Source: Planctomycetota bacterium (GTDB lineage Bacteria > Planctomycetota > Phycisphaerae > SM23-33). Taken from it: DNA of 61,914 nt. Each line of letters opens with the position of its first letter. Position 1 is the first letter of the stretch. Under the pieces are notes generated by a model. That model did no database searches. It saw only the letters and a program-made list of their open reading frames with translations, and was not told the origin of the DNA. The position numbers and the translations under genes were made by a program. Location: NCBI GenBank assembly GCA_024275995.1, contig JAJRYB010000022.1:1-61914 (forward strand), read 5' to 3'. Positions 1 to 61,914 of this stretch are shown piece after piece.

Positions 1-2
1 AC

Positions 3-785
3 CTGTCCCTGGGGATCGATCCCGACCGCAGCGTATTTTTCCTGCAATCGGACGTCCCGCAGGTAACGGAGCTATGCTGGATCCTCAACACGGTCTGCCC
101 GGTGAGCCTGATGCTCAAAGGCACCAGCTACAAGGACAAGGTCGCCCGCGGGCTTCCGGCGAACATGGGGCTTCTGGATTACCCGGTTCTCCAGGCGTCC
201 GATATCGTAATCTACGACGCCGAGGTGGTGCCCGTCGGGCAGGACCAGAAGCAGCACATCGAGATGACGCGCGATATCGCGGGAAAGCTCAACCGCGTCT
301 GCGGCAAGGACGTCCTGGTGCTGCCGGAGGCGTACATCGTTCCGGAGGTCGCCGTAGTTCCGGGGATCGACGGGCAGAAGATGTCCAAGAGCTACGATAA
401 CACCATTGAGATATTCCAGACGCCAAAGCAGACGAAAAAACGCTGCGCACGGATCGTGACCGACTCGACGCCGCTGGAAGAGTCCAAGAACCCCGCCCGG
501 TGCAACGTACTGGCGATGCTGAAGCTCTTTGCGTCCGAAACGGAGATGGAAGAAATCGCCGGGAAATATCGCGCGGGCGGTTTCGGCTACGGGCACGCGA
601 AAAACCGGCTGGCCGAGCTTATCAACGAGACATTCTCCGACGCGCGGGATCGGTACGCCGAGTTGGAAAAGTCGCCGGACACGGTTCGCGACATACTTCG
701 CGCCGGCGGGCGCAAGGCGCGCGAGACGGCCGAGGCCACCATGCACCGCGTTCGCGAGGCGACGGGGATCGTCAAGACTTTCTGA
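3..785 (+). CDS. trpS: Tryptophanyl-tRNA synthetase, C-terminal part (5' end outside window)
   Basis: Charges tRNA-Trp in the cytoplasm (class I aminoacyl-tRNA synthetase). The reading frame is open from the first bases of the window, so the N-terminal HIGH-motif half lies upstream. Visible are the Trp-pocket and dimer region of the Rossmann core, including YPVLQASDIVIYDAEVVPVGQDQ-type sequence, then the class I signature KMSKS in GQKMSKSYDN near base 380, and the helical C-terminal domain ending GIVKTF. This is the usual C-terminal layout of bacterial TrpS. scpA begins 24 nt after the stop, so the two are probably co-transcribed. Partial only because of the window edge; no defect is seen. 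Confidence 0.95.
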   Translation: MSLGIDPDRSVFFLQSDVPQVTELCWILNTVCPVSLMLKGTSYKDKVARGLPANMGLLDYPVLQASDIVIYDAEVVPVGQDQKQHIEMTRDIAGKLNRVCGKDVLVLPEAYIVPEVAVVPGIDGQKMSKSYDNTIEIFQTPKQTKKRCARIVTDSTPLEESKNPARCNVLAMLKLFASETEMEEIAGKYRAGGFGYGHAKNRLAELINETFSDARDRYAELEKSPDTVRDILRAGGRKARETAEATMHRVREATGIVKTF

Positions 786-809
786 CACCCCTTTTTCGAC
801 AGGTCCCAC

Positions 810-1649
810 ATGAACGATCAATACCGCGTCAACCTGGACATCTATAACGGACCGCTCGATCTGCTGCTGTACCTGATCCGTCGGGACGAGGTGGAGATCT
901 ACGACATCCCCATCGCCGGGATCACGGAACAGTACCTCAAGTACGTCGAGCTGCTGAAAGGCATGGATCCGAACCTCGCCGGCGAATTCATGGTGCTGGC
1001 CGCGACGCTGCTGGAAATCAAGACGCGAATGCTCCTGCCCAGGACCGCTCCGGAAGAACAGGGCGCCGAGGACCTCGAGATCGATCCCCGCGCCGATCTC
1101 GTCCGCCAGCTTCTGGAATACAAGGCGTTCAAGGACGCCGCCGGCGACCTGCGCAGCGCCGCGGACCAGCGCGCCATGCGATTCGGACGCCGACCCGCCC
1201 AGGCCGAGCCGCAGGAAAAGCAGCTCGACCTGGAAGACGTGCAGATATGGGACCTGTTCGACGCCTTCAGCGGGATCATGGAGGCGGTAGGACGGCAGGT
1301 AACCGAGCACGAGGTCATCTACGACGACACGCCGATCGAACTGTACGCCACGGACCTGCTCGACCGCCTTCGTCGCGACGGTGCGCTGACGTTCCGGCAG
1401 GTCTTCCAAGGCAGAGCCAGTCGCGGCGAGCTGGTCGGACTGTTCCTGGCGATGCTGGAACTGATCAAGCAAAGTCTCGTCCTGGTTTCGCAGGAACGGA
1501 ATTTCGACGAGATACTTCTTCGCCTCAACCCATCCCCTCCGGAAACGCCGGAGACAAAAAATACCGAGGCTGAATCCGGCGCGTACGTATCCGATTCCTC
1601 GACGGACGCGGAAGGTAATGGAGACGACGCCGAGACGGCGGGAGCCTGA
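810..1649 (+). CDS. scpA: Segregation and condensation protein A
   Basis: Kleisin subunit of the bacterial SMC-ScpAB condensin, which organises and segregates the chromosome. The N-terminal SMC-neck-binding motif is clear (YNGPLDLLLYLIRR, residues about 13-26), followed by the conserved LAGEFMVLAATLLEIKTRML helix, an acidic linker, and the C-terminal winged-helix region. The protein is 279 aa, normal for the family. The last 35 residues or so are low-complexity and acidic. It follows trpS closely. ScpB, often the next gene, is not here: the next gene converges from the other strand after only 10 bp. The ATG at 810 is the first in-frame start; its upstream SD is weak. Confidence 0.95.
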   Translation: MNDQYRVNLDIYNGPLDLLLYLIRRDEVEIYDIPIAGITEQYLKYVELLKGMDPNLAGEFMVLAATLLEIKTRMLLPRTAPEEQGAEDLEIDPRADLVRQLLEYKAFKDAAGDLRSAADQRAMRFGRRPAQAEPQEKQLDLEDVQIWDLFDAFSGIMEAVGRQVTEHEVIYDDTPIELYATDLLDRLRRDGALTFRQVFQGRASRGELVGLFLAMLELIKQSLVLVSQERNFDEILLRLNPSPPETPETKNTEAESGAYVSDSSTDAEGNGDDAETAGA

Positions 1650-1659
1650 GATTTCCCCG

Positions 1660-2538
1660 TTACGGAACCGCGGTCGCACCCGGCTGCGCCGGAGCGGAGG
1701 AGGGTTGTCTGATATCCAGCCCCAGGACGTGAGTGTCGCTCTTGAGCTTCGGTTCGGTCCCCGCGGGGCGCCCGCGGGAAGCGTCGGGGGTCGCGGGAAT
1801 GGTAAACTTCACCGGGCGCGCGTATCCGCTGGACGTAACGCGAACGCTCAATTCGGGATAGTACTCGACGCCGATCTTTCGCCATCCATCAGGCGTGGTC
1901 CGCTCCCGCCGGAGAACCTTCTCCTGGTTGGCGAGCTTCTCCCACCCGCCGAACTTGTGCTCGAAGTACCACAGTTCGACGCGCCAGATGATCGTCCCCT
2001 GCGAGGAATGGAACCCGCGCGTTCGCATGAGTTCGATCAGCATCGTCGCCCTTCGCCCGTGCCCGTGGATGTAGAGCACGCGCTTTTCCTCCATGAAGTC
2101 CTTCATGTCCCGCACGAATTTCTGAAGCTCCCTGACGTCGTCGTCGCCGAACTTGTGCGACCGCTCCGGGGGGAGTTTCAACTCCCTGCGGCGTTTGACG
2201 GCCAATCGCAGCAATCGCGCGTCCGGCGGGGAGAGGTCTATCCCTTCGATCGTCCTGCCGTCCGACGTCCAGACGCCCAGATCATAGACGGCGTCACCCG
2301 GCAACGATTTGAAGACGAACTTCCCCGTTTTCTTATCGAAGCTCGTCGGCGAGTATGCTTTTCCGGTTTCCCGCGAAACGGCGAACATGCGGCTGATGCT
2401 TTTCGCGGGCAGAATGGTCCCCGTAACCTCGCCGCTTCGAGGCGTCGAAGCGGCCGGTACATCCTCTTTCAAATCGACCGCGCCGCCCGGTCCACCCGTC
2501 AGCAGGACCGCGCACAGGATTCGAGCAAAGAACGACAT
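1660..2538 (-). CDS. Secreted protein of unknown function
   Basis: A 292-aa protein with a cleavable-type signal peptide (MSFFARILCAVLLTGG). The ATG at 2538 is preferred over an upstream one at 2619 because a GGAG SD lies about 8 nt before it and the signal peptide begins there. The mature part has an early beta-rich segment resembling a carboxypeptidase-regulatory-like fold (TGKFVFKSLPGDAVYDLGVW), then a charged helical region, a segment around YIHGHGRRATMLIELMR, and a proline-rich tail. I do not recognise a family. It is transcribed divergently from the ABC-associated operon at 2648, with overlapping promoters in between, and converges on scpA. Confidence 0.7.
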   Translation of the reverse strand: MSFFARILCAVLLTGGPGGAVDLKEDVPAASTPRSGEVTGTILPAKSISRMFAVSRETGKAYSPTSFDKKTGKFVFKSLPGDAVYDLGVWTSDGRTIEGIDLSPPDARLLRLAVKRRRELKLPPERSHKFGDDDVRELQKFVRDMKDFMEEKRVLYIHGHGRRATMLIELMRTRGFHSSQGTIIWRVELWYFEHKFGGWEKLANQEKVLRRERTTPDGWRKIGVEYYPELSVRVTSSGYARPVKFTIPATPDASRGRPAGTEPKLKSDTHVLGLDIRQPSSAPAQPGATAVP

Positions 2539-2584
2539 AGGCGTTTCTCCGAACCAGCCAGCCGGTTTTGAGACGATTGAACAC

Positions 2585-2612
2585 TTGCTACCGCAAGTAG
2601 CATCATTATACT
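2585..2612 (+). promoter_or_regulatory. Sigma-70-type promoter for the 2648-9842 operon, with inner palindrome
   Basis: TTGCTA at 2585-2590, a 16-nt spacer and TATACT at 2607-2612. The spacer holds an inverted repeat TGCTAC-5 nt-GTAGCA (2586-2602), well placed to be an operator. Initiation near 2619 rules out the long upstream extension of the following reading frame and supports a start at 2648 or 2660. Confidence 0.6.
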
Positions 2613-2634
2613 TGTCCACTCCGGTTTATGTCTA
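2605..2634 (-). promoter_or_regulatory. Sigma-70-type promoter for the 1660-2538 gene
   Basis: On the minus strand, TAGACA at 2634-2629, an 18-nt spacer and a perfect TATAAT at 2610-2605. Its -10 shares bases with the -10 of the divergent plus-strand promoter. Confidence 0.6.
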
Positions 2635-2647
2635 CATACCCAACACC

Positions 2648-5272
2648 ATGGATTCAGGCATGACTTTACGATCATCTTACATGGCGTGTGCGACGGCGCT
2701 GATCGGGGCCGTACTTTTCGGGGGAACTCAATCAAGCGCACAAGCCCAACAAAAGGACGTGCGATTCCGCGGTGCGATCGGCGGAGCGTTTACGGCGTTC
2801 GACGCTCCCGGAAAGTGGAAGCAGTGGTCGATTTTCATCACCAACACGTCCGACAGGACGCGCACGGTCCGACCGACCTACATCGCCAGGGACGCATCCG
2901 GCGCACGAATGGAGTTCTACCGCACGATCGTCGTTCCACCGGGCAGCGTCCGGCAGGCCACCATCGCCAGCAAGGTTGGCATGATGGACCTGACCGGCAG
3001 GAAAATAGCCGGCATGGAGCAGATCGAGCGGACGATCGTACTGTGGGATGTGGAAAGTAATAAACAGATCGAGAAAAATTACGGGTTTTCCACAAGACTT
3101 AATCCACGGCAGACAACCGTCGCAATGCTGGATAACCGAAACTTCCAGGAACCAAATGACACCTCGCAATATTTAGGGAAAATGCTTTCGGCGCCGCTGG
3201 GCGATGTGCGACCGCTCGGGAGGGCGGGGAAAAATATCATACCCGGCAGGTGGTACGCCTATTCCGCCGTCAGCGTCCTTATTCTCAATGGGATCAGCCC
3301 GGACACTATCCGTCCGGATCAGATGGAAGCGGTTCTCAACTGGGTCCGTCGCGGCGGTCTGCTGGTCGTCGCCGGATCGATAAACCTGCCGGACATGCTC
3401 GACGGAGAGCTTGGAAGGGCCTGCGGCGTGGTGGCTACGGGCGTGCATCGCGTCTCGTCGCTGCGCGTGAACAAACCCGGCAAAAAAAGTGGCGCCGCCG
3501 TAGAGTTGAAGCACCCGTTTTCGATGGCGGAGTTGTACCCCACCACGGCAAGCGTGCTTTACGAGGCGAACGGGCTGCCGCTGCTGACATTCCAGCCGTT
3601 CGGGCATGGGCGAATTTTCACGCTGGCAGTGCCTGTGGGCGCTTTGCAGGACAAGTCGCTCCACGCGCTGTGGGGGGACATCCGCTCGATGCGAACGGAG
3701 CCGCCCGCAATTGACGACGACGCTTTCGCGGTATACAGCAAAAATACGCTGGACAATATCGCCGGGCGCAGGGCGCCGTCGCGAGCGGTCCCGTTGACGA
3801 TCCTCGGCATCCTTGCCGGCGCGGTCGTCCTGGGCGGATTACTGCTGCGCCTGCGACGCGAATCGGCGGGGGAAGACAATATCGCCCCGAAGTTTTCCAG
3901 AATCGGCGGCAGGGGCGAGCTGCTGTGGGTGATGCTCGTACCGGCGTGCCTGCTGCTTTCGCTGGGAATCTACGTCTACGCCCGCTCGCAGACCGCGGCC
4001 GAGCGGCTCAGCTACGTCGGCCTTTTGACCAGCCTCGACGGTAAATGGACGCGCGTCCAGCAGGCTTTCGCGTATTCCGCGGGGCCTTCACCACGGGAAA
4101 TAACGTTTACCGCCGGGGACCCGCGCGGCGTCATTCAGGATATCGGAGAGCAAAGCTCCGGCGTGCTTTCGACGAGAATCCTGGAAACCGCAAAGAGCCT
4201 GCAGGTGCCGAACCAGCTCGTCGAGAGCGACGGTTCGCGCGCGTTCTACACGGATACCGTCATGGAGACCCAGGGAATCTCCGGATACCTGAGCTTCGGA
4301 CCCGATGGTGCCCTGAACCGTCTGCGCAACGACCTGCCCGTGGATCTCAGGGACGCCGTGCTCTACCTCAACGGACGGACGTACAGTGTCGGAACGCTCC
4401 ACGCCGGACGCGTCGCGGATACTTTCATCGCCGCGAAGGACCTGCTGGGCAAGGTAGAGTTCGTGGACGTCGAAAGCCCCCGCAAACGGCGTACGGCACA
4501 ACAGACAAAGACAGCCCGGAAGCGCAGTACCTCTGCGCAACGGCGAACCGGGCTGCGAAGGATGCGAAGAAAGACCGTCCGGGGCGAGTTCACCGCTTCG
4601 TTCGTGCATACCACTACGGACACGATCCGAAACCGCCTGCTACGCGACATTCTCAACCGTCCCGGCCTGAATGCCCCGGCTAGATCGCAACCCGTTCTGA
4701 TCGGTTACGCTCAATACACGCCGATCAGTCCCATCGACGATCGGAACGTCAAGGGCAAAGGATGGTCCGTGGTGGTCTGGCCGGTGCGCATGATTCCCCC
4801 CGCCAAAGGGTCCGAGGTATCCATACCGTCCGGTTTCGTTACGCTGGATTTCCGGCACCGTGGCGCAGTGATATGGGACGTCATCAACAGGCAGTTCAAT
4901 ATCGCCGCTCGCCCCGGAAGCGTGGTGGTCCTCGCCAGACCGCCGAAGGTCATCTCCTCGTTGGAGAAGGTGACGGCGAAGATCGAGATCAGGATGCAGG
5001 CGAGCGGGTATCGGCTCACGGTTCTCGGCGGCGGAACGGTGGGACGCGACGGTGGAACGCGGGTACCGGAAGTAGTATTGACCGAAACGACCAACCCCTC
5101 CAGCGTATCGGTTGAAGTTCCCGACGCCGATCGATTCCGCACGCCAGACGGGGCCTACGTGTTCACGCTGAAGGTGGAGAAATCCGACACATACGCCTCC
5201 GACGCCCCGGGCAGCGCCATGTGGAAAATCGATACCATAGACGTTGCGCTGAAAGGGGTTTTTGACCGGTGA
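2648..5272 (+). CDS. Large exported membrane protein with GATase-like domain
   Basis: About 874 aa. An N-terminal signal peptide (TLRSSYMACATALIGAVLF, cleavage near QSSAQA) leads into a periplasmic beta-rich region. Next comes a class I glutamine amidotransferase-like fold at about residues 185-270 (VLILNGISPDTI, then AVLNWVRRGGLLVVAGS) with no obvious catalytic Cys. Two transmembrane helices follow at about 380-400 and 425-445, then a long C-terminal region with a strongly basic stretch around residue 615-640. Similar proteins in planctomycetes accompany ABC exporters, but the function is unknown. The start is uncertain between ATG 2648, 2660 and 2681; none has a strong SD. It heads an operon with the ABC ATPase, the permease and the HEAT protein. 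Confidence 0.75.
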   Translation: MDSGMTLRSSYMACATALIGAVLFGGTQSSAQAQQKDVRFRGAIGGAFTAFDAPGKWKQWSIFITNTSDRTRTVRPTYIARDASGARMEFYRTIVVPPGSVRQATIASKVGMMDLTGRKIAGMEQIERTIVLWDVESNKQIEKNYGFSTRLNPRQTTVAMLDNRNFQEPNDTSQYLGKMLSAPLGDVRPLGRAGKNIIPGRWYAYSAVSVLILNGISPDTIRPDQMEAVLNWVRRGGLLVVAGSINLPDMLDGELGRACGVVATGVHRVSSLRVNKPGKKSGAAVELKHPFSMAELYPTTASVLYEANGLPLLTFQPFGHGRIFTLAVPVGALQDKSLHALWGDIRSMRTEPPAIDDDAFAVYSKNTLDNIAGRRAPSRAVPLTILGILAGAVVLGGLLLRLRRESAGEDNIAPKFSRIGGRGELLWVMLVPACLLLSLGIYVYARSQTAAERLSYVGLLTSLDGKWTRVQQAFAYSAGPSPREITFTAGDPRGVIQDIGEQSSGVLSTRILETAKSLQVPNQLVESDGSRAFYTDTVMETQGISGYLSFGPDGALNRLRNDLPVDLRDAVLYLNGRTYSVGTLHAGRVADTFIAAKDLLGKVEFVDVESPRKRRTAQQTKTARKRSTSAQRRTGLRRMRRKTVRGEFTASFVHTTTDTIRNRLLRDILNRPGLNAPARSQPVLIGYAQYTPISPIDDRNVKGKGWSVVVWPVRMIPPAKGSEVSIPSGFVTLDFRHRGAVIWDVINRQFNIAARPGSVVVLARPPKVISSLEKVTAKIEIRMQASGYRLTVLGGGTVGRDGGTRVPEVVLTETTNPSSVSVEVPDADRFRTPDGAYVFTLKVEKSDTYASDAPGSAMWKIDTIDVALKGVFDR

Positions 5273-5342
5273 GAGGCAAGGCACAGAACGGCGCCATGCG
5301 GAAGTTCGAGGCCATGGGCATCGCAGTGAAAGGGTTTAAGCG

Positions 5343-6356
5343 GTGAGAGATAACGGTGAGATTCTTGTTCGATGCGAAGGCTTGACCAAGGCTTACGACG
5401 AGATAACCGCCCTGGAGGACCTGAACCTTCAAATCCCGCGCGGACATATTTTCGGGTACATCGGTCACAACGGGGCAGGGAAAACGACGACGATCCGGAT
5501 TCTCGCCGGCCTGCTCACCGCGACGCGCGGGCGTGCGAGCATCGCGGGAATCGACGTTTCCTCCGGCGCACGGAAGATCAAGGCGCTCGTCGGATATCTC
5601 CCGGACAGCTTCGGCGTGTACGATCAGATGCGCGTGTGGGAGTACCTGGACTTTTTCGGGGCGGCATTCAAGATACCGAGGAAAAAACGCCGGGACCGGA
5701 TCGACTTCGTCCTGGACGTCACCAACGGCCAATACATGCGCGACCGGTTCGTGGACACGCTTTCCCGCGGAATGAAACAGCGCGTGGGTATCGCACGAAC
5801 GCTCATGCACGATCCGGAAGTGCTGCTGCTGGACGAACCGGCCAGCGGGCTTGACCCTCGCGCTCGAGTGCAGATGCGAAAACTGCTGCGACGATTGGCG
5901 GACGCCGGAAAAACTCTCCTGGTCAGCTCGCACATCCTTCCGGAGCTTGCAGCGGTCTGCGATTCCATCGGGATCATCGATCACGGACACCTCAAGGCCA
6001 GCGGGCCGATCCACACCGTTCTCAATGAAATCCAGCGCGACCGCCTGATGGAACTCAAGGTAAAAGACGGCCTGGACATCGCCGCAGAGACCATCCGCGA
6101 CGACGCGCACTGCGACAAACTGGACGATTCAGAAGCGGATACGGGTATCCTGAGATTCCGCTTCAGCGGCGACGACGAACGACTGGCGAAGCTGGTCGAA
6201 CTGCTGGCAGGACGAAACGTGAGAATCGTAACGATAAGGGAAATTCCGCTCAGCCTGGAAGACGCGTACATGTCCGTCAGCAGTATCGGTTCAGAGGATC
6301 CGGACGAAGAAATTTTAGAAGTCGACAGCGCCCCGGGCGATTCAAAGGTAGATTAA
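5343..6356 (+). CDS. ABC transporter ATP-binding protein (ABC-2 exporter type)
   Basis: Cytoplasmic ATPase, 337 aa, GTG start. All motifs are intact: Walker A GHNGAGKTTT (about residue 42), ABC signature LSRGMKQRVGIA, Walker B VLLLDEPASGLDP and the switch histidine in LLVSSHI. The C-terminal 90 residues form the small alpha/beta extension typical of CcmA/GldA/NatA-like ATPases. The stop codon overlaps the ATG of the permease by one base (TAATG), so the two are translationally coupled and form one transporter. The substrate is unknown. The 70 bp before the start resembles the 3' end of the preceding gene (see findings). Confidence 0.92.
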   Translation: MRDNGEILVRCEGLTKAYDEITALEDLNLQIPRGHIFGYIGHNGAGKTTTIRILAGLLTATRGRASIAGIDVSSGARKIKALVGYLPDSFGVYDQMRVWEYLDFFGAAFKIPRKKRRDRIDFVLDVTNGQYMRDRFVDTLSRGMKQRVGIARTLMHDPEVLLLDEPASGLDPRARVQMRKLLRRLADAGKTLLVSSHILPELAAVCDSIGIIDHGHLKASGPIHTVLNEIQRDRLMELKVKDGLDIAAETIRDDAHCDKLDDSEADTGILRFRFSGDDERLAKLVELLAGRNVRIVTIREIPLSLEDAYMSVSSIGSEDPDEEILEVDSAPGDSKVD

Positions 6357-8038
6357 TGATCCGCAACCCGATCATACACAGGGAGATCATATCGAGCCTC
6401 CGCACGCGAAAGGCGATCATCTTCCAGGTGATGTTCCTGGCGATGTCCGCGGGACTTCTCTGGCTGCTCTGGCCCGTCGGAGGTCTCCAGGCGATCGGAG
6501 GACAACAGGCAAAGCTCATCCTGAGCGTGCTTGCGATGGGAGAGGTGGTCCTCGTGGCGCTGTTCGCGCCGGCGTTCACGGCGGCGTCGCTTACTCTGGA
6601 ACGCGAACGCAATACGATGGAGACACTCTTCACCACGTTGATGCGCCCGTGGGAAATCGCCACGGGTAAAATGGTCGGATCGCTTACGTTCCTTCTGCTG
6701 CTGGTGCTCTGCGGAATCCCGGCGCTTTCGATGACGTTTCTGCTGGGCGGGGTCAGCGCTTCCCAGGTGCTCGCCATCGTCGGCGTTCTGCTGCTGACGG
6801 CGGTCTACCTGGGCATGATCGGGCTTCTGGTCAGCTCGTTCATGCACCGCAGCTACCGCGCCATAATCGTGACCTACGCGATACTCCTGTTTATCTGCCT
6901 GATCACCGCCCTGCCGGCCTGGCCGATCAGCGGAAACCTGATGTTCCGCGGAGATCTGGCGTGGCAGTGGATATTCCGCATCCTCGCGTCGCTCAGCCCG
7001 TTGCAGGCGATGCTGTCGATAGTCTTTCGCGACACCGTTTACTCCGGTCGGTCCGAAGTTTTCCCCGATATCTGGAAGTTGTACATCCCGATCAGTTCCG
7101 CTGTCATTGTGGTGACGGCAGCGGCTTGCATCTATCGCCTTCGGCGTCCGATCGCACCGCCGAGACCGCGCGAGAAACTCCGTGTTGTGGAACGCGGGCA
7201 ATTTTCCGCAAGGTCGGTCATGTTCATCGTCGATCCGCGAAAAAGAAAGCACATGATCCGATGGTGGCAGAACCCCGTCCTTCTGAAGGAGTTCCGCACG
7301 CGACCCATGCTCCAGGCGCAGTGGCTGCTCCGGTCCGTCTCGGTATGCCTGATCGTTTCGGTGCTGCTGATGTTCCTGGTGAGCTTCAGCATCCAGGCCT
7401 ACGCCGGCGAATCTCGCGACATGTTTACTCCGTTGGCGTCCGCGGTCGGCGCCCTGATGGTGGCGATGATCATCCTTGTCGGACCGGCGATAACCTCCGG
7501 AACGATCTGCTCCGATCGCGAAACCGACGTCTGGGACCTGCTCCGCATGACCAGGCTGTCGAGCTGGCGAATCGTGACGGGCAAGTTTCAGGCGTCGGTG
7601 ATCCCCCTGCTGCTGCTCGTGGTGGCGATGCTTCCCGCCCTGGGTATTCTTCTGTACTTCAACATGGGCCTGTTGCCCAATGTGTTGTGGGTGCTGGCCG
7701 TGGTCGGTATCACCGTGCTGTTCGTGGCGACGGTGGGAATGTTCTTCTCCGCGGTTTTCTCCAAAACGTCAACCGCCACGGCGTGGACGTATTCCGTCAT
7801 GCTTCTGCTGGGCCTGCTTACGCTGCTGGTGTTACTGGGCGAACAACTCTTCGCGGCGCGGTTCGTACGGGCGGTGTTCGTGGTCAACCCGATCGCCGCC
7901 GTTCTCGCAGCCGCGGGAAATCCGGACATGCAGCGAATGGAGATTGTCGTACCGTACGTCAAGATTATGAGTCTCGCCACGGCCGGAATGTTGTGCGTTA
8001 CGGTCGCAAGAGTATTTCAACTCCGCCGGGCGGGTTAG
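6356..8038 (+). CDS. ABC-2 type permease, double-length
   Basis: 560-aa integral membrane protein made of two ABC-2 permease-like halves. The first half (residues 1-260) has about six helices, for example VMFLAMSAGLLWLLWPVGGL and GVLLLTAVYLGMIGLLVSSF, and carries LERERNTMETLFTTLM, the amphipathic element typical of ABC-2 permeases. The second half (residues about 290-560) repeats this with SDRETDVWDLLRMTRLS and another six helices. This equals a fused dimer, so it can form a full transporter with the upstream ATPase. Substrate unknown. The basic linker between halves (about 255-290) is cytoplasmic. Confidence 0.9.
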   Translation: MIRNPIIHREIISSLRTRKAIIFQVMFLAMSAGLLWLLWPVGGLQAIGGQQAKLILSVLAMGEVVLVALFAPAFTAASLTLERERNTMETLFTTLMRPWEIATGKMVGSLTFLLLLVLCGIPALSMTFLLGGVSASQVLAIVGVLLLTAVYLGMIGLLVSSFMHRSYRAIIVTYAILLFICLITALPAWPISGNLMFRGDLAWQWIFRILASLSPLQAMLSIVFRDTVYSGRSEVFPDIWKLYIPISSAVIVVTAAACIYRLRRPIAPPRPREKLRVVERGQFSARSVMFIVDPRKRKHMIRWWQNPVLLKEFRTRPMLQAQWLLRSVSVCLIVSVLLMFLVSFSIQAYAGESRDMFTPLASAVGALMVAMIILVGPAITSGTICSDRETDVWDLLRMTRLSSWRIVTGKFQASVIPLLLLVVAMLPALGILLYFNMGLLPNVLWVLAVVGITVLFVATVGMFFSAVFSKTSTATAWTYSVMLLLGLLTLLVLLGEQLFAARFVRAVFVVNPIAAVLAAAGNPDMQRMEIVVPYVKIMSLATAGMLCVTVARVFQLRRAG

Positions 8039-8048
8039 GGAGCGACGA

Positions 8049-9842
8049 GTGAGAGCGGTATTTTCGATATTGTCACTGGTTCTGATCGCCGGCGTCGCCG
8101 GCGCCCAGGTTCGGCTGGAAGGCTGGCGATACACATCCGACGGACGTCTTAAGGAACCACGCCTTTCCGAACCCGTCCTGAAAAAGTCGACCTTCGGGGA
8201 CGCCGAAAACATTCGCCTGCTCGCCGCACTGGGCAAAGACGACGATCCCGCCGTGCGATCGCAGGCGGCCTGGAACCTTGGCGAAACTCATAATCCCGGC
8301 GCGCTGCCCTACATTCGCTCCGCGTCGAAAGACCCCAGCGCGATGGTCCGCGGATCGGCTGTGGGTGCGGCAGAAGCCATCGGAACCGTCCCCGCCGCGA
8401 AAATCGTTATCGACGCGCTGGGCGATTCCGACCGGACGGTTCTTCTGCGGGCGATTCGCTCTGCCGGCAGGATGCGACTTGCCGCAGCGCGGAAACAACT
8501 GTCGGCGCTTCTTGCCCGCGACGATGCGGTTCTCCGGGCGACGGCGCTGAGGACTCTTACGGACATGGGCGCCCCCGCCGGCGCGGATGTGCTTGCAACG
8601 CTGCTGGTGAACGATTCTCCGGTTGTTCGTCTCCGGGCAATCGAAAACGCCGCCCTGCTCGACCGGCCCGGCGCTCTCGGGAAGCCGCTTGTCGAACTCG
8701 CGGAAAAAGGACCTCCGTCGCAGCGGGCGGCCGCCATCGTTACCCTCGGAAAACTCGCGTTTGAATCGGCTTCCGATCTGATCCGAGCGGCGGAGAAGGA
8801 TAAAAACCCTCTGCTGCGCAGCGCGGCGGTTCTCGCTTACGCCCACGGTGGAAAAGGCGAAAAACTCCTGGCGCTCCTGTCGGACGAATCGCCGATGGTT
8901 CGCCTGGCGGCGATTCGTGCGGCCGGACAACTCAAACAGGCCGATTGCGCCGCACGACTGTTCGAGATCATGCTCGCGACCCCGCTGGACGACGAAACCG
9001 CGCGATTCATTCTTCCGTTCCGTGTGGATATCGCCGCTCGCGACAGCCTCGCGAAGATCGGAACGAAGGAAGTGGAGAAGCGCTCAGCCGGCCTGCTCAA
9101 GGCTTTCGTCGGCGAAGCCAATTCCCCAGCCGTCACTATCAACTCGCGAAACGCGCGGATGTGCGCGTGGATACTCGGCGAATTGAAAAGCTCCGAGGGA
9201 TACGACACGTTGGTCTCGCTGGCGGGAACCCTGAAGCTGGACTCCGACGCGCTTCCGGAGATAGTGCGGGCCATCGGAAAAATCGGACGCGGCGACGAGA
9301 AGACCCTCGGCGTCCTGAATGCCAGGCTCGAACGGTCGCGCGTACAAGGCATACGGTATCTTGTGAGTCTGCAAAACCCCTTTTCGCCTTACGTCGAGTT
9401 CAGCGAAAAGACGACGGTGGAATTGATTACCGCCCTGGGCCGATTGAAATACACCCGCGCCGTTCCGCTGATCCAAAAGATCGTCCTGATCGACGTGAGG
9501 AAAACGCACCTTAACAGCGCCGTCGCGGCGGCGGGCGAAGCGCTTGCGTCCCTCGCCACGGTAGAGAACCGCGCCGCCATCGAAGCTACGATTAACAAGG
9601 TGCTTTCGACCAAGAGCTATGCCCTGATCGCCGTCTTCGAGATGTCCAGGGCGGCGGGGAAACTGAAAGCTCGCGGCACGCTGGACGCACTGAGGGACAT
9701 TCTCACCGTTCGCCGGCCTGAGAAACGCGTGATCGTCGCGGCGGCGTGGGCAATCCAGGAAATCCTGGGCGAAACGCCGACACTGACGGACCCCCGCCCG
9801 CACGAGGGGAAACACTGGATCATCCGCACCACGCGGCGATAG
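8049..9842 (+). CDS. Secreted HEAT-repeat protein
   Basis: 597 aa, GTG start, with a signal peptide (VFSILSLVLIAGVAGAQ). The mature protein is almost wholly helical HEAT / PBS-lyase-like repeats of about 30 residues, recognisable by recurring D-(D/S)P-(A/M)VR-xxA patterns such as DDDPAVRSQAAWNLGE, DSPVVRLRAIENAALL and DESPMVRLAAIRAAGQL. Such solenoids bind other proteins. It begins 10 nt after the permease stop and is last in the four-gene operon, so it probably works at the outer face of that ABC system. No catalytic motif seen. Confidence 0.85.
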   Translation: MRAVFSILSLVLIAGVAGAQVRLEGWRYTSDGRLKEPRLSEPVLKKSTFGDAENIRLLAALGKDDDPAVRSQAAWNLGETHNPGALPYIRSASKDPSAMVRGSAVGAAEAIGTVPAAKIVIDALGDSDRTVLLRAIRSAGRMRLAAARKQLSALLARDDAVLRATALRTLTDMGAPAGADVLATLLVNDSPVVRLRAIENAALLDRPGALGKPLVELAEKGPPSQRAAAIVTLGKLAFESASDLIRAAEKDKNPLLRSAAVLAYAHGGKGEKLLALLSDESPMVRLAAIRAAGQLKQADCAARLFEIMLATPLDDETARFILPFRVDIAARDSLAKIGTKEVEKRSAGLLKAFVGEANSPAVTINSRNARMCAWILGELKSSEGYDTLVSLAGTLKLDSDALPEIVRAIGKIGRGDEKTLGVLNARLERSRVQGIRYLVSLQNPFSPYVEFSEKTTVELITALGRLKYTRAVPLIQKIVLIDVRKTHLNSAVAAAGEALASLATVENRAAIEATINKVLSTKSYALIAVFEMSRAAGKLKARGTLDALRDILTVRRPEKRVIVAAAWAIQEILGETPTLTDPRPHEGKHWIIRTTRR

Positions 9843-9866
9843 GAACCACACAGAACCACACGAAAA

Positions 9867-10409
9867 CTACCTGCCGCGAATCCGCTCGCGAGCGTCCGCC
9901 TCGGCATATGCACCGAGGATTTTACCCCAGTACACGCGATGGTAGTCGCCGTCCACGTATGCCCCGGAAAGTATTTCGTCGGCCAGGCGATCCGGAAGCA
10001 CCTCGGAGCTGTGGACCACCTGGCATTCGTATACGATCGGACACTCGGCGACGATGGGAGCAAGTACCGAGGGCGCACGCTCGGCCGTCAGGTTGCACTC
10101 GGCGAACTTGTCCACGTCGCGCCCGCTTCTGCTGCCGCACGTCGTTGCGCAGTACCCGGCTATATCCTCCGACGGAACGTTCACCGTGAAGCACGCGCTG
10201 TGCTCGATGCATCGGTAGGTATACCGGCTGGGACGAACCAGCACCGTCCAGACCGGTATTCCCCAGATCGTCCCTATCGAGCCCCACCCTATCGTCATGA
10301 TATTCGCTTTTCCGGCTGCGTCGTAGCTCCCCAGAAGTAACCCGGGAGAGTTCAACGTCTCCATGACGATATCGAAGTTAGCGTTGAAGTTCATTTTCCG
10401 CCTTGCCAT
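9867..10409 (-). CDS. Flavin reductase-like (flavoredoxin) domain protein
   Basis: 180 aa, FMN-binding split-barrel protein of the flavin reductase/flavoredoxin family: NxxPGLLLGSYDAAGKANIMTIGW at the N terminus, then PVWTVLVRPSRYTY and the typical CFTVNVPSEDIAGYCATTCG segment. The ATG at 10409 has an AGGAG SD overlapping the purF TAG stop 11 nt upstream, so it is the downstream gene of a purF operon. Homologues reduce flavins or act in electron transfer in anaerobes; the partner is not evident here. Confidence 0.85.
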   Translation of the reverse strand: MARRKMNFNANFDIVMETLNSPGLLLGSYDAAGKANIMTIGWGSIGTIWGIPVWTVLVRPSRYTYRCIEHSACFTVNVPSEDIAGYCATTCGSRSGRDVDKFAECNLTAERAPSVLAPIVAECPIVYECQVVHSSEVLPDRLADEILSGAYVDGDYHRVYWGKILGAYAEADARERIRGR

Positions 10410-10420
10410 CGTCAGGTCTC

Positions 10421-10759
10421 CTACTGCTCGTAAGTCCTTCCGGCGCGCCCAGCCTTGAAGTTGCGCTTGGCGCAGCCCATGTGCTTCCGGCCCCACGTCG
10501 ATGGATACGATCCGGTGACGCATCCGACGCACAGGCTTTCTCCTTCGACGTTAAGGCACGGCTCGAGATCAGCAACGGGCAGGTATCGCAGGCTGTCCAC
10601 GTGAAGCACCCTGGCCATTGCGGCGAGCGTATCAGGATCGGGCTCGCCCTTGTATCCCGGAGGAATGAACTTCGGCGCGAACAGCTCGCCGAGGGTTGAC
10701 ATGTCTATTCCGTAGAAGCATGGCGCAACTATCGGCGGGCACGCCACGCGAACGTGTAT
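10421..10759 (-). pseudogene. purF: C-terminal remainder of purF, downstream of an in-frame TAA
   Basis: This stretch continues the reading frame of the 10760-12076 gene without shift. Immediately after the TAA (10762-10760) it reads [20 protein letters not shown], the strongly conserved PurF segment at the C-terminal side of the PRPP-binding loop, then [11 protein letters not shown] and a Cys-rich tail ([10 protein letters not shown]) ending at a TAG. Without readthrough it could only be made as a separate fragment from the in-frame GTG at 10747. The stop probably replaces a Glu codon (GAA to TAA), since PurF proteins usually have an acidic or polar residue there. Sequencing error, true nonsense mutation and readthrough cannot be told apart here. 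Confidence 0.85.
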
Positions 10760-12076
10760 TTACCTGGCGCCCCCGCGAGAGCGTATCTTCTCCGCCAAAG
10801 TCACCAGCGTCGTCGACCGCACGATGGAATCCTCGATCAGGAAAACCCGCTTGCCCGCCAGCACACCCGGAAGCGGGGTGTACTTGCCTTTGGCGCTTCG
10901 CCCGCGGCTGGAGGTCGGCTGGATGAACGTCCGCCCGATGTAGCGGTTGCGGATAAGGCCTTCCACGCACGGAACTTTCATCGCGTAGGCGAAGGCGTCC
11001 GCCGCCCCCTTTGCCGTGTCCGGGACCGGGACCACGATGCAATCGTCGTCCATTTCCTCGTCTTCCATCTCCGCCAGCTTCTGCCCGCTCCGGCTGCGCG
11101 CCAGGTAAACCGACGAGCCGTCGATCTCGCTGGCGACGTTGGAAAAGTAAACCCACTCGAAGAAACACCTCGCCTTGCGAGGGGACGGCGCGAATCGACG
11201 GATCCGCACGCCGCCATTTTCGATGATCGCCATTTCGCCTGGTTTCAGCGATTGTATGTCCGCAAAACCGATGTTGCTCAGGGCGACCGATTCGCTCGCA
11301 GCCCCGAACAGCTTGCCCTGCACCGACCAGTTCAACGGGCGCAACCCCAGCGGGTCCCGCGCGACGAACATCCGCCCCATCGCGTCGAGATAGACGATGT
11401 TGTACGCCCCGTCGAAGCTCCGCGACAGCGATCCCATTACCTTATCCAACGGGGGCGGACTGTCCCCGCGCAGACGATACGCCAGCGAGTGCATGACAAT
11501 CTCGGTGTCAGTGTTCATCGAGAAATGATAATTGCGCTTCGCCAGCAGGCGGTCGCGCAGTTCGGCGTAGTTGGCGAGCTGCCCGTTGAACGCGAAGCTG
11601 AACCACTTCCAAAGCCTGCCGTGATGCCTCTCGAACGGCTGGGCGTATCGCACGTCGTCCAGCCCGCAGGTGGCGTAGCGGGTATGCCCGATAACCGCCT
11701 TTCCGGCGTATTCCTCCATAATCGCGCGGTACTTGAGCGGATGTGACATCCGGAACGACTCGGTTACCGTTCCGATATCCCTGTAGGTGTCGAGCAGTTG
11801 CGCCCGCCCCGGGTGGTAGCTGCTCAACCCGCTGGCGAGCTGGCCGCGGTTCTGGAGGTCCAGCAGCATCGAAGGCATGAGCGACGCCACGTCGCCGAGG
11901 TGGACGGACCGGCTGGCGGGTCCGGATTTACCGGCGGCACGATCCAGCCAATACAAAGCCGCCACACCACACTCGTGATGAAGCACTTCACTCAAGGTTC
12001 CACTCCCATCTTGTCGAAACCGCTTCCTGAACGGACGGAAATCCGTGAGAGCTTCATCATAGCGTTCGGAAGGCAT
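10760..12076 (-). CDS. purF: Amidophosphoribosyltransferase, cut short by an in-frame stop
   Basis: Catalyses the first step of purine synthesis: PRPP plus glutamine to phosphoribosylamine. The N-terminal Ntn glutaminase domain starts at the nucleophile Cys in HHECGVAALYWL, exposed after propeptide removal. The phosphoribosyltransferase domain carries the PRPP signature VFLIEDSIVRSTT. The frame stops at TAA 10762-10760, and the missing 112 codons follow in the same frame, so this is a single-codon lesion. ATG 12076 has no SD. A TTG at 11995 has GGGAG seven bases upstream and begins SEVLHHECG, a propeptide length closer to the family, so it may be the true start. A weak promoter lies at 12114-12087. 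Confidence 0.88.
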   Translation of the reverse strand: MPSERYDEALTDFRPFRKRFRQDGSGTLSEVLHHECGVAALYWLDRAAGKSGPASRSVHLGDVASLMPSMLLDLQNRGQLASGLSSYHPGRAQLLDTYRDIGTVTESFRMSHPLKYRAIMEEYAGKAVIGHTRYATCGLDDVRYAQPFERHHGRLWKWFSFAFNGQLANYAELRDRLLAKRNYHFSMNTDTEIVMHSLAYRLRGDSPPPLDKVMGSLSRSFDGAYNIVYLDAMGRMFVARDPLGLRPLNWSVQGKLFGAASESVALSNIGFADIQSLKPGEMAIIENGGVRIRRFAPSPRKARCFFEWVYFSNVASEIDGSSVYLARSRSGQKLAEMEDEEMDDDCIVVPVPDTAKGAADAFAYAMKVPCVEGLIRNRYIGRTFIQPTSSRGRSAKGKYTPLPGVLAGKRVFLIEDSIVRSTTLVTLAEKIRSRGGAR

Positions 12077-12086
12077 TCAAGCGAAA

Positions 12087-12114
12087 CCAATATGACAAAA
12101 CCTTCCATAAGCAA
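12087..12114 (-). promoter_or_regulatory. Possible purF promoter
   Basis: Minus strand TTGCTT at 12114-12109, a 16-nt spacer and TATTGG at 12092-12087. Transcription would start near 12080, giving an almost leaderless ATG at 12076 or an 85-nt leader before the TTG at 11995. The -10 is a weak match. Confidence 0.35.
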
Positions 12115-12170
12115 ATGTAATAACCGAAAGGTTGCCGCCGTTCGCGGCGGGTTCCGGCGAATCGTGCCGG

Positions 12171-12524
12171 CTACCGGTCTTTGTAGACTCTCGCCTCGCC
12201 GTATCGGCCGACGTAAACGGCGAAGTGTCTCGGATAACCGGGCCGCATGCCCTTGCGATCGAACAGGACCCAGCGGGCGCCATCGTCCACTTTCTTGTCG
12301 TTTACCTTGTACCCGCCGAGATCCATGCCTTCGCTTCTCGCCAGGTTCCGCGCGATGCTAATCGCCTCGCCCTTGTCCACCTTTTTGCGCGATTGCTCCC
12401 TGTCGCCTTTTTTGCCTTCGTCGCCCAGCCGGACGTCTATCTTGGCGCACCCAGCCAACATGAAAAATGCCGACAGGCTGAGAATCGCCGGTAAAATCCG
12501 CCATCGAAAGTTTCCGTTCCGCAT
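12171..12524 (-). CDS. Small lipoprotein of unknown function
   Basis: 117 aa. The start at ATG 12524 is set by an AAAGGAG SD. A type II signal peptide ends in a lipobox (FFMLAGC), so the mature protein is lipid-anchored at its Cys. The linker is highly charged (GKKGDREQSRKKVDKGEAI). A small domain follows with ARNLARSEGMDLGGYKVND and a W-V-LFDRK-x-HFAVYV pattern, reminiscent of PepSY-like or cystatin-like folds, though this is not secure. It lies 35 nt after glyS on the same strand and may be co-transcribed with it. Confidence 0.75.
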   Translation of the reverse strand: MRNGNFRWRILPAILSLSAFFMLAGCAKIDVRLGDEGKKGDREQSRKKVDKGEAISIARNLARSEGMDLGGYKVNDKKVDDGARWVLFDRKGMRPGYPRHFAVYVGRYGEARVYKDR

Positions 12525-12559
12525 CTCGATACTCTCCTTTCGCAATGGATCGGCAATCG

Positions 12560-14077
12560 CTACGAAATCCGTTCCTGCACGAAGCTGACGACATCCCCTG
12601 CCGCTATCCGCTGCTGGAGAAGCGAATCGCGATCGCGGATCGTCACGGTATCGTCCTCGATAGTCTGGCCGTCAACGGTAACGCACAGCGGCGTGCCGGC
12701 TTCGTCCTGGCGGCGGTATCGTCTGCCGATCGCGCCCTTCTCGTCGTAGAAACTCGCCAGTCCAGCATCCCGGCAGGCGGCGTGTATCTTCCGGGCGACT
12801 TCCGGCATGCCTTCCTTCTTGACCAGCGGGAAGACTGCTACCTTTATCGGCGCGATCCGCGGGTGGAACTTCATCACGACGCGCGACTGCATCTTGCCCT
12901 TATCGTCAGGCTGCTCGTCCTCGGTGTACGCCTCGCAGAGGAACGCCAGGACCGCCCGGTCAACGCCGCCTGACGGCTCGATTACGTAGGGGATGAACCG
13001 CTCCCTCGTCTCGTCGTCGAAGTAGGTCATGTCCCTGCCGGAAGCTTCCTGGTGGGCCTTGAGATCGTAATCCGTCCGGTTGGCGATGCCCTCCAACTCG
13101 CTGACGCCGAAGGGGAACTCGTATTCCACGTCCGCGCACGCGCGGGCGTAGTGGGCAAGCTCGTCGGTCTCGTGGTTCCGCAGGCGGAGTTTTTCGCTCT
13201 TGAGGCCATGATCTATATACCATTGAAACCGCGCGTCGCGCCAGTACTCGTACCACTTGTCGGCCTCGTCAGCCCGGCAGAAGAACTCGATTTCCATCTG
13301 CTCGAACTCGCGCGAGCGGAACGTGTAATTGCGCGGGTTGATCTCGTTGCGGAACGCCTTTCCGATCTGCGCGATACCGAACGGAAGCTTCAGCCGTGAC
13401 GTGTCCAGCACGTTCTTGAAATTGGCGAAAATCCCCTGGGCCGTCTCAGGACGGAGATACACGACGGAGGCGGAATCTTCCGACGCACCGGCATGGCTCT
13501 TGAACATTAGATTGAACTGTCGCGGCTCGGTAAGCTCCCCACCACATTTTGGACATGGGCAAACTTCATCTTTGGAGAGTTCGTCCGTCCGAAGGACCGT
13601 TTCCGACAAATCGTCTTTGGTATTTGCAAATTTACGGCGAGTTTTGCTGTTCGCGCTGCGACGGGCTTCCTGCAAGGCTGATTGTTCATCGTCTGCTTCC
13701 ACGACCGCCGTAAGAATTATTCCGTCGTTCTTGTCTCGAATAACTACGGTGAAAACCTTATCTACACGGAAGCGGGCCTTACATTCTTTGCAATCAACCA
13801 TCGGGTCGTTGAATCCTCCGACGTGGCCGGAGGCTTCCCAGACCTTCGGGTTCATTATGATGGAGCAGTCCAGGCCCACGATATCGTCGCGCCGGCGGAC
13901 GACGTCTTCCCACCAGGCGTTCTTGACGTTTCGTTTGAGTTCGACGCCGAGCGGCCCGTAGTCCCAGAACCCGTTGATCCCGCCGTAGATTTCCGACGAT
14001 TGGAAGATGAACCCTCGCCGTTTGCACAGGGCTGAGAGTTTTTCCATCAGGGTGTTGTCTTTGTTTTCCGCTGCCAT
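12560..14077 (-). CDS. glyS: Glycyl-tRNA synthetase (dimeric, eukaryote/archaeal-like type)
   Basis: 505-aa class II synthetase, the single-chain alpha2 GlyRS rather than the GlyQ/GlyS tetramer. Class II motifs are visible: FIFQSSEIYGGINGFWDYGP at the N terminus, motif 2 around FRNEINPRNYTFRSREFEQME, and motif 3 near GGVDRAVLAFLCEAY. The C-terminal anticodon-binding domain (IAPIKVAVFPLVKKEGM) is complete. An insertion between motif 1 and 2 includes a C-P-C-P-K-C-G-G zinc-ribbon-like element. A strong promoter lies at 14169-14141. Confidence 0.96.
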   Translation of the reverse strand: MAAENKDNTLMEKLSALCKRRGFIFQSSEIYGGINGFWDYGPLGVELKRNVKNAWWEDVVRRRDDIVGLDCSIIMNPKVWEASGHVGGFNDPMVDCKECKARFRVDKVFTVVIRDKNDGIILTAVVEADDEQSALQEARRSANSKTRRKFANTKDDLSETVLRTDELSKDEVCPCPKCGGELTEPRQFNLMFKSHAGASEDSASVVYLRPETAQGIFANFKNVLDTSRLKLPFGIAQIGKAFRNEINPRNYTFRSREFEQMEIEFFCRADEADKWYEYWRDARFQWYIDHGLKSEKLRLRNHETDELAHYARACADVEYEFPFGVSELEGIANRTDYDLKAHQEASGRDMTYFDDETRERFIPYVIEPSGGVDRAVLAFLCEAYTEDEQPDDKGKMQSRVVMKFHPRIAPIKVAVFPLVKKEGMPEVARKIHAACRDAGLASFYDEKGAIGRRYRRQDEAGTPLCVTVDGQTIEDDTVTIRDRDSLLQQRIAAGDVVSFVQERIS

Positions 14078-14140
14078 GTCCTGCTCTTGTGTTATCGGGG
14101 GAAAAACGCGGCCTCGCTCCGGACCGCCGACAAGTCAGGG

Positions 14141-14169
14141 ATAATAGACTCCGCGGGAGCAAATTACAA
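14141..14169 (-). promoter_or_regulatory. Sigma-70-type promoter for glyS
   Basis: Minus strand TTGTAA at 14169-14164, a 17-nt spacer and TATTAT at 14146-14141, about 60 bases before the glyS start. The short leader leaves no room for a T-box riboswitch. Confidence 0.6.
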
Positions 14170-14313
14170 CCTGCCTGCCCCGACGAAACGGGAAGTTACG
14201 CCCGCGAAAGGTTTCTTTGAGCGCGGCTGCGCACTTGTATTTTGCGCCGGAAGTTGGAGAATTTCTGCAACACGGAATAGAACGAAATAGGAAGGTCTTG
14301 CGAGGAATCGAAC

Positions 14314-15366
14314 ATGACGAAAAGCGACGCGGCAAACCTGCCCGCGGCAATCGAAAGTGAAGACCAGTTGGCCGAGCTCCTAAGCCGTCCGACACCTCAG
14401 GTCGTCGATGCCTTTGGAGCCATGAAAGGCGACCTGGCGATAATAGGCGGCGGCGGAAAAATCGGACCGTCGCTTGTAGGCATGGCCTGCAGGGCTCGCG
14501 ATGAGGCAGGCGCGGAAACACGGATCACCGTGGTAGACCGCTTCCCCGAGCAGGGCGTGCGCGACTCGCTGGAGAAACTCGGCGCCGAGACTGTCGCGTG
14601 CGACCTTCTGGACCCCCAGGCTGCGAAATCTCTCCCTCCGGCGGAGAACGTCCTCTACATGATCGGCATGAAGTTCGGAACCATGGACAACCCGTCGCTG
14701 ACCTGGGCGGTGAACGGACTGATACCCGCATACGTAATGCCTCGCTACCGCGACGCGCGAATCGTAGCGTTCTCCACGGGATGCGTGTACAGCCTGGTCC
14801 CTCTCGATTCCGGCGGGTCCGTCGAGACGGATCCGACCGAACCGATGGGCGAATACTCCAATTCGTGCGTCGCCAGGGAGCGTATTTTCGAGCATTGCGC
14901 GATCGCCGGAAAAACCAGGCTCCTGCTGCTGCGTCTCAACTACGCGGTGGAAATGCGATACGGCGTGCTGGTGGATATCGCCTCGGCAATCGCCCGTTCC
15001 GAACCGGTGGACGTCGAAATGGGGCACCTGAACTGCATCTGGCAGGGCGACGTGAACGCAGCCGTGCTGCGCCTGCTCGAACACGCCTCCTATCCGCCGG
15101 TTCCGCTGAACCTCAGCGGAGCCGAGACGCTGAGCGTGCGCGACCTTGCCGGGCAAATGGCGAAGGTCATGGGCAAGCCCGTCACGTTCACCGGCAGCGA
15201 GGCTGAGACCGCCCTTCTGAGCAACTCGTCGAAAGCGCGCGAGATTCTCGGCGATCCTCCGACCCCGATAGGCCGCGTGGTCGAATGGACAGGCAAATGG
15301 GTCGCCGCGGGCGGAAAAGACATCGGAAAACCGACGCACTTCCAGACGCGCGACGGGAAGTATTAG
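14314..15366 (+). CDS. NAD(P)-binding epimerase/dehydratase-like protein with altered YxxxK motif
   Basis: 350-aa extended-SDR Rossmann protein. The nucleotide-binding glycine motif is IIGGGGKIGPSL (about residues 52-63). The serine-containing strand is VAFSTGCVY. At the catalytic site, where extended SDRs have YxxxK, this protein has YSNSC followed by VARERIF, so the Lys is replaced by Cys. It may therefore be non-catalytic or use a different mechanism. A good SD (GAGG) precedes ATG 14314. It is followed 19 nt later by the DapA-family gene, so both belong to one transcription unit. A sugar-nucleotide or sugar-acid role is likely but not shown. Confidence 0.8.
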   Translation: MTKSDAANLPAAIESEDQLAELLSRPTPQVVDAFGAMKGDLAIIGGGGKIGPSLVGMACRARDEAGAETRITVVDRFPEQGVRDSLEKLGAETVACDLLDPQAAKSLPPAENVLYMIGMKFGTMDNPSLTWAVNGLIPAYVMPRYRDARIVAFSTGCVYSLVPLDSGGSVETDPTEPMGEYSNSCVARERIFEHCAIAGKTRLLLLRLNYAVEMRYGVLVDIASAIARSEPVDVEMGHLNCIWQGDVNAAVLRLLEHASYPPVPLNLSGAETLSVRDLAGQMAKVMGKPVTFTGSEAETALLSNSSKAREILGDPPTPIGRVVEWTGKWVAAGGKDIGKPTHFQTRDGKY

Positions 15367-15385
15367 GAGTAATAGGAGTAAACAG

Positions 15386-16456
15386 ATGGACCCTGCACCG
15401 ATAGACCCGTGGGCGATGGAGAAACTCGCCTCGGGATGCGTAATTCCAGCCCACCCGCTGGCGCTGAACGACGAGGGGCAATTCGACGTTCGCCACCAGC
15501 GCAGCCTGACCCGCTACTACGCAGCCGCCGGCGCCGGCGGCGTAGCCGTCGGGGTGCACACCACGCAGTTCGAGATACGCCGGCCTGAGATTTCCCTGCT
15601 GGAGACGGTGCTGAAATGCGCATCTGAGACACTCGACGAGATCGAACGGTCCGGCGGGGCGAAGCTGCTTCGCATCGCCGGCGTGTGCGGGCGAACGCCC
15701 CAGGCGCTCGCCGAGGCGAGGCTCGCACGCGAGATGGGTTATCACATCGCCCTGCTGAGCCTCGCGGCGCTTAACGACGCCGACGACGAAACGCTGATAC
15801 GCCATTGCGAAGCGCTCTCGGCAGAGATTCCACTGCTGGGGTTCTACCTCCAGCCCGCCGTCGGAGGACGCCGGTTGGGGTATGACTTCTGGCGACGCTT
15901 CGCAGCCATCCCGAACGTCGTCGGCGTGAAGGCAGCGCCGTTCAACCGGTACATGACTCTGGACGTAATTCGCGGCGTGGCTGCGAGCGGACGCGCCGGG
16001 GAGGTGTGCCTCTACACCGGAAACGACGATAATATCGTCGTCGATCTTATGACGCGCTTCAACGTGGCGACGGACGAGGGAGAGGTTTCCATGGAATTCG
16101 TCGGCGGACTGCTGGGCCACTGGGCGGTCTGGACGAAGGGCGCCGTTGAGATACTGCATCGCGCCCGCGCCGCAGCGGGGCGAGCTTCCGTACCCGCGGA
16201 GATGCTTTCGCTCGCAGCCGAGGTTACGGACATGAACGCGGCGCTGTTCGACGTGGCGAACGACTTCGCCGGGTGCATCGCCGGCGTACAGCACGTTCTG
16301 TGCAAACAGGGATTGCTGGCCTCTACGCGATGCCTGAATCCGCGGGAGGCGCTCTCGGAAGGGCAGGCCGAACAGATCGACCGCGTCCGGCGCGAGTATC
16401 CGCTCCTGGTGGACGACGATTTCGTCGCCGGGCATCTGAACGAATGGCTGGATTAG
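15386..16456 (+). CDS. Dihydrodipicolinate synthase/N-acetylneuraminate lyase family aldolase
   Basis: 356-aa class I aldolase with the DapA TIM-barrel. The Schiff-base lysine is in NVVGVKAAPFN, and the conserved Tyr in LLGFYLQPA. The usual GTTGE keto-acid-binding loop is replaced by GVHTTQFE, so it is not DapA itself and the substrate is unassigned. In this sugar-acid setting (uxaE and uxuB downstream) a 2-keto-3-deoxy sugar acid aldolase or dehydratase role is plausible. Its TAG stop (16454-16456) is formed by the first bases of a foldback element, whose insertion seems to have regenerated the stop codon. Confidence 0.85.
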   Translation: MDPAPIDPWAMEKLASGCVIPAHPLALNDEGQFDVRHQRSLTRYYAAAGAGGVAVGVHTTQFEIRRPEISLLETVLKCASETLDEIERSGGAKLLRIAGVCGRTPQALAEARLAREMGYHIALLSLAALNDADDETLIRHCEALSAEIPLLGFYLQPAVGGRRLGYDFWRRFAAIPNVVGVKAAPFNRYMTLDVIRGVAASGRAGEVCLYTGNDDNIVVDLMTRFNVATDEGEVSMEFVGGLLGHWAVWTKGAVEILHRARAAAGRASVPAEMLSLAAEVTDMNAALFDVANDFAGCIAGVQHVLCKQGLLASTRCLNPREALSEGQAEQIDRVRREYPLLVDDDFVAGHLNEWLD

Positions 16457-16616
16457 AGCAACGAAAGAATGAGATGTCGTATGGTTTCGTCGGTGAGGAC
16501 AAGGCCGGCAAGGAAGGAAAATAAGGCATATTCGCCAATATTCCGAATTTTTCCTGACGCCGCCGGCCGACGCCGCAAACAGAAAACATGCGGCAGGTCA
16601 ATCTTGAATTGCTCTA
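16454..16616 (+). mobile_element. MITE-like foldback element, copy 1 (163 bp)
   Basis: Starts TAGAGCAACGAAAG and ends CTTGAATTGCTCTA. About 30 bases at each end form imperfect terminal inverted repeats (outer 8 perfect: TAGAGCAA/TTGCTCTA), and the pairing continues inward (CGTCGG, GGCCGGC and AGGAAAAT arms), so the whole unit folds on itself. It begins and ends with TA, the target duplication expected for IS630/Tc1-mariner-mobilised MITEs. There is no transposase. It lies exactly between two convergent genes and its two ends form both TAG stop codons. Related copies are at 17005-17168 and 24121-24284, same orientation. Confidence 0.75.
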
Positions 16617-16817
16617 GACATCTCCTCCGCGACGGCGACGGCTTCGCCAAAGCTCGACCTTCAGGTCCATCACGAACCCCCAGACAAGGAAGGCGAACCC
16701 TATTACGCCCAGCGCAATGGCGTACCATTCAAACCACGGTTTCATGTCGCCGATTTTGTACACCGCCAGCAGTATCGTGTGCGCGAGTATCAGAAGTGCC
16801 CCGGTCATCATTCGCAT
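16614..16817 (-). CDS. Small two-helix membrane protein
   Basis: 67 aa, starting at ATG 16817 behind a TAAGGAG SD. Two transmembrane helices are evident (GALLILAHTILLAVYKIG, then WYAIALGVIGFAFLVWGFVM), with a very basic cytoplasmic C terminus (LWRSRRRRGGDV). Family unknown. A good promoter lies 40 nt upstream. The TAG stop is the right end of foldback element copy 1. Removing the element and one TA would leave GTC TAA, so the original stop was probably TAA. Confidence 0.7.
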   Translation of the reverse strand: MRMMTGALLILAHTILLAVYKIGDMKPWFEWYAIALGVIGFAFLVWGFVMDLKVELWRSRRRRGGDV

Positions 16818-16856
16818 AAGTCGCTCCTTATCGGCGGTGGCAGGAAGTGAACCATC

Positions 16857-16885
16857 ATAATACCGCCCGCCGCTTATCGTCGCAA
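16857..16885 (-). promoter_or_regulatory. Sigma-70-type promoter for the small membrane protein
   Basis: Minus strand TTGCGA at 16885-16880, a 17-nt spacer and TATTAT at 16862-16857, about 40 nt upstream of ATG 16817. Confidence 0.55.
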
Positions 16886-16925
16886 CCCGGGGAATCCCCC
16901 AGGCAGTGCGGCGCGCGTTTCGATC

Positions 16926-16953
16926 TTGCAATATCAAGCCGGATCGATACCAT
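16926..16953 (+). promoter_or_regulatory. Possible gnd promoter
   Basis: TTGCAA at 16926-16931, a 16-nt spacer and TACCAT at 16948-16953. If used, the gnd mRNA would carry a leader of about 235 nt that contains foldback element copy 2. Confidence 0.4.
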
Positions 16954-17004
16954 TGCCTTTTTCGGACGGTTCTCTTTGAAACTACAAGACGCTGCCTGGG
17001 CTTT

Positions 17005-17168
17005 TAGAGCACCGAAAGTTTGAGATGTCGTATGGCTTCGTCGGTGAGGACAAGGTCGGCAAGGAACGAAAATGCAGGCATATCCTGACGATATGTCGAA
17101 TTTTCGTGACGCCGCCGACTGCAGCCGCAAACAGAAGACGTGCGGCAGATCAAACTTGAGTTGCTCTG
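17005..17168 (+). mobile_element. MITE-like foldback element, copy 2 (164 bp), in the gnd leader
   Basis: Most diverged of the three copies. The left end is TAGAGCACCGAAAGTTTGAG and the right end CAAACTTGAGTTGCTCTG. AAGTTTGA on the left is matched by TCAAACTT on the right, whereas copy 1 has AAGAATGA/TCAATCTT, so the two arms have changed together and pairing is kept. It ends 10 nt before the AAAGGAG ribosome binding site of gnd and 26 nt before its ATG. Confidence 0.7.
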
Positions 17169-17194
17169 GCCCCTCGTAAAAGGAGCTCGAAACA

Positions 17195-18658
17195 ATGCAG
17201 CAAGCTGCCGCGGACCTTGGCCTGATCGGCCTGGCTGTAATGGGACAAAACCTGGTCCTCAACATGAACGACAAGGGTTTCACCGTGGGCGTATTCAACC
17301 GCACGGTGAGCAAGGTGGACGATTTCCTCAACGGACCGGCAGCCGGTCGTGAAACGATCCTCGGCGCCCATAGCATCGAGGAATTCGTATCCCTGCTGAA
17401 ACGTCCGCGCCGCGTGATGCTGCTGGTAAAGGCGGGTTCGGCTGTGGACGCCTTCATCGAGAAGCTCCTGCCGCATCTTGAGGAAGGCGATATCATTATC
17501 GACGGTGGAAACAGCAACTTTCACGACACGATCCGCCGCTACGAATACGTCGAGAGCAAGGGCATGCTATATATCGGGACGGGTGTCTCCGGAGGCGAAG
17601 AAGGCGCGCGTCACGGGCCCAGCATAATGCCCGGTGGAAGCCCTGCCGCGTGGGAACACGTAAAACCGATCTTCCAGGCGGTCTCCGCGAAAGTGGATGA
17701 CGGCGAGCCTTGCTGCGACTGGGTGGGCGAGAACGGCGCGGGGCATTTCGTGAAGATGGTCCACAACGGTATCGAGTACGGCGATATGCAGCTTATCTGC
17801 GAAGCGTACCACCTGATGCAGACCATCGGAATGACCCCGGCTGAGATGTCCGAGGTATTCGCGCGTTGGAACCAAGGCGAGCTGGACAGCTACCTGATCG
17901 AGATCACGCGCGATATCCTCGCCAGGACGGACGACGAAACGGGCAAGGCGATGGTAGACGTGATCATGGACCGCGCCGGGCAGAAGGGGACCGGAAAGTG
18001 GACCGTGATAACCGCCTGTCAGCTCGGCATGCCGGTTACGCTGATCGGCGAGGCGGTCTTCGCGCGGTGCCTCTCGGCTATCAAGGAAGAGCGAGTCGCG
18101 GCGGCGCAGGTTCTTCGTGGCCCGAAACGCGCGTTCAAGGGCGACCGGGAAAAGTTCGTCGAGGATATCCGGCAGGCGCTCTACGCCAGCAAGATATGCT
18201 CGTACGCCCAGGGCTTCCAGATGATGCGCGCGGCGGCTGCGGAATACGACTGGAACCTGAACTTCGGAGGGATCGCACTTATGTGGCGAGGAGGGTGCAT
18301 TATCCGCAGCCAGTTCCTCGGTAAAATCAAGGACGCCTTCAGCCGAAAGAGGAAGAAAGTGGTGAACCTGCTGCTGGTGCCCTACTTCAAATCCGCCGTA
18401 CGCAAGGCGCAAGGCTCCTGGCGGCGCGTTATCACCCAGGCGGTCAAGCTGGGCGTTCCGGTTCCGGCCTTCTCCACGGCGCTTGCGTACTACGACGGGT
18501 ATCGCAACGCACGCCTGCCGCAGAATCTGCTCCAGGCGCAACGGGATTATTTCGGCGCGCATACCTACGAGCGCGTGGACAAACCCGTCGGCGAATTCTT
18601 CCACACCAACTGGACCGGTTCCGGCGGCGATACCACGGCAAGCACCTACACGGCGTAA
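17195..18658 (+). CDS. gnd: 6-phosphogluconate dehydrogenase, decarboxylating
   Basis: Oxidises 6-phosphogluconate to ribulose-5-phosphate and CO2 with NADP+, in the oxidative pentose phosphate pathway. 487 aa, the long dimeric form. Motifs: nucleotide-binding [12 protein letters not shown] at residues 9-20, NRTVSK at the adenosine phosphate end, substrate site [19 protein letters not shown], and the catalytic Lys in [17 protein letters not shown]. The family C-terminal tail ([10 protein letters not shown]) is intact. An AAAGGAG SD sits 11 nt before ATG 17195. uxaE follows 13 nt after the stop, so gnd is probably co-expressed with hexuronate catabolism. Confidence 0.97.
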
Positions 18659-18671
18659 CGATTGCGGATTG

Positions 18672-20159
18672 ATGAAAAACATTATCGAGAAACTGAAACA
18701 GGCGATCGCCCTGGACGTGTATGAACCGAGCGTTCACCGCGTCGGGGAGGTTACGTATTTCCTGGCGCGTCACGGACACCAGAAGGTCGTAGGCGCAATC
18801 GGCGACGACGAGATATCGGGCCGGCGCACAGGAAGCGTGGACGGACTGGCCGTAACCCTCGGCGAGTGCAACCACGAAAACGCACACACGATCCGTAACG
18901 AGCTGCCGTGGACGCGACCACGCTGCATCGGGCTGGCGACCAGCGCGGGCCTGGGCGACAGGCTGGGACTGGCGACGCCGGGACACGTCCGCGCGATACG
19001 AACCTGCGGAGCGGGCGTAACGCCGATTTTCGCCCAGCAGTCCATACGCGAGATGACACGCACGCAGCGCACGGCCCGGCAGGTAATAGACGCCGCTACC
19101 TGGGGAGTGCTCCAGGAAGGTTTTGGTAGTGACGGTGAAGTGTTCGGCTCCGATGCGGACCACCTCCAGCAGCCGGGCGATATCGACGTGACCGTCGCGG
19201 CTGGGTTCACGATGTTCACTATCGACCCCGGACTGCACGTGGAAAACCAGGCCGACGAGATGCACACCGACATGCTGGCGGACTACTTCGCCAAGCTGGA
19301 CTTCGAAGGCCTGGAAATATCCGAAGCGGACCTGACGAGCGCATACGTCGGAAAGACTTTCTCACTGGCCGGGGGAGGAGAAATCTCTTTCGACGAGATA
19401 TCGTTCCTCAGGGCGGCCGCTAAATATGGAAACGCCGTCGCGCACACAGCGAGCATGCACCGCCATCTCGCCGGAGTCGCCAGGGACGATTTCGAGTTGG
19501 AGGTTTCCGTCGACGAGACGGAGAGTCCGACAAGTCCGGCTGAGCACTATTTCTTCGCCTCCGAGCTGAAACGGCTGGGCGTGCAGTGGGTCTCGATGGC
19601 GCCGCGGCTGGTCGGACGAATGGAAAAAGGCGTGGACTACATCGGCGATCCGGAAAAGTTCCGATCGAGCTTCGCCGCTCACGCAGCCGTCATGAGAACG
19701 CTCGGCCCTTACAAAATTTCGATCCACTCCGGAAGCGACAAGTTCAGCATCTATCCCGTAATCGCGGAACTGACCGACGGGCTGGTTCACCTCAAGACGG
19801 CAGGGACCAGCTACCTGGAGGCGATCCGCGCGATAGCGTCGATAGACCCCGACCTGTTCCGGGAAATATACGACTTCGCCCGCGAGCACTACGATCAGGA
19901 CAAGGCCACCTACCACGTCTCGGCGGACATGGACAAGGTTCCCCCGGCAGGCGATTTCACCAACGACGATCTTGCCGCCCGCATCGACGATTTCGATACC
20001 CGCCAGGCGATGCACTGCACGTTCGGGTCCGTCCTTACCGCCGACGGCGGCGATCTGTTCCGCAAGCGAATCTACGAAGCGCTCGAGCGCGACGAAGATG
20101 TCTACTACGCCGCACTGGAAAAACACCTGGGCCGGCACGTGCAGCCGTTCGCGAGGTAA
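18672..20159 (+). CDS. uxaE: D-tagaturonate epimerase (UxaE family)
   Basis: 495 aa. Matches the tagaturonate epimerase family, which converts D-tagaturonate to D-fructuronate and so feeds galacturonate into the fructuronate-mannonate-KDG route. Recognisable parts: the N-terminal PSVHRVGEVTYFLARHG, the metal-site-like segments TIDPGLHVENQADEM and YKISIHSGSDKFSIYP, and the C-terminal HCTFGSVL. The ATG at 18672 is preferred because the frame upstream overlaps gnd by 175 nt. The uxuB-type SDR follows, the expected next step. Assignment rests on family resemblance plus context. Confidence 0.85.
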   Translation: MKNIIEKLKQAIALDVYEPSVHRVGEVTYFLARHGHQKVVGAIGDDEISGRRTGSVDGLAVTLGECNHENAHTIRNELPWTRPRCIGLATSAGLGDRLGLATPGHVRAIRTCGAGVTPIFAQQSIREMTRTQRTARQVIDAATWGVLQEGFGSDGEVFGSDADHLQQPGDIDVTVAAGFTMFTIDPGLHVENQADEMHTDMLADYFAKLDFEGLEISEADLTSAYVGKTFSLAGGGEISFDEISFLRAAAKYGNAVAHTASMHRHLAGVARDDFELEVSVDETESPTSPAEHYFFASELKRLGVQWVSMAPRLVGRMEKGVDYIGDPEKFRSSFAAHAAVMRTLGPYKISIHSGSDKFSIYPVIAELTDGLVHLKTAGTSYLEAIRAIASIDPDLFREIYDFAREHYDQDKATYHVSADMDKVPPAGDFTNDDLAARIDDFDTRQAMHCTFGSVLTADGGDLFRKRIYEALERDEDVYYAALEKHLGRHVQPFAR

Positions 20160-20172
20160 AACAACGTAGCAA

Positions 20173-20260
20173 GTCCCAAAGGGACGTAATAAGACAGCCC
20201 AAGAAAGCGAAGCCCTGGGAAAAAGGCCGAAAAATATCACAAGCCCTGTAAGGGCGAAAT
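20173..20260. repeat. REP-like palindromic repeat cluster
   Basis: Non-coding gap between uxaE and uxuB holding two exact small hairpins, GTCCC-AAA-GGGAC (20173-20185) and GCCCT-gta-AGGGC (20243-20255), plus a degenerate CCCAAG...CCCTGGG arm between them. The GTCCCAAAGGGACG / AGCCCTGnAAGGGCG motif resembles REP-type repeats seen dispersed in many environmental bacterial genomes. Only one copy is in the window. It could stabilise the uxaE 3' end. Confidence 0.55.
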
Positions 20261-20304
20261 AGCAAAACCAACACCGATAAAAAACAAGGCCCGGAGAAAA
20301 ATCG

Positions 20305-21126
20305 ATGAGCGATAAACTGTTCGACGTATCCGGCAAGTGCATCGCAATTACCGGCGGCGCCGGCGTACTCGGCGGAGAGATGGCAAGGCAACTCGCAGCC
20401 CGCGGGGCGAAAGTGTGCGTCGTGGATTACGACGCCCTCCGCGCCGAGAAGGTCTGCAAGGAAATCGAGAAGGCGGGCGGGTTCGCGATTCCTGTCCAGT
20501 GCGACGTGCTCGAAAAGGACCTCATCCAGGAAGCTTTCGCCTGCGCCGTCGGGAGCATGGGACAAATCGACGTGTTGATAAACGCAGCCGGGGGAAACAG
20601 GAAGGAAGCCACCTGCGTGCCGCCCGAGAGCCTGTTCTTCGACCTGCCGGCCGAGGCGATACAGTGGGTGATGAACCTGAACTGCCTGGGCACCATCCTT
20701 CCCTCGCAGGTCTTCGGACGTCACATGGCCGAGCGAGGCGAGGGCGTTATCATCAACGTTTCGTCGATGAACGCATTCCGCCCGTTGACGCGGATCGCGG
20801 CGTATTCTGCCGCCAAGGCCGCCGTGAGCAACTTCACGCAATGGCTGAGCACGTACATGTGCCAGAACCACTCGACGAACATCCGCGTGAACGCGATAGC
20901 GCCGGGGTTTTTCCTGACCGACCAGAACCGCTTCCTGCTGACCAACGAAGATGGAACTCCGACCGCACGGGGAAAGCAGATTATCGACCACACGCCGATG
21001 GGACGATACGGATCGCCCGAAGAACTCATCGGCACGCTCGTCTGGCTGATATCGGACGCCTCGAAATTCGTCACCGGTATCGTCGTCCCCGTCGACGGCG
21101 GATTCAGCGCGTATTCCGGCGTATAG
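20305..21126 (+). CDS. uxuB: D-mannonate oxidoreductase, SDR type
   Basis: Reduces D-fructuronate to D-mannonate with NAD(P)H. 273-aa classical SDR: glycine motif TGGAGVLGGEM (residues 16-26), NAAGGNRKE, catalytic Ser in IINVSSMNAF, and YSAAKAAV giving the YxxxK. The end, TPMGRYGSPEELIGTL and VPVDGGFSAYSGV, is characteristic of the SDR-family mannonate oxidoreductases (B. subtilis YjmF type), not the long-chain UxuB of E. coli. It sits directly downstream of uxaE, which makes its substrate. No uxuA, uxaC or kdgK is in the window. Confidence 0.85.
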   Translation: MSDKLFDVSGKCIAITGGAGVLGGEMARQLAARGAKVCVVDYDALRAEKVCKEIEKAGGFAIPVQCDVLEKDLIQEAFACAVGSMGQIDVLINAAGGNRKEATCVPPESLFFDLPAEAIQWVMNLNCLGTILPSQVFGRHMAERGEGVIINVSSMNAFRPLTRIAAYSAAKAAVSNFTQWLSTYMCQNHSTNIRVNAIAPGFFLTDQNRFLLTNEDGTPTARGKQIIDHTPMGRYGSPEELIGTLVWLISDASKFVTGIVVPVDGGFSAYSGV

Positions 21127-21152
21127 TAATTGTCAATCAAAGGAGTTTTCGC

Positions 21153-22040
21153 GTGGCAGATCATATTGAGCAGTTGAAGGCTTTTCCCAAGTCGAAGGAT
21201 TTCTTCATCGGGATAGATTCGGACGGGTGCGCGTTCGATACGATGGAAGTGAAGCACAAGGCATGTTTCTACCCCATGACGGTGCAGCACTGGAACCTCG
21301 CCGGCATCGCGAAATACGTCCGCGACGTGTGGGACTTCGTGAACCTTTACGGCCAGAACCGCGGCTGCAACCGCTTCCTGGCGCTGCTTGCGACGTTCGA
21401 TTACCTGGACAACTGGCAGGAAGTCGGCGAGTGCGGATACACCGGCCCGGACGTCTCGTCGCTTCGCGAGTGGACCCGGGAGGAAACCAAGCTCGGTAAC
21501 CCCGCCCTGGAGGCGAAGGTCGCCGAAAGCGGCGATGAAGTCCTGGCGCAGACGCTCAGATGGTCCACAGCCATCAACGAACAGGTAGCCAACATCGTCC
21601 ACGACGTGCCGCCTTACCCGCACGTCCGCGAAAGCCTGGAGAAAATCAGGGACGCCGCCGACGTGATGGTCGTCTCCGCGACGCCCAACGAGGCGCTCCG
21701 GAGAGAATGGGAGGAGCACGATATTGCACAATACGCGCAGATGATCTGCGGGCAGGAGATGGGCAAAAAGGCGGAGCACCTGGAGCACGCCGCCGCGGGC
21801 AGATACGACGCCGAGAAGATACTGATGATCGGCGACGCGCCGGGCGACATGAAGGCGGCCAAGGCAAATAGCGCCCTGTTCTACCCGATCAATCCGGGCG
21901 ACGAAGCGGCTTCGTGGAAGCGGTTCCACGACGAGGCGGTGGACAAGTTCTTCGCAGGCCGGTACGCAGGCGAATATGAACAAAAACTTATCGACGAATT
22001 CCTCGCCCACCTGCCCGAAATCCCGCCGTGGAAAAAGTAG
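21153..22040 (+). CDS. HAD-superfamily hydrolase
   Basis: 295 aa, GTG start at 21153 fixed by an AAAGGAG SD. HAD motifs: I in FIGIDSDGCAFDT (DxD nucleophile/acid pair), II in VVSATPNEALRREW, a conserved Lys in GKKAEHL, and IV in ILMIGDAPGDMKAAKAN. A large alpha-helical cap between motifs I and II suggests a small-molecule phosphatase of the C1 cap type. It follows uxuB by 26 nt, so it is likely in the same operon and may remove phosphate from a sugar or sugar acid. The substrate is not evident. Confidence 0.85.
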   Translation: MADHIEQLKAFPKSKDFFIGIDSDGCAFDTMEVKHKACFYPMTVQHWNLAGIAKYVRDVWDFVNLYGQNRGCNRFLALLATFDYLDNWQEVGECGYTGPDVSSLREWTREETKLGNPALEAKVAESGDEVLAQTLRWSTAINEQVANIVHDVPPYPHVRESLEKIRDAADVMVVSATPNEALRREWEEHDIAQYAQMICGQEMGKKAEHLEHAAAGRYDAEKILMIGDAPGDMKAAKANSALFYPINPGDEAASWKRFHDEAVDKFFAGRYAGEYEQKLIDEFLAHLPEIPPWKK

Positions 22041-22139
22041 ACGACAGGCCGATGTTACGATTCGCGGGCCGTCGCCTCCGGTCGTTCGTCGAGGGCATGG
22101 CACGTCAGGCAACGGTAATTGCGAATAATGAGGTAAAAC

Positions 22140-23120
22140 ATGAGCACAACAGTCCGCTGGGGCATCATTGGCGCTGGAAACATCGCCCGGAAGTTCGCTG
22201 CCGGGATCAGGCACGCCGTGGGCGCGGAGCTTCTGGGCGTCGGGTCGCGCGCGCGGGAAAAGGCTGAAGCGTTCGGCGAGGAGCTGTCCATTCCCCGCCG
22301 GTACGGCAGTTACGAGGACCTCGCAGCCGACGGGGACGTGGACGCCGTTTACGTCGCGACGCCCCATCCGATGCACAAGGCCTGCGCCGTCCTCTGCCTC
22401 TCGGCCGGCAAGGCGGTCCTGTGCGAAAAGCCGCTCACGACAAACGCCGCCGAGGCGCGAGAGGTCGTTGACGCGGCCCGTCGTGCCGGCGTGTTCTGCA
22501 TGGAGGGGATGTGGACGCGCTTCCTCCCTGCGATCGTGAGAATGCGCGAGCTTCTCGCCGAGGGTGCCGTCGGGGAGGTGCGGATGATAACGGCCGACTT
22601 CGGCTTCCACACGGAATGGAATCCCGAGGGGCGGTTGTTGAATCCTCATTTGGCCGGTGGAGGTCTGCTGGACGTCGGCGTCTACCCCATCTCGCTCGCG
22701 TCCATGCTGTTCGGGACGCCGAGGCGGGTGACGGGCCTGGCCCATCTGGGCGCGACGGGCGTAGACGAACAGGCGGGCATCATCCTTGCGTACGACGGTG
22801 GGCGGATCGCCGTCATCGCCACGGCCATTCGCACCACGACGCCGCAGGATGCCTGGATTCTCGGAACCGAGGGGCGCATCCGTCTCCACGCCCCCTGGTG
22901 GAGCAGCACGAAGATAACGCTCCATCGTCGTGGCGAGGAAGAGAAGATCGAGCTGCCCCTGGTCGGTAACGGCTACAACTACGAGGTCGAAGAGGTCGGC
23001 CGATGCCTCGCCGAGGGCCTCATCGAAAGCCCGACCATGCCACTTGACGAGAGTATCTCGATCATGGAGACAACGGACCGGCTTCGGGCCCAGTGGGGCC
23101 TGAAATATCCCATGGAGTAA
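22140..23120 (+). CDS. Gfo/Idh/MocA-family oxidoreductase
   Basis: 326 aa. NAD(P)-binding Rossmann domain with WGIIGAGNIARKFAAG at the N terminus, the family hallmark EKP motif in VLCEKPLTTNAAEA, and the C-terminal beta-sheet domain with GGGLLDVGVYPISLA (the D and Y of the family's DxxxH-like site appear as D-V-G-V-Y). Resembles the dimeric dihydrodiol / D-xylose dehydrogenase subgroup. SD AATGAGG before ATG 22140. Together with the following aldo/keto reductase it probably oxidises and reduces sugar carbonyls in this island. Confidence 0.9.
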   Translation: MSTTVRWGIIGAGNIARKFAAGIRHAVGAELLGVGSRAREKAEAFGEELSIPRRYGSYEDLAADGDVDAVYVATPHPMHKACAVLCLSAGKAVLCEKPLTTNAAEAREVVDAARRAGVFCMEGMWTRFLPAIVRMRELLAEGAVGEVRMITADFGFHTEWNPEGRLLNPHLAGGGLLDVGVYPISLASMLFGTPRRVTGLAHLGATGVDEQAGIILAYDGGRIAVIATAIRTTTPQDAWILGTEGRIRLHAPWWSSTKITLHRRGEEEKIELPLVGNGYNYEVEEVGRCLAEGLIESPTMPLDESISIMETTDRLRAQWGLKYPME

Positions 23121-23151
23121 TGGACACAAACCGCCGCTCAAGGAGAATGAC

Positions 23152-24123
23152 ATGCAGTACGGAACCATTCCGGACGTTGACAAGCGCGTTTCCCGCGTAG
23201 CCCAGGGGCTGATAATGCTCGAAGAGGATGACCTCGAAGGGGGTATCGCCCTGCTCGATGCGGTCTATGCCACCGGCATCAACGCGTTCGACTCAGCAAA
23301 CAGATACAGCGGTGGGCAGTGCGACCGCGTGTTCGGAAAGTGGGTTCGAAGCCGAGGCCTTCGGGACAAGATCGTCCTGATGGACAAGTGCTGCCACCAC
23401 AACCAGGACCGCAAGCGCGTCACGACGTTCGACATCTCCGCCGATCTGCACGACTGCCTCGCCCGGCTGGAATTCGATTACATCGATATCTTCAGCTTTC
23501 ACCGCGACGATCCGAGCGCTCCGGTCGGACCGCTTGTCGAACGGATGAACGAGCATATCGCCGAAGGCAAGATCCGCGCCTACGGGGCATCGAACTGGAC
23601 CCACGAACGTATCCGGGAGGCGAACGAGTACGCCGAGGCCCGCGGGTTGAAGGGCCTGGTCGTCTCGAGTCCGCAGTATTCCCTCGCCGAGTGCGTTGAA
23701 GACCCATGGGGCGGCGGCAGCGTGACGATCACCGGCGAGGCCAACATCCCGGCCAGGCAATGGTACCAGGCGAACCAGATGGCCCTGCTTCCCTGGTCGA
23801 GCCTGTGCGGCGGATTCTTCTCCGGGCGTTTTCGGCGAGACAACCTTCAGGAATTTACCGACGATGCGGACACGCGCTGCGTTCGCTGCTATTGCACCGA
23901 GGATAACTTCCGACGCCTCGATCGTACCGAAAAGCTGGCCGCCGAGAAGGGCCTCACGCTCGCCCAGATCGCCTTGGCGTACGTGATCCACGGGCCGTTG
24001 AACTGCTTCCCGCTCATGGCTGCCTGGACGGCTGAGCAGGCGGTGGAGAATGCCAAGGCGGCTGACGTCGAACTGACATCCGACGAAATCGCATGGCTCG
24101 ATCTGCAACGCGACGCGCGATAG
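23152..24123 (+). CDS. Aldo/keto reductase
   Basis: 323 aa TIM-barrel NAD(P)H-dependent oxidoreductase. The AKR tetrad is visible: Asp in NAFDSAN, Tyr in RYSGGQ, Lys in LMDKCC and His in IFSFHRDD. The cofactor end contains PWSSLCGGFFSGRF and the late LTLAQIALAYV helix. It begins 31 nt after the Gfo/Idh/MocA gene behind AAGGAG. Its TAG stop (24121-24123) is the first three bases of foldback element copy 3, the second case in this window where the element supplies a stop codon. Confidence 0.92.
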   Translation: MQYGTIPDVDKRVSRVAQGLIMLEEDDLEGGIALLDAVYATGINAFDSANRYSGGQCDRVFGKWVRSRGLRDKIVLMDKCCHHNQDRKRVTTFDISADLHDCLARLEFDYIDIFSFHRDDPSAPVGPLVERMNEHIAEGKIRAYGASNWTHERIREANEYAEARGLKGLVVSSPQYSLAECVEDPWGGGSVTITGEANIPARQWYQANQMALLPWSSLCGGFFSGRFRRDNLQEFTDDADTRCVRCYCTEDNFRRLDRTEKLAAEKGLTLAQIALAYVIHGPLNCFPLMAAWTAEQAVENAKAADVELTSDEIAWLDLQRDAR

Positions 24124-24284
24124 AGCAACGAAAGAATGAGATGCCGTATGGTTTCGTCGGTGAGGACAAGACCGGCGAGAAAGGAAAATAAGGCATATTC
24201 GCCAATATCCCGAATTTTGCCTGACCACGCCAGACGACGCCGCAAACTTCAAAACATGCTGCTGGCCAATCTTGAATTGCCCTG
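24121..24284 (+). mobile_element. MITE-like foldback element, copy 3 (164 bp)
   Basis: Its left 95 bases are nearly identical to copy 1 (TAGAGCAACGAAAGAATGAG), the right arm is more diverged, and the right tip has changed from TTGCTCTA to TTGCCCTG. It starts on the TAG stop of the aldo/keto reductase. Same orientation as copies 1 and 2. No coding capacity for a transposase. Confidence 0.72.
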
Positions 24285-24326
24285 GACGACCGTAACGGCC
24301 GCCGGAATGCGTCGGGGAAAAATCGA

Positions 24327-24357
24327 CGCCCGCGGGAAGCTTCCCGTGGGCGTTTCT
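24327..24357 (+). terminator. Rho-independent terminator
   Basis: A 12-bp stem, CGCCCGCGGGAA / TTCCCGTGGGCG (one mismatch, GC loop), followed by TTTCTT. It closes the plus-strand sugar operon; the stem may also serve the convergent URO-D gene ending at 24393, but no T-run is present in that direction. Confidence 0.75.
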
Positions 24358-24392
24358 TCCAAAAGCACCGCTCGCTCGCGGTTCGCAAAGCA

Positions 24393-25511
24393 TTACTCCA
24401 TCCCGAACATCCGCTCTTTCAGGTCGAGGTAGTACAGGTAGTCCTCCTGCTTGACGTTCGGCGGGCATCGGTGATCGCAGAACGGTATGTACCCGCCGCG
24501 CTCGACGTAGGGGACCAGCGATTCGAGGTATTTCCTGATCGCTTCGGGGCCCTTGCCCAATTCCATCTTGTCCACGCCGCCCATTATCCGCAGGTCCTTG
24601 CCGTATTCGTCCAGCAGCTCGCCCGGGTGCGCGCAGGAGTTCACCTCGTAGGGGAACAGGCAGTTGATTCCGCCTTCCATCAGCAGCCCAAGGATCGGGC
24701 GAACGTCGCCGTCGCAGTCGGTGAGCCATATGTCGATCCCGTGCGCGTGAAGCCGCCTGCTGATCCTCTTGTACCGCGGGACCACCACGTTTTTGAAGAA
24801 ATCGTGCGTTACGATAGGCCCGTGATTGAAACAGATGTCCTCCCACCCGCTGGCGAAGTCGAAATCGATGACGCCCAGCACCTGGTCCAGAAAGTCCTCC
24901 ACCAGCACGCAGCTGGTTTCGACCATGTCTTCGACCATGGCTGGGTAATCGAAGCAGGCATAGGCCAGCCCCTCGAACGTCAGCAGGTCGCGGACCTTTC
25001 CGATCATCGATCCGCAGTCCACAGCCACCGGAAAGTCGCGATCGGGTGGGTAAAGCCTCTTGAGTTCATCGAGGTCCACCTTTCGCGCGGGATCGTCACG
25101 GCGGAAACGCTCTTCCTTCATTCGCTTCCAGTCGTCGGGCGTTTCGATGGGGCTTTTGGTGAAGTGCGGGATCGTGGAGTGCCCGTCCTTCGCCACCTCG
25201 CCGATCAGGCCCTCTGCGTTCCGGATGATCTTCTTGTCCGCCGTCTCCTCGATAACCTTGTACTCGAACTGCGGATGCATCCACGCACTACCGTGCTGCG
25301 CGTATCTATCGAAGTTGAAGAAGACATCCGCTTCGGCATTGTTCGTGATCCCGTTATCGCGGAAGATCGGCCATTCCGAAAAATTCTCCTGCCAGTATCC
25401 GAACTCCATGTTGAAGCAGCGGTCAACCGGCCTGTAGTGCATCTGGTTGTTGAACCGCTCGCGATCGGTCATTGCGCTTTTCCACTTGGGACGGCATGGC
25501 GTTACGGACAT
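24393..25511 (-). CDS. Uroporphyrinogen decarboxylase (URO-D)/MtaB-like family protein
   Basis: 372 aa. The URO-D TIM-barrel fold is suggested by TDRERFNNQMHYRPVDR at the N terminus, a central DFASGWEDICFNHGPI, and a C-terminal NVKQEDYLYYLDL. It lacks the Arg-rich HemE N-terminal signature, so it is not HemE. Proteins of this subgroup are often methyltransferases acting with corrinoid proteins, or are uncharacterised in Planctomycetes and Firmicutes sugar islands. ATG 25511 has GGGAG at 8 nt; an internal ATG at 25472 has no SD. A promoter lies at 25616-25589. Substrate unknown. Confidence 0.8.
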   Translation of the reverse strand: MSVTPCRPKWKSAMTDRERFNNQMHYRPVDRCFNMEFGYWQENFSEWPIFRDNGITNNAEADVFFNFDRYAQHGSAWMHPQFEYKVIEETADKKIIRNAEGLIGEVAKDGHSTIPHFTKSPIETPDDWKRMKEERFRRDDPARKVDLDELKRLYPPDRDFPVAVDCGSMIGKVRDLLTFEGLAYACFDYPAMVEDMVETSCVLVEDFLDQVLGVIDFDFASGWEDICFNHGPIVTHDFFKNVVVPRYKRISRRLHAHGIDIWLTDCDGDVRPILGLLMEGGINCLFPYEVNSCAHPGELLDEYGKDLRIMGGVDKMELGKGPEAIRKYLESLVPYVERGGYIPFCDHRCPPNVKQEDYLYYLDLKERMFGME

Positions 25512-25588
25512 TTACTTTTCTCCCTGGGCTTTGCACTTCTGCAACGTTGCGGGCGTGCGAAGCTTCCGATTTTCGATTCAGGCCGCGC

Positions 25589-25616
25589 AGTCTATCCCGC
25601 CAGTCCACTCCGTCAA
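25589..25616 (-). promoter_or_regulatory. Sigma-70-type promoter for the URO-D-like gene
   Basis: Minus strand TTGACG at 25616-25611, a 16-nt spacer and TAGACT at 25594-25589, about 70 nt upstream of ATG 25511. Confidence 0.6.
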
Positions 25617-25947
25617 GCAAAATTCAATCCACATTTAAAGAGGGAGATTAAAGGGGGCAGTGAGCAGGCAGGTTCGCGGCTCGTAAATGTTGAACACGCA
25701 TCCAACTGCTTATGCAGGTGATGGATAGGTATGGAAAGTTCCCCTTTTGTGCGCCCGGATGGACCAGCGACCATCCGATTCGTCCGAAAAAAATACAAAA
25801 AAATATTCCACGCCTGAATAAAGACTTGCGCACCGCACTTTTCCAAAAGTTCCCCTTTCGGGTAGCACGAACGTGGGTATTGGCCCAAGTATGGAGGCGC
25901 GTGCTATGCGCGCTGAAGTTGCTTGACAATTAAAGAACGAAAAACCG

Positions 25948-26030
25948 ACACAGAGAAACAGAGGAAAATGAGGTTTAAAAACAAAGCAAAGCGTTTTTTA
26001 ATTTCTCTGCGTCTCTGTATCCCTGTGTGT
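25948..26030. repeat. Long imperfect foldback, CAGAG-rich
   Basis: The left arm ACACAGAGAAACAGAGGAAA (25948-25967) pairs with the right arm ATTTCTCTGCGTCTCTGT (26001-26018), around an AT-rich loop. The outer right side repeats CTGTGTG. Such ACACAGAGA-type low-complexity foldbacks recur in environmental genomes; function unknown. Confidence 0.5.
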
Positions 26031-26117
26031 AATAAGACGTTACGTATTTTCGCCCCTCGAAAAACCCTTTCCAGCCTGTTCCCGGTTGTCCCAGGATTTG
26101 CGGAGCTGTGCGGACTT

Positions 26118-26310
26118 GTACGAAACGGTACGCTTTGGTACGGACGGGTACGTTTCGGTTCGCTGCGGCGCAGCCCGGTACGGGCGAAGACGGGTACGGA
26201 CTTGTACGCTTTGGCTCGCCACGGCGCAGCCCGGTACGGGCGAAGACGGGTACGTTCTCCTGCGCAACGGCCTGCTGCGGCGCAGCTCTTGAGCGAAGAC
26301 GGGTACGGAG
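26118..26310. repeat. GTAC-rich tandem repeat, 56-bp unit, about 3.5 copies
   Basis: Units run 26118-26173, 26174-26229 and 26230-26285, plus a partial fourth to about 26310. The first three end GGCGCAG; units 2 and 3 begin CCCGGTACGGGCGAAGACGG identically, and GCGAAGACGGGTACG recurs in unit 4. The hexamer GGTACG occurs again and again. A unit of 56 is not a multiple of three, and no conserved frame runs through it, so it is probably non-coding. Confidence 0.75.
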
Positions 26311-26333
26311 CGCGTAGCCCTGGCGCGCATAAA

Positions 26334-26370
26334 GACAGGGCTGCACCGGCCGAAGCGGTACAGCCCTGTC
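26334..26370 (-). terminator. Stem-loop after the PAS/GGDEF-like gene, possible terminator
   Basis: A perfect 10-bp stem GACAGGGCTG / CAGCCCTGTC with an inner ACCG/CGGT stem, 30 nt after the stop codon of the minus-strand gene. There is no T-run, so it may be a processing or stability element instead. Confidence 0.45.
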
Positions 26371-26400
26371 AGAGGAGATATCAATCCCCACGAATTCCAG

Positions 26401-27324
26401 CTAGAACGAAACCTTGTTTCCCCCGCCTTCCTTGCTGGCCTGCATCCATCGATGCGCCCGCTCGACGACGTCCTCGACCGCATCTTCCACGTCGGCGGCT
26501 GCGGCGCCTACGGAAACCGTGACTCCCAGTACACGGTCTCCCGCCTGGGTGTAGGTCTGGTCGACGAGACGGCGAACCCGGTCGCCGATCGCGTACAGGT
26601 CGCTGTACTGGAGGATCGGAACAATCGCCAGGAACTCGCAGTCTTCCCAGCGTCCTACGGTATCGTAAGATCGCAGCGAATTGGCGAACGTCCTGCCTGC
26701 CAATCTCATCAACTCGTCGGACGTCTGGCGGCCATGGGCTTCTTCGATGTCCTCGAAGTTGTCGATAGTGGCCATGATCACACCGAAGTTCCATTCGTAG
26801 CGACGCATTTCATCGAAGCGCGCTTCGAGTCGCATCTCGACGTATCGACGATTGGCGAGCCTCGTTACCGGGTCGATGAATCCCGCCTCCTTGACAAGCT
26901 CGGCCGCGGCGAGCGCCTGGCTGGCGGAGGAGTTATCGGTGAAGACCTCCATGACGCCTTCGATCCGGCCGGAGGCATCGCGGATAGGCGCGACGCGCAT
27001 GGATATGGGGATAAGGTGCCCGGCCTTGTGACGTATGTACGCGTCCTGCGTGCGGATTTGCCCGTCTTCGAGCGTCTGGGCGGCGGGGAACGATCCGCTG
27101 CATACGTGCGTCACTTCGTTGTCGAAGTGCAGCAGGATATCCTCGCAGCAGGATTTGCCGACGATCTCGTCGAGACGATATCCGGTGAGCTGCTCGGCGC
27201 CGGGATTCCAATAAGTCACTTGACGATTGTGGTTTACAAACACGACCGCATCGAAGGTGTTTTCGACGAGACCGCGATAGAACGCCTGCGGGGTCTGCTG
27301 TTCGATAGCGACTTGATCAGCCAT
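26401..27324 (-). CDS. PAS domain protein with degenerate GGDEF domain
   Basis: 307 aa, soluble. An N-terminal PAS sensor (residues about 10-130: AFYRGLVENTFDAVVFVNHNRQ, YWNPGAEQLTGY) with a PAC-like end (GRIEGVMEVFTD). A GGDEF-type domain follows from about 145 (FIDPVTRLANRRYVEMRLE). Where active diguanylate cyclases read GG(D/E)EF after R-Y, this one reads RWEDCEF, so the catalytic loop is lost and c-di-GMP synthesis is unlikely; a receptor or protein-binding role is possible. No I-site RxxD is obvious. SD AAAGGA before ATG 27324. It stands alone, flanked on both sides by foldback sequences. Confidence 0.88.
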   Translation of the reverse strand: MADQVAIEQQTPQAFYRGLVENTFDAVVFVNHNRQVTYWNPGAEQLTGYRLDEIVGKSCCEDILLHFDNEVTHVCSGSFPAAQTLEDGQIRTQDAYIRHKAGHLIPISMRVAPIRDASGRIEGVMEVFTDNSSASQALAAAELVKEAGFIDPVTRLANRRYVEMRLEARFDEMRRYEWNFGVIMATIDNFEDIEEAHGRQTSDELMRLAGRTFANSLRSYDTVGRWEDCEFLAIVPILQYSDLYAIGDRVRRLVDQTYTQAGDRVLGVTVSVGAAAADVEDAVEDVVERAHRWMQASKEGGGNKVSF

Positions 27325-27449
27325 GCCTCTTTCCTTTGCTGCACATGGAAGGTCGTCTTGGAAAGCGTGGAACGATTCCAGCGCCTATACAGGAAGTTAT
27401 CGTTTCGAGAGAGGAGGCTCTTTAGTAAGGAAAACAGACTGCAGGCTAC

Positions 27450-27518
27450 AGACTTCAGGCCTCAGACTGCAGGAAAAACACAAACCCGTTTGTCCCTGAA
27501 GCCTGAGGTCTGAGGTCT
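27450..27518. repeat. Long imperfect foldback downstream of the DUF1015 gene
   Basis: The left arm AGACTTCAGGCCTCAGACTG (27450-27469) pairs with the right arm (about 27495-27518), the two matching at about 20 of 24 positions. A perfect inner stem ACAAAC-cc-GTTTGT lies at 27480-27493. It starts right at the stop codon of the DUF1015 gene and could act at its 3' end. Confidence 0.5.
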
Positions 27519-28805
27519 TCACTCCAAAGGCTTGATCACCATTCCGGTTGCGAGCTTCGGGTAGAAGTAGGTGCTCTTGTGAGGCATGGACCCGCCGGAG
27601 GATGCGATATCCTGAACAACCGTCAGCGGCGTCGACTGCATGCACACGCCCAATTGCGCCCTGCCCGAACTGCACGCGCGGCGAACCGCCAGGGCGTCCG
27701 GGGTGTACTCGATGGAAAGGTCGTCCGTTCGCCACGGCGTCAGCGCACCGTCGATAATGAGCTTGTGCAGCACGGCGACGTCAAGGCGGCGCCACTGGTC
27801 GGACTCATCGGAGGCGACCTCCTGCATGGCTGCGGGGTTCACCAGGCGAGCGATCCACAACTCCGCAAGCGAGGCGTCCATGAACGCGATTGCCCCTTCG
27901 CCGTATCGTCGCAGAAAGGCGCCGGCGTCGGAGAGGTCCGCGTCGTCCAGGCTGCAGCGCTGCCACTCGAAGTCCGTCGCCGACCTGGCGAGGCGCTCGA
28001 CCGTGAACTCGTCCCTCAACCCGGAGATTATACGATGCGTAGGAAGAACCAGAAGCCCCGGATCGTCGCGCGGAACCAGGGCGAACATAACGAAGTTCGC
28101 CTCGTGGTCGGCGTTGATGCTTCCGGCTGCGAGCAACTCGTCGCGGTAGGCCAGCGCGGTGGTGTAGCGATGATGCCCATCGGCGATGTATGCGGGCGTG
28201 AGCTTCAGAGATGCCTGGATCGTCGCGATCGCTCCGGGATCGTCGAGAACCCAGAGACGCTCGGTCACGCCGTTCAGCTCGCCCCAGATATCCGGCAAGG
28301 TTCGCACGGACGACCAGAGCGTCTCGGCTGCCTCACCGTTGGAATCCTCGTAGAAGGCGAAGATCGGCGACAGTTGGGCGGACGTGTGGCGGGTCAGCTC
28401 GAGACGATCCGCACGAGGTCCGGGAAAAGTGTGCTCATGGGGAATCACGTCCTCACCCAACGGCGTGGCGCGAACGCCGCAGATCATCGCGCGGCGATTG
28501 TAGATCTTGCCCGACCAGCGATACTCCTGCTCATAGGCGTACAGCGCGGGTTTTTCGTCCTGGCGGAGCGTTCCGTCGGACTTCCATTCGCCCAGCACCC
28601 ACGCGGAGTGCTGATAGCCCTTGAGAGGACCGGCCTGGTCCGGTGGAAAGTGAGGCAGGTCGATCGCGACGATGTTTTTGGGATCGCGAGCGAGAAGCGC
28701 GTTGCGATCTTCGGCGTTGATCACGTCGTAAGGCGGGGCGATGTTCAAACTGACGTCGCTCGCCTTACCCGGAAACCGCCAGCCACGGAACGGCCTGATG
28801 TCCAT
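27519..28805 (-). CDS. DUF1015 family protein
   Basis: 428 aa. Clear member of the DUF1015 family: the N-terminal RPFRGWRFPGKASDVSLNIAPPYDVIN, the central YIADGHHRYTTALAYRDE and the C-terminal MPHKSTYFYPKLATGMVI are the family's conserved blocks, and the length is typical. The ADGHHRY motif resembles ParB/Srx-like nucleotide-dependent kinase sites, and some relatives are thought to act as serine kinase-like proteins; the role here is not known. SD TAGGAG before ATG 28805. Divergent from the porin-like gene. Cytoplasmic. Confidence 0.93.
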   Translation of the reverse strand: MDIRPFRGWRFPGKASDVSLNIAPPYDVINAEDRNALLARDPKNIVAIDLPHFPPDQAGPLKGYQHSAWVLGEWKSDGTLRQDEKPALYAYEQEYRWSGKIYNRRAMICGVRATPLGEDVIPHEHTFPGPRADRLELTRHTSAQLSPIFAFYEDSNGEAAETLWSSVRTLPDIWGELNGVTERLWVLDDPGAIATIQASLKLTPAYIADGHHRYTTALAYRDELLAAGSINADHEANFVMFALVPRDDPGLLVLPTHRIISGLRDEFTVERLARSATDFEWQRCSLDDADLSDAGAFLRRYGEGAIAFMDASLAELWIARLVNPAAMQEVASDESDQWRRLDVAVLHKLIIDGALTPWRTDDLSIEYTPDALAVRRACSSGRAQLGVCMQSTPLTVVQDIASSGGSMPHKSTYFYPKLATGMVIKPLE

Positions 28806-28946
28806 GTGAGTCTCCTAAGGTCAGGCGGATACATTACCGTCGTCGCGTGGATGAAAAAACCGGAAAACGTGGAAAATTTCACAATACCGCTGGGGTATTT
28901 CACAGCGATTGTCCGATGTAACTCGAATACTCGAAGGAGCGAATGA

Positions 28947-30353
28947 ATGAAGCAACGGAAGCACACCGCAGTATTGGTATTGACGCTACTGGCTGGTATC
29001 GGTTCCCAGGTCGCGCTGGCCGGGACGCCTGAGGCGAGCGCGAAGTCCGAGAATGGAAAGCTGCGCCATCGCGTGGCGAAGCTGGAAAGCACCGTCGCGG
29101 AGTTGAAGGACCTCGTTCTCCGGCAAGCCGATATGCTCAAGCAGGCCAATACCCGTAGCGACAAGCTCGCGGGCGTCCAGCAGCGCTACGAGATGCGCAA
29201 GATCATGCTCAAGGACGCCGAGAAGCACCAGGCCAACAACCCGGGCGCCTTTGCCGTATGGTCGAACCTCGGCATCCAGCTCTACGGAAAGGTCAAGTTG
29301 GACGCCTCGTTCGACACGTCACGCACGTCCACGGGCGATTTCGCCAGGTGGGTCAATTCCGAGGACACCAACCACGACGACGGCCAGTTCAACATGACCG
29401 CCAACGAGACTCGCCTCGGTATGAAGATCACCGGACCCTCGTCCGATATCGTCAAGACCAGCGGACTCATCGAGGTGGATTTCTACGGCGGCAGCGCCGA
29501 AAACTCCCCTCACCCCCGGATGCGCCATGCGTACATGAAAATAGAATGGCCCAGGGAACGGTTCAGTATACTCGCCGGGCAGACGTGGGACGTAATCGCG
29601 CCATTGTGGCCCACCACGTTGAACTACTCCGTCCAGTGGTGGGCGGGCAACATTGGCTTCCGTCGCCCGCAAATCCGCCTGACCAAGAGCATCCGCCTGG
29701 GTGACAGCGTGGACATGAAACTTGAGGGCGCGCTTACGCGAACGCTGGGCGATACGACGGGCTTCGATCCGGGCGACACGGGCGAGGACGCAGGCTATCC
29801 CGGCGTACAGGGTCGCGCGAGCTTCACGTTCCCGCTTTTCGGCGGTCGCAAAACCACCGTCGGAGCGTCGGGACATTTCGCCGGTGAGGAGTACGACAGG
29901 GACGCTGCCGGCGGACATAGCGAAACGTACACGTGGTCGGCGAACCTCGATATCACCTGCCCCGTCACCGATTGGCTCACGATCAAGGGCGAGATATTCA
30001 CCGGGCAGAACCTCGACACGTACGTCGGAGGCATCGGGCAGGGAGTCGACGTGGACGGCGGCGTAACCGAACTGCGAAGCAGCGGCGGATGGATAGCTGC
30101 AAGCCTCGGGCCGTGGGACAAGTGGCGGTTCAACCTCGGCATCTCCGGCGAGATGATCGCCGATAGCGACTTCGACAGCGTCGCCGGACAAAGCGCCAGA
30201 ACGTGCAACAGCACGATCTTCGGAAACGTGCTCTACCAGGTGAACAAGAACACCACCGTCGGGCTGGAAGTCTCCCGATGGTATACCGAGTACAAGAACC
30301 TTTCCGCCGGCGACAGCATCCGCGTGCAGGGTTCACTCATTTACAGTTGGTGA
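28947..30353 (+). CDS. Porin-like outer membrane beta-barrel protein
   Basis: 468 aa. Signal peptide (TAVLVLTLLAGIGSQVALA), then a coiled-coil segment (residues about 38-75, RHRVAKLESTVAELKDLVLRQ) as in trimeric porins with periplasmic coiled coils. The rest is a barrel of alternating strands with many aromatic/Gly turns and a terminal Trp (SLIYSW) typical of BAM substrates. It resembles the DcaP-like porin family (NETRLGMKITGPSSDIVKTSG then GQTWDVIAPLWPTTLNY). Probably a channel for small solutes. SD GAAGGAG. Its last 17 bp overlap the convergent PDZ-protein gene. Confidence 0.85.
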   Translation: MKQRKHTAVLVLTLLAGIGSQVALAGTPEASAKSENGKLRHRVAKLESTVAELKDLVLRQADMLKQANTRSDKLAGVQQRYEMRKIMLKDAEKHQANNPGAFAVWSNLGIQLYGKVKLDASFDTSRTSTGDFARWVNSEDTNHDDGQFNMTANETRLGMKITGPSSDIVKTSGLIEVDFYGGSAENSPHPRMRHAYMKIEWPRERFSILAGQTWDVIAPLWPTTLNYSVQWWAGNIGFRRPQIRLTKSIRLGDSVDMKLEGALTRTLGDTTGFDPGDTGEDAGYPGVQGRASFTFPLFGGRKTTVGASGHFAGEEYDRDAAGGHSETYTWSANLDITCPVTDWLTIKGEIFTGQNLDTYVGGIGQGVDVDGGVTELRSSGGWIAASLGPWDKWRFNLGISGEMIADSDFDSVAGQSARTCNSTIFGNVLYQVNKNTTVGLEVSRWYTEYKNLSAGDSIRVQGSLIYSW

Positions 30354-31314
30354 CACCGGCGTTCGGCGGCGAAAGTTTTCTTCCATCGTCGTCGTCGCGT
30401 GGATGTCTGCGGAAATCCTCGCAGAGGTCTTTCATGATCTCCTCGACCATCCGGCGTAATTCCCGGCGGAGTTCCATCTGCTCACGCAGAGGCTCGTGGA
30501 GCCTGCCGAACTCACGCGGCGGCAACGACCAGAATCCGCCTTCTCGCATCGACAGGTTGAATCGGCGATACACCTTCCACGCCGCGGGGTCTTTCTCGCG
30601 AAGTTGCTTTTCGCTTTCGTAGCTACGGGTCTCGGTCTTTGCGCCGTCGTCGGTCTCGCGCGTTTTGCGGACGGTGATCTTCCCGTCCTTATCGCGGTCG
30701 ATTTCCGTGGTTGTGCCGTCCTCGCGAACCCGGATCTTCACGGATGTTTCGGCACGCTGCCGCCGGCCTTCGCCAAAACTCCGCAGCTCGTCGGACAGTC
30801 CGTCGCCGTCGCCGAACGGTCGCACCGTCCATCCGGGTCCCATCCTGCCACCGTCGCGAAGGTGAAACCGGCCGAACGGCGAATCGCCCGCGTCGTCATA
30901 TTTCAAGACGATCTTCTCGCGCGGCATGGGTTTTGCCAGGCGGAGCTTAACGGTCTTCTCGCTCGCCTTGCGAACGATCCTCAGCTTCACCGTTTCGCCC
31001 GGACCCCGGCTGCTTATTTTCTTCACCAGCGCCGATATGTCACCGGAGACCTTCTCCTTGTCCACGGCGACGATCACGTCGTAACGGTCCAGACCGGCTT
31101 TATCGGCGGGGCTGTCCTTGGCGACGTTACGAACCATCACGCCCGACTTTTCCAGTTTCAGGTGATGCGCCAATGCCGGTGGTACCTCGCTCAGCATTAC
31201 GCCCATCCAGCCGCGTTCGTGCCGCCGGGTCCCGTCTGCCTTTTGGTCATCGCCCATCAACACGACGGCCGGTAACGCAGCCGCCATCGCAAGAATCAGC
31301 ATCTTCTTCCACAT
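30337..31314 (-). CDS. Secreted PDZ-domain protein
   Basis: 325 aa, starting at ATG 31314 (GGGAG at 8 nt). Signal peptide KKMLILAMAAALPAVVLM. A PDZ domain covers about residues 34-120: RGWMGVMLSEVPPALAHHL, then DSPADKAGLDRYDVIVAVD and GETVKLRIVRK, as in HtrA/DegP PDZ units, but no protease domain is present. A charged Gly/Arg/Asp-rich region and a helical C terminus (LREQMELRRELRRMVEE) follow. Likely a periplasmic binding or scaffold protein. It is the last gene of a minus-strand run; its end overlaps the porin gene by 17 bp. Confidence 0.82.
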   Translation of the reverse strand: MWKKMLILAMAAALPAVVLMGDDQKADGTRRHERGWMGVMLSEVPPALAHHLKLEKSGVMVRNVAKDSPADKAGLDRYDVIVAVDKEKVSGDISALVKKISSRGPGETVKLRIVRKASEKTVKLRLAKPMPREKIVLKYDDAGDSPFGRFHLRDGGRMGPGWTVRPFGDGDGLSDELRSFGEGRRQRAETSVKIRVREDGTTTEIDRDKDGKITVRKTRETDDGAKTETRSYESEKQLREKDPAAWKVYRRFNLSMREGGFWSLPPREFGRLHEPLREQMELRRELRRMVEEIMKDLCEDFRRHPRDDDDGRKLSPPNAGVTNCK

Positions 31315-31437
31315 GACGGAGTCTCCCATTTGCAATGTCCGCGATCCGGCGCACGGCCTTCCATGCGCCACCTTCCACTGCTACGTCTCTCGCCGAATCG
31401 GGGTTCGCAAAAACTCCGCGCCCATGCCTCGGTCCGC

Positions 31438-32667
31438 TTATTTTTTCATCGCTTCCTGGAGTGCGAGAACGGCGTAGCCGGTAACCAGCACTTTGGAACC
31501 TTCGTACCACCGATCGGCGCTGTTTACCCACGAACCGTCGTCGCCGACGCGCTTGGCGAGCGTGTTAACCAGTTCCTCCCGCCAGTTATGTTCCTTACCC
31601 TTGAAGTCTCGAATGACCGGCTCGCCCCACGCGCGCAGCGCCTTGGCGTAGACCTGGTAGTAGTAGTAAAGCCCCTGGAGCGATTTTTCCTGCGGCATGT
31701 TGGGGTTGCTGTCCAGCCGCCAGTGTCGGCGTATCCAGTCGAAGGCGGCGCGCACGCGCGGATCGGCGCGATCGACGTTGGCGTGCAGCATGCTCTTGAA
31801 GCCCATGTAGGTCATCGACCCATAGCTGCGAAGCCCCCTGCCACCCGGAACCGCTGCTCCCGCCTTGGATTCGCCCATCTTCAGGTTGTCGCGCAGGGCG
31901 GGAGCATAGACGAACCCGCCGTCGTTAGGACCGGCGACCGCCCACGCGGAGGCGTTCTTCTCGGTGGAGTTCTGCGTTCGCGTGACGAAGGTGAGCACTT
32001 CCTGCATGTCGGGATCGTCGCCCTTTATGCCCGCCTCGTGCATCGCCTGGACCCACATCCCGACGTTGCTGAGGTCAGGTCGCCCATGTTTACCGTAGCT
32101 CACGCCGCCGCGCATCGGGTGATCGGCCCCTATCTCCGCGCCGCGCGGCCCCTTCGATCCGGGTCGGATAATCAAACCGCGCAGGTATCCGATCGCCCTG
32201 CGCTTCGCCTCGTTGAATCGCGGATCGCCCGAAGCGGATATCGCCATCAGGGCGATGGAGGTCGTGTAGTTCTCCAACCCTTCCTTCGGGTCGTATATCC
32301 CCCCATCGGGGCGCTGGTAGCTCAATAGCACATCGAAGCCCCTCTTCACAGCGGGGTGACTGGTATCGTAAGAGGGATGTTGCACGAGCACCTTGAGCAC
32401 TATCCCCGTAGCTGCGGGCCTTGCGCCGGGACCGATCCGCCACCCACCGTCCGCTTCCTGCTCGCTCAGCAGGTACGCCAGGCCGGAGTTGATGAGCCTC
32501 TGGGCGGTCTCGACGTGCGCCGCGTCCATATCGCTCGTCAGCGCCGGCTGGGACGCCACGGGCTTATCGTCGCGGCGCGGCGTCTCGCGGTCGGGCGAAG
32601 TCTTCTTCGGGCAGCCAACGATTGCCGCCAGCGAAACAATCAGTACGAATGAAAATATCCTGTGCAT
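31438..32667 (-). CDS. Lipoprotein with terpenoid cyclase/prenyltransferase-like repeats
   Basis: 409 aa. ATG 32667 chosen for its AGGAG SD and lipobox (SLAAIVGC), so it is lipid-anchored in the envelope. The mature part is an alpha/alpha toroid with squalene-cyclase/prenyltransferase-type repeats: LAYLLSEQEADGGWRIGPGA, LLSYQRPDGGIYDP, YLRGLIIRP and RVGDDGSWVNSADRWYEG (QxxDGxW-like). There is no DxDD cyclase motif, so enzymatic activity is doubtful. Planctomycetes carry many such secreted toroids of unknown role. Next to LPS genes, but separated from gmhB by 99 bp that holds a weak hairpin. Confidence 0.8.
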   Translation of the reverse strand: MHRIFSFVLIVSLAAIVGCPKKTSPDRETPRRDDKPVASQPALTSDMDAAHVETAQRLINSGLAYLLSEQEADGGWRIGPGARPAATGIVLKVLVQHPSYDTSHPAVKRGFDVLLSYQRPDGGIYDPKEGLENYTTSIALMAISASGDPRFNEAKRRAIGYLRGLIIRPGSKGPRGAEIGADHPMRGGVSYGKHGRPDLSNVGMWVQAMHEAGIKGDDPDMQEVLTFVTRTQNSTEKNASAWAVAGPNDGGFVYAPALRDNLKMGESKAGAAVPGGRGLRSYGSMTYMGFKSMLHANVDRADPRVRAAFDWIRRHWRLDSNPNMPQEKSLQGLYYYYQVYAKALRAWGEPVIRDFKGKEHNWREELVNTLAKRVGDDGSWVNSADRWYEGSKVLVTGYAVLALQEAMKK

Positions 32668-32766
32668 GATTTTCTCCTGAAATAGATTGCCAATTAAACC
32701 AGTGAAGTAAACGCACGTCCGACACGAAAGTTGCATGTTTTTTCGTCGGAATCATCGAGCACGTTC

Positions 32767-33666
32767 TCAATCGCGGCGCCAGGCGACGAACAACGTCAGC
32801 GTCATTATCTGCATCGTAGCGGATACTATCGCCCAGACGATCGCGCCGCGCATGTTCCCATAATACATCTGCACGAACGTTATCAGCACGCCCAGCAGCG
32901 TCAGCACCTGCGTCAGCGCGCCGAGCATCCGCGGGAGGCTGAACGTCTCCGTTTTTTTGCCGGGGGCGGTGAGCTTCCGAACGCGATCGAGGATCTCCTG
33001 TTGCACGGGGGAAGCTTCATCCGGCGCTTCGGTCGCCTGCGCCTGAGGCTGGGGGTGCTCGATAGCCTCGTGCAGTCCCGACGAAACCACCGGCTGGCGC
33101 GTCGGCTCGCGAAGGATGACCCTTGCGGCATCGACAAGGTTCCGCACCGTGAAGTCGGCCTGGGCGGATTCTTCGTCCACCTGCCCAGGCGCGTCGGAGA
33201 CCCGCACGCGAACACGGATCGTCCTGCATCCGGCACGCTGGCCTGCCTCGATGTCGCGCGGACTGTCCCCCACCATCCAGCTCTGCGAAAGGTCGATGTC
33301 CAGTTCCCTGGACCCCTGGAGCAGCATGCCCGGCTGGGGCTTGCGAAGATCGGACTCGCCGGCGTACCGCTCGATCGTGCCTTCCGGATGATACGGGCAG
33401 TAATAGATCGCGTCCAGGTGGGCGCCTTTTTCGGAGAGCTGGCGGCGCATCTCCGCGTGAATCTTCTCCAGAGTTTCTTCCGTAAGAAGCCCACGCGCAA
33501 TGCCGGACTGGTTCGTCACGACGACGATCTTATACCCTGCCTGGGAGAGCGACTTGAGCGCCAGTTCAACGCCGGGAAGAAGTTTCACCGCCTCCGGGGC
33601 GCTTATGTATCCGGGATCCTCTATGAGTGTGTGATCCCGATCGATGAAAACGGCCTTGTTCGACAT
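32767..33666 (-). CDS. gmhB: GmhB-like HAD phosphatase with C-terminal membrane anchor
   Basis: 299 aa. The first 150 residues match D-glycero-D-manno-heptose-1,7-bisphosphate 7-phosphatase: FIDRDHTLIEDPGYI (Asp9/Asp11), VVVTNQSGIARG, CPYHPEG and MVGDSPRDIEAGQ. Usual GmhB has a second zinc half-site CxCRKP; here it reads ESDLRKP, so that half is missing. After a Pro/Gln/Ala linker (about 180-225) come two hydrophobic helices (VLTLLGVLITFVQMYYG and AIVWAIVSATMQIMTLTLFV) not found in normal GmhB. ATG 33666 lies 7 nt after the hldE stop, so the two are coupled. Heptose for LPS is the likely pathway. Confidence 0.82.
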   Translation of the reverse strand: MSNKAVFIDRDHTLIEDPGYISAPEAVKLLPGVELALKSLSQAGYKIVVVTNQSGIARGLLTEETLEKIHAEMRRQLSEKGAHLDAIYYCPYHPEGTIERYAGESDLRKPQPGMLLQGSRELDIDLSQSWMVGDSPRDIEAGQRAGCRTIRVRVRVSDAPGQVDEESAQADFTVRNLVDAARVILREPTRQPVVSSGLHEAIEHPQPQAQATEAPDEASPVQQEILDRVRKLTAPGKKTETFSLPRMLGALTQVLTLLGVLITFVQMYYGNMRGAIVWAIVSATMQIMTLTLFVAWRRD

Positions 33667-33673
33667 ATGCCCG

Positions 33674-35152
33674 TCAATCCTTATCTCGCGTCTCGACAAT
33701 GCGATCTATGATCTGCGTGGTGCTCATTCCCTCCACCGCCTCCAACGTGAGCACTTTCCCGCCGTAACCTTCGACCACCTCGCGCCCGACGACCTGCGGC
33801 GTGGTCCCGCCTTTTACGAGCAGGTCGGGCTGAAGTATCTCGATGAGCGGTATCGGCGTATCTTCCTCGAAGACCGTTACGAAGTCCACGCATTCCAGCG
33901 CGCCGAGCATTTCCGCCCGCTCCTCGGCGCCGATCACCGGGCGGCCGGGGCCTTTCAGGCGGGCTACGGAATCGTCGGAATTGATCGCGACGATAAGGCA
34001 TGTGCCCATCTCTCGCGCGCGTTTGAGGTATCGAACGTGCCCCATGTGCAGCAGGTCAAAACACCCGTTCGTGAACACCACCGTCTCGCCGCGAGACTTG
34101 CGGAGTTTTATTTCCTCGGCGAGCTTGCCTTGGGAAAGCACCTTGTGCCCGCGAAGCCCGATCATCCGACGAAGCTCGTCCAGCACTTCCTTTCGCTTGA
34201 TCGCCACCACGCCGAACCGCTCGACCTCCAGCGCGCCTGCGACGTTCGCCAGGGCGACCGCCTTTTCGAAATCGCAACCCTCCGCCGTCGCCACCGAAAG
34301 CATCGCCAGCACCTCGTCGCCCGCGCCGGTAACGTCGTAGACCGATCGTGGGCGCGTGGGAATCCGCCGTCCCTCGCCGGATCGTTCCATCAGGAATGCG
34401 CCCTCCCTGTCCAGCGTGATGACCACAGCCTGGGCGTCGGCGCATTCGATGATCGTCGCGGCGGCTTCGGCAAGCGACCTGTCGTCCGTTATGTGGACGC
34501 CGGAGGCGATTTCCGCCTCCATGCGATTGGGCGTAAGCAGCGTTGCGCCGACGTATCGGGAGTAGTCCACATCCCGCGCCGGATCCACGATCACCGGAAC
34601 GTTCGCGTTCCGCGCGTCGGAGATAATCTGCCGGCACAAATCGTCCACCAGCAGCCCCTTGTCGTAATCTTCGATCGCCAGCACATCGCAGCCGGCCAGG
34701 TGGTCTCGCGCCGCACCGCGAATCGTAACGGCGACCTTCTTTGTGATCGCGCCGGACCGCTCGTCGTCGACTCGGAGCATCTGCTGGGGATGCCTCTGCT
34801 GGGCAAGTCCTACGTACCGGGTTTTGACCGTCGTGAAATGATTCTTCAGGCGCAGCAGCGAGGCCGTTTCCGTGCCTGCCGAAACGAGCAGGCGGTTGAT
34901 CTGCTCGCCGGCGTCGTCCATGCCGGTCACGCCGACACAAACGACACTTCCGCCCAAAGCGAGGATCGCCGAGGCAACGTTACCGGCGCCTCCGGCGCGG
35001 GACTCCTCCCGCACGGTCTGCAGGACGGGAACCGGAGCTTCCGGGCTGACGCGCCGGGCGTCGCCGAACACGTAGCGGTCGAGCATGAAATCACCCACCA
35101 GGACCACGCGCGGCGCTCCGAAACCCTCAACGAGTTGGATCAGCTCGTCCAT
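33674..35152 (-). CDS. hldE: Bifunctional heptose 7-phosphate kinase / heptose 1-phosphate adenylyltransferase
   Basis: 492 aa. Makes ADP-heptose for LPS inner core in two of the pathway steps. N-terminal PfkB-type kinase domain (residues 1-325): VVLVGDFMLDRYVFGD, ESRAGGAGNVA, and the anion-hole motif YDVTGAGDEVLAMLS with the catalytic Asp. C-terminal cytidylyltransferase-like domain: VVFTNGCFDLLHMGHVRYL (GxFDxxHxGH) and LLVKGGTTP. Both halves are complete. Start at ATG 35152; the GTG at 35215 would overlap lpxK. It lies between lpxK and gmhB, all on the minus strand. Confidence 0.95.
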   Translation of the reverse strand: MDELIQLVEGFGAPRVVLVGDFMLDRYVFGDARRVSPEAPVPVLQTVREESRAGGAGNVASAILALGGSVVCVGVTGMDDAGEQINRLLVSAGTETASLLRLKNHFTTVKTRYVGLAQQRHPQQMLRVDDERSGAITKKVAVTIRGAARDHLAGCDVLAIEDYDKGLLVDDLCRQIISDARNANVPVIVDPARDVDYSRYVGATLLTPNRMEAEIASGVHITDDRSLAEAAATIIECADAQAVVITLDREGAFLMERSGEGRRIPTRPRSVYDVTGAGDEVLAMLSVATAEGCDFEKAVALANVAGALEVERFGVVAIKRKEVLDELRRMIGLRGHKVLSQGKLAEEIKLRKSRGETVVFTNGCFDLLHMGHVRYLKRAREMGTCLIVAINSDDSVARLKGPGRPVIGAEERAEMLGALECVDFVTVFEEDTPIPLIEILQPDLLVKGGTTPQVVGREVVEGYGGKVLTLEAVEGMSTTQIIDRIVETRDKD

Positions 35153-35195
35153 ACAGGTCGGAATTCTACTTCCCCGGTCCCACCAAAGCAATCCT

Positions 35196-36251
35196 TCAGG
35201 AAGGCGGGGAAACACCCGCGGCGGCGAGGATATCCCCCAGAAGTTCCGCCTCGCCCTCGACGATGCGCATCTCGACGACGACCTGGTAGATTGGAAGTGC
35301 AGCTAACAGGCCGCCCAGTTTCACAAAATCCTTCTGCGTGGTGACGAGCAGCTCCGCACCATGTTCGCCCGCCAGGCAAGATATCTTATCCAGCAGGGAT
35401 TGGGTGTATTTCGCGTGATCGGCTAGAACCAGTTTTCCCTTCGCAATGGGGTTCAGGTTATATACCGTTTCCGCGAAGGCGTCGGGATTCCCGATTCCGC
35501 AGAACAGGAAGACCTTCCTTCCCGCAAGGGCGTCGGGGGGCAGGTCGGCGCCGTTTTCGTCGATGAGCTTTACGGGCGCATGGGCTGCAAGGTGAATTGA
35601 AGCCTGGGGCGCATATTTCTCGATGCATTCCCTCACCCGGCCTATCGTTGCGGGCGATACGAGTTCCGTGCGCGTTATGACGATCGCATCGGCGTCTTTC
35701 AGGGCGAAGAGCGGTTCGCGCAGCCGGCCGATCGGAATGCAGCATGACCATCGGTTACCGAAGGGGTTCATCGCGTCGATCAGGACGATGTCCAGATCGC
35801 GTCCGATGCGCAGGTGCTGGAATCCGTCGTCCATTACCAGCACGTCCGCACCGTCGGCGACGGCGTGCGATGCGCCCGCAACGCGATCGGCATTTACGAC
35901 GATCGGAGCGCCGGTGAGTTTTTCCAAAAGCTCAGCTTCATCGCTCCTGCCGGCGACGGACTTGTATCCTCGCGTGAGAATGGCCGGCTTTCTACCCGCT
36001 GCTGCGAGCTGGTGGACCACCCAGGCGACCATCGGCGTCTTGCCCGTCCCACCGGTGGTTATGTTGCCCACACAGATAACCGGCGCACCGGCGCGATGGG
36101 ATTTCCGCAGCCCCTTTCGGTACAACCGGCGACGGATGCTCATGATGGCTGAATACGGAAGCACGGCCAGTTTCGCCGCCAGGCGGGCTGCCGCATTGAC
36201 TGGACATTGCCGATGAGAGCTCGTGTTTTTCGTCGGCTTACCGGCATTCAT
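35196..36251 (-). CDS. lpxK: Tetraacyldisaccharide 4'-kinase
   Basis: 351 aa. Phosphorylates lipid A disaccharide at the 4' position on the inner membrane, the sixth step of Raetz-pathway lipid A synthesis. P-loop GNITTGGTGKTPMVAW at residues about 62-77, VMDDGFQHLRIGRDLDIVLID (the DDGFQH motif typical of LpxK), and FCGIGNPDAFAETV near the C-terminal domain. The N-terminal membrane-associated helix is present (AARLAAKLAVLPYSAIM). Evidence that this organism makes lipid A. The SD at 36251 is poor. Followed after 43 nt by hldE. Confidence 0.95.
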   Translation of the reverse strand: MNAGKPTKNTSSHRQCPVNAAARLAAKLAVLPYSAIMSIRRRLYRKGLRKSHRAGAPVICVGNITTGGTGKTPMVAWVVHQLAAAGRKPAILTRGYKSVAGRSDEAELLEKLTGAPIVVNADRVAGASHAVADGADVLVMDDGFQHLRIGRDLDIVLIDAMNPFGNRWSCCIPIGRLREPLFALKDADAIVITRTELVSPATIGRVRECIEKYAPQASIHLAAHAPVKLIDENGADLPPDALAGRKVFLFCGIGNPDAFAETVYNLNPIAKGKLVLADHAKYTQSLLDKISCLAGEHGAELLVTTQKDFVKLGGLLAALPIYQVVVEMRIVEGEAELLGDILAAAGVSPPS

Positions 36252-36306
36252 GGGAGTAAAGGATATCGTATCGCCAGACAGGTGCGAAGGAAAGACCGCC
36301 GATCAT

Positions 36307-37230
36307 TCAGCCTGCGGACCTGCCTGCTGCGAGTTCTTCCGCATACGGCAGGCGAAGGCGATGCAGCATGATCGAGGACATGAGAATACACCCCGCGGCA
36401 ACGACTTCCAGGGGTTCTTCCACCATGCATTGGCCCAGGTTGTACGTGTCTCGCAGGCGGACAAAAGCCTTGCTCTCCAACAGCTTCCTGGCGAGGGCGC
36501 CGCTCGTGAGCGCCACTCCAAAAGTAATCACGCCTATCATGAAATACCACGCATAGCTATACCGCAGACACTCGCGCAGATCCCGGGCAAGCGATTTTCT
36601 GCGACGGACCAGGTAGACGGTCACAACTGCCGCCATCACAAGAAGGGTGCACGAAATAATCATGTGCACAAGGTATGGGTTCAACGATCGCTCGTAGGGC
36701 GTCATGTGCCGCGTAAACCGTTCCCAGTAATGCCTGTTGAAGTATGCCTCCGCGCGAAAGAAGCTGCGGGAAAACCATATCTTCCCTCCGAAGAACGGCG
36801 ACATCCATTCCATTTCCCGCATGGCGGCAACGAAACTCAACCCCGCTATTATCACCGCAACGGGACCATGACGCCGCCTCGCCTCCATCCTCACTGCCGT
36901 TATCACCGCCATGATGCACGCGACAAACAACACCGCCGCGGTCGCCCATTCGAGTATCTCGTTTTCCGAGCTGATGCGTCGCAGCGTGCGAATGTCAAGC
37001 CACCAGAAGCTGAGCATTCCGGCAAGATACACCCCTGTCAGAATGCCGAAGAAGATATGCAGCGAGCGATCGGAGGCGAGCAGGCGAACAGCGAGCATCG
37101 CCGCCAGCAGCACTGTAAGAAACAGCAGCAGGACGTAGAACTCCGGGACGCGCGTCAAACGAAGGATGATGCCGGAAAACTCGGCGAGCATACCCCCGGA
37201 GCTGATGACAGAGACAGTTGCGTTTTCCAT
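36307..37230 (-). CDS. Polytopic membrane protein of unknown function
   Basis: 307 aa with about seven transmembrane helices, for example FYVLLLFLTVLLAAMLAVRL, LHIFFGILTGVYLAGMLSFW, WATAAVLFVACIMAVITA and YAWYFMIGVITFGVALTSGA. The loops carry many Arg residues (MEARRRHG, VRRRKSLARDLREC). ATG 37230 has GGAG 6 nt upstream; a longer upstream frame has no start signal. Ends 55 nt before lpxK on the same strand, so it may head the LPS run and act in the envelope. No family recognised. Confidence 0.72.
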   Translation of the reverse strand: MENATVSVISSGGMLAEFSGIILRLTRVPEFYVLLLFLTVLLAAMLAVRLLASDRSLHIFFGILTGVYLAGMLSFWWLDIRTLRRISSENEILEWATAAVLFVACIMAVITAVRMEARRRHGPVAVIIAGLSFVAAMREMEWMSPFFGGKIWFSRSFFRAEAYFNRHYWERFTRHMTPYERSLNPYLVHMIISCTLLVMAAVVTVYLVRRRKSLARDLRECLRYSYAWYFMIGVITFGVALTSGALARKLLESKAFVRLRDTYNLGQCMVEEPLEVVAAGCILMSSIMLHRLRLPYAEELAAGRSAG

Positions 37231-37362
37231 GGGTGCTCCGATACCAAATGATAAAAAACGCTTGCCGGAAACAGATATGCAGAACCCGCGAACCGCCGGA
37301 CGATACCACAGCCCCCACCCGCAATGCCAGCGCCGAATATGCGATACTTTCCGCGCGTGGTC

Positions 37363-37390
37363 TTGACAGAACCTCCAAACACGATAGAGT
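37363..37390 (+). promoter_or_regulatory. Sigma-70-type promoter for the EamA transporter
   Basis: Perfect TTGACA at 37363-37368, a 16-nt spacer and TAGAGT at 37385-37390, about 40 nt before ATG 37429. Confidence 0.65.
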
Positions 37391-37428
37391 CGCCCGGCTG
37401 GGAAGACCCGCGGCCTTTTACCTGACCG

Positions 37429-38316
37429 ATGAAACCGAAAACAGCCAACCTGATCCAGCTTAACGCCGCCGTTCTGATTTGGGGGGGCACCGCGATGTTC
37501 GCCAAGGGCACCGCCGCGATTCCCGTTTCGCACATCATAAGCTTAAGATCGCTCATCGCCGCCGCCGCACTCCTGGGGTTTCTGATTATCCGCGGCGATC
37601 GCATAAGAGTAAAGGCGGGACACTACTGGATTATGTTGTTGCTGGGGGTACTTCTGTGCTTCCACTGGCTGACATATTTCCAGGCGCTTCGCGTTTCGAC
37701 CGCAGCCGTGGCGATACTGGCATTGCACACATACCCCGTATTTACGGCGATAATCGAACCGTTCATTTTCGGTGAGAAGCTCAGGAAAATCGACATCGGC
37801 CTTGCCGTTGCCGTCCTGGCAGGAGTCCTGATCATGACGCCGGAAGTCAGCCTGTCGAACACTACGACCCAGGGGATCCTGCTCGGAGTAGTATCAGGCC
37901 TGTTTTTTATGGCGCGGAACCTCCTGACCCGCAAATATGTGCAGGAGTATTCCAGTTCCACGCTCATGTTCTGGCAGGTGCTGGTAACCGGCGTGGTGCT
38001 GCTGCCGGTGTTTCTCGTGGGAAGCGAAACGCCGGAGTACACTCCGCAGACCTTCGGGCTACTGGCGCTGCTCGGCGTGGTATTCACCGCCCTTCCTCAC
38101 ACGCTCTATTCCGCGAGCTTCAAGAACCTCAGCGCAAAGACCGTAGGCATACTGGCTACCCTGTTACCATTCTACGGGGCAGTTATGGGATATCTCATCT
38201 ATGACGAGACGGTGACGCTGCGAACCGTGATCGGCGGATTGCTGATATTCGCCTGTATTATCTTTGAGACGGTAAGACACATGAATGTAGCCCCATCGCT
38301 CAGTCCAACTCGGTAA
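37429..38316 (+). CDS. EamA/DMT-superfamily transporter
   Basis: 295 aa with ten predicted helices in two EamA repeats (for instance AVLIWGGTAMFAKGTAAIPV and GFLIIRGDRIRVKAGHYWIM in the first, GILLGVVSGLFFMARNLLTRKY in the second). The inner-membrane exporter family handles amino acids, nucleotides or sugars; the substrate cannot be assigned. Own promoter at 37363-37390. Its 3' end overlaps the convergent ald gene by 17 bp. Confidence 0.92.
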   Translation: MKPKTANLIQLNAAVLIWGGTAMFAKGTAAIPVSHIISLRSLIAAAALLGFLIIRGDRIRVKAGHYWIMLLLGVLLCFHWLTYFQALRVSTAAVAILALHTYPVFTAIIEPFIFGEKLRKIDIGLAVAVLAGVLIMTPEVSLSNTTTQGILLGVVSGLFFMARNLLTRKYVQEYSSSTLMFWQVLVTGVVLLPVFLVGSETPEYTPQTFGLLALLGVVFTALPHTLYSASFKNLSAKTVGILATLLPFYGAVMGYLIYDETVTLRTVIGGLLIFACIIFETVRHMNVAPSLSPTR

Positions 38317-39391
38317 TCGCGTCCCGCACGGCAGGGTTGACGATTTTCCCGTCTTTCATATTGATAGCCGCGGCATGTCCGTAGTCGATGGCGGCGAAGC
38401 CTTCGGCGCCCAGCCGTGCGAGCTGCCGCGCGTAAGGAAGCGTCGCGTTGCACAGCGCCTTGGTGCTGGTCCTGCTGACCGCGCCGGGTATATTCGCCAC
38501 GCAGTAGTGCACCACGTCGTCCACGATGTAGGTCGGCTCGCGGTGCGTCGTGGGACGCGACGTCTCGAAGCATCCGCCCTGGTCGATGGCTACGTCCACG
38601 ATAACCGAGCCTTTTTTCATGCGTCGGATATGCTCTTTCGTCAGCAGTTTCGGCGCGCGTCCGCCCGGTATGAGCACGGCCCCTATAACGAGGTCGGCCC
38701 AGTGGGAATACTCGTCTATCGCGTGCGGATCGCTGTAAAGCGTAATGACGTTAGCGGGCAGGACCTGGTCGAGATATCTCAGACGATCGAGATTGATGTC
38801 CATGAGAATGACCTGTGCTCCAAGACCAGCCGCCACGGTAGCCGCGCAGGTTCCCACCACGCCCCCGCCGAGTATCAGCACGCTTGCGGGTGCTACGCCC
38901 GGAACGCCGCCCAGAAGTATCCCGCGTCCCATCATCGGACGTTCGAGGTACTTCGCGCCTTCCTGGATCGACATCTTTCCCGCTACCTCGCTCATCGGCG
39001 TCAGTAACGGCAGCGTACCATTGCCATCTTCCAGCGTTTCGTACGCCACGGCAGTAATACCGGCCTCGAGGCAGCCTTCAGTCAATTCGCGCGAGGCTGC
39101 GAAGTGAAAGTATGTGAATACCGTCTGCCTCTCGTGGAACATGGCGATTTCGTCGGGCTGGGGTTCCTTGACCTTCACGATCATCTCCGAAAGCTCGAAG
39201 ATTTCCCCTGCCGTCTCGACGATCTTCGCGCCGGCGGATACGTAGGCGTCGTCCTCGAACCCGCTGGCGGCGCCGGCGCCGCTTTGCACGAGCACGGAAT
39301 GACCGTCACGCTTGAGAAGCTCGGCGCCTACCGGGAGAAGGCCCACACGATATTCGTCCGGCTTGATTTCCGCTGGAACGCCTACGATCAT
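38300..39391 (-). CDS. ald: Alanine dehydrogenase
   Basis: 363 aa. Interconverts L-alanine and pyruvate plus ammonia with NAD+. Family hallmarks: N-terminal VGVPAEIKPDEYRVGLLP, catalytic-site KVKEPQPDE with Lys, YFHFAASRELTEG with His, and the NAD-binding VLILGGGVVGTCAATVAAGLGA. The C-terminal GGCFETSRPTTH and HYCVANIPGAVSRTST are typical Ald. Length is normal. It starts 21 nt after icd, behind GAAGGA, so the two form one operon from the icd promoter. Overlaps the EamA gene tail-to-tail by 17 bp. Confidence 0.96.
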   Translation of the reverse strand: MIVGVPAEIKPDEYRVGLLPVGAELLKRDGHSVLVQSGAGAASGFEDDAYVSAGAKIVETAGEIFELSEMIVKVKEPQPDEIAMFHERQTVFTYFHFAASRELTEGCLEAGITAVAYETLEDGNGTLPLLTPMSEVAGKMSIQEGAKYLERPMMGRGILLGGVPGVAPASVLILGGGVVGTCAATVAAGLGAQVILMDINLDRLRYLDQVLPANVITLYSDPHAIDEYSHWADLVIGAVLIPGGRAPKLLTKEHIRRMKKGSVIVDVAIDQGGCFETSRPTTHREPTYIVDDVVHYCVANIPGAVSRTSTKALCNATLPYARQLARLGAEGFAAIDYGHAAAINMKDGKIVNPAVRDAITELD

Positions 39392-39412
39392 TTCACAATT
39401 CCTTCGATTGAT

Positions 39413-40522
39413 TTACATTGCCGCGATGATTGCGTCGGCCATTTCGCTCGTTCCGACGGCGGATGGATCGTCGCGGTCGGGTTTCATATCATACGTTACG
39501 CTTTCACCGGCGGCGATCACACCGGCGACGGCTTTTTCCAGCGCCGCCGCCGCGGCCCGCTCGTGGAGGTAGTCCAGCATCAGCTTGCCCGATAGTATCA
39601 GCGCCGTCGGGTTGACCTTGTTTTGCCCCTTGTACTTCGGGGCGCTGCCGTGGGTCGCCTCGAAGATGGCGCCGTTATCGCCGATATTGGCGCCGGGCGC
39701 CACGCCGAGTCCGCCCACCAGCCCGGCGCAGAGGTCGCTCAGTATGTCCCCGTAGAGGTTCGGAAGCACGATCACGTCGTACAGTTCGGGCTTCTGGACG
39801 AGCTGCATGCACATATTGTCGACCAGCCGCTCCTCGCCTTCGATGTCCGGATAGTCCGCGGCTACCTTCTCGGCGACGGATTTGAAAAGACCGTCCGTGT
39901 ACTTCATGATGTTCGCCTTGTGGACGTAGGTAACCTTCTTTCGCCCGTTCTCCCGTGCGTAATCGAAGGCAAACCGCACGATCCGCTCGGTGTTCTGAAC
40001 GCTGATCGGCTTGATCGATATCCCCGTCGTCTCGGCAGGGGTATTGACCTTCTTGTCCGTCGAAAGGCGGTTGACCGTTTCGATCAGCTCGGACACCTGG
40101 TCCGTACCCTTCTCGAACTCGACGCCGGCGTAGAGGTCTTCGACGTTTTCGCGGACCACCACAAGGTCAACGTCCTCGTACCGGGTGCGAACGCCCTTGT
40201 AATGCTTGCACGGGCGAAGGCACGCATAGAGATCCAGCGTCTGGCGAAGCAGCACGTTCACGCTGCGAAAACCCTTGCCGATGGGAGTGGTGATCGGCGC
40301 CTTGAGCGTGGCGTCGGTTTCGCGGACGGACTTGATCGTCTCGTCGGGCATGGGGGTCCCGGCCGACTCCATCACGTCCACGCCCGCGTCGCATAGCTTC
40401 CATTCGATATCGCCCGCCCCTTCGGTCTTTTCCAAAGCTGCGTCAACGCATCGCCTGGCAGCGGCGGCCAGTTCCGGACCTACTCCGTCGCCCATAATCA
40501 ACGTTACCGTGTGAGTCGCCAT
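39413..40522 (-). CDS. icd: Isocitrate dehydrogenase (isocitrate/isopropylmalate dehydrogenase family)
   Basis: 369 aa. Oxidative decarboxylation of isocitrate to 2-oxoglutarate. Substrate motif [18 protein letters not shown] fits isocitrate rather than isopropylmalate; [14 protein letters not shown] and [21 protein letters not shown] hold the metal and cofactor sites. The cofactor loop [18 protein letters not shown] carries the Lys-Tyr pair that in E. coli ICDH confers NADP+ use, so NADP+ may be the cofactor despite the short, NAD-IDH-like length. Strong promoter at 40602-40574. Co-operonic with ald. Confidence 0.92.
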
Positions 40523-40573
40523 TTCCGCTTTTTTCCTTTCACGCGAACATTTGGAACAGACCTTGGGCCGGGA

Positions 40574-40602
40574 AGATTAGCGTGTCGGACCCGAACCGTC
40601 AA
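40574..40602 (-). promoter_or_regulatory. Sigma-70-type promoter for icd-ald
   Basis: Minus strand TTGACG at 40602-40597, a 17-nt spacer and TAATCT at 40579-40574, about 50 nt upstream of icd. Confidence 0.65.
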
Positions 40603-40637
40603 GACGTCAGGACAAATCCGTCCACCGGTGTGCGCAT

Positions 40638-42824
40638 TTACTTCGCCACGGTCACGGTAACGGCGCCGTATCCGACGTTACCGTACAGGTCCACCGCGCG
40701 GAGAGCTATGCGATGATCGCCACTTTTGAGATCTTCCACGCGGAACGAAAACTTCTCGGCGTCGGAGTCGGCGATACCGTCACTCGGCAGTACGGCCCGC
40801 CAATCGGCCTGACTGTCGACGGTGTACTGAATGCTCACGATCCGGCTGCCGGCATCGACGACTTGACCGGAGACGATTGCAACTTTTTTTCCGGACTTCG
40901 CGCCCAGCGCCTTGAAGAGAGGCGACGTGTTATCAACGACGATCGGATCGGAAATGCGCATCGCCTGTCGCGCCGAAGCGCCGGGATTGGACGGAGAATC
41001 CGAAGCTCTCACGCGGAGTTCGTACTTCCCGTCGCCGACGGTCCGCGTGTTCCAGACGTACTTTGGAGCGGTGAGTTTGTCGGCTATTTCGATCCAGTTC
41101 GTAGCGCCGAGATCCCGAAACTCCAGCCGGAACAGCAGCTTGTCTCCGTTGGGATCCTTCGCGGCGATGGTGATCGCCCGATATGCTCTCGGGCCCTTTC
41201 CACCTTCGCTCCCGTCCGGTTTGGCGCTCGGCTTGAACAGAACTCCGGAAACCGTCGGAGAAAGGTTGCCGATCTGGTAGATCAACTGGACGCTTTCGAC
41301 GGCAGAGGTCGCGACGCCGTCGCCGGTGATCTTCAGCCGGTACTGTATGAACCTCCCGGCGGGGCTTGCGATCGGCAGGAACCCGTCGGTAGCGGGCGAG
41401 AAGGCCGACCAGTCGCTCCATGTATCGTCGTCCGGATCGGCGAGGTTTCCGCTACGGGTCGAAACAAGCAGGCCCGCTCCTTTCCGGATCGACGCGCGAA
41501 TCTTCAGTGTGCCCCACCGGGCAATCTGACCGGCGTCCAGCGCGGGCGAGGTGAACGTGCCGGCTTCGACGAAACCCTTATCCAGCACGGCGATGGAACC
41601 CTTGTTGGCGGTCGTAAAGTACACCTTCCCGTCGCGCGTCGCAGCGAGACTCGTCACCTGGGAGGCGTCCGTGTCGACGATGCGGGCGACTTCGTCACCG
41701 TCCAGCGTTACCGTATAGACGTCTCCGGTGCTGCCCGTGCCGAGGATCAGCAACTCGCCCTGGCGAATCATCGAGAGAATCGCCACCGGCCTGCGGAAGA
41801 TCGTCTCGATAAGTCCGTCCGGACGAATGTAATACACGGCGTTGCCTTGCCCGCCCGGTGCGGCAGCGGGAGAAGGTCCAGGCAACGGAGAACGTCCGTT
41901 TTTCTGATCTTCGTGAACATCCGGCCCATCTTCTTCGTCAACCGGCACAGCGTCCCTGGCAGGATGGCTGGCGGGCGTTTTCGACAGCAGTTTGGGCTTG
42001 GCGGACTTTACGGATCTCGCCGCCTTACCCATCTTGGCGCCGTTGGGGGTGGCGGGTGCGGAAACCCTGGCGACATCGGCAGTCGAAACGTACACGCCGC
42101 CGGATTCGTCCACCAGAAGCGACGAAATCTCCTTCTCTACGGCGTCCAGAAGAACACGGCTGGTCTTTTTCGCCGGGTCTATCTCCACCACCAATCCGTT
42201 ACGGTCGGTGCCGGCGAGCACTTTTCCATCGTCACCCATCGCAAGACACAAAATATTCCCCGATGTCTTATCCGTGCCGTAGATGACCTCCGCCTTTCCC
42301 TGCGGGGAAACGGCGTAGACCTTGCCCTTCGGCCCGGTGGCGGCGTACAGCACGCCCTTGACGCCGGGAAGGAGCGCCCAGACGTATGTTACCTTCGGAT
42401 CGGTCCAGACGGCCGAGACCTTGCCCGCCGGAGAAATGCGATATATGCCCGCCCCCTTGCCGGCGGTTCCCGCAAGCAGGCCCCTGGGCGTATGGACCAG
42501 TGAAACCGTCATCGTAGCCGGTACGGTGGCGAATCGGGTCGCTTTCCCGCCGCGCACGCGGAAGATGCGGCCGTCGGCGCCGCTGGCGGCATAGATACCG
42601 TTAGGACCGGTCGAGATAACCGAGACGATCTGCGGTGCGTCCTTGGGGGCAAGGATAACCTTGATCGCACGGGCGAGTTTCACCTGGCCGAGTGAGTTGA
42701 CCACCGTCGAGACAAACTCGCCTTTGGAGAAGTCGGCCTCGGACTTGTGAACCCATGTGCCGGGCGTAACGGCATGGGACAACCCCGCCGTCGCCAACAC
42801 TACCAATAAAACGTATCGCTTCAT
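40638..42824 (-). CDS. Secreted beta-propeller-like protein
   Basis: 728 aa. Signal peptide KRYVLLVVLATAGLSHA. The N-terminal half has repeated beta-propeller-type blades (NGIYAASGADGRIFRVRGG, GVLYAATGPKGKVYAVSPQG, GKVLAGTDRNGLVVEIDP), interrupted near residue 310 by a Pro/Ala/Gly-rich linker. The C-terminal half has immunoglobulin-like segments (LSPTVSGVLFKPSA, YKYELRVRASDSPSNPG-like) ending in a domain with HRIALRAVDLYGNVGYGAV. Resembles two-component-sensor-style 'reg-prop' proteins without a kinase. Starts 22 nt after the S55 protease gene, so likely co-expressed; function unknown. Confidence 0.78.
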   Translation of the reverse strand: MKRYVLLVVLATAGLSHAVTPGTWVHKSEADFSKGEFVSTVVNSLGQVKLARAIKVILAPKDAPQIVSVISTGPNGIYAASGADGRIFRVRGGKATRFATVPATMTVSLVHTPRGLLAGTAGKGAGIYRISPAGKVSAVWTDPKVTYVWALLPGVKGVLYAATGPKGKVYAVSPQGKAEVIYGTDKTSGNILCLAMGDDGKVLAGTDRNGLVVEIDPAKKTSRVLLDAVEKEISSLLVDESGGVYVSTADVARVSAPATPNGAKMGKAARSVKSAKPKLLSKTPASHPARDAVPVDEEDGPDVHEDQKNGRSPLPGPSPAAAPGGQGNAVYYIRPDGLIETIFRRPVAILSMIRQGELLILGTGSTGDVYTVTLDGDEVARIVDTDASQVTSLAATRDGKVYFTTANKGSIAVLDKGFVEAGTFTSPALDAGQIARWGTLKIRASIRKGAGLLVSTRSGNLADPDDDTWSDWSAFSPATDGFLPIASPAGRFIQYRLKITGDGVATSAVESVQLIYQIGNLSPTVSGVLFKPSAKPDGSEGGKGPRAYRAITIAAKDPNGDKLLFRLEFRDLGATNWIEIADKLTAPKYVWNTRTVGDGKYELRVRASDSPSNPGASARQAMRISDPIVVDNTSPLFKALGAKSGKKVAIVSGQVVDAGSRIVSIQYTVDSQADWRAVLPSDGIADSDAEKFSFRVEDLKSGDHRIALRAVDLYGNVGYGAVTVTVAK

Positions 42825-42846
42825 CTGGCCGGACTCCTTCTACTTG

Positions 42847-44799
42847 CTACTTGCGGAGTAGAATCTCACGCGGTTTTTTGCGGACCTTGAAATTCGCCGT
42901 CGCACTGCCGAACAGGACATTTTTCATAGGCAGCGTTCGGACAATCGAACGCTGAAAAGTTTTCGTTCGCGGGAGTTTCGCCTCAGTGAGGATTTTCGAC
43001 CTGCTGGGCGGCAGGTATGGAAGTTCCATCTCGCCGAGCGCCAGGTGCGGCTTGCGCAGTGGCATACGAAGGTACAACACGTCCTGGCGCGGCGCCACGA
43101 CGCGCTTTACCGCGGCGAAAAGCTCCTCCTCGTTTCGCGGGTCGAACTTGTGCGGGTTTTCGCTCTGCTCGCGGGAAAGCGACCGATAGGCGTCGCACGC
43201 CTCCAGAGTGTAATCGCCTTCGGGCAGATCGTCCGGAAGGTCGAACGTCACGGGAATCGACCGGCGGGGCTTTCGTGTCGGGCGGATGACCAGCTTGCCC
43301 GTGACTCTTTCGCCCGGTCTCCAGATGGCTGCGTCCAGGCGAAGGGCCATGATGCTCGCGTTGATCTGCCCTTTCTCGATGGTGATATCCACGTCGATCC
43401 GCTCGGGGAAACGGGCCGGGGCGAAGATGTTCGACCCCATTGCCGCAAGCGGTCGGGAAACGTCGGATAAAACGTCGTAGACGTCGCCGCCGGTCGATAC
43501 GTTCGCAGCCCGGTAGACGCCGAACTTGCCGTAGTCCACCTTCACGTCATATCGCACCGTGTGCCGCTCCGGAAGCTCCCGCATCGCCCAGACGGATTCC
43601 ATGACAAGATACCGGGGAAATACCGCGCCATATACGCGGTGCCGGCAAACTTCATAGCGGAACTTCTGCTTCTGCCCGATCGACTTCCAGTTTACGCTGA
43701 CATGCAGCGGGATCATGGTCGCTTTATTTCCGATAACGCCGCTGACGGCGGTGTACTCGTCGTGATCGGTAGCGCCGGTGATGCGAAGGGTAGCGCCGAG
43801 TTTGAAGCTTGTGTACTGGCTGGACATTATGGTGTGGATGCTCGCCGGTCCCATCGGAAGCGCCAACTCGCCGGTGGCCTCGAAGGAATGTCCGAACATG
43901 AGCACCTTCTTGCCGATCACGTCGGTGACGGTCCCTACCGCGTTCCAGTCCGCGTCGCCGCGCACGAGAACTATCGAGACGGCGGCGCCCGGTTCGAGCT
44001 TCGCCGCGGCGGCGTTTTTTCCAGCCGCCCCCACCCCGCCGGACCGCACGGGCTTCAGACCGGTGCCCTTGAGGCGCCTGCGAAGCTGCTCAAGCCCGCG
44101 GCCTGTTATTCCGGAGACCATCAGCGGCGTCTTCAGCGCTCGAAACTCGCCTGCCGTCGACCCGTCTCCGTTACGACGTGTGGGAATGAGAAGCTCCGTA
44201 AAATCCGCCTTGCGCGGGTCCAGGACGGCGGCAAGAAGCCTGCCGCCATCTCCTCCGGTAACGGCGTTTTTCGCCGGACGCGACGCGACGACTTTCTTCT
44301 TCGTCGATTTTTTACCAGGCTCGAAGGCGCGTCCCACCGCGAGCATCTGCGTTATCGGCTGGATGCCGCAAAGCGGAGGGGAGTTCTGGAACGACCAGCC
44401 GTACGCAACCGCGCCGATCATCTTGAACTTCCCGTCGCGGGGGTCCTTCATGTAGACGGGCGAACCGCTCATCCCGGAGACGATTCCGCTCTTGTCCAGG
44501 CCAAGACCCTTCAGACGGGCGAGTATCACGTCCTGCTTCGGGGACCAGTTCGTTGCGACCGAGACGATCTCGACGTCGAATCTTTCGAGCTTTGTCCCGG
44601 CCATCACGGTCAGCCCATACCCTTTATCACCTCGGCGAAGGCGGGAATGGTGCAGGTACTTATCGGATTTTTCGACGAATTTCCGGGCCTCGGCGAGTAT
44701 GTCGTCCTGCGGCGCCGGTTTGGACGAGGGCTTCGCAAGGGCGGAACCGACGGCAGCGAGCAAGAGATACAATGCAGCGGAAAATACGCGACGCTTCAT
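42847..44799 (-). CDS. SpoIVB peptidase S55 family protein
   Basis: 650 aa with signal peptide (VFSAALYLLLAAVGSALA). The S55 domain begins near residue 53: LRRGDKGYGLTVMAGTKLERFDVEIVS, then the serine signature SGIVSGMSGSPVYM (Ser111), followed by IGAVAYGW. These match SpoIVB, the sigma-K-checkpoint protease of Bacillus, but no sporulation gene is nearby. After a linker with basic residues (KKSTKKKVV), the rest is a long beta-rich region with no clear family. ATG 44799 has GGAG at 8 nt. Precedes the propeller gene by 22 nt on the same strand. Confidence 0.85.
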   Translation of the reverse strand: MKRRVFSAALYLLLAAVGSALAKPSSKPAPQDDILAEARKFVEKSDKYLHHSRLRRGDKGYGLTVMAGTKLERFDVEIVSVATNWSPKQDVILARLKGLGLDKSGIVSGMSGSPVYMKDPRDGKFKMIGAVAYGWSFQNSPPLCGIQPITQMLAVGRAFEPGKKSTKKKVVASRPAKNAVTGGDGGRLLAAVLDPRKADFTELLIPTRRNGDGSTAGEFRALKTPLMVSGITGRGLEQLRRRLKGTGLKPVRSGGVGAAGKNAAAAKLEPGAAVSIVLVRGDADWNAVGTVTDVIGKKVLMFGHSFEATGELALPMGPASIHTIMSSQYTSFKLGATLRITGATDHDEYTAVSGVIGNKATMIPLHVSVNWKSIGQKQKFRYEVCRHRVYGAVFPRYLVMESVWAMRELPERHTVRYDVKVDYGKFGVYRAANVSTGGDVYDVLSDVSRPLAAMGSNIFAPARFPERIDVDITIEKGQINASIMALRLDAAIWRPGERVTGKLVIRPTRKPRRSIPVTFDLPDDLPEGDYTLEACDAYRSLSREQSENPHKFDPRNEEELFAAVKRVVAPRQDVLYLRMPLRKPHLALGEMELPYLPPSRSKILTEAKLPRTKTFQRSIVRTLPMKNVLFGSATANFKVRKKPREILLRK

Positions 44800-44834
44800 A
44801 GGGGCTTCTCCAATGCACTTCCGGCAAGGGGCGT

Positions 44835-44863
44835 ATCGTAGCCCTCGCGCCAGGAGCGCACAA
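44835..44863 (-). promoter_or_regulatory. Sigma-70-type promoter for the S55 protease operon
   Basis: Minus strand TTGTGC at 44863-44858, a 17-nt spacer and TACGAT at 44840-44835, about 35 nt upstream of ATG 44799. Confidence 0.5.
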
Positions 44864-44905
44864 GCGAAAAGGCGGCGTGGTCGAGGCAATACCCGGCAGA
44901 ATGGG

Positions 44906-44934
44906 TTGACAAGTGGCGTTGTCGGCTCTAAACA
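44906..44934 (+). promoter_or_regulatory. Sigma-70-type promoter for the GldA/F/G-like operon
   Basis: Perfect TTGACA at 44906-44911, a 17-nt spacer and TAAACA at 44929-44934, leaving a leader of about 120 nt before ATG 45062. Confidence 0.6.
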
Positions 44935-45061
44935 TGTTTCCCCACAGACAGGCCTCACAGGGACAACGGCGAACCGGCTTTGCAATCCGGACGTACAAGC
45001 AATAAGCCGTCCGGGGCGCTACGGAAAACCCGGTTGCGGAAAACCCAGGCAGGAACATCCC

Positions 45062-46039
45062 ATGATAGACGTGAAGAACCTCACGAAGTGGTACGGCAGC
45101 GTTCCGGCGGTGGACGATATATCTTTCCACGTCGAGAAGGGTCAGATCGTAGGCTTCCTCGGTCCCAACGGCGCGGGCAAGAGCACGACGCTGAAGGTCC
45201 TGACCTGCTTCCACCCCCCCACCAGCGGAACGGCGACGGTCGCGGGACACGACGTTCTCGACGAATCGCTCCAGGTTCGCCGAAAAATCGGATACATGCC
45301 CGAAGCGGTTCCGTTCTACCCCGAAATGCGCGTCGGGGAGTTCCTGAAGTTCCGCGCGTCCCTTAGGGATCTGCGAGGCAAGCAGCGTAAAATCGCCATC
45401 GAACACGTCGCAAAGCGATGCTGGCTGAGCGAGCCGGAAAACATGATGCGGCGTCCCATAGGCCAGCTCTCCCGCGGGTACAAGCAGCGCGTGGGACTGG
45501 CGGAAGTAATGCTGCACAATCCGGAAGTGCTCGTGCTGGACGAGCCGACGATCGGGCTTGATCCGGCGCAGATTCGCGCGATGCGCGACCTCATCCGCGG
45601 GCTTGGTGACGATCACACGGTGATCCTGTCCAGCCACATCCTCGCCGAGGTTGAGCAGACATGCAGCCGGCTGATCATAATCGCCGCCGGTAAGATCGCC
45701 GCGGAGGGCACCGCCGACGAATTGAGGCGGCGTGTGCTTGGCCCGTCTCGCCTTATCGTCGAGCTGAAGGGCGCCGACGACGGTGAGTTCATCTCGTCCA
45801 TCAAGGCGATCAGCAACGTTCGCAGCGTCGAGGCAACGGCTGCGGGCAACTGGACCCGCCTGACGGTCCAGGCGGACACCAACGCCGACCCGCGCAGCGA
45901 GGTATTCGCCCTGGCGTCGCAGAAAGGCTGGCAGATGCGCGAGCTTCGACGCGAGATCGGATCGCTGGAAGACTTCTTCGTCCAGATTACCTACGAGCAG
46001 AACGTACTCGCCGGGGAACGCGCAGTCGCTTCCGCGTGA
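45062..46039 (+). CDS. ABC transporter ATP-binding protein, GldA-like
   Basis: 325 aa. Intact ATPase motifs: Walker A GFLGPNGAGKSTT (about residue 33), signature LSRGYKQRVGLAE, Walker B VLVLDEPTIGLDP and TVILSSHIL. The length and C-terminal extension match the GldA/NatA/CcmA type, and the following GldF- and GldG-like genes strengthen this. ATG 45062 is chosen because the upstream part of the frame overlaps the S55 promoter region and codes nothing recognisable. Energises the export or membrane process of the operon. Confidence 0.92.
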   Translation: MIDVKNLTKWYGSVPAVDDISFHVEKGQIVGFLGPNGAGKSTTLKVLTCFHPPTSGTATVAGHDVLDESLQVRRKIGYMPEAVPFYPEMRVGEFLKFRASLRDLRGKQRKIAIEHVAKRCWLSEPENMMRRPIGQLSRGYKQRVGLAEVMLHNPEVLVLDEPTIGLDPAQIRAMRDLIRGLGDDHTVILSSHILAEVEQTCSRLIIIAAGKIAAEGTADELRRRVLGPSRLIVELKGADDGEFISSIKAISNVRSVEATAAGNWTRLTVQADTNADPRSEVFALASQKGWQMRELRREIGSLEDFFVQITYEQNVLAGERAVASA

Positions 46040-46086
46040 GAACACCGTCCGAAAGAATAATTGCGAACGTCCAGGAGAGCTTTGCG

Positions 46087-46803
46087 ATGAGAAAAACACT
46101 TATCCTTGCCCGAAAGGAGCTGGCGGGGTACTTCATCTCGCCGGTGGCGTACGTCATCGGCGCCCTGTTCCTCCTGGTGAGCGGGGTGTGGTTCTTCCAC
46201 AAAATCTTCATACCGGGCAACGAAGCGTCGCTTCGTCCACTGTTCGAGGCGATGGCGTACATGATGGTCTTCGCCGTTCCGCTGATAACGATGCGACTTC
46301 TCAGCGAAGAACTTCGCAGCGGAACGGTCGAGACGCTCATGACTGCTCCGATTACCGATACTGAAGTGATAATGGGCAAGTTCATCGGAGTGATGGGCTT
46401 CTACGCGGTCCTGCTTGCCGGGACGATCGTGTTCCTGGCGTTGATGTACGCATACGGCCAGCCCGATTCAGGTGTCGCCGTCATGGGGTACCTGGGCATG
46501 GTGCTGCTGGGTTCTTCGTTCGTCTCCGTAGGGCTGTTCACCTCGGCGCTCACGAAGCACCAGCTCGTTGCGGCGATGATCTCGGTAACCATTCTGGCGA
46601 TTTTCGCGATTGGAATGCAGGAAATGGTCGCATACGCCCCATCGCCGTGGAACGAACTCGCCAGCCACGTCAACGCGATGACCTACTTCAAGGACTTCGC
46701 ACGAGGAATGTTCGACACGCGAGGGCTTGTCTTCTTCCTCAGCACCACGGGGCTGTTCCTCTTTCTTAGTGTCAAAACGCTGGAATCCAGGAGATGGCGA
46801 TGA
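46087..46803 (+). CDS. ABC-2 permease, GldF-like
   Basis: 238 aa. Six-helix ABC-2 permease, with LARKELAGYFISPVAYVIGA at the N terminus, a motif that is strongly typical of the GldF family, and RLLSEELRSGTVETLMTAPI in the first cytoplasmic loop. CAGGAG SD before ATG 46087. Its TGA overlaps the ATG of the next gene in ATGA, so GldF- and GldG-like proteins are translationally coupled. GldF is known from gliding Bacteroidetes, but this combination is widespread in non-gliders. Confidence 0.9.
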   Translation: MRKTLILARKELAGYFISPVAYVIGALFLLVSGVWFFHKIFIPGNEASLRPLFEAMAYMMVFAVPLITMRLLSEELRSGTVETLMTAPITDTEVIMGKFIGVMGFYAVLLAGTIVFLALMYAYGQPDSGVAVMGYLGMVLLGSSFVSVGLFTSALTKHQLVAAMISVTILAIFAIGMQEMVAYAPSPWNELASHVNAMTYFKDFARGMFDTRGLVFFLSTTGLFLFLSVKTLESRRWR

Positions 46804-49800
46804 AATCGGCAAGCGACAACCGGCAGCTTGACAGGAAGGCTGCGATAATCGCCGCGGCAGCATCGGTGCTGGGCGTGCTTATCATGGGCGCGGCGATGAT
46901 CGTTCTCCGGCAGCACGTCCGGGACGAATCGCTCGTAACGCCGCTGTTGATTTCATGCGCCGCGGCGCTGGTCCTGGTGCTCGGCGCCGGTTTCCAACTC
47001 GTCACCGGACAAACCATCGGACAGCGGGCACTGCTTGCATTCTGGCTGTGCCTGGTGATCCCGGCAGTATCGCTTATACTCGTCGTGCTGCTCTGGGGGC
47101 TTCCGCAATGGCTGATGTTCGGCGAAACGGATATGCAGTACGCCGGAACATACAAAACCGTCACGCTCATCTCCGTCGCGATAGTGGCTGTGTTCGCGAC
47201 CGGTTTGTCCGTCCTGTTGATCCGTGCGTCGAAGACGAAATCGCGATTGCGATATTCCTCGCTCGTGATCGCGTCGATCGCCGCAGTCGTCGCGCTGGTC
47301 ATAGCGGTGAACGTCACCGCCCAGAAGGAACAGTACCGCGCGAGCGTTGAGACGCTGGGCAGGTATCGCGCGAGCGAACGGACGCGCAAGATCCTCAGCG
47401 GCGTGGACGTTCCGCTACGAATGACGTGCGTTTATACCGCCACGGCGGACAAGAAAACCGGGCGAAAAAGCGGCGCCCAGTATCGACAGCAGGTGCTGGA
47501 GCTGCTGCGGGACATGGCGTATCTCAACGATCGGATCGAGGTTGTGAACGTCACCAGCGACGAGGAAAAGGCGCGGATCACCGAGCGCCTCCGCGAAAAG
47601 CGGAATCGTCGCGCCTCAAAGCACATGAAACTGCTCGAAAACTTCCGCGATGGAAGCAAAACCATCATTACCGAGCTGCGGAATGAATCGAAGATATGGA
47701 CGTCGCTGGCGGACGATTCCTACATCGCACAGTGGAACCTGCCCGCCACCGTCGTGCACATGCTTACGAACATGTCCAAGCGCATGGAGGAACTGCAGAA
47801 GAAGATCATCACGGAAACAAACAAGCCCATGATCGACTTCAAGTCGATCGTAAAGATCATCAAGGATCCGATCGAGAAACACAAACAGACGCTCGATGGG
47901 TTTTCCGGGACGCTCGCGGCGATGAGTGAGCTTCCGGCCGCCGTTACGAAGAACAAGTCCGCTGCGCTGGCGAGCCTGGATGACTGCCTTCGTGCCATCG
48001 AAGACATGGTCGGATCGGCCGGTAAAGAAAGCGACGGCGAGCCATCCGATCCAACAGTTGTTCTCAAGGCGTACGCCGCCGCCTCGGACAAGGCGGTCAA
48101 GGCTATTCGCCTCGCAAGGAAGGTCCTGGACGGCGTCGGAGGACCGAAGTTCACGCAGGTCCTCCAGAGCAGCAAATACTGGGTCGTGCATCGCAATTAC
48201 CTGACCAAATGGTATCAGGCGATCGGAGGAGTTCTCGCGACACAGCGTTTGAATGTCCAGACAGTCATCGAGAGAATGACGGGAAAGACCCAGGCGGAGC
48301 TGGTGGCGAATCTCCGACGGAAGATGCCGAAACTGCTGCAGGCCTTCAAGGACGCCGACGCGGCTGCAAGAAAGGCGCTGGGCGCCCTTGCGACGGCGGA
48401 TAAGGCTTCCGGCGACCTGATGGAGCAGGCCAAAAAGGGCGATCTGTTCGCCGGTCCGAAAAAAATACTCTCGAAACTGCTGGAGCAGATCGAAAAACTT
48501 CCAAAGCTCGGGACGGACGAGTTGCCCTCCGAGATCACCGGTGAAAACATCGTGATCATCGAGACACCCGACAGGGCCGAGGCGGTGAGCTTCGAGTCGG
48601 TCTGGCCGCTGAAGGTCAAACCGCGCGGGCCCGAGAACGTCGGAGGCGAGCAGAAACGCGAGTTCAACGGAGACTCGGCTATCGCTTCGGCGATTCTCCA
48701 CATGACGCAGAAGAGCTTCGGAACGGTGTACCTGACGTACTTCCGGCCCAGGGTTCCACCCCAGATGGCGCGAACCCTTCCGCGAGCGGACATAGAACCG
48801 GGCAACCTGAGCGTGCTGCGCCGTCGTCTGGAAGCAGCCAATTTCAACGTAGAGGACTGGAACCTCGCCGTAGAGGATTCGCCGGGCGCTTCCAATGAGG
48901 ACAAGAACGGAGACAAGGACGACTCGCCCAAGGTGCTGCTGATCCTTCCCCCACCACCGCCGCAGATGCCCAACCCCTACGCACGGCAGACACCGACGCC
49001 GTCCTTCGGACCCGAACACATCGACAAAATACGCAGGGAGATCGACTCGGGAACGCCGGCGATTTTTCCGGCCTATTTCGTCTGGCCGAGGCAGATGAGT
49101 TTCTTCGGCCCGCTAACCCAGCCACCATACGCGATGAACGGGTACCTGCGATCCGACTGGGGTATCGAAGTCAAGAGCGACTTTCGCGCGATCCAGGCGG
49201 TCCCGGACAAGACCTCGCCGGGGCTTTTTCGCATAGATATCCAGGCGTTTCGTTACCTGCCGCTCAGCACGTTTTCCGATCATCCGATCACCCTTGAGCT
49301 TCAGGGTCAGCGCGTGCTCTGGACGGACCTGTGCCCCGTTGGCACGACAAAAAAACTCCCGGCGGGCGTCACGGTCAGCCCACTGCTGAGCGTTCCTTCG
49401 GGCAGGCGGAACCTGTGGGCGACCAGACGGATCGCCGAACTGATCCGGCAGGTCCAGTCCGGGGAGGGAAGCTACGTGTCGCCGGATTTCAATGCGGGAG
49501 ATATTGCCCCACCGTTCGACCTTGCCGTAGCTGCGGTCAGCACCGCTACCCGGCGAAAAGTCATGAACGAAAAGGGAAAGACCGAAACGCGCCGGATCAA
49601 GCCGTCACGGATCGTGGTGCTCGGTGTTGGCATGTCCCTGGTCGACGGATACCTGAACAGCGGCGTCTCGGTGATAGGCCCGGACGGGTCCATAACCATG
49701 ACGGACAAACCAGCCGCCAACGCGGACCTCGTCATCAACAGCGCCTACTGGCTGATCGGACGTGAAAAGTACATCGCCGCAGGACCCGCTTCCGGAAAGC

Positions 49801-49919
49801 CGATTGCGATGATCCCGCCCACAACGGCGATCGTACTGAAAATCGCATACTGGATTGTCCTTCCGGGATTGATCGTGGGCCTGGGTGTGCTGGTGGCGCT
49901 GTTCCGCAGACGACAATAA
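46800..49919 (+). CDS. GldG-like ABC transport auxiliary protein
   Basis: 1039 aa. Five N-terminal transmembrane helices (for instance IIAAAASVLGVLIMGAAMIV, LAFWLCLVIPAVSLILVVLLW), then a large periplasmic GldG/ABC_transp_aux region and a last helix (IAYWIVLPGLIVGLGVLVALF) with a basic tail. The periplasmic part includes helical and low-complexity zones and a Pro-rich stretch around residue 715 (LLILPPPPPQMPNP). The start at 46800 is preferred over 46794 because it gives a proper SD spacing and the ATGA overlap. The double membrane anchor suits a partner of the preceding permease. Confidence 0.85.
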   Translation: MKSASDNRQLDRKAAIIAAAASVLGVLIMGAAMIVLRQHVRDESLVTPLLISCAAALVLVLGAGFQLVTGQTIGQRALLAFWLCLVIPAVSLILVVLLWGLPQWLMFGETDMQYAGTYKTVTLISVAIVAVFATGLSVLLIRASKTKSRLRYSSLVIASIAAVVALVIAVNVTAQKEQYRASVETLGRYRASERTRKILSGVDVPLRMTCVYTATADKKTGRKSGAQYRQQVLELLRDMAYLNDRIEVVNVTSDEEKARITERLREKRNRRASKHMKLLENFRDGSKTIITELRNESKIWTSLADDSYIAQWNLPATVVHMLTNMSKRMEELQKKIITETNKPMIDFKSIVKIIKDPIEKHKQTLDGFSGTLAAMSELPAAVTKNKSAALASLDDCLRAIEDMVGSAGKESDGEPSDPTVVLKAYAAASDKAVKAIRLARKVLDGVGGPKFTQVLQSSKYWVVHRNYLTKWYQAIGGVLATQRLNVQTVIERMTGKTQAELVANLRRKMPKLLQAFKDADAAARKALGALATADKASGDLMEQAKKGDLFAGPKKILSKLLEQIEKLPKLGTDELPSEITGENIVIIETPDRAEAVSFESVWPLKVKPRGPENVGGEQKREFNGDSAIASAILHMTQKSFGTVYLTYFRPRVPPQMARTLPRADIEPGNLSVLRRRLEAANFNVEDWNLAVEDSPGASNEDKNGDKDDSPKVLLILPPPPPQMPNPYARQTPTPSFGPEHIDKIRREIDSGTPAIFPAYFVWPRQMSFFGPLTQPPYAMNGYLRSDWGIEVKSDFRAIQAVPDKTSPGLFRIDIQAFRYLPLSTFSDHPITLELQGQRVLWTDLCPVGTTKKLPAGVTVSPLLSVPSGRRNLWATRRIAELIRQVQSGEGSYVSPDFNAGDIAPPFDLAVAAVSTATRRKVMNEKGKTETRRIKPSRIVVLGVGMSLVDGYLNSGVSVIGPDGSITMTDKPAANADLVINSAYWLIGREKYIAAGPASGKPIAMIPPTTAIVLKIAYWIVLPGLIVGLGVLVALFRRRQ

Positions 49920-49979
49920 TCGAAAAAAACAAGTTGGCAAAAAACACCGGAAAACACAAAAAAAACGTCGAGAGAGAAA

Positions 49980-52259
49980 ATGAAACCGACCACCGTCATA
50001 TTCCTGGGTGTCCTGCTGCTCGCGTGCATCGCGCTGGTCGTGGTGCGCAACGTGGACTGGAACAAATCCGAGGATACGAAAATCGTCGTGGGCAGGAAGC
50101 TCGTGTTCTCCGCCGCTCCCGCCAATCCGGTTAGCCTGGACGTTATCGCTGTCGACGGCGATACGCTGTCATTCGTGAAGGAAGGCGATTCGTGGCGGAT
50201 CATCGAACCGATCCGCGCCAAGGCGGTCGGATACAAGGTCGAGGAGGTAACCGGGGCACTGAAAGACCTGAAGTACGAGCGGGTATTCAGCCGGGACGAG
50301 GAGGACGCCCCCGCCGCCGGGCAGACCGGGCTGGATAAACCGCTTTGGACGCTGGTGCTGATCGACGGGGAAAACAAACGCTTCACGCTGCTGGTGGGCA
50401 AGTCCGTGCCGCTGAGCGGGGGCGAAAAAACTTACGTCAGGCCGGCCGGCAGCCCCCTGACCTATGTCGTCGCGAAGGATTTCGCCGCACACCTGTCCAG
50501 GCCGATGCGGGAATACCGCGAGAAGAAACTGCTGGATATCGACGCGAACAAAGTCATCCGCGTAAAGATCGATGGATACGAAAAAATCGAGCTGCTCAAG
50601 GGCATGAACGACAAGTGGGGCCTGATCTCTCCGAACGCCCGCGCCGACGGGAAGAAAGTCGACAAGCTGCTGCGAAGTGTTCTCGACCTGAAGGCTGAGG
50701 AGTTCATAACGGACAAGCCAGGAAAACTCAGCCTGTACGGTTTGGACAAGCCGCTGCTTACGATTGACCTCTGGCTGCAACCTGCGCCCGCGCCCTCGGC
50801 CGCGGCGTCCATGCCGATAAAAGAGGAGCGCACGAACTTTTCGCTGCTGCTCGGCGGACGTGCGAGCGGGACAGACAGTGTTTTCGCGAAGATTGCCCAC
50901 CAGCCAACCGTTTTCACGGTCAAGCGGTCCGTCATGGACAGGTTGCAGCCAAGGACTATCGACCTTCGCGACAGGCACGTCGTGAGGTTCGAACAGAGCA
51001 ACGTTAACCGGATCGAAATCGAGATCGGAGATCGACGGGCAAACCTCGTGAAGAAAGACGGCCGGTGGCGCATGCTCTCGCCACAAAAAGGTGCGGCTAA
51101 CGAACCTGCCGTCCTGTCCCTGCTGCGGAAGATCTCGAACCTCAAGGCTGCCAACTTCCGCGACGATGCGCTTGCGGCGAAGGTCTACCGGCTGGATGAG
51201 CCGCGGGGAAAGATCACGCTGCATGAACTCGGAAGGAACAGACCTCTCACGCTGCTGATAGGTGCGTCGAGTCTCAAGGGCGAGATGGTCGGCCTGCGGA
51301 CCACGACGGATAAAGCGGTCGCCGTCGCGGCGGTATCGGATGTCAAGGACCTGCTGGCCGATCCGGTCACCTATTGGGACGCGACGATCCTCAAGCTCGA
51401 CGCGGACGCGAAGATCGCCGCCATGACGCTCAGTCGCCCGGACAACACGTTCTCGCTGGCAAGGAAGGACGATAAGTGGACGCTGAGTTCGCCGCTGGTT
51501 GCAGCGGCGGATTCCGAAGCGGCCGACAGAATCGCCGATATGCTTCGCGGTCTTCTGGCGAATAAAATCGTCTACCTCGGTCCGAAGGTTCCGGACAAGT
51601 ACGCCAGGTCGCCCGCCCTGATCGAGATAGCGATGACGGTACAGACCCCCCGGCAGAGGCCGCAGACGACTCCGGCGACCACATCCGCACCAAGGGCGAA
51701 GATCGACACCTATAAAATCCTGATCGCGAAATTCGGCGATAAGTCGTATTGTTGGATTCCCGGCGGCAGGACCGTCGCCGTCGGCGAGTTTTCATCGGAC
51801 CTCTACCAGACGCTGATCGCGGAACTGCGGAACCGGAAAGTGCTGTCGTTCGACCCGGAAAATATCGAGAGTTTCCGCATCGTCTCAGGCAAAGATACGT
51901 TCGAAATTCGCCGCCGGGAGCAGGGCGAGTGGCGATGCGCTGGTGAGCCTGACGTAGCCATCGATCCGGAGAAGGTCGCCGATTATCTGAAAGGCCTGAC
52001 CAGGACGACCGCCCGCAGGTTCGTCAGCCACGACGACGACGACGCGAAAGCGAAAAAGTACGCCTTCGACAAGCCGATGTTCCTGATCGAGCTGACGTCG
52101 AAATCCGGCGAGACGCTTCGCCTTGTCGTTTCGCACGAGCCTGCGAAGGAGATGGAAAACCGCTACGCCGTCTCCAGCGGCGCAGCCGGGGTGTTCATGC
52201 TTCCCGCCTCGGCGATTCCGGAGCTTTCCCGCACGTTGGGCGACTTCAAGGTCCGCTGA
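49980..52259 (+). CDS. DUF4340 domain-containing protein
   Basis: 759 aa. A single N-terminal membrane anchor or signal (TTVIFLGVLLLACIALVVV) is followed by repeated DUF4340 modules: SWRIIEPIRAKAVGYKVEEV, NDKWGLISPNARADGKKVDK, DGRWRMLSPQKGAANEPAV, DDKWTLSSPLVAAADSEAAD and QGEWRCAGEPDVAIDPEKVA. The W-R/T-L-x-x-P pattern recurs about five times. DUF4340 proteins regularly follow GldG-like genes, as here (60 nt gap, A-rich). The protein is periplasmic; its function is unknown, though it probably belongs to the ABC system. Confidence 0.9.
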   Translation: MKPTTVIFLGVLLLACIALVVVRNVDWNKSEDTKIVVGRKLVFSAAPANPVSLDVIAVDGDTLSFVKEGDSWRIIEPIRAKAVGYKVEEVTGALKDLKYERVFSRDEEDAPAAGQTGLDKPLWTLVLIDGENKRFTLLVGKSVPLSGGEKTYVRPAGSPLTYVVAKDFAAHLSRPMREYREKKLLDIDANKVIRVKIDGYEKIELLKGMNDKWGLISPNARADGKKVDKLLRSVLDLKAEEFITDKPGKLSLYGLDKPLLTIDLWLQPAPAPSAAASMPIKEERTNFSLLLGGRASGTDSVFAKIAHQPTVFTVKRSVMDRLQPRTIDLRDRHVVRFEQSNVNRIEIEIGDRRANLVKKDGRWRMLSPQKGAANEPAVLSLLRKISNLKAANFRDDALAAKVYRLDEPRGKITLHELGRNRPLTLLIGASSLKGEMVGLRTTTDKAVAVAAVSDVKDLLADPVTYWDATILKLDADAKIAAMTLSRPDNTFSLARKDDKWTLSSPLVAAADSEAADRIADMLRGLLANKIVYLGPKVPDKYARSPALIEIAMTVQTPRQRPQTTPATTSAPRAKIDTYKILIAKFGDKSYCWIPGGRTVAVGEFSSDLYQTLIAELRNRKVLSFDPENIESFRIVSGKDTFEIRRREQGEWRCAGEPDVAIDPEKVADYLKGLTRTTARRFVSHDDDDAKAKKYAFDKPMFLIELTSKSGETLRLVVSHEPAKEMENRYAVSSGAAGVFMLPASAIPELSRTLGDFKVR

Positions 52260-52377
52260 CGAAATATCGCGTTGCTGCTCGAACGCGACGAAAAAGCTTT
52301 CCTGCGCGATCGCCTGTGGTATCATGAGTACGTGGGCGGTTTTTCCGCCTGGGCATGAAATTCGCAGGAGAAATCAC

Positions 52378-53466
52378 ATGAACAAACGTGCCTCGACTGC
52401 AGTAATAATCCTGGGGGTCGCCTTGGCGATCCTGCCGAAGAGCGTCCCAGCGGCACCGCTGACGGAGGAAAAGGTCGCCACCCTCGCCAGGCAGATGGAA
52501 ACGGACGCGAAGGCATGGTTTCGCGAAAAGAAGGTGGAAAGCTCCGTCCATGCCGAGCTGAAATCCGCCAGGTACGACGACGCCACGGTCCAGGCCATCG
52601 AGAAAGAGTTGGCAAAACCGCGAAAGTCGGATATTTCGCTCTACATAGCGGTGCAATTTTTTCGCCCGTTCCTGATGGCGAAAACCGAGATAATTCGCAA
52701 GGCCCTTCCGCTCGTCAAGAATACTCATTCAAAATACAATCGCTACCGCACGCTCAGGCGGCTATCAAAATCCGCAGGAGCGAGATTAAAAATTCCTCCG
52801 CTGCGACCGGGGCTTTCCGCCGAGGCGCGTCTGAGACAGGTTGCCACTATCCAGTCGCTGCGCGAGAAGAAACGGGCGAGGGAGTTCCCCGTCAAGCAGT
52901 ACAACGCGCTGGTCTACCACATCGAGAAAATCTATCGTCAACTCCAGGTGCTTGCGGATACACCCGAGCAGGACGAAGAAATCGTAGCCGCACTCTCCAA
53001 GGCGTTATCGGCCCGTAGATTAATCTTCAAGGACATCCTCGCGTCGCTGCGTGCGGCGTCACCGAAAATGAATGTGAAACGCGCGTCGAAACTCTATGAA
53101 CAAATCCTCCCGGCCGCCAACAAGCTTCGCTACGAGAGACTGCTGCTCGAAAATCGAGGGGACGTGCGGATCACTCCAACTGGAACCAGCCGGCACAAAA
53201 GTGCAACAACCTACGTCGGTATCGAACTGCTCGAGTTGGTGAACCTTCTCGCGCCGCCCGCGCGACAGCCGGCGATGAAAGTTCCAAGCTTTTCGGAAGT
53301 CTGGGGGTGGGGTACTCTGCAAAGCGCCAAAAAACATCTTCGTGCCGGAAGGAAAAGTGCTGCGGCCAGGCTGATCAACGACGTTCTAAGGAGGGGAAGT
53401 TCGCAAATACCTTCCGGTTCTCCCGTTCGCGCGGAGGCCCGGAAACTGCTGAAGATGGCCCAGTGA
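52378..53466 (+). CDS. Secreted protein of unknown function
   Basis: 362 aa. ATG 52378 follows CAGGAG at 7 nt; an earlier frame start at 52123 overlaps the DUF4340 gene and is rejected. Signal peptide STAVIILGVALAILPKSVPA. The mature protein is predominantly alpha-helical and basic (LRRLSKSAGARLKIPPLRP, LIFKDILASLRAASPKMN) with no motif I recognise. Transcribed in the same direction as the preceding ABC operon and as aroDE; 118 bp separates it from the DUF4340 gene. Confidence 0.7.
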   Translation: MNKRASTAVIILGVALAILPKSVPAAPLTEEKVATLARQMETDAKAWFREKKVESSVHAELKSARYDDATVQAIEKELAKPRKSDISLYIAVQFFRPFLMAKTEIIRKALPLVKNTHSKYNRYRTLRRLSKSAGARLKIPPLRPGLSAEARLRQVATIQSLREKKRAREFPVKQYNALVYHIEKIYRQLQVLADTPEQDEEIVAALSKALSARRLIFKDILASLRAASPKMNVKRASKLYEQILPAANKLRYERLLLENRGDVRITPTGTSRHKSATTYVGIELLELVNLLAPPARQPAMKVPSFSEVWGWGTLQSAKKHLRAGRKSAAARLINDVLRRGSSQIPSGSPVRAEARKLLKMAQ

Positions 53467-53524
53467 CGCCCAAACCGGCGTGCCCTTCGTTCATTACGTT
53501 ACCTGCAAGGGGCTTATTATCTAA

Positions 53525-55063
53525 ATGGGTCCACGACGTCACGCAACAAAACTGATATGCCCGTTGACCTCGGCGAGCCCCTCGGAGATGCTCGCCGAGA
53601 TGCGCCGCGCCAACGACGCCGGGTCCGATACCGTCGAGTGCCGCCTGGACTTTCTGCGCGACCTCCCAAGCGAAAAGGACCTGCAAACCATCTTCGGCGG
53701 CTCGCAGGGGGAACTCATCGCCACGCTTCGCCCCGTTCGCCAAGGAGGGCGCTACGACGGCGACGAAGGGCAACGACTCGACATCCTCCGCAAGTGCGCA
53801 CAGATGGGCGCGCGGTACGTTGACATCGAGATCGACGTCCCCCGCCAAGACTGGCCGGACGCTGAGATCATTCTTTCGCACCATGATTTCGAGCGTTGCC
53901 CGGTTGACCTGGATGATATCCTGCAACGGATGGAGGCTTCGGACGCCGCGGTCAACAAGGTGGCATTCGCCGCCAACGGACCGGAAGACGCCTTTCGCGC
54001 CCTGGATTTCATTCGCGCTTCGCAAAAACCGGCGATGGCGATGGCGATGGGCGAAGCGGGCGTCCCCAGCCGGATTCTCGCCGGAAAGTTCGGCGCGTTC
54101 GGAACGTTCGCGTCGCTGGACGAGAAATCCTCTTCCGCACCGGGGCAATTGACGATCGACGAAATGAAGAATCTTTATCGCTGGGACGAAATCGGCCCGG
54201 AAACGTTTGTCTGCGGCGTTGTGGGCTGCCCCGTCGCACACTCGATGAGCCCGGCGATTCACAACGCAGCCTTCGCTACGACGAATATCGACGGCGTTTA
54301 CGTGCCTCTTCTCGCCCACGGCGGCGAGGACGGCGAGAAAAACTTCCGCCGATTCATGGACGCCCTTCTCGCCCGGAAGTGGATGAACTGGCGAGGTCTG
54401 AGCGTTACGCTGCCGCACAAGGAACACGCCCTGGCATACCTCGATAAACGCAATTGCGACGCGCTGGCGATAAAGATCGGCGCTATCAACACGATTACAT
54501 TCGAGACGGACGCCGCACCGCGCGGAGACAATACGGATTACGCCGCGGCGATAGAGTGCCTCTGCCGGTCCATGTCGATTGATCGAGCCAACCTCGCCGG
54601 CAGTCGCGTTGCCGTTCTCGGCGCCGGAGGGGTCGCACGCTCCATCGTCGCTGGGCTGGCGCACTGCGGCGCGGAAGTTACGATCTACAATCGCACCGTT
54701 TCCCGCTCCGAAACGCTCGCGACGGAATTCGCCTGCGGCTGGGGACCGCTCGACGAGGCGGTGCGCTTCGACGGCGAAATTATCGTCAACTGCACCTCCG
54801 TCGGGATGTCGCCAAACGTGGACGCCTCGCCGCTGGAGAGCATACCCCACTCGGTGAAGGTGGTGTTCGATACGATCTACAACCCCCTCGATACCCGTTT
54901 ACTGCAGGCAGCGCGCGACGCGGGATGCGCTATCGTCACGGGCCTGGATATGTTCGTCAACCAGGCGGCGGCGCAATTTGAGTTATGGACCGGAATCGAC
55001 GCGCCCATCGACGTCATGCGAAATGTCGTCATGGAGAAACTCTCCGAAAAGGACGAATGTTAA
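53525..55063 (+). CDS. aroDE: Bifunctional 3-dehydroquinate dehydratase / shikimate dehydrogenase
   Basis: 512 aa fusion carrying out two consecutive shikimate-pathway steps. Residues 1-225 form a type I dehydroquinase: ECRLDFLRDL, catalytic His120 in LSHHDF and Schiff-base Lys145 in AAVNKVAFAA. Residues 228-512 form shikimate dehydrogenase: GCPVAHSMSPAIHN, catalytic Lys299 in SVTLPHKE, Asp338 in GDNTDY and the NADP site VAVLGAGGVARSIV. The same domain order occurs in plants and is known in several planctomycetes and chlamydiae; most bacteria keep aroD and aroE apart. All catalytic residues are present in both halves. The nitrilase gene starts directly at its stop. Confidence 0.95.
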   Translation: MGPRRHATKLICPLTSASPSEMLAEMRRANDAGSDTVECRLDFLRDLPSEKDLQTIFGGSQGELIATLRPVRQGGRYDGDEGQRLDILRKCAQMGARYVDIEIDVPRQDWPDAEIILSHHDFERCPVDLDDILQRMEASDAAVNKVAFAANGPEDAFRALDFIRASQKPAMAMAMGEAGVPSRILAGKFGAFGTFASLDEKSSSAPGQLTIDEMKNLYRWDEIGPETFVCGVVGCPVAHSMSPAIHNAAFATTNIDGVYVPLLAHGGEDGEKNFRRFMDALLARKWMNWRGLSVTLPHKEHALAYLDKRNCDALAIKIGAINTITFETDAAPRGDNTDYAAAIECLCRSMSIDRANLAGSRVAVLGAGGVARSIVAGLAHCGAEVTIYNRTVSRSETLATEFACGWGPLDEAVRFDGEIIVNCTSVGMSPNVDASPLESIPHSVKVVFDTIYNPLDTRLLQAARDAGCAIVTGLDMFVNQAAAQFELWTGIDAPIDVMRNVVMEKLSEKDEC

Positions 55064-55906
55064 GTGCCCAAACACAGTTTGCGAATTGCGACATGCCAGT
55101 TTTCCGAGAGCTTCCAACCCAGGCGCAACGCCGCGATAATCCGGAGGTACATCGCCGAGGCGAAACGACGGCGCGCCGAGGTCGTGCATTTCCACGAATG
55201 CTCCCTGAGCGGATACGGCGGGAAGGTCGGTGAGAACGATTACGATTGGCCTGCGCTGCGCGAGGCGACCGAGAGCGTCCTCGACGAGGCGGGGCGCAGG
55301 CGGATATGGGTGATTCTCGGAAGTTCGCATCCGTTGAGGAAACCCCACAAGCCACACAACAGCCTGTACCTGATCAATCCGCAGGGTAAAATCGTCGACC
55401 GTTACGACAAGAGGTTCTGCACCGACGGCGACCTGCAAATTTACACGCCGGGCGACCACTTCGTAACGTTCCGGATCAACGGGATAAAGTGCGGCCTGCT
55501 GATCTGCTTCGACGTGCGATTCCCGGAACTCTACCGAGAGCTGTACAAGCTGGGCGTGAAGGTGATCTTCCAGAGCTTCCACAACGGCCGCATGGACGGA
55601 CCGGGCATCCACGAGCACATCATGCGCCAGACCATCCAGGCGCACGCCGGCATTAACGCGATGTGGATCTCGGCGAACAACAGTTCGGCGTACTACTCCC
55701 GCTGGCCTAGCGTGTTCGTTACGCCCGATGGCAAAATCGTCGGCCAATTGTCCCGCAACCGTGCCGGGCTCATGGTGAACACCGTCGATCCACAAAAACC
55801 CTACTACGATGCCGGCGCGAAGTATCGCGATCTGGCCATCCGCGGAAAACTGCACAACGGAACGCTCGTAAGCGACCGGCGCAGTAAAGACCGCAAAAAA
55901 CTGTAA
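55064..55906 (+). CDS. Carbon-nitrogen hydrolase (nitrilase superfamily)
   Basis: 280 aa, GTG start abutting the aroDE TAA stop. The catalytic triad is intact: Glu45 in [10 protein letters not shown], Lys116 in [10 protein letters not shown] and Cys148 in [12 protein letters not shown]. Length fits single-domain amidases/nitrilases of the superfamily such as N-carbamoyl or omega-amidase types. The substrate cannot be set from sequence. Its tight coupling to aroDE suggests co-expression, but no shikimate-related role is known for the family. Confidence 0.9.
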
Positions 55907-55942
55907 TCGGTCCCCCGCCTGCTTCACCGCCCGTCTTGCTCC

Positions 55943-55970
55943 TTGCTCCAAGCGTGTAAAGTCTTACAAT
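55943..55970 (+). promoter_or_regulatory. Possible argG promoter
   Basis: TTGCTC at 55943-55948, a 16-nt spacer and TACAAT at 55965-55970, about 30 nt before ATG 56001. The -35 is a 4 of 6 match, and the -10 is strong. Confidence 0.5.
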
Positions 55971-56000
55971 GTCTTTTTCGCGGGGTATCAGGAGCGATTC

Positions 56001-57206
56001 ATGGCGAAGAAGATGAAAAAGATCGTGCTGGCGTATTCTGGCGGGCTTGACACATCGGTGATCCTTCCATGGCTGAAGGAAAAGTATAATTGCGAGGTGA
56101 TCGCCTACGCCGCGGACGTCGGGCAGGGCGCCGGCGAGCTGGACGGTATCAAGGAAAAGGCTATCGCCAGCGGCGCGTCACGTTGTGTCGTCGACGATCT
56201 GCGCAAGGAGTTCGCCGAGCAGTATTGTTTCCGGATGCTCAAGGCGTCGGCCATCTACGAACAACTCTACCTGCTGGGCACATCTATCGCCCGCCCTCTC
56301 ATCGCCAGGGGACAGGTAGACTGCGCCCGGAAATATAAAGCCGACGCCGTGGCACACGGCGCGACGGGAAAGGGCAACGACCAGGTCCGTTTCGAGCTTA
56401 CGTTCATGGCCCTTGCGCCGAAACTCAAGATCATCGCGCCGTGGAAAGACGCTTCCTTTGAGCTGAGAAGCCGAGAGGCTGCTATCGAATACGCCAAGGC
56501 GCGAAAAATTCCGATCCCCGTCAGCAGGAAGAAGATATATTCGCGTGATCGCAACCTGTGGCACATTTCCCACGAGGGCGCGGACCTCGAGGACCCCTCC
56601 AACGAGCCGCGGGACGAGTTGTGGGTGATGAGCCGGCCTGTCTCGAAGGCGCCGGACAAGCCCGCATACGTTCAAATCGACTTCAAAAAAGGCGTTCCGG
56701 TAGCGATGGACGGCGTGAGGCTCGCAGGGCACGAGCTGATCGCCCGCCTGAACGCCGTAGGAGGAAAGCACGCCGTCGGGCAGGTGGACCTGGTCGAGAA
56801 TCGCCTGGTTGGTATCAAGTCGCGCGGCGCGTACGAAACACCCGGCGGGACGATACTTTTCGAGGCGCACCGCGCGTTGGAGAGCATCACACTCGACCGC
56901 GACACGATGCACTACAAGCAACAGATCGCGCTGAAGTACGCGGAAATGGTCTACAACGGCCTGTGGTTCTGCCCGCTGCGGAAAGCGCTGGACGCCTTCG
57001 TCGACGAAACGCAGAAGAATGTTACCGGATCGGTCCGAGTCAAATGTTTCAAGGGCCGGGCGACGACTGCATCCGTAACGAGCCCCAAGAGCCTGTACTC
57101 GGACGCCCTGGCGAGTTTCACCATGGGCGAAGAATACACTCCCTCCGACGCGACGGGCTTCATCAAGCTGTTCGGGCTTCAGATGAAAGGCCGGGGCAAG
57201 GAATAG
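56001..57206 (+). CDS. argG: Argininosuccinate synthase
   Basis: 401 aa. Joins citrulline and aspartate with ATP in arginine synthesis. ATP pyrophosphatase loop [16 protein letters not shown] (residues 8-23), then [19 protein letters not shown], the citrulline/aspartate-binding [20 protein letters not shown] and [19 protein letters not shown]. The C-terminal tetramer region GYTGSVRVK-like is complete. Own promoter and a CAGGAG SD. It is a monocistronic start after a 94-bp gap; the next gene follows by 21 nt. Confidence 0.97.
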
Positions 57207-57227
57207 GCCGCCGGAAAGGAAGACGAC

Positions 57228-58613
57228 ATGAAACACGTTTCGATTTCCCTCACAGCAATTCTCATCCTCTCCGCGGTGGCTTTCGGCGGGAAGGGCTACC
57301 TCCTGTCGAAGAGGCCCGTGTTCCATGCGGGCGACGTTGCCGTCGTCGAATCGTTCGACAGGAGCGTTATGGAAGGCGTGACGCCGGACAGTAAGACGGT
57401 CCAGTCCAAAACGGACGTCAAGAAACTCCGCGCCGTCTGCGAGGTGCTCAAGACCGACGCCGACGGAACAATCCTGGAGTTTCGCACGAAGATAACGTCT
57501 CTCTTGCGAAAGATCACCGCCGCCTCAAGCGGACGCAAGCCCATCATCAGGAAGATGGAACTTGCTGACATTTACGTGACTTTCCGCAGGAAAGAGGGCA
57601 AATACCGCGCCGATACGACGAGTGTTCGCGCCGCCGGAGGGCTTACGGCGTCACAGGTCTACACACTCAAGGATTTCCTCGATAATTACGAGTCGTTCCC
57701 GACGTATCCCGAGAAAGACGCCCCGCTTCTGCCGACAGGCCCCATCGCCGTCGGGCAGACATGGAAACCCACGCAGGCGAAGATGGACGCGTGGGGTAAA
57801 TTGAACCCCAGCGTCAAGGAGATGAACGGACAAGCCGCCGCTGCCGAGTTCCGCCTGGAATCCGTAGAGAACGACCTGGCGACGATCGCCGGAAAGCTCG
57901 AGCTGACGGCAACACTGGGCGATCAGAACGTAAAAATGACGCCCGATCTCAGCGCAAAAATCGACCTCGGGTCAGGCCATTGGAAGCGGCGCGCCATGAA
58001 ACTGCGATTCTCGGTCAAGACGCCGGAAATAACCATGACGTTCGATTTTCAGAAGAAACTGGAAGCCGTTTTTCGAAAAGGCAAGGGCAAGGTATCCGTA
58101 TTACCGGAAAAACTCCACGATATCGGATGGAAGTCGCCCGGCGAGGATCGCAACAGCTACAAGGATCCCGCCAACGGTTTCAGCCTCGACATACCCAAAG
58201 GCTCCCAGGCCGGGCCGGTCCAGCCCAACAACCCGACGGTTGCAAAATTCCGCACACCCGACGGTGTGAGCGTCGCCGTTACACGGGTCAAGCTTCCGGT
58301 CCCGATGGACGTTGAAGATTTTATTCCAAGCATTCTCAAGGGTATGAAAAAGAACATGCCCACCTATGCGCTCTCAAAGCGGACTTCCCTGTCGCTTTCG
58401 GGCAACGTCCCGGCGATGCTGCTGGACGCCCTGAGCAAGAAAGCCGCCGTAAGGATGTTCACGGTCTTAGCGGTTGCCGGGGAGAACCTGCTGAGTGTCA
58501 CGTCCGGAAGCCCGGCGGGCAATGATAAGCTCGTGGAGCAGGCTCGCAAAATCGCCCTGACACTCCGCGTGTTCAAGCCCGTTCGCAAGGCTCTCCCGGC
58601 AGGCGAAAAGTGA
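57228..58613 (+). CDS. Secreted protein of unknown function
   Basis: 461 aa. GGAAG SD, then a signal peptide (ISLTAILILSAVAFGGKGY). The middle region has beta-rich sequence with TVQSKTDVKKLRAVCEVL and GQTWKPTQAKMDAWGKLNP. The C-terminal third (from NSYKDPANGFSLDIPKGSQA, about residue 310) looks like a DUF1795/PsbP-like fold. No catalytic motif. It follows argG by 21 nt, which suggests shared transcription without implying shared function. Confidence 0.7.
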   Translation: MKHVSISLTAILILSAVAFGGKGYLLSKRPVFHAGDVAVVESFDRSVMEGVTPDSKTVQSKTDVKKLRAVCEVLKTDADGTILEFRTKITSLLRKITAASSGRKPIIRKMELADIYVTFRRKEGKYRADTTSVRAAGGLTASQVYTLKDFLDNYESFPTYPEKDAPLLPTGPIAVGQTWKPTQAKMDAWGKLNPSVKEMNGQAAAAEFRLESVENDLATIAGKLELTATLGDQNVKMTPDLSAKIDLGSGHWKRRAMKLRFSVKTPEITMTFDFQKKLEAVFRKGKGKVSVLPEKLHDIGWKSPGEDRNSYKDPANGFSLDIPKGSQAGPVQPNNPTVAKFRTPDGVSVAVTRVKLPVPMDVEDFIPSILKGMKKNMPTYALSKRTSLSLSGNVPAMLLDALSKKAAVRMFTVLAVAGENLLSVTSGSPAGNDKLVEQARKIALTLRVFKPVRKALPAGEK

Positions 58614-58628
58614 CCGTTTCAGCGTGCC

Positions 58629-58657
58629 TTGCATTTATTCCGGGCCCGTGATAGGGT
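58629..58657 (+). promoter_or_regulatory. Sigma-70-type promoter for the prepilin peptidase gene
   Basis: TTGCAT at 58629-58634, a 17-nt spacer and TAGGGT at 58652-58657, about 35 nt before ATG 58694. Confidence 0.5.
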
Positions 58658-58693
58658 CCGCCGCATAGCCACTTTACGAAAGCAAGGGCACTA

Positions 58694-59905
58694 ATGCAGA
58701 TGGACGTGATGTGGGTAATTTTCCTGTTCGCGCTCGGCGCGTGCATCGGCAGCTTCCTGAATGTCGTAATCTACCGCATGCCGCGTGGTCAGAGCATCGT
58801 CTTCCCAGCCAGCCATTGCCCGACCTGCGGGCGGGCGATTCAATGGTACGATAACATCCCCCTGCTGAGTTGGATGCGTCTGAAAGGCAAGTGCCGCTTC
58901 TGCAAGGCGTCGATCAGCCCGCGATATCTGCTCGTCGAGGCGACGACGGCGATCCTCGTAGGCGGCCTGTTCGTGTGCTACTACCTGCTCGACATCCGCG
59001 ACGGCGCAGGAACGTTAAGCCAATCCTGGCCGATGTTCGCCGCGCACGCCGTACTCCTCTGCGCGTTGTTTGCGTGCGCCATCATCGACATCGAACACTG
59101 GATCGTCCCGCTGGAAGTCTGCTGGTTCGCCTCCCTGGTCGGTATCGCCTCGGCCACGGCGGCGCCGCATGGGTGGATGCCACCGGTTTCACCATCTATC
59201 GGCGCTATGAGCCTGGGCGCCGTCGCCGGGCTTGGCATCTCGCTGCTGCTTATGCGATATGGGCTGATCCAGCAGAGTTTCCTCGATGCCGATGAGACGG
59301 CTGTGAACGCCGACAATGAGAAACACGGCAAAAAAAGCAAAAAAGGTAAAAACAGAAAATCCGTCGCCATAACGAAAGACCACGGCGTGAACCCGCGCAC
59401 CGAGGTGCTGCGCGAGCTGATCTTCCTTGCGCCGCCGATCGCGGGGGCGCTGACGGCGTATCTGCTCGTGACCCGCGTCGAGGCCATCGAGAAGGCGTGG
59501 TCTTTTCTGACGGCTTCCGCCATGCACGAAAAATGGTCTTACGCCTCTTACCTCAACGGGTTGCTGTCAGGACTGTTCGGATACCTCCTCGGAGGGGCGC
59601 TGGTCTGGGGCATGCGAATACTCGGCACGCTGGGCTTCGGAAAAGAAGCTATGGGCATGGGCGACGTGCACATCCTTGCCGCCGTCGGGGCGGTGTGCGG
59701 GTGGATCGTACCATCCATCGCCTTCTTCGTAGCGCCTTTTTTCGGCCTGATCTGGGCGATATACCTGCTGCTGGGACGCAACCAGCGGGAGCTGCCTTAC
59801 GGTCCCTGGCTGGCGGCTGCTTCGCTGGCGGTTATGCTGTTTTACGATGGTTTCCGCGAACTGCTCCGACCCTACGGCGTAGCGTTGGGTCTGTTCGCCA
59901 GATAG
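58694..59905 (+). CDS. Prepilin peptidase (type IV leader peptidase, A24)
   Basis: 403 aa inner-membrane aspartic protease that cleaves type IV prepilin and pseudopilin leaders and usually methylates the new N terminus. The N-terminal GACIGSFLNVVIYRMPRGQS precedes the Zn-binding CPTCG...CRFCK pairs (residues about 38-76). The two catalytic Asp sites are IIDIEHWIVPLE and MGMGDVHILAAVGAV. Between the halves sits a strongly basic cytoplasmic insert (HGKKSKKGKNRKS, about residues 210-225) that typical PilD lacks. About eight helices. Longer than usual (about 260-290 aa). No pilin gene is in the window. Confidence 0.93.
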   Translation: MQMDVMWVIFLFALGACIGSFLNVVIYRMPRGQSIVFPASHCPTCGRAIQWYDNIPLLSWMRLKGKCRFCKASISPRYLLVEATTAILVGGLFVCYYLLDIRDGAGTLSQSWPMFAAHAVLLCALFACAIIDIEHWIVPLEVCWFASLVGIASATAAPHGWMPPVSPSIGAMSLGAVAGLGISLLLMRYGLIQQSFLDADETAVNADNEKHGKKSKKGKNRKSVAITKDHGVNPRTEVLRELIFLAPPIAGALTAYLLVTRVEAIEKAWSFLTASAMHEKWSYASYLNGLLSGLFGYLLGGALVWGMRILGTLGFGKEAMGMGDVHILAAVGAVCGWIVPSIAFFVAPFFGLIWAIYLLLGRNQRELPYGPWLAAASLAVMLFYDGFRELLRPYGVALGLFAR

Positions 59906-59917
59906 AAAGGTGGAAAC

Positions 59918-60244
59918 ATGAGATTCAAGGGATACCTCTATACGGTCTTCAGCGGACTTGTGCTGTTGGCGGCGGGATTGCTGATCGTCCTGCAATGGGC
60001 GCGGATCGCCCAGTTTTCACTGTTCGGATATCCTTACGATATCGTGAGCGTGGGCGATCAAGGCGTGAAGGGCGGCGTCAACACGGCGGTGCTTATTCTG
60101 GCGTCAATTGCGTTCGGAATAGTGTCGCCCTGGCTGGTGAAGCTGCTGTTCCGCGGGATCGGGCTCCTTCGCAAAGCAGGCAAGGCGGAGAAACTCGCCG
60201 TCAAGGCAGCCCAAAAGATAACCCCTCGCCAAGAACAGGCCTGA
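59918..60244 (+). CDS. Small membrane protein
   Basis: 108 aa with two helices (YTVFSGLVLLAAGLLIVLQW and TAVLILASIAFGIVSPWLV) and a basic cytoplasmic tail (LRKAGKAEKLAVKAAQK). GAAAGG upstream. It begins 12 nt after the prepilin peptidase gene and is probably co-transcribed. Family unknown. Confidence 0.7.
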   Translation: MRFKGYLYTVFSGLVLLAAGLLIVLQWARIAQFSLFGYPYDIVSVGDQGVKGGVNTAVLILASIAFGIVSPWLVKLLFRGIGLLRKAGKAEKLAVKAAQKITPRQEQA

Positions 60245-60294
60245 GAGTAAATTGTAAATTGTTCGCAGGTAACGGAAAAATTCGGTAACAGGCG

Positions 60295-60324
60295 CTGTCA
60301 TGCCTGCCCCGATGAATCTATAAT
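60295..60324 (+). promoter_or_regulatory. Sigma-70-type promoter for the OmpA-like lipoprotein
   Basis: CTGTCA at 60295-60300, an 18-nt spacer and a perfect TATAAT at 60319-60324, about 50 nt before ATG 60372. Confidence 0.55.
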
Positions 60325-60371
60325 CCAGTGATCTTGGGAGTGTGGGGCAACATATGAAGGGAGTTTCGAAA

Positions 60372-61061
60372 ATGACACAATGCAGGCTGATGGGCTTGGT
60401 CGTGCTGGTGATCGTCAGTCTCTCCGCGATCGGATGCGGCGACAAGGAAAAGCAGATGATCCTCCAACTGGAGGGGCAGAACAACCAACTGACCAAGAAG
60501 AACCAGGACCTGGAGAGCCAGTTATCTCTCTCCAAGGGGAACGAAGCGCTTCTGATGGCGCAGATAGATCGTCAGAAGATGGACCTGACAAGCAAGGACA
60601 GCGAGATCACCCAGCTTAAGATGAAGCTCGCCTCCCCGCCGAAGGGCACAGGCACGTCCACCGCCGCCGGCTGGAAGACAACGACGTTCGGCGACCAGGT
60701 CACCGTCGGAAGCGACGTGCTGTTCAGCTCCGGACGGGCAACGCTGACGAGGGCAGGAAAACGGGCCCTGGACGCAATCGCAGCGACCATCACGGGCAGG
60801 TACGCCGGGCTGCCCGTGCGAGTCTACGGATATACCGACAGCGACCCGATCAAACGCACGAGAAAACTCTGGAAAGATAACCTGGATCTCTCGGCCAACC
60901 GCGCGATGGCGGTCACACGCTATCTCATCAGCAAGGGCGTGGACTCCGGACGGATCGAAACCATCGGGATGGGCGCAACGCATTTCGTCACAGACAACAG
61001 GGCGAAGGCGAGCAAGGCGAAGAACCGGCGCGTGGAGATCTTCGTCGTCAGGAAGCAGTGA
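60372..61061 (+). CDS. OmpA-family lipoprotein (Pal-like)
   Basis: 229 aa, starting at ATG 60372 (GGGAG SD). Lipobox in VSLSAIGC makes it an outer-membrane lipoprotein. A coiled coil follows (residues about 30-80, ILQLEGQNNQLTKKNQDLES). The OmpA/MotB peptidoglycan-binding domain then starts near 105: VLFSSGRATLTRAGKRAL, VRVYGYTDSD, NLDLSANRAMAVTRYLIS and AKNRRVEIFVV. It tethers the outer membrane to peptidoglycan, so its presence argues for a peptidoglycan-containing envelope. The coiled coil is longer than in classical Pal. Confidence 0.92.
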   Translation: MTQCRLMGLVVLVIVSLSAIGCGDKEKQMILQLEGQNNQLTKKNQDLESQLSLSKGNEALLMAQIDRQKMDLTSKDSEITQLKMKLASPPKGTGTSTAAGWKTTTFGDQVTVGSDVLFSSGRATLTRAGKRALDAIAATITGRYAGLPVRVYGYTDSDPIKRTRKLWKDNLDLSANRAMAVTRYLISKGVDSGRIETIGMGATHFVTDNRAKASKAKNRRVEIFVVRKQ

Positions 61062-61105
61062 TTTTCCGTCGCGACTATATTTCCCGCGTTTTCACGGAAT
61101 CGATC

Positions 61106-61135
61106 ACAGCCTGCAGAGGGATCTCTGTGGGCTGT
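61106..61135. terminator. Stem-loop between the OmpA-like lipoprotein and hisH
   Basis: ACAGCC-t-GCAGAG / CTCTGT-g-GGCTGT pair in a 12-bp stem with a GGAT-type loop, 45 nt after the lipoprotein stop. No T-run follows, so termination is unproven. Confidence 0.45.
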
Positions 61136-61241
61136 CACTCCGTGGATGATGCTGAGAAATATTCTCCCAACGTTTTACGATCTTTGTGATTATCGTAGTT
61201 ATGAAATATCCGCGACGCCCTCTCGGCAGACAGGCTTTCTC

Positions 61242-61862
61242 ATGATCGCCATCGTTGATTACGGCATGGGTAACCTTCGTAGCGTGCAGAAAGCGCTGCA
61301 ACTGGTTGGCGGTGATGCGCGCATCGTCAACGCGCCCGGCCAACTCGAAGGCGCGTCCAAGATCGTGCTTCCCGGAGTCGGAGCGTTCAGGGACGCGATC
61401 ACCCGCCTTCGTGATCAAGGACTCGACGAGCCAATTGTCCAGGCGGTCGAAGACGGCGTCACGCTGCTCGGAATATGCCTGGGATTGCAGCTGCTCTTCG
61501 ACGTTTCGTACGAAGACGGCGAGCACACAGGCCTGGGCGTGCTTCCGGGCAAGGTCGTCCGTTTCACCGTAGACAGGGACGCTTCCCCGCGAAAACTTTG
61601 CGTGCCGCACATAGGATGGAACCAGATCAATTGGTCACGTCCATGCCCGTTGTTGAACGGCATCGACCAGGGCGATTATGTGTACTTCGTCCACAGCTAC
61701 TACGTCGCACCGTTGGATGACGAGGCGGTTCTCACCACAACGGAGTACGGCTGCGCGTTCACTTCGTCGGTCTGGCGGGATAACGTGTACGCCACGCAGT
61801 TCCACCCGGAAAAGAGCCAGTCCGTCGGACTGCGAATGCTGGAGAACTTTGTGAGGCTCTAA
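61242..61862 (+). CDS. hisH: Imidazole glycerol phosphate synthase, glutamine amidotransferase subunit
   Basis: 206 aa. Supplies ammonia to HisF for imidazole glycerol phosphate in histidine synthesis. Catalytic triad: Cys in LLGICLGLQLLFD and His/Glu in TQFHPEKSQ. The N-terminal IVDYGMGNLRSVQKAL and PGVGAF are typical. ATG 61242 is chosen because it begins at MIAIVDYG, the conserved N terminus; the frame upstream is spurious. hisF, hisA and other his genes are not in view, though the gene may head an operon that runs past 61914. Confidence 0.95.
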   Translation: MIAIVDYGMGNLRSVQKALQLVGGDARIVNAPGQLEGASKIVLPGVGAFRDAITRLRDQGLDEPIVQAVEDGVTLLGICLGLQLLFDVSYEDGEHTGLGVLPGKVVRFTVDRDASPRKLCVPHIGWNQINWSRPCPLLNGIDQGDYVYFVHSYYVAPLDDEAVLTTTEYGCAFTSSVWRDNVYATQFHPEKSQSVGLRMLENFVRL

Positions 61863-61914
61863 GAGTCCCTAACAGAATACCCCGTGGCCGCGACGCGAGG
61901 AATTTTGTTCGCAG

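Follow-up and report, generated by a model that had tools for sequence, protein, structure and literature searches.

Relation of the locus to described PurF enzymes

PurF, the amidophosphoribosyltransferase, carries out the first step of purine synthesis, and the enzyme of Bacillus subtilis contains a [4Fe-4S] cluster held by four cysteine ligands. The window analyzed here, a stretch of 61,914 nucleotides from a draft assembly of a Planctomycetota bacterium, carries a minus-strand gene whose product resembles this Fe-S type PurF (1ao0/1gph), with which it shares a near-full-length alignment, the HECGV start, the PRPP loop, the CFYGID motif and a CxxC motif. Unlike the B. subtilis gene, the window gene has an in-frame TAA, scores below the curated profile cut-off and belongs to a divergent clade. 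The alignment with B. subtilis PurF (E = 3e-66) spans the TAA, and the B. subtilis residue at that position is Glu.

The frame scored 285 bits against the TIGR01134 purF profile, for which the NCBIfam cut-off is 350 bits, and the match covers model positions 18-432 of 432. Full-length intact orthologues from the same bacterial family scored approximately 295-327 bits and were likewise below the cut-off, indicating that the low score reflects the divergent clade and not damage to the gene. We thus class the window gene by homology as a divergent PurF, and not as an equivalog by the curated cut-off; annotation that relies on this cut-off may miss the clade. The N-terminal nucleophile cysteine of class II glutaminases is present after a short propeptide (MSEVLHHECGV..., aligned with homologues), and Pfam matches to GATase_6/7 were obtained; the window copy gave no Pfam PRTase match. 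The PRPP loop FLIEDSIVRSTT is present, but in the assembled sequence the PRTase domain is cut by the TAA, and a complete PRTase domain would exist in one chain only if the TAA is not real.

Judged by the organism names of the matched records, members of the divergent clade occur in Phycisphaerae and further planctomycetes and, at a greater distance, in DPANN archaea, including Diapherotrites. Planctomycetes and DPANN archaea share the protein at about 43-50% identity (the window gene and L037-L108), a distribution to which gene transfer could have contributed. Many relatives additionally encode a second PurF-like protein starting with MGGFFGVAS, often adjoining the divergent purF (L158, L159, L160 and L161; also L035, L036 and L029), which has Gly at the expected glutaminase catalytic Cys, keeps a PRPP loop (FCEDSIVRGTQ) and could act as a partner, either ammonia-dependent or regulatory. 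This protein is absent from the present assembly, where a direct search returned the window purF alone (31% identity).

The purF reading frame and its interruption

The gene lies in a minus-strand frame that is open from ATG 12076 to TAG 10423-10421 with TAA 10762-10760 as its sole interruption, separating an ORF at 10760..12076 from a second ORF in the same frame at 10421..10747. Translation of the frame with X at the TAA gave 551 residues with exactly one stop. These ORFs and the read-through translation bore out the first-pass annotation, which had reported an in-frame TAA with the frame open on both sides; alignment across the stop likewise agreed with the conserved PurF peptide it had quoted from beyond the TAA, and its figure of 112 residues lost by truncation was correct. 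The start was revised, however, since homologues begin near residue 28 of 551, making TTG 11995, which is preceded by GGAG, a more probable start codon than ATG 12076. Counted from this TTG, the assembled product is 411 residues long, and the frame would span 524 codons were it uninterrupted (Table 1).

Table 1. Features of the interrupted purF gene in the window
Feature	Position	Strand	Basis
purF (divergent amidophosphoribosyltransferase), whole frame, interrupted once	10421..11995	-	TIGR01134 match, 285 bits; start positions of homologues
In-frame TAA, aligned to GAA/GAG of nearly all homologues	10760..10762	-	
Part 5' of the TAA, 411 aa: glutaminase and PRTase, ending shortly after the PRPP loop (FLIEDSIVRSTT)	10763..11995	-	
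Part 3' of the TAA, 112 codons: conserved C-terminus with CFYGIDM and CVGC cysteines	10424..10759	-	

Other strong cases in the window in which coding signal flanks a stop (783, 49917 and 57204) were boundaries between separate genes where checked, and none of 78 matches to the ABC_tran, Radical_SAM and Response_reg domains, sampled across the genome, contained an internal stop; together, these data argue that the purF TAA is not a chance finding. A gene with a flavin-reductase domain (9867-10409) starts a few bases past the natural purF stop and may be translated together with purF, in which case the premature stop could reduce expression of this gene as well.

Codon and conservation at the stop

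Comparison by tblastn with all fetched homologues showed a sense codon opposite the TAA in all of them, and this codon is almost always GAA or GAG. In some of them the surrounding codons are nearly identical: the window reads GCC AGG TAA ATA CAC GTT where one relative reads GCC AGG GAA ATT CAC GTT (L035) and another GCC AGG GAA ATA CAC GTC (L088). No internal stop in purF was found among the matches listed from the genomes of 60 relatives. Given the near-universal GAA/GAG and the matching neighboring codons, one substitution is the simplest account of the TAA; the change from GAA to TAA proposed from the sequence at first pass is thus strongly supported, and the possibility raised there that all homologues carry TAA is excluded. 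A frameshift or misjoin was rejected, as the frame runs on without an indel in the alignments with homologues.

Conservation on the two sides of the stop was compared among 64 distinct homologues, 21 of them near relatives. Mean identity of the window PurF to the near relatives was 0.684 before the TAA and 0.626 after it, a ratio (after/before) of 0.915 that falls within the relatives' own range of 0.85-1.01, and the window protein showed zero deviations at the columns in which 97% of the other homologues agree. Since both flanks are conserved as in intact relatives, the event is either recent or not real, and these two are alike as far as the conservation comparison goes. An older pseudogene, i.e., a long-dead purF, was rejected because neither side of the TAA shows decay.

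Genome context and origin of the stop

One purF is present in the assembly, which totals 2.64 Mb in 134 contigs and is 97% complete; the search for a second copy that had been suggested at first pass was run across the assembly and found none. The other TIGR01134 matches cover the glutaminase part only and, judging from their position and length, look like GlmS- and asparagine-synthase-type genes. The purD, purM, purL and purH genes are present and intact, with no internal stops.

Taken together, these observations point to a one-base change in a single-copy and otherwise intact purF, with GAA to TAA the most likely substitution. The population is most likely not fixed for the TAA, which would represent either a consensus or assembly error or an allele of a minor strain that entered the contig. 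We favor this explanation by judgement over a real recent null, with a probability of roughly 0.57, because the rest of the tested pathway is intact and relatives keep purF; living cells would then mostly carry a sense codon at this position. The draft state of the genome (134 contigs), the preservation of both flanks of the TAA and the absence of deviations at conserved columns are consistent with such an origin. In addition, the changed base comes after GG, in a GGC-containing stretch, and errors in Illumina data are reported to follow a G frequently and to be associated with GGC and with inverted repeats (PMC4787001), although the platform used here may differ. In the related MAG fen_1349 (L088), the purF frame is broken around 3388-3428 by an assembly gap marked NN, showing that assembly defects do occur in a related assembly. 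Against an error, the 0 of 78 domain matches with an internal stop indicate that errors are not widespread in the assembly and lend no support to a high error rate, a sample that is nevertheless compatible with a handful of errors genome-wide; the hairpin at the TAA was also unremarkable, being not notably stronger than in shuffled sequences (z about -1 to -1.5).

The same cleanliness of the sampled genes fits a real and very recent nonsense mutation, which we regard as a credible but tentative second explanation, whereby truncated PurF is inactive and the strain is a purine auxotroph within its community. The TAA sits in the only purF copy of the assembly, and the absence of decay suits an error and a recent event equally well. 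Conversely, the tested remainder of the purine pathway is intact, full-length relatives keep purF open, and purF itself has no second inactivating change. Were the TAA real, the product should be inactive, since the 112 residues lost include the last part of the PRTase domain together with three of the four Fe-S cysteines that we infer for the window protein (one before the TAA in CFFEW, three after it in CFYGID and CVGC); a strain with such a product would need purines from outside. The draft genome would in that case describe a purine auxotroph missing only the first committed step, with a possible dependence on its neighbors, whereas in the case of an error it would illustrate how a single base can decide an auxotrophy call made from a draft genome.

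It is very improbable that PurF works despite the TAA, either by readthrough or by a restart at GTG 10747 yielding two chains that form an active enzyme. Both parts are fully conserved and this in-frame GTG is the fifth codon past the TAA, but no homologue is split or stopped at this position, no well-spaced ribosome-binding site precedes the GTG, and the cut falls within one folded domain, the PRTase, just past the PRPP loop. A suppressor tRNA was rejected, as none of the 40 tRNA genes has an anticodon for TAA, and an RNA element or special fold was rejected as well, since no Rfam family was found near the TAA and the fold there was not above chance.

A changed genetic code in which TAA is read as sense, for which the single purF TAA itself is all that speaks, is refuted by the ordinary TAA stop of aroDE (53525-55063), which lies about 10 residues past a final domain matched to its profile end, by the 40 tRNAs, none with anticodon TTA, and by the lack of internal stops in purD, purM, purL and purH as well as in the 78 sampled domain matches; the first-pass view that a code change is unlikely therefore holds, and none of the homologues compared has a stop conserved at this site as recoding would have it.

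Comparison with known cases

Whether an error or a mutation, the purF TAA is most likely an ordinary single-base nonsense change, involving no new mechanism. Set against the nonsense alleles and single-base consensus errors of draft MAGs, the window purF has nothing distinctive, and it shares with them the same single substitution, the lack of other decay, the lack of a backup copy and the setting in a draft assembly.
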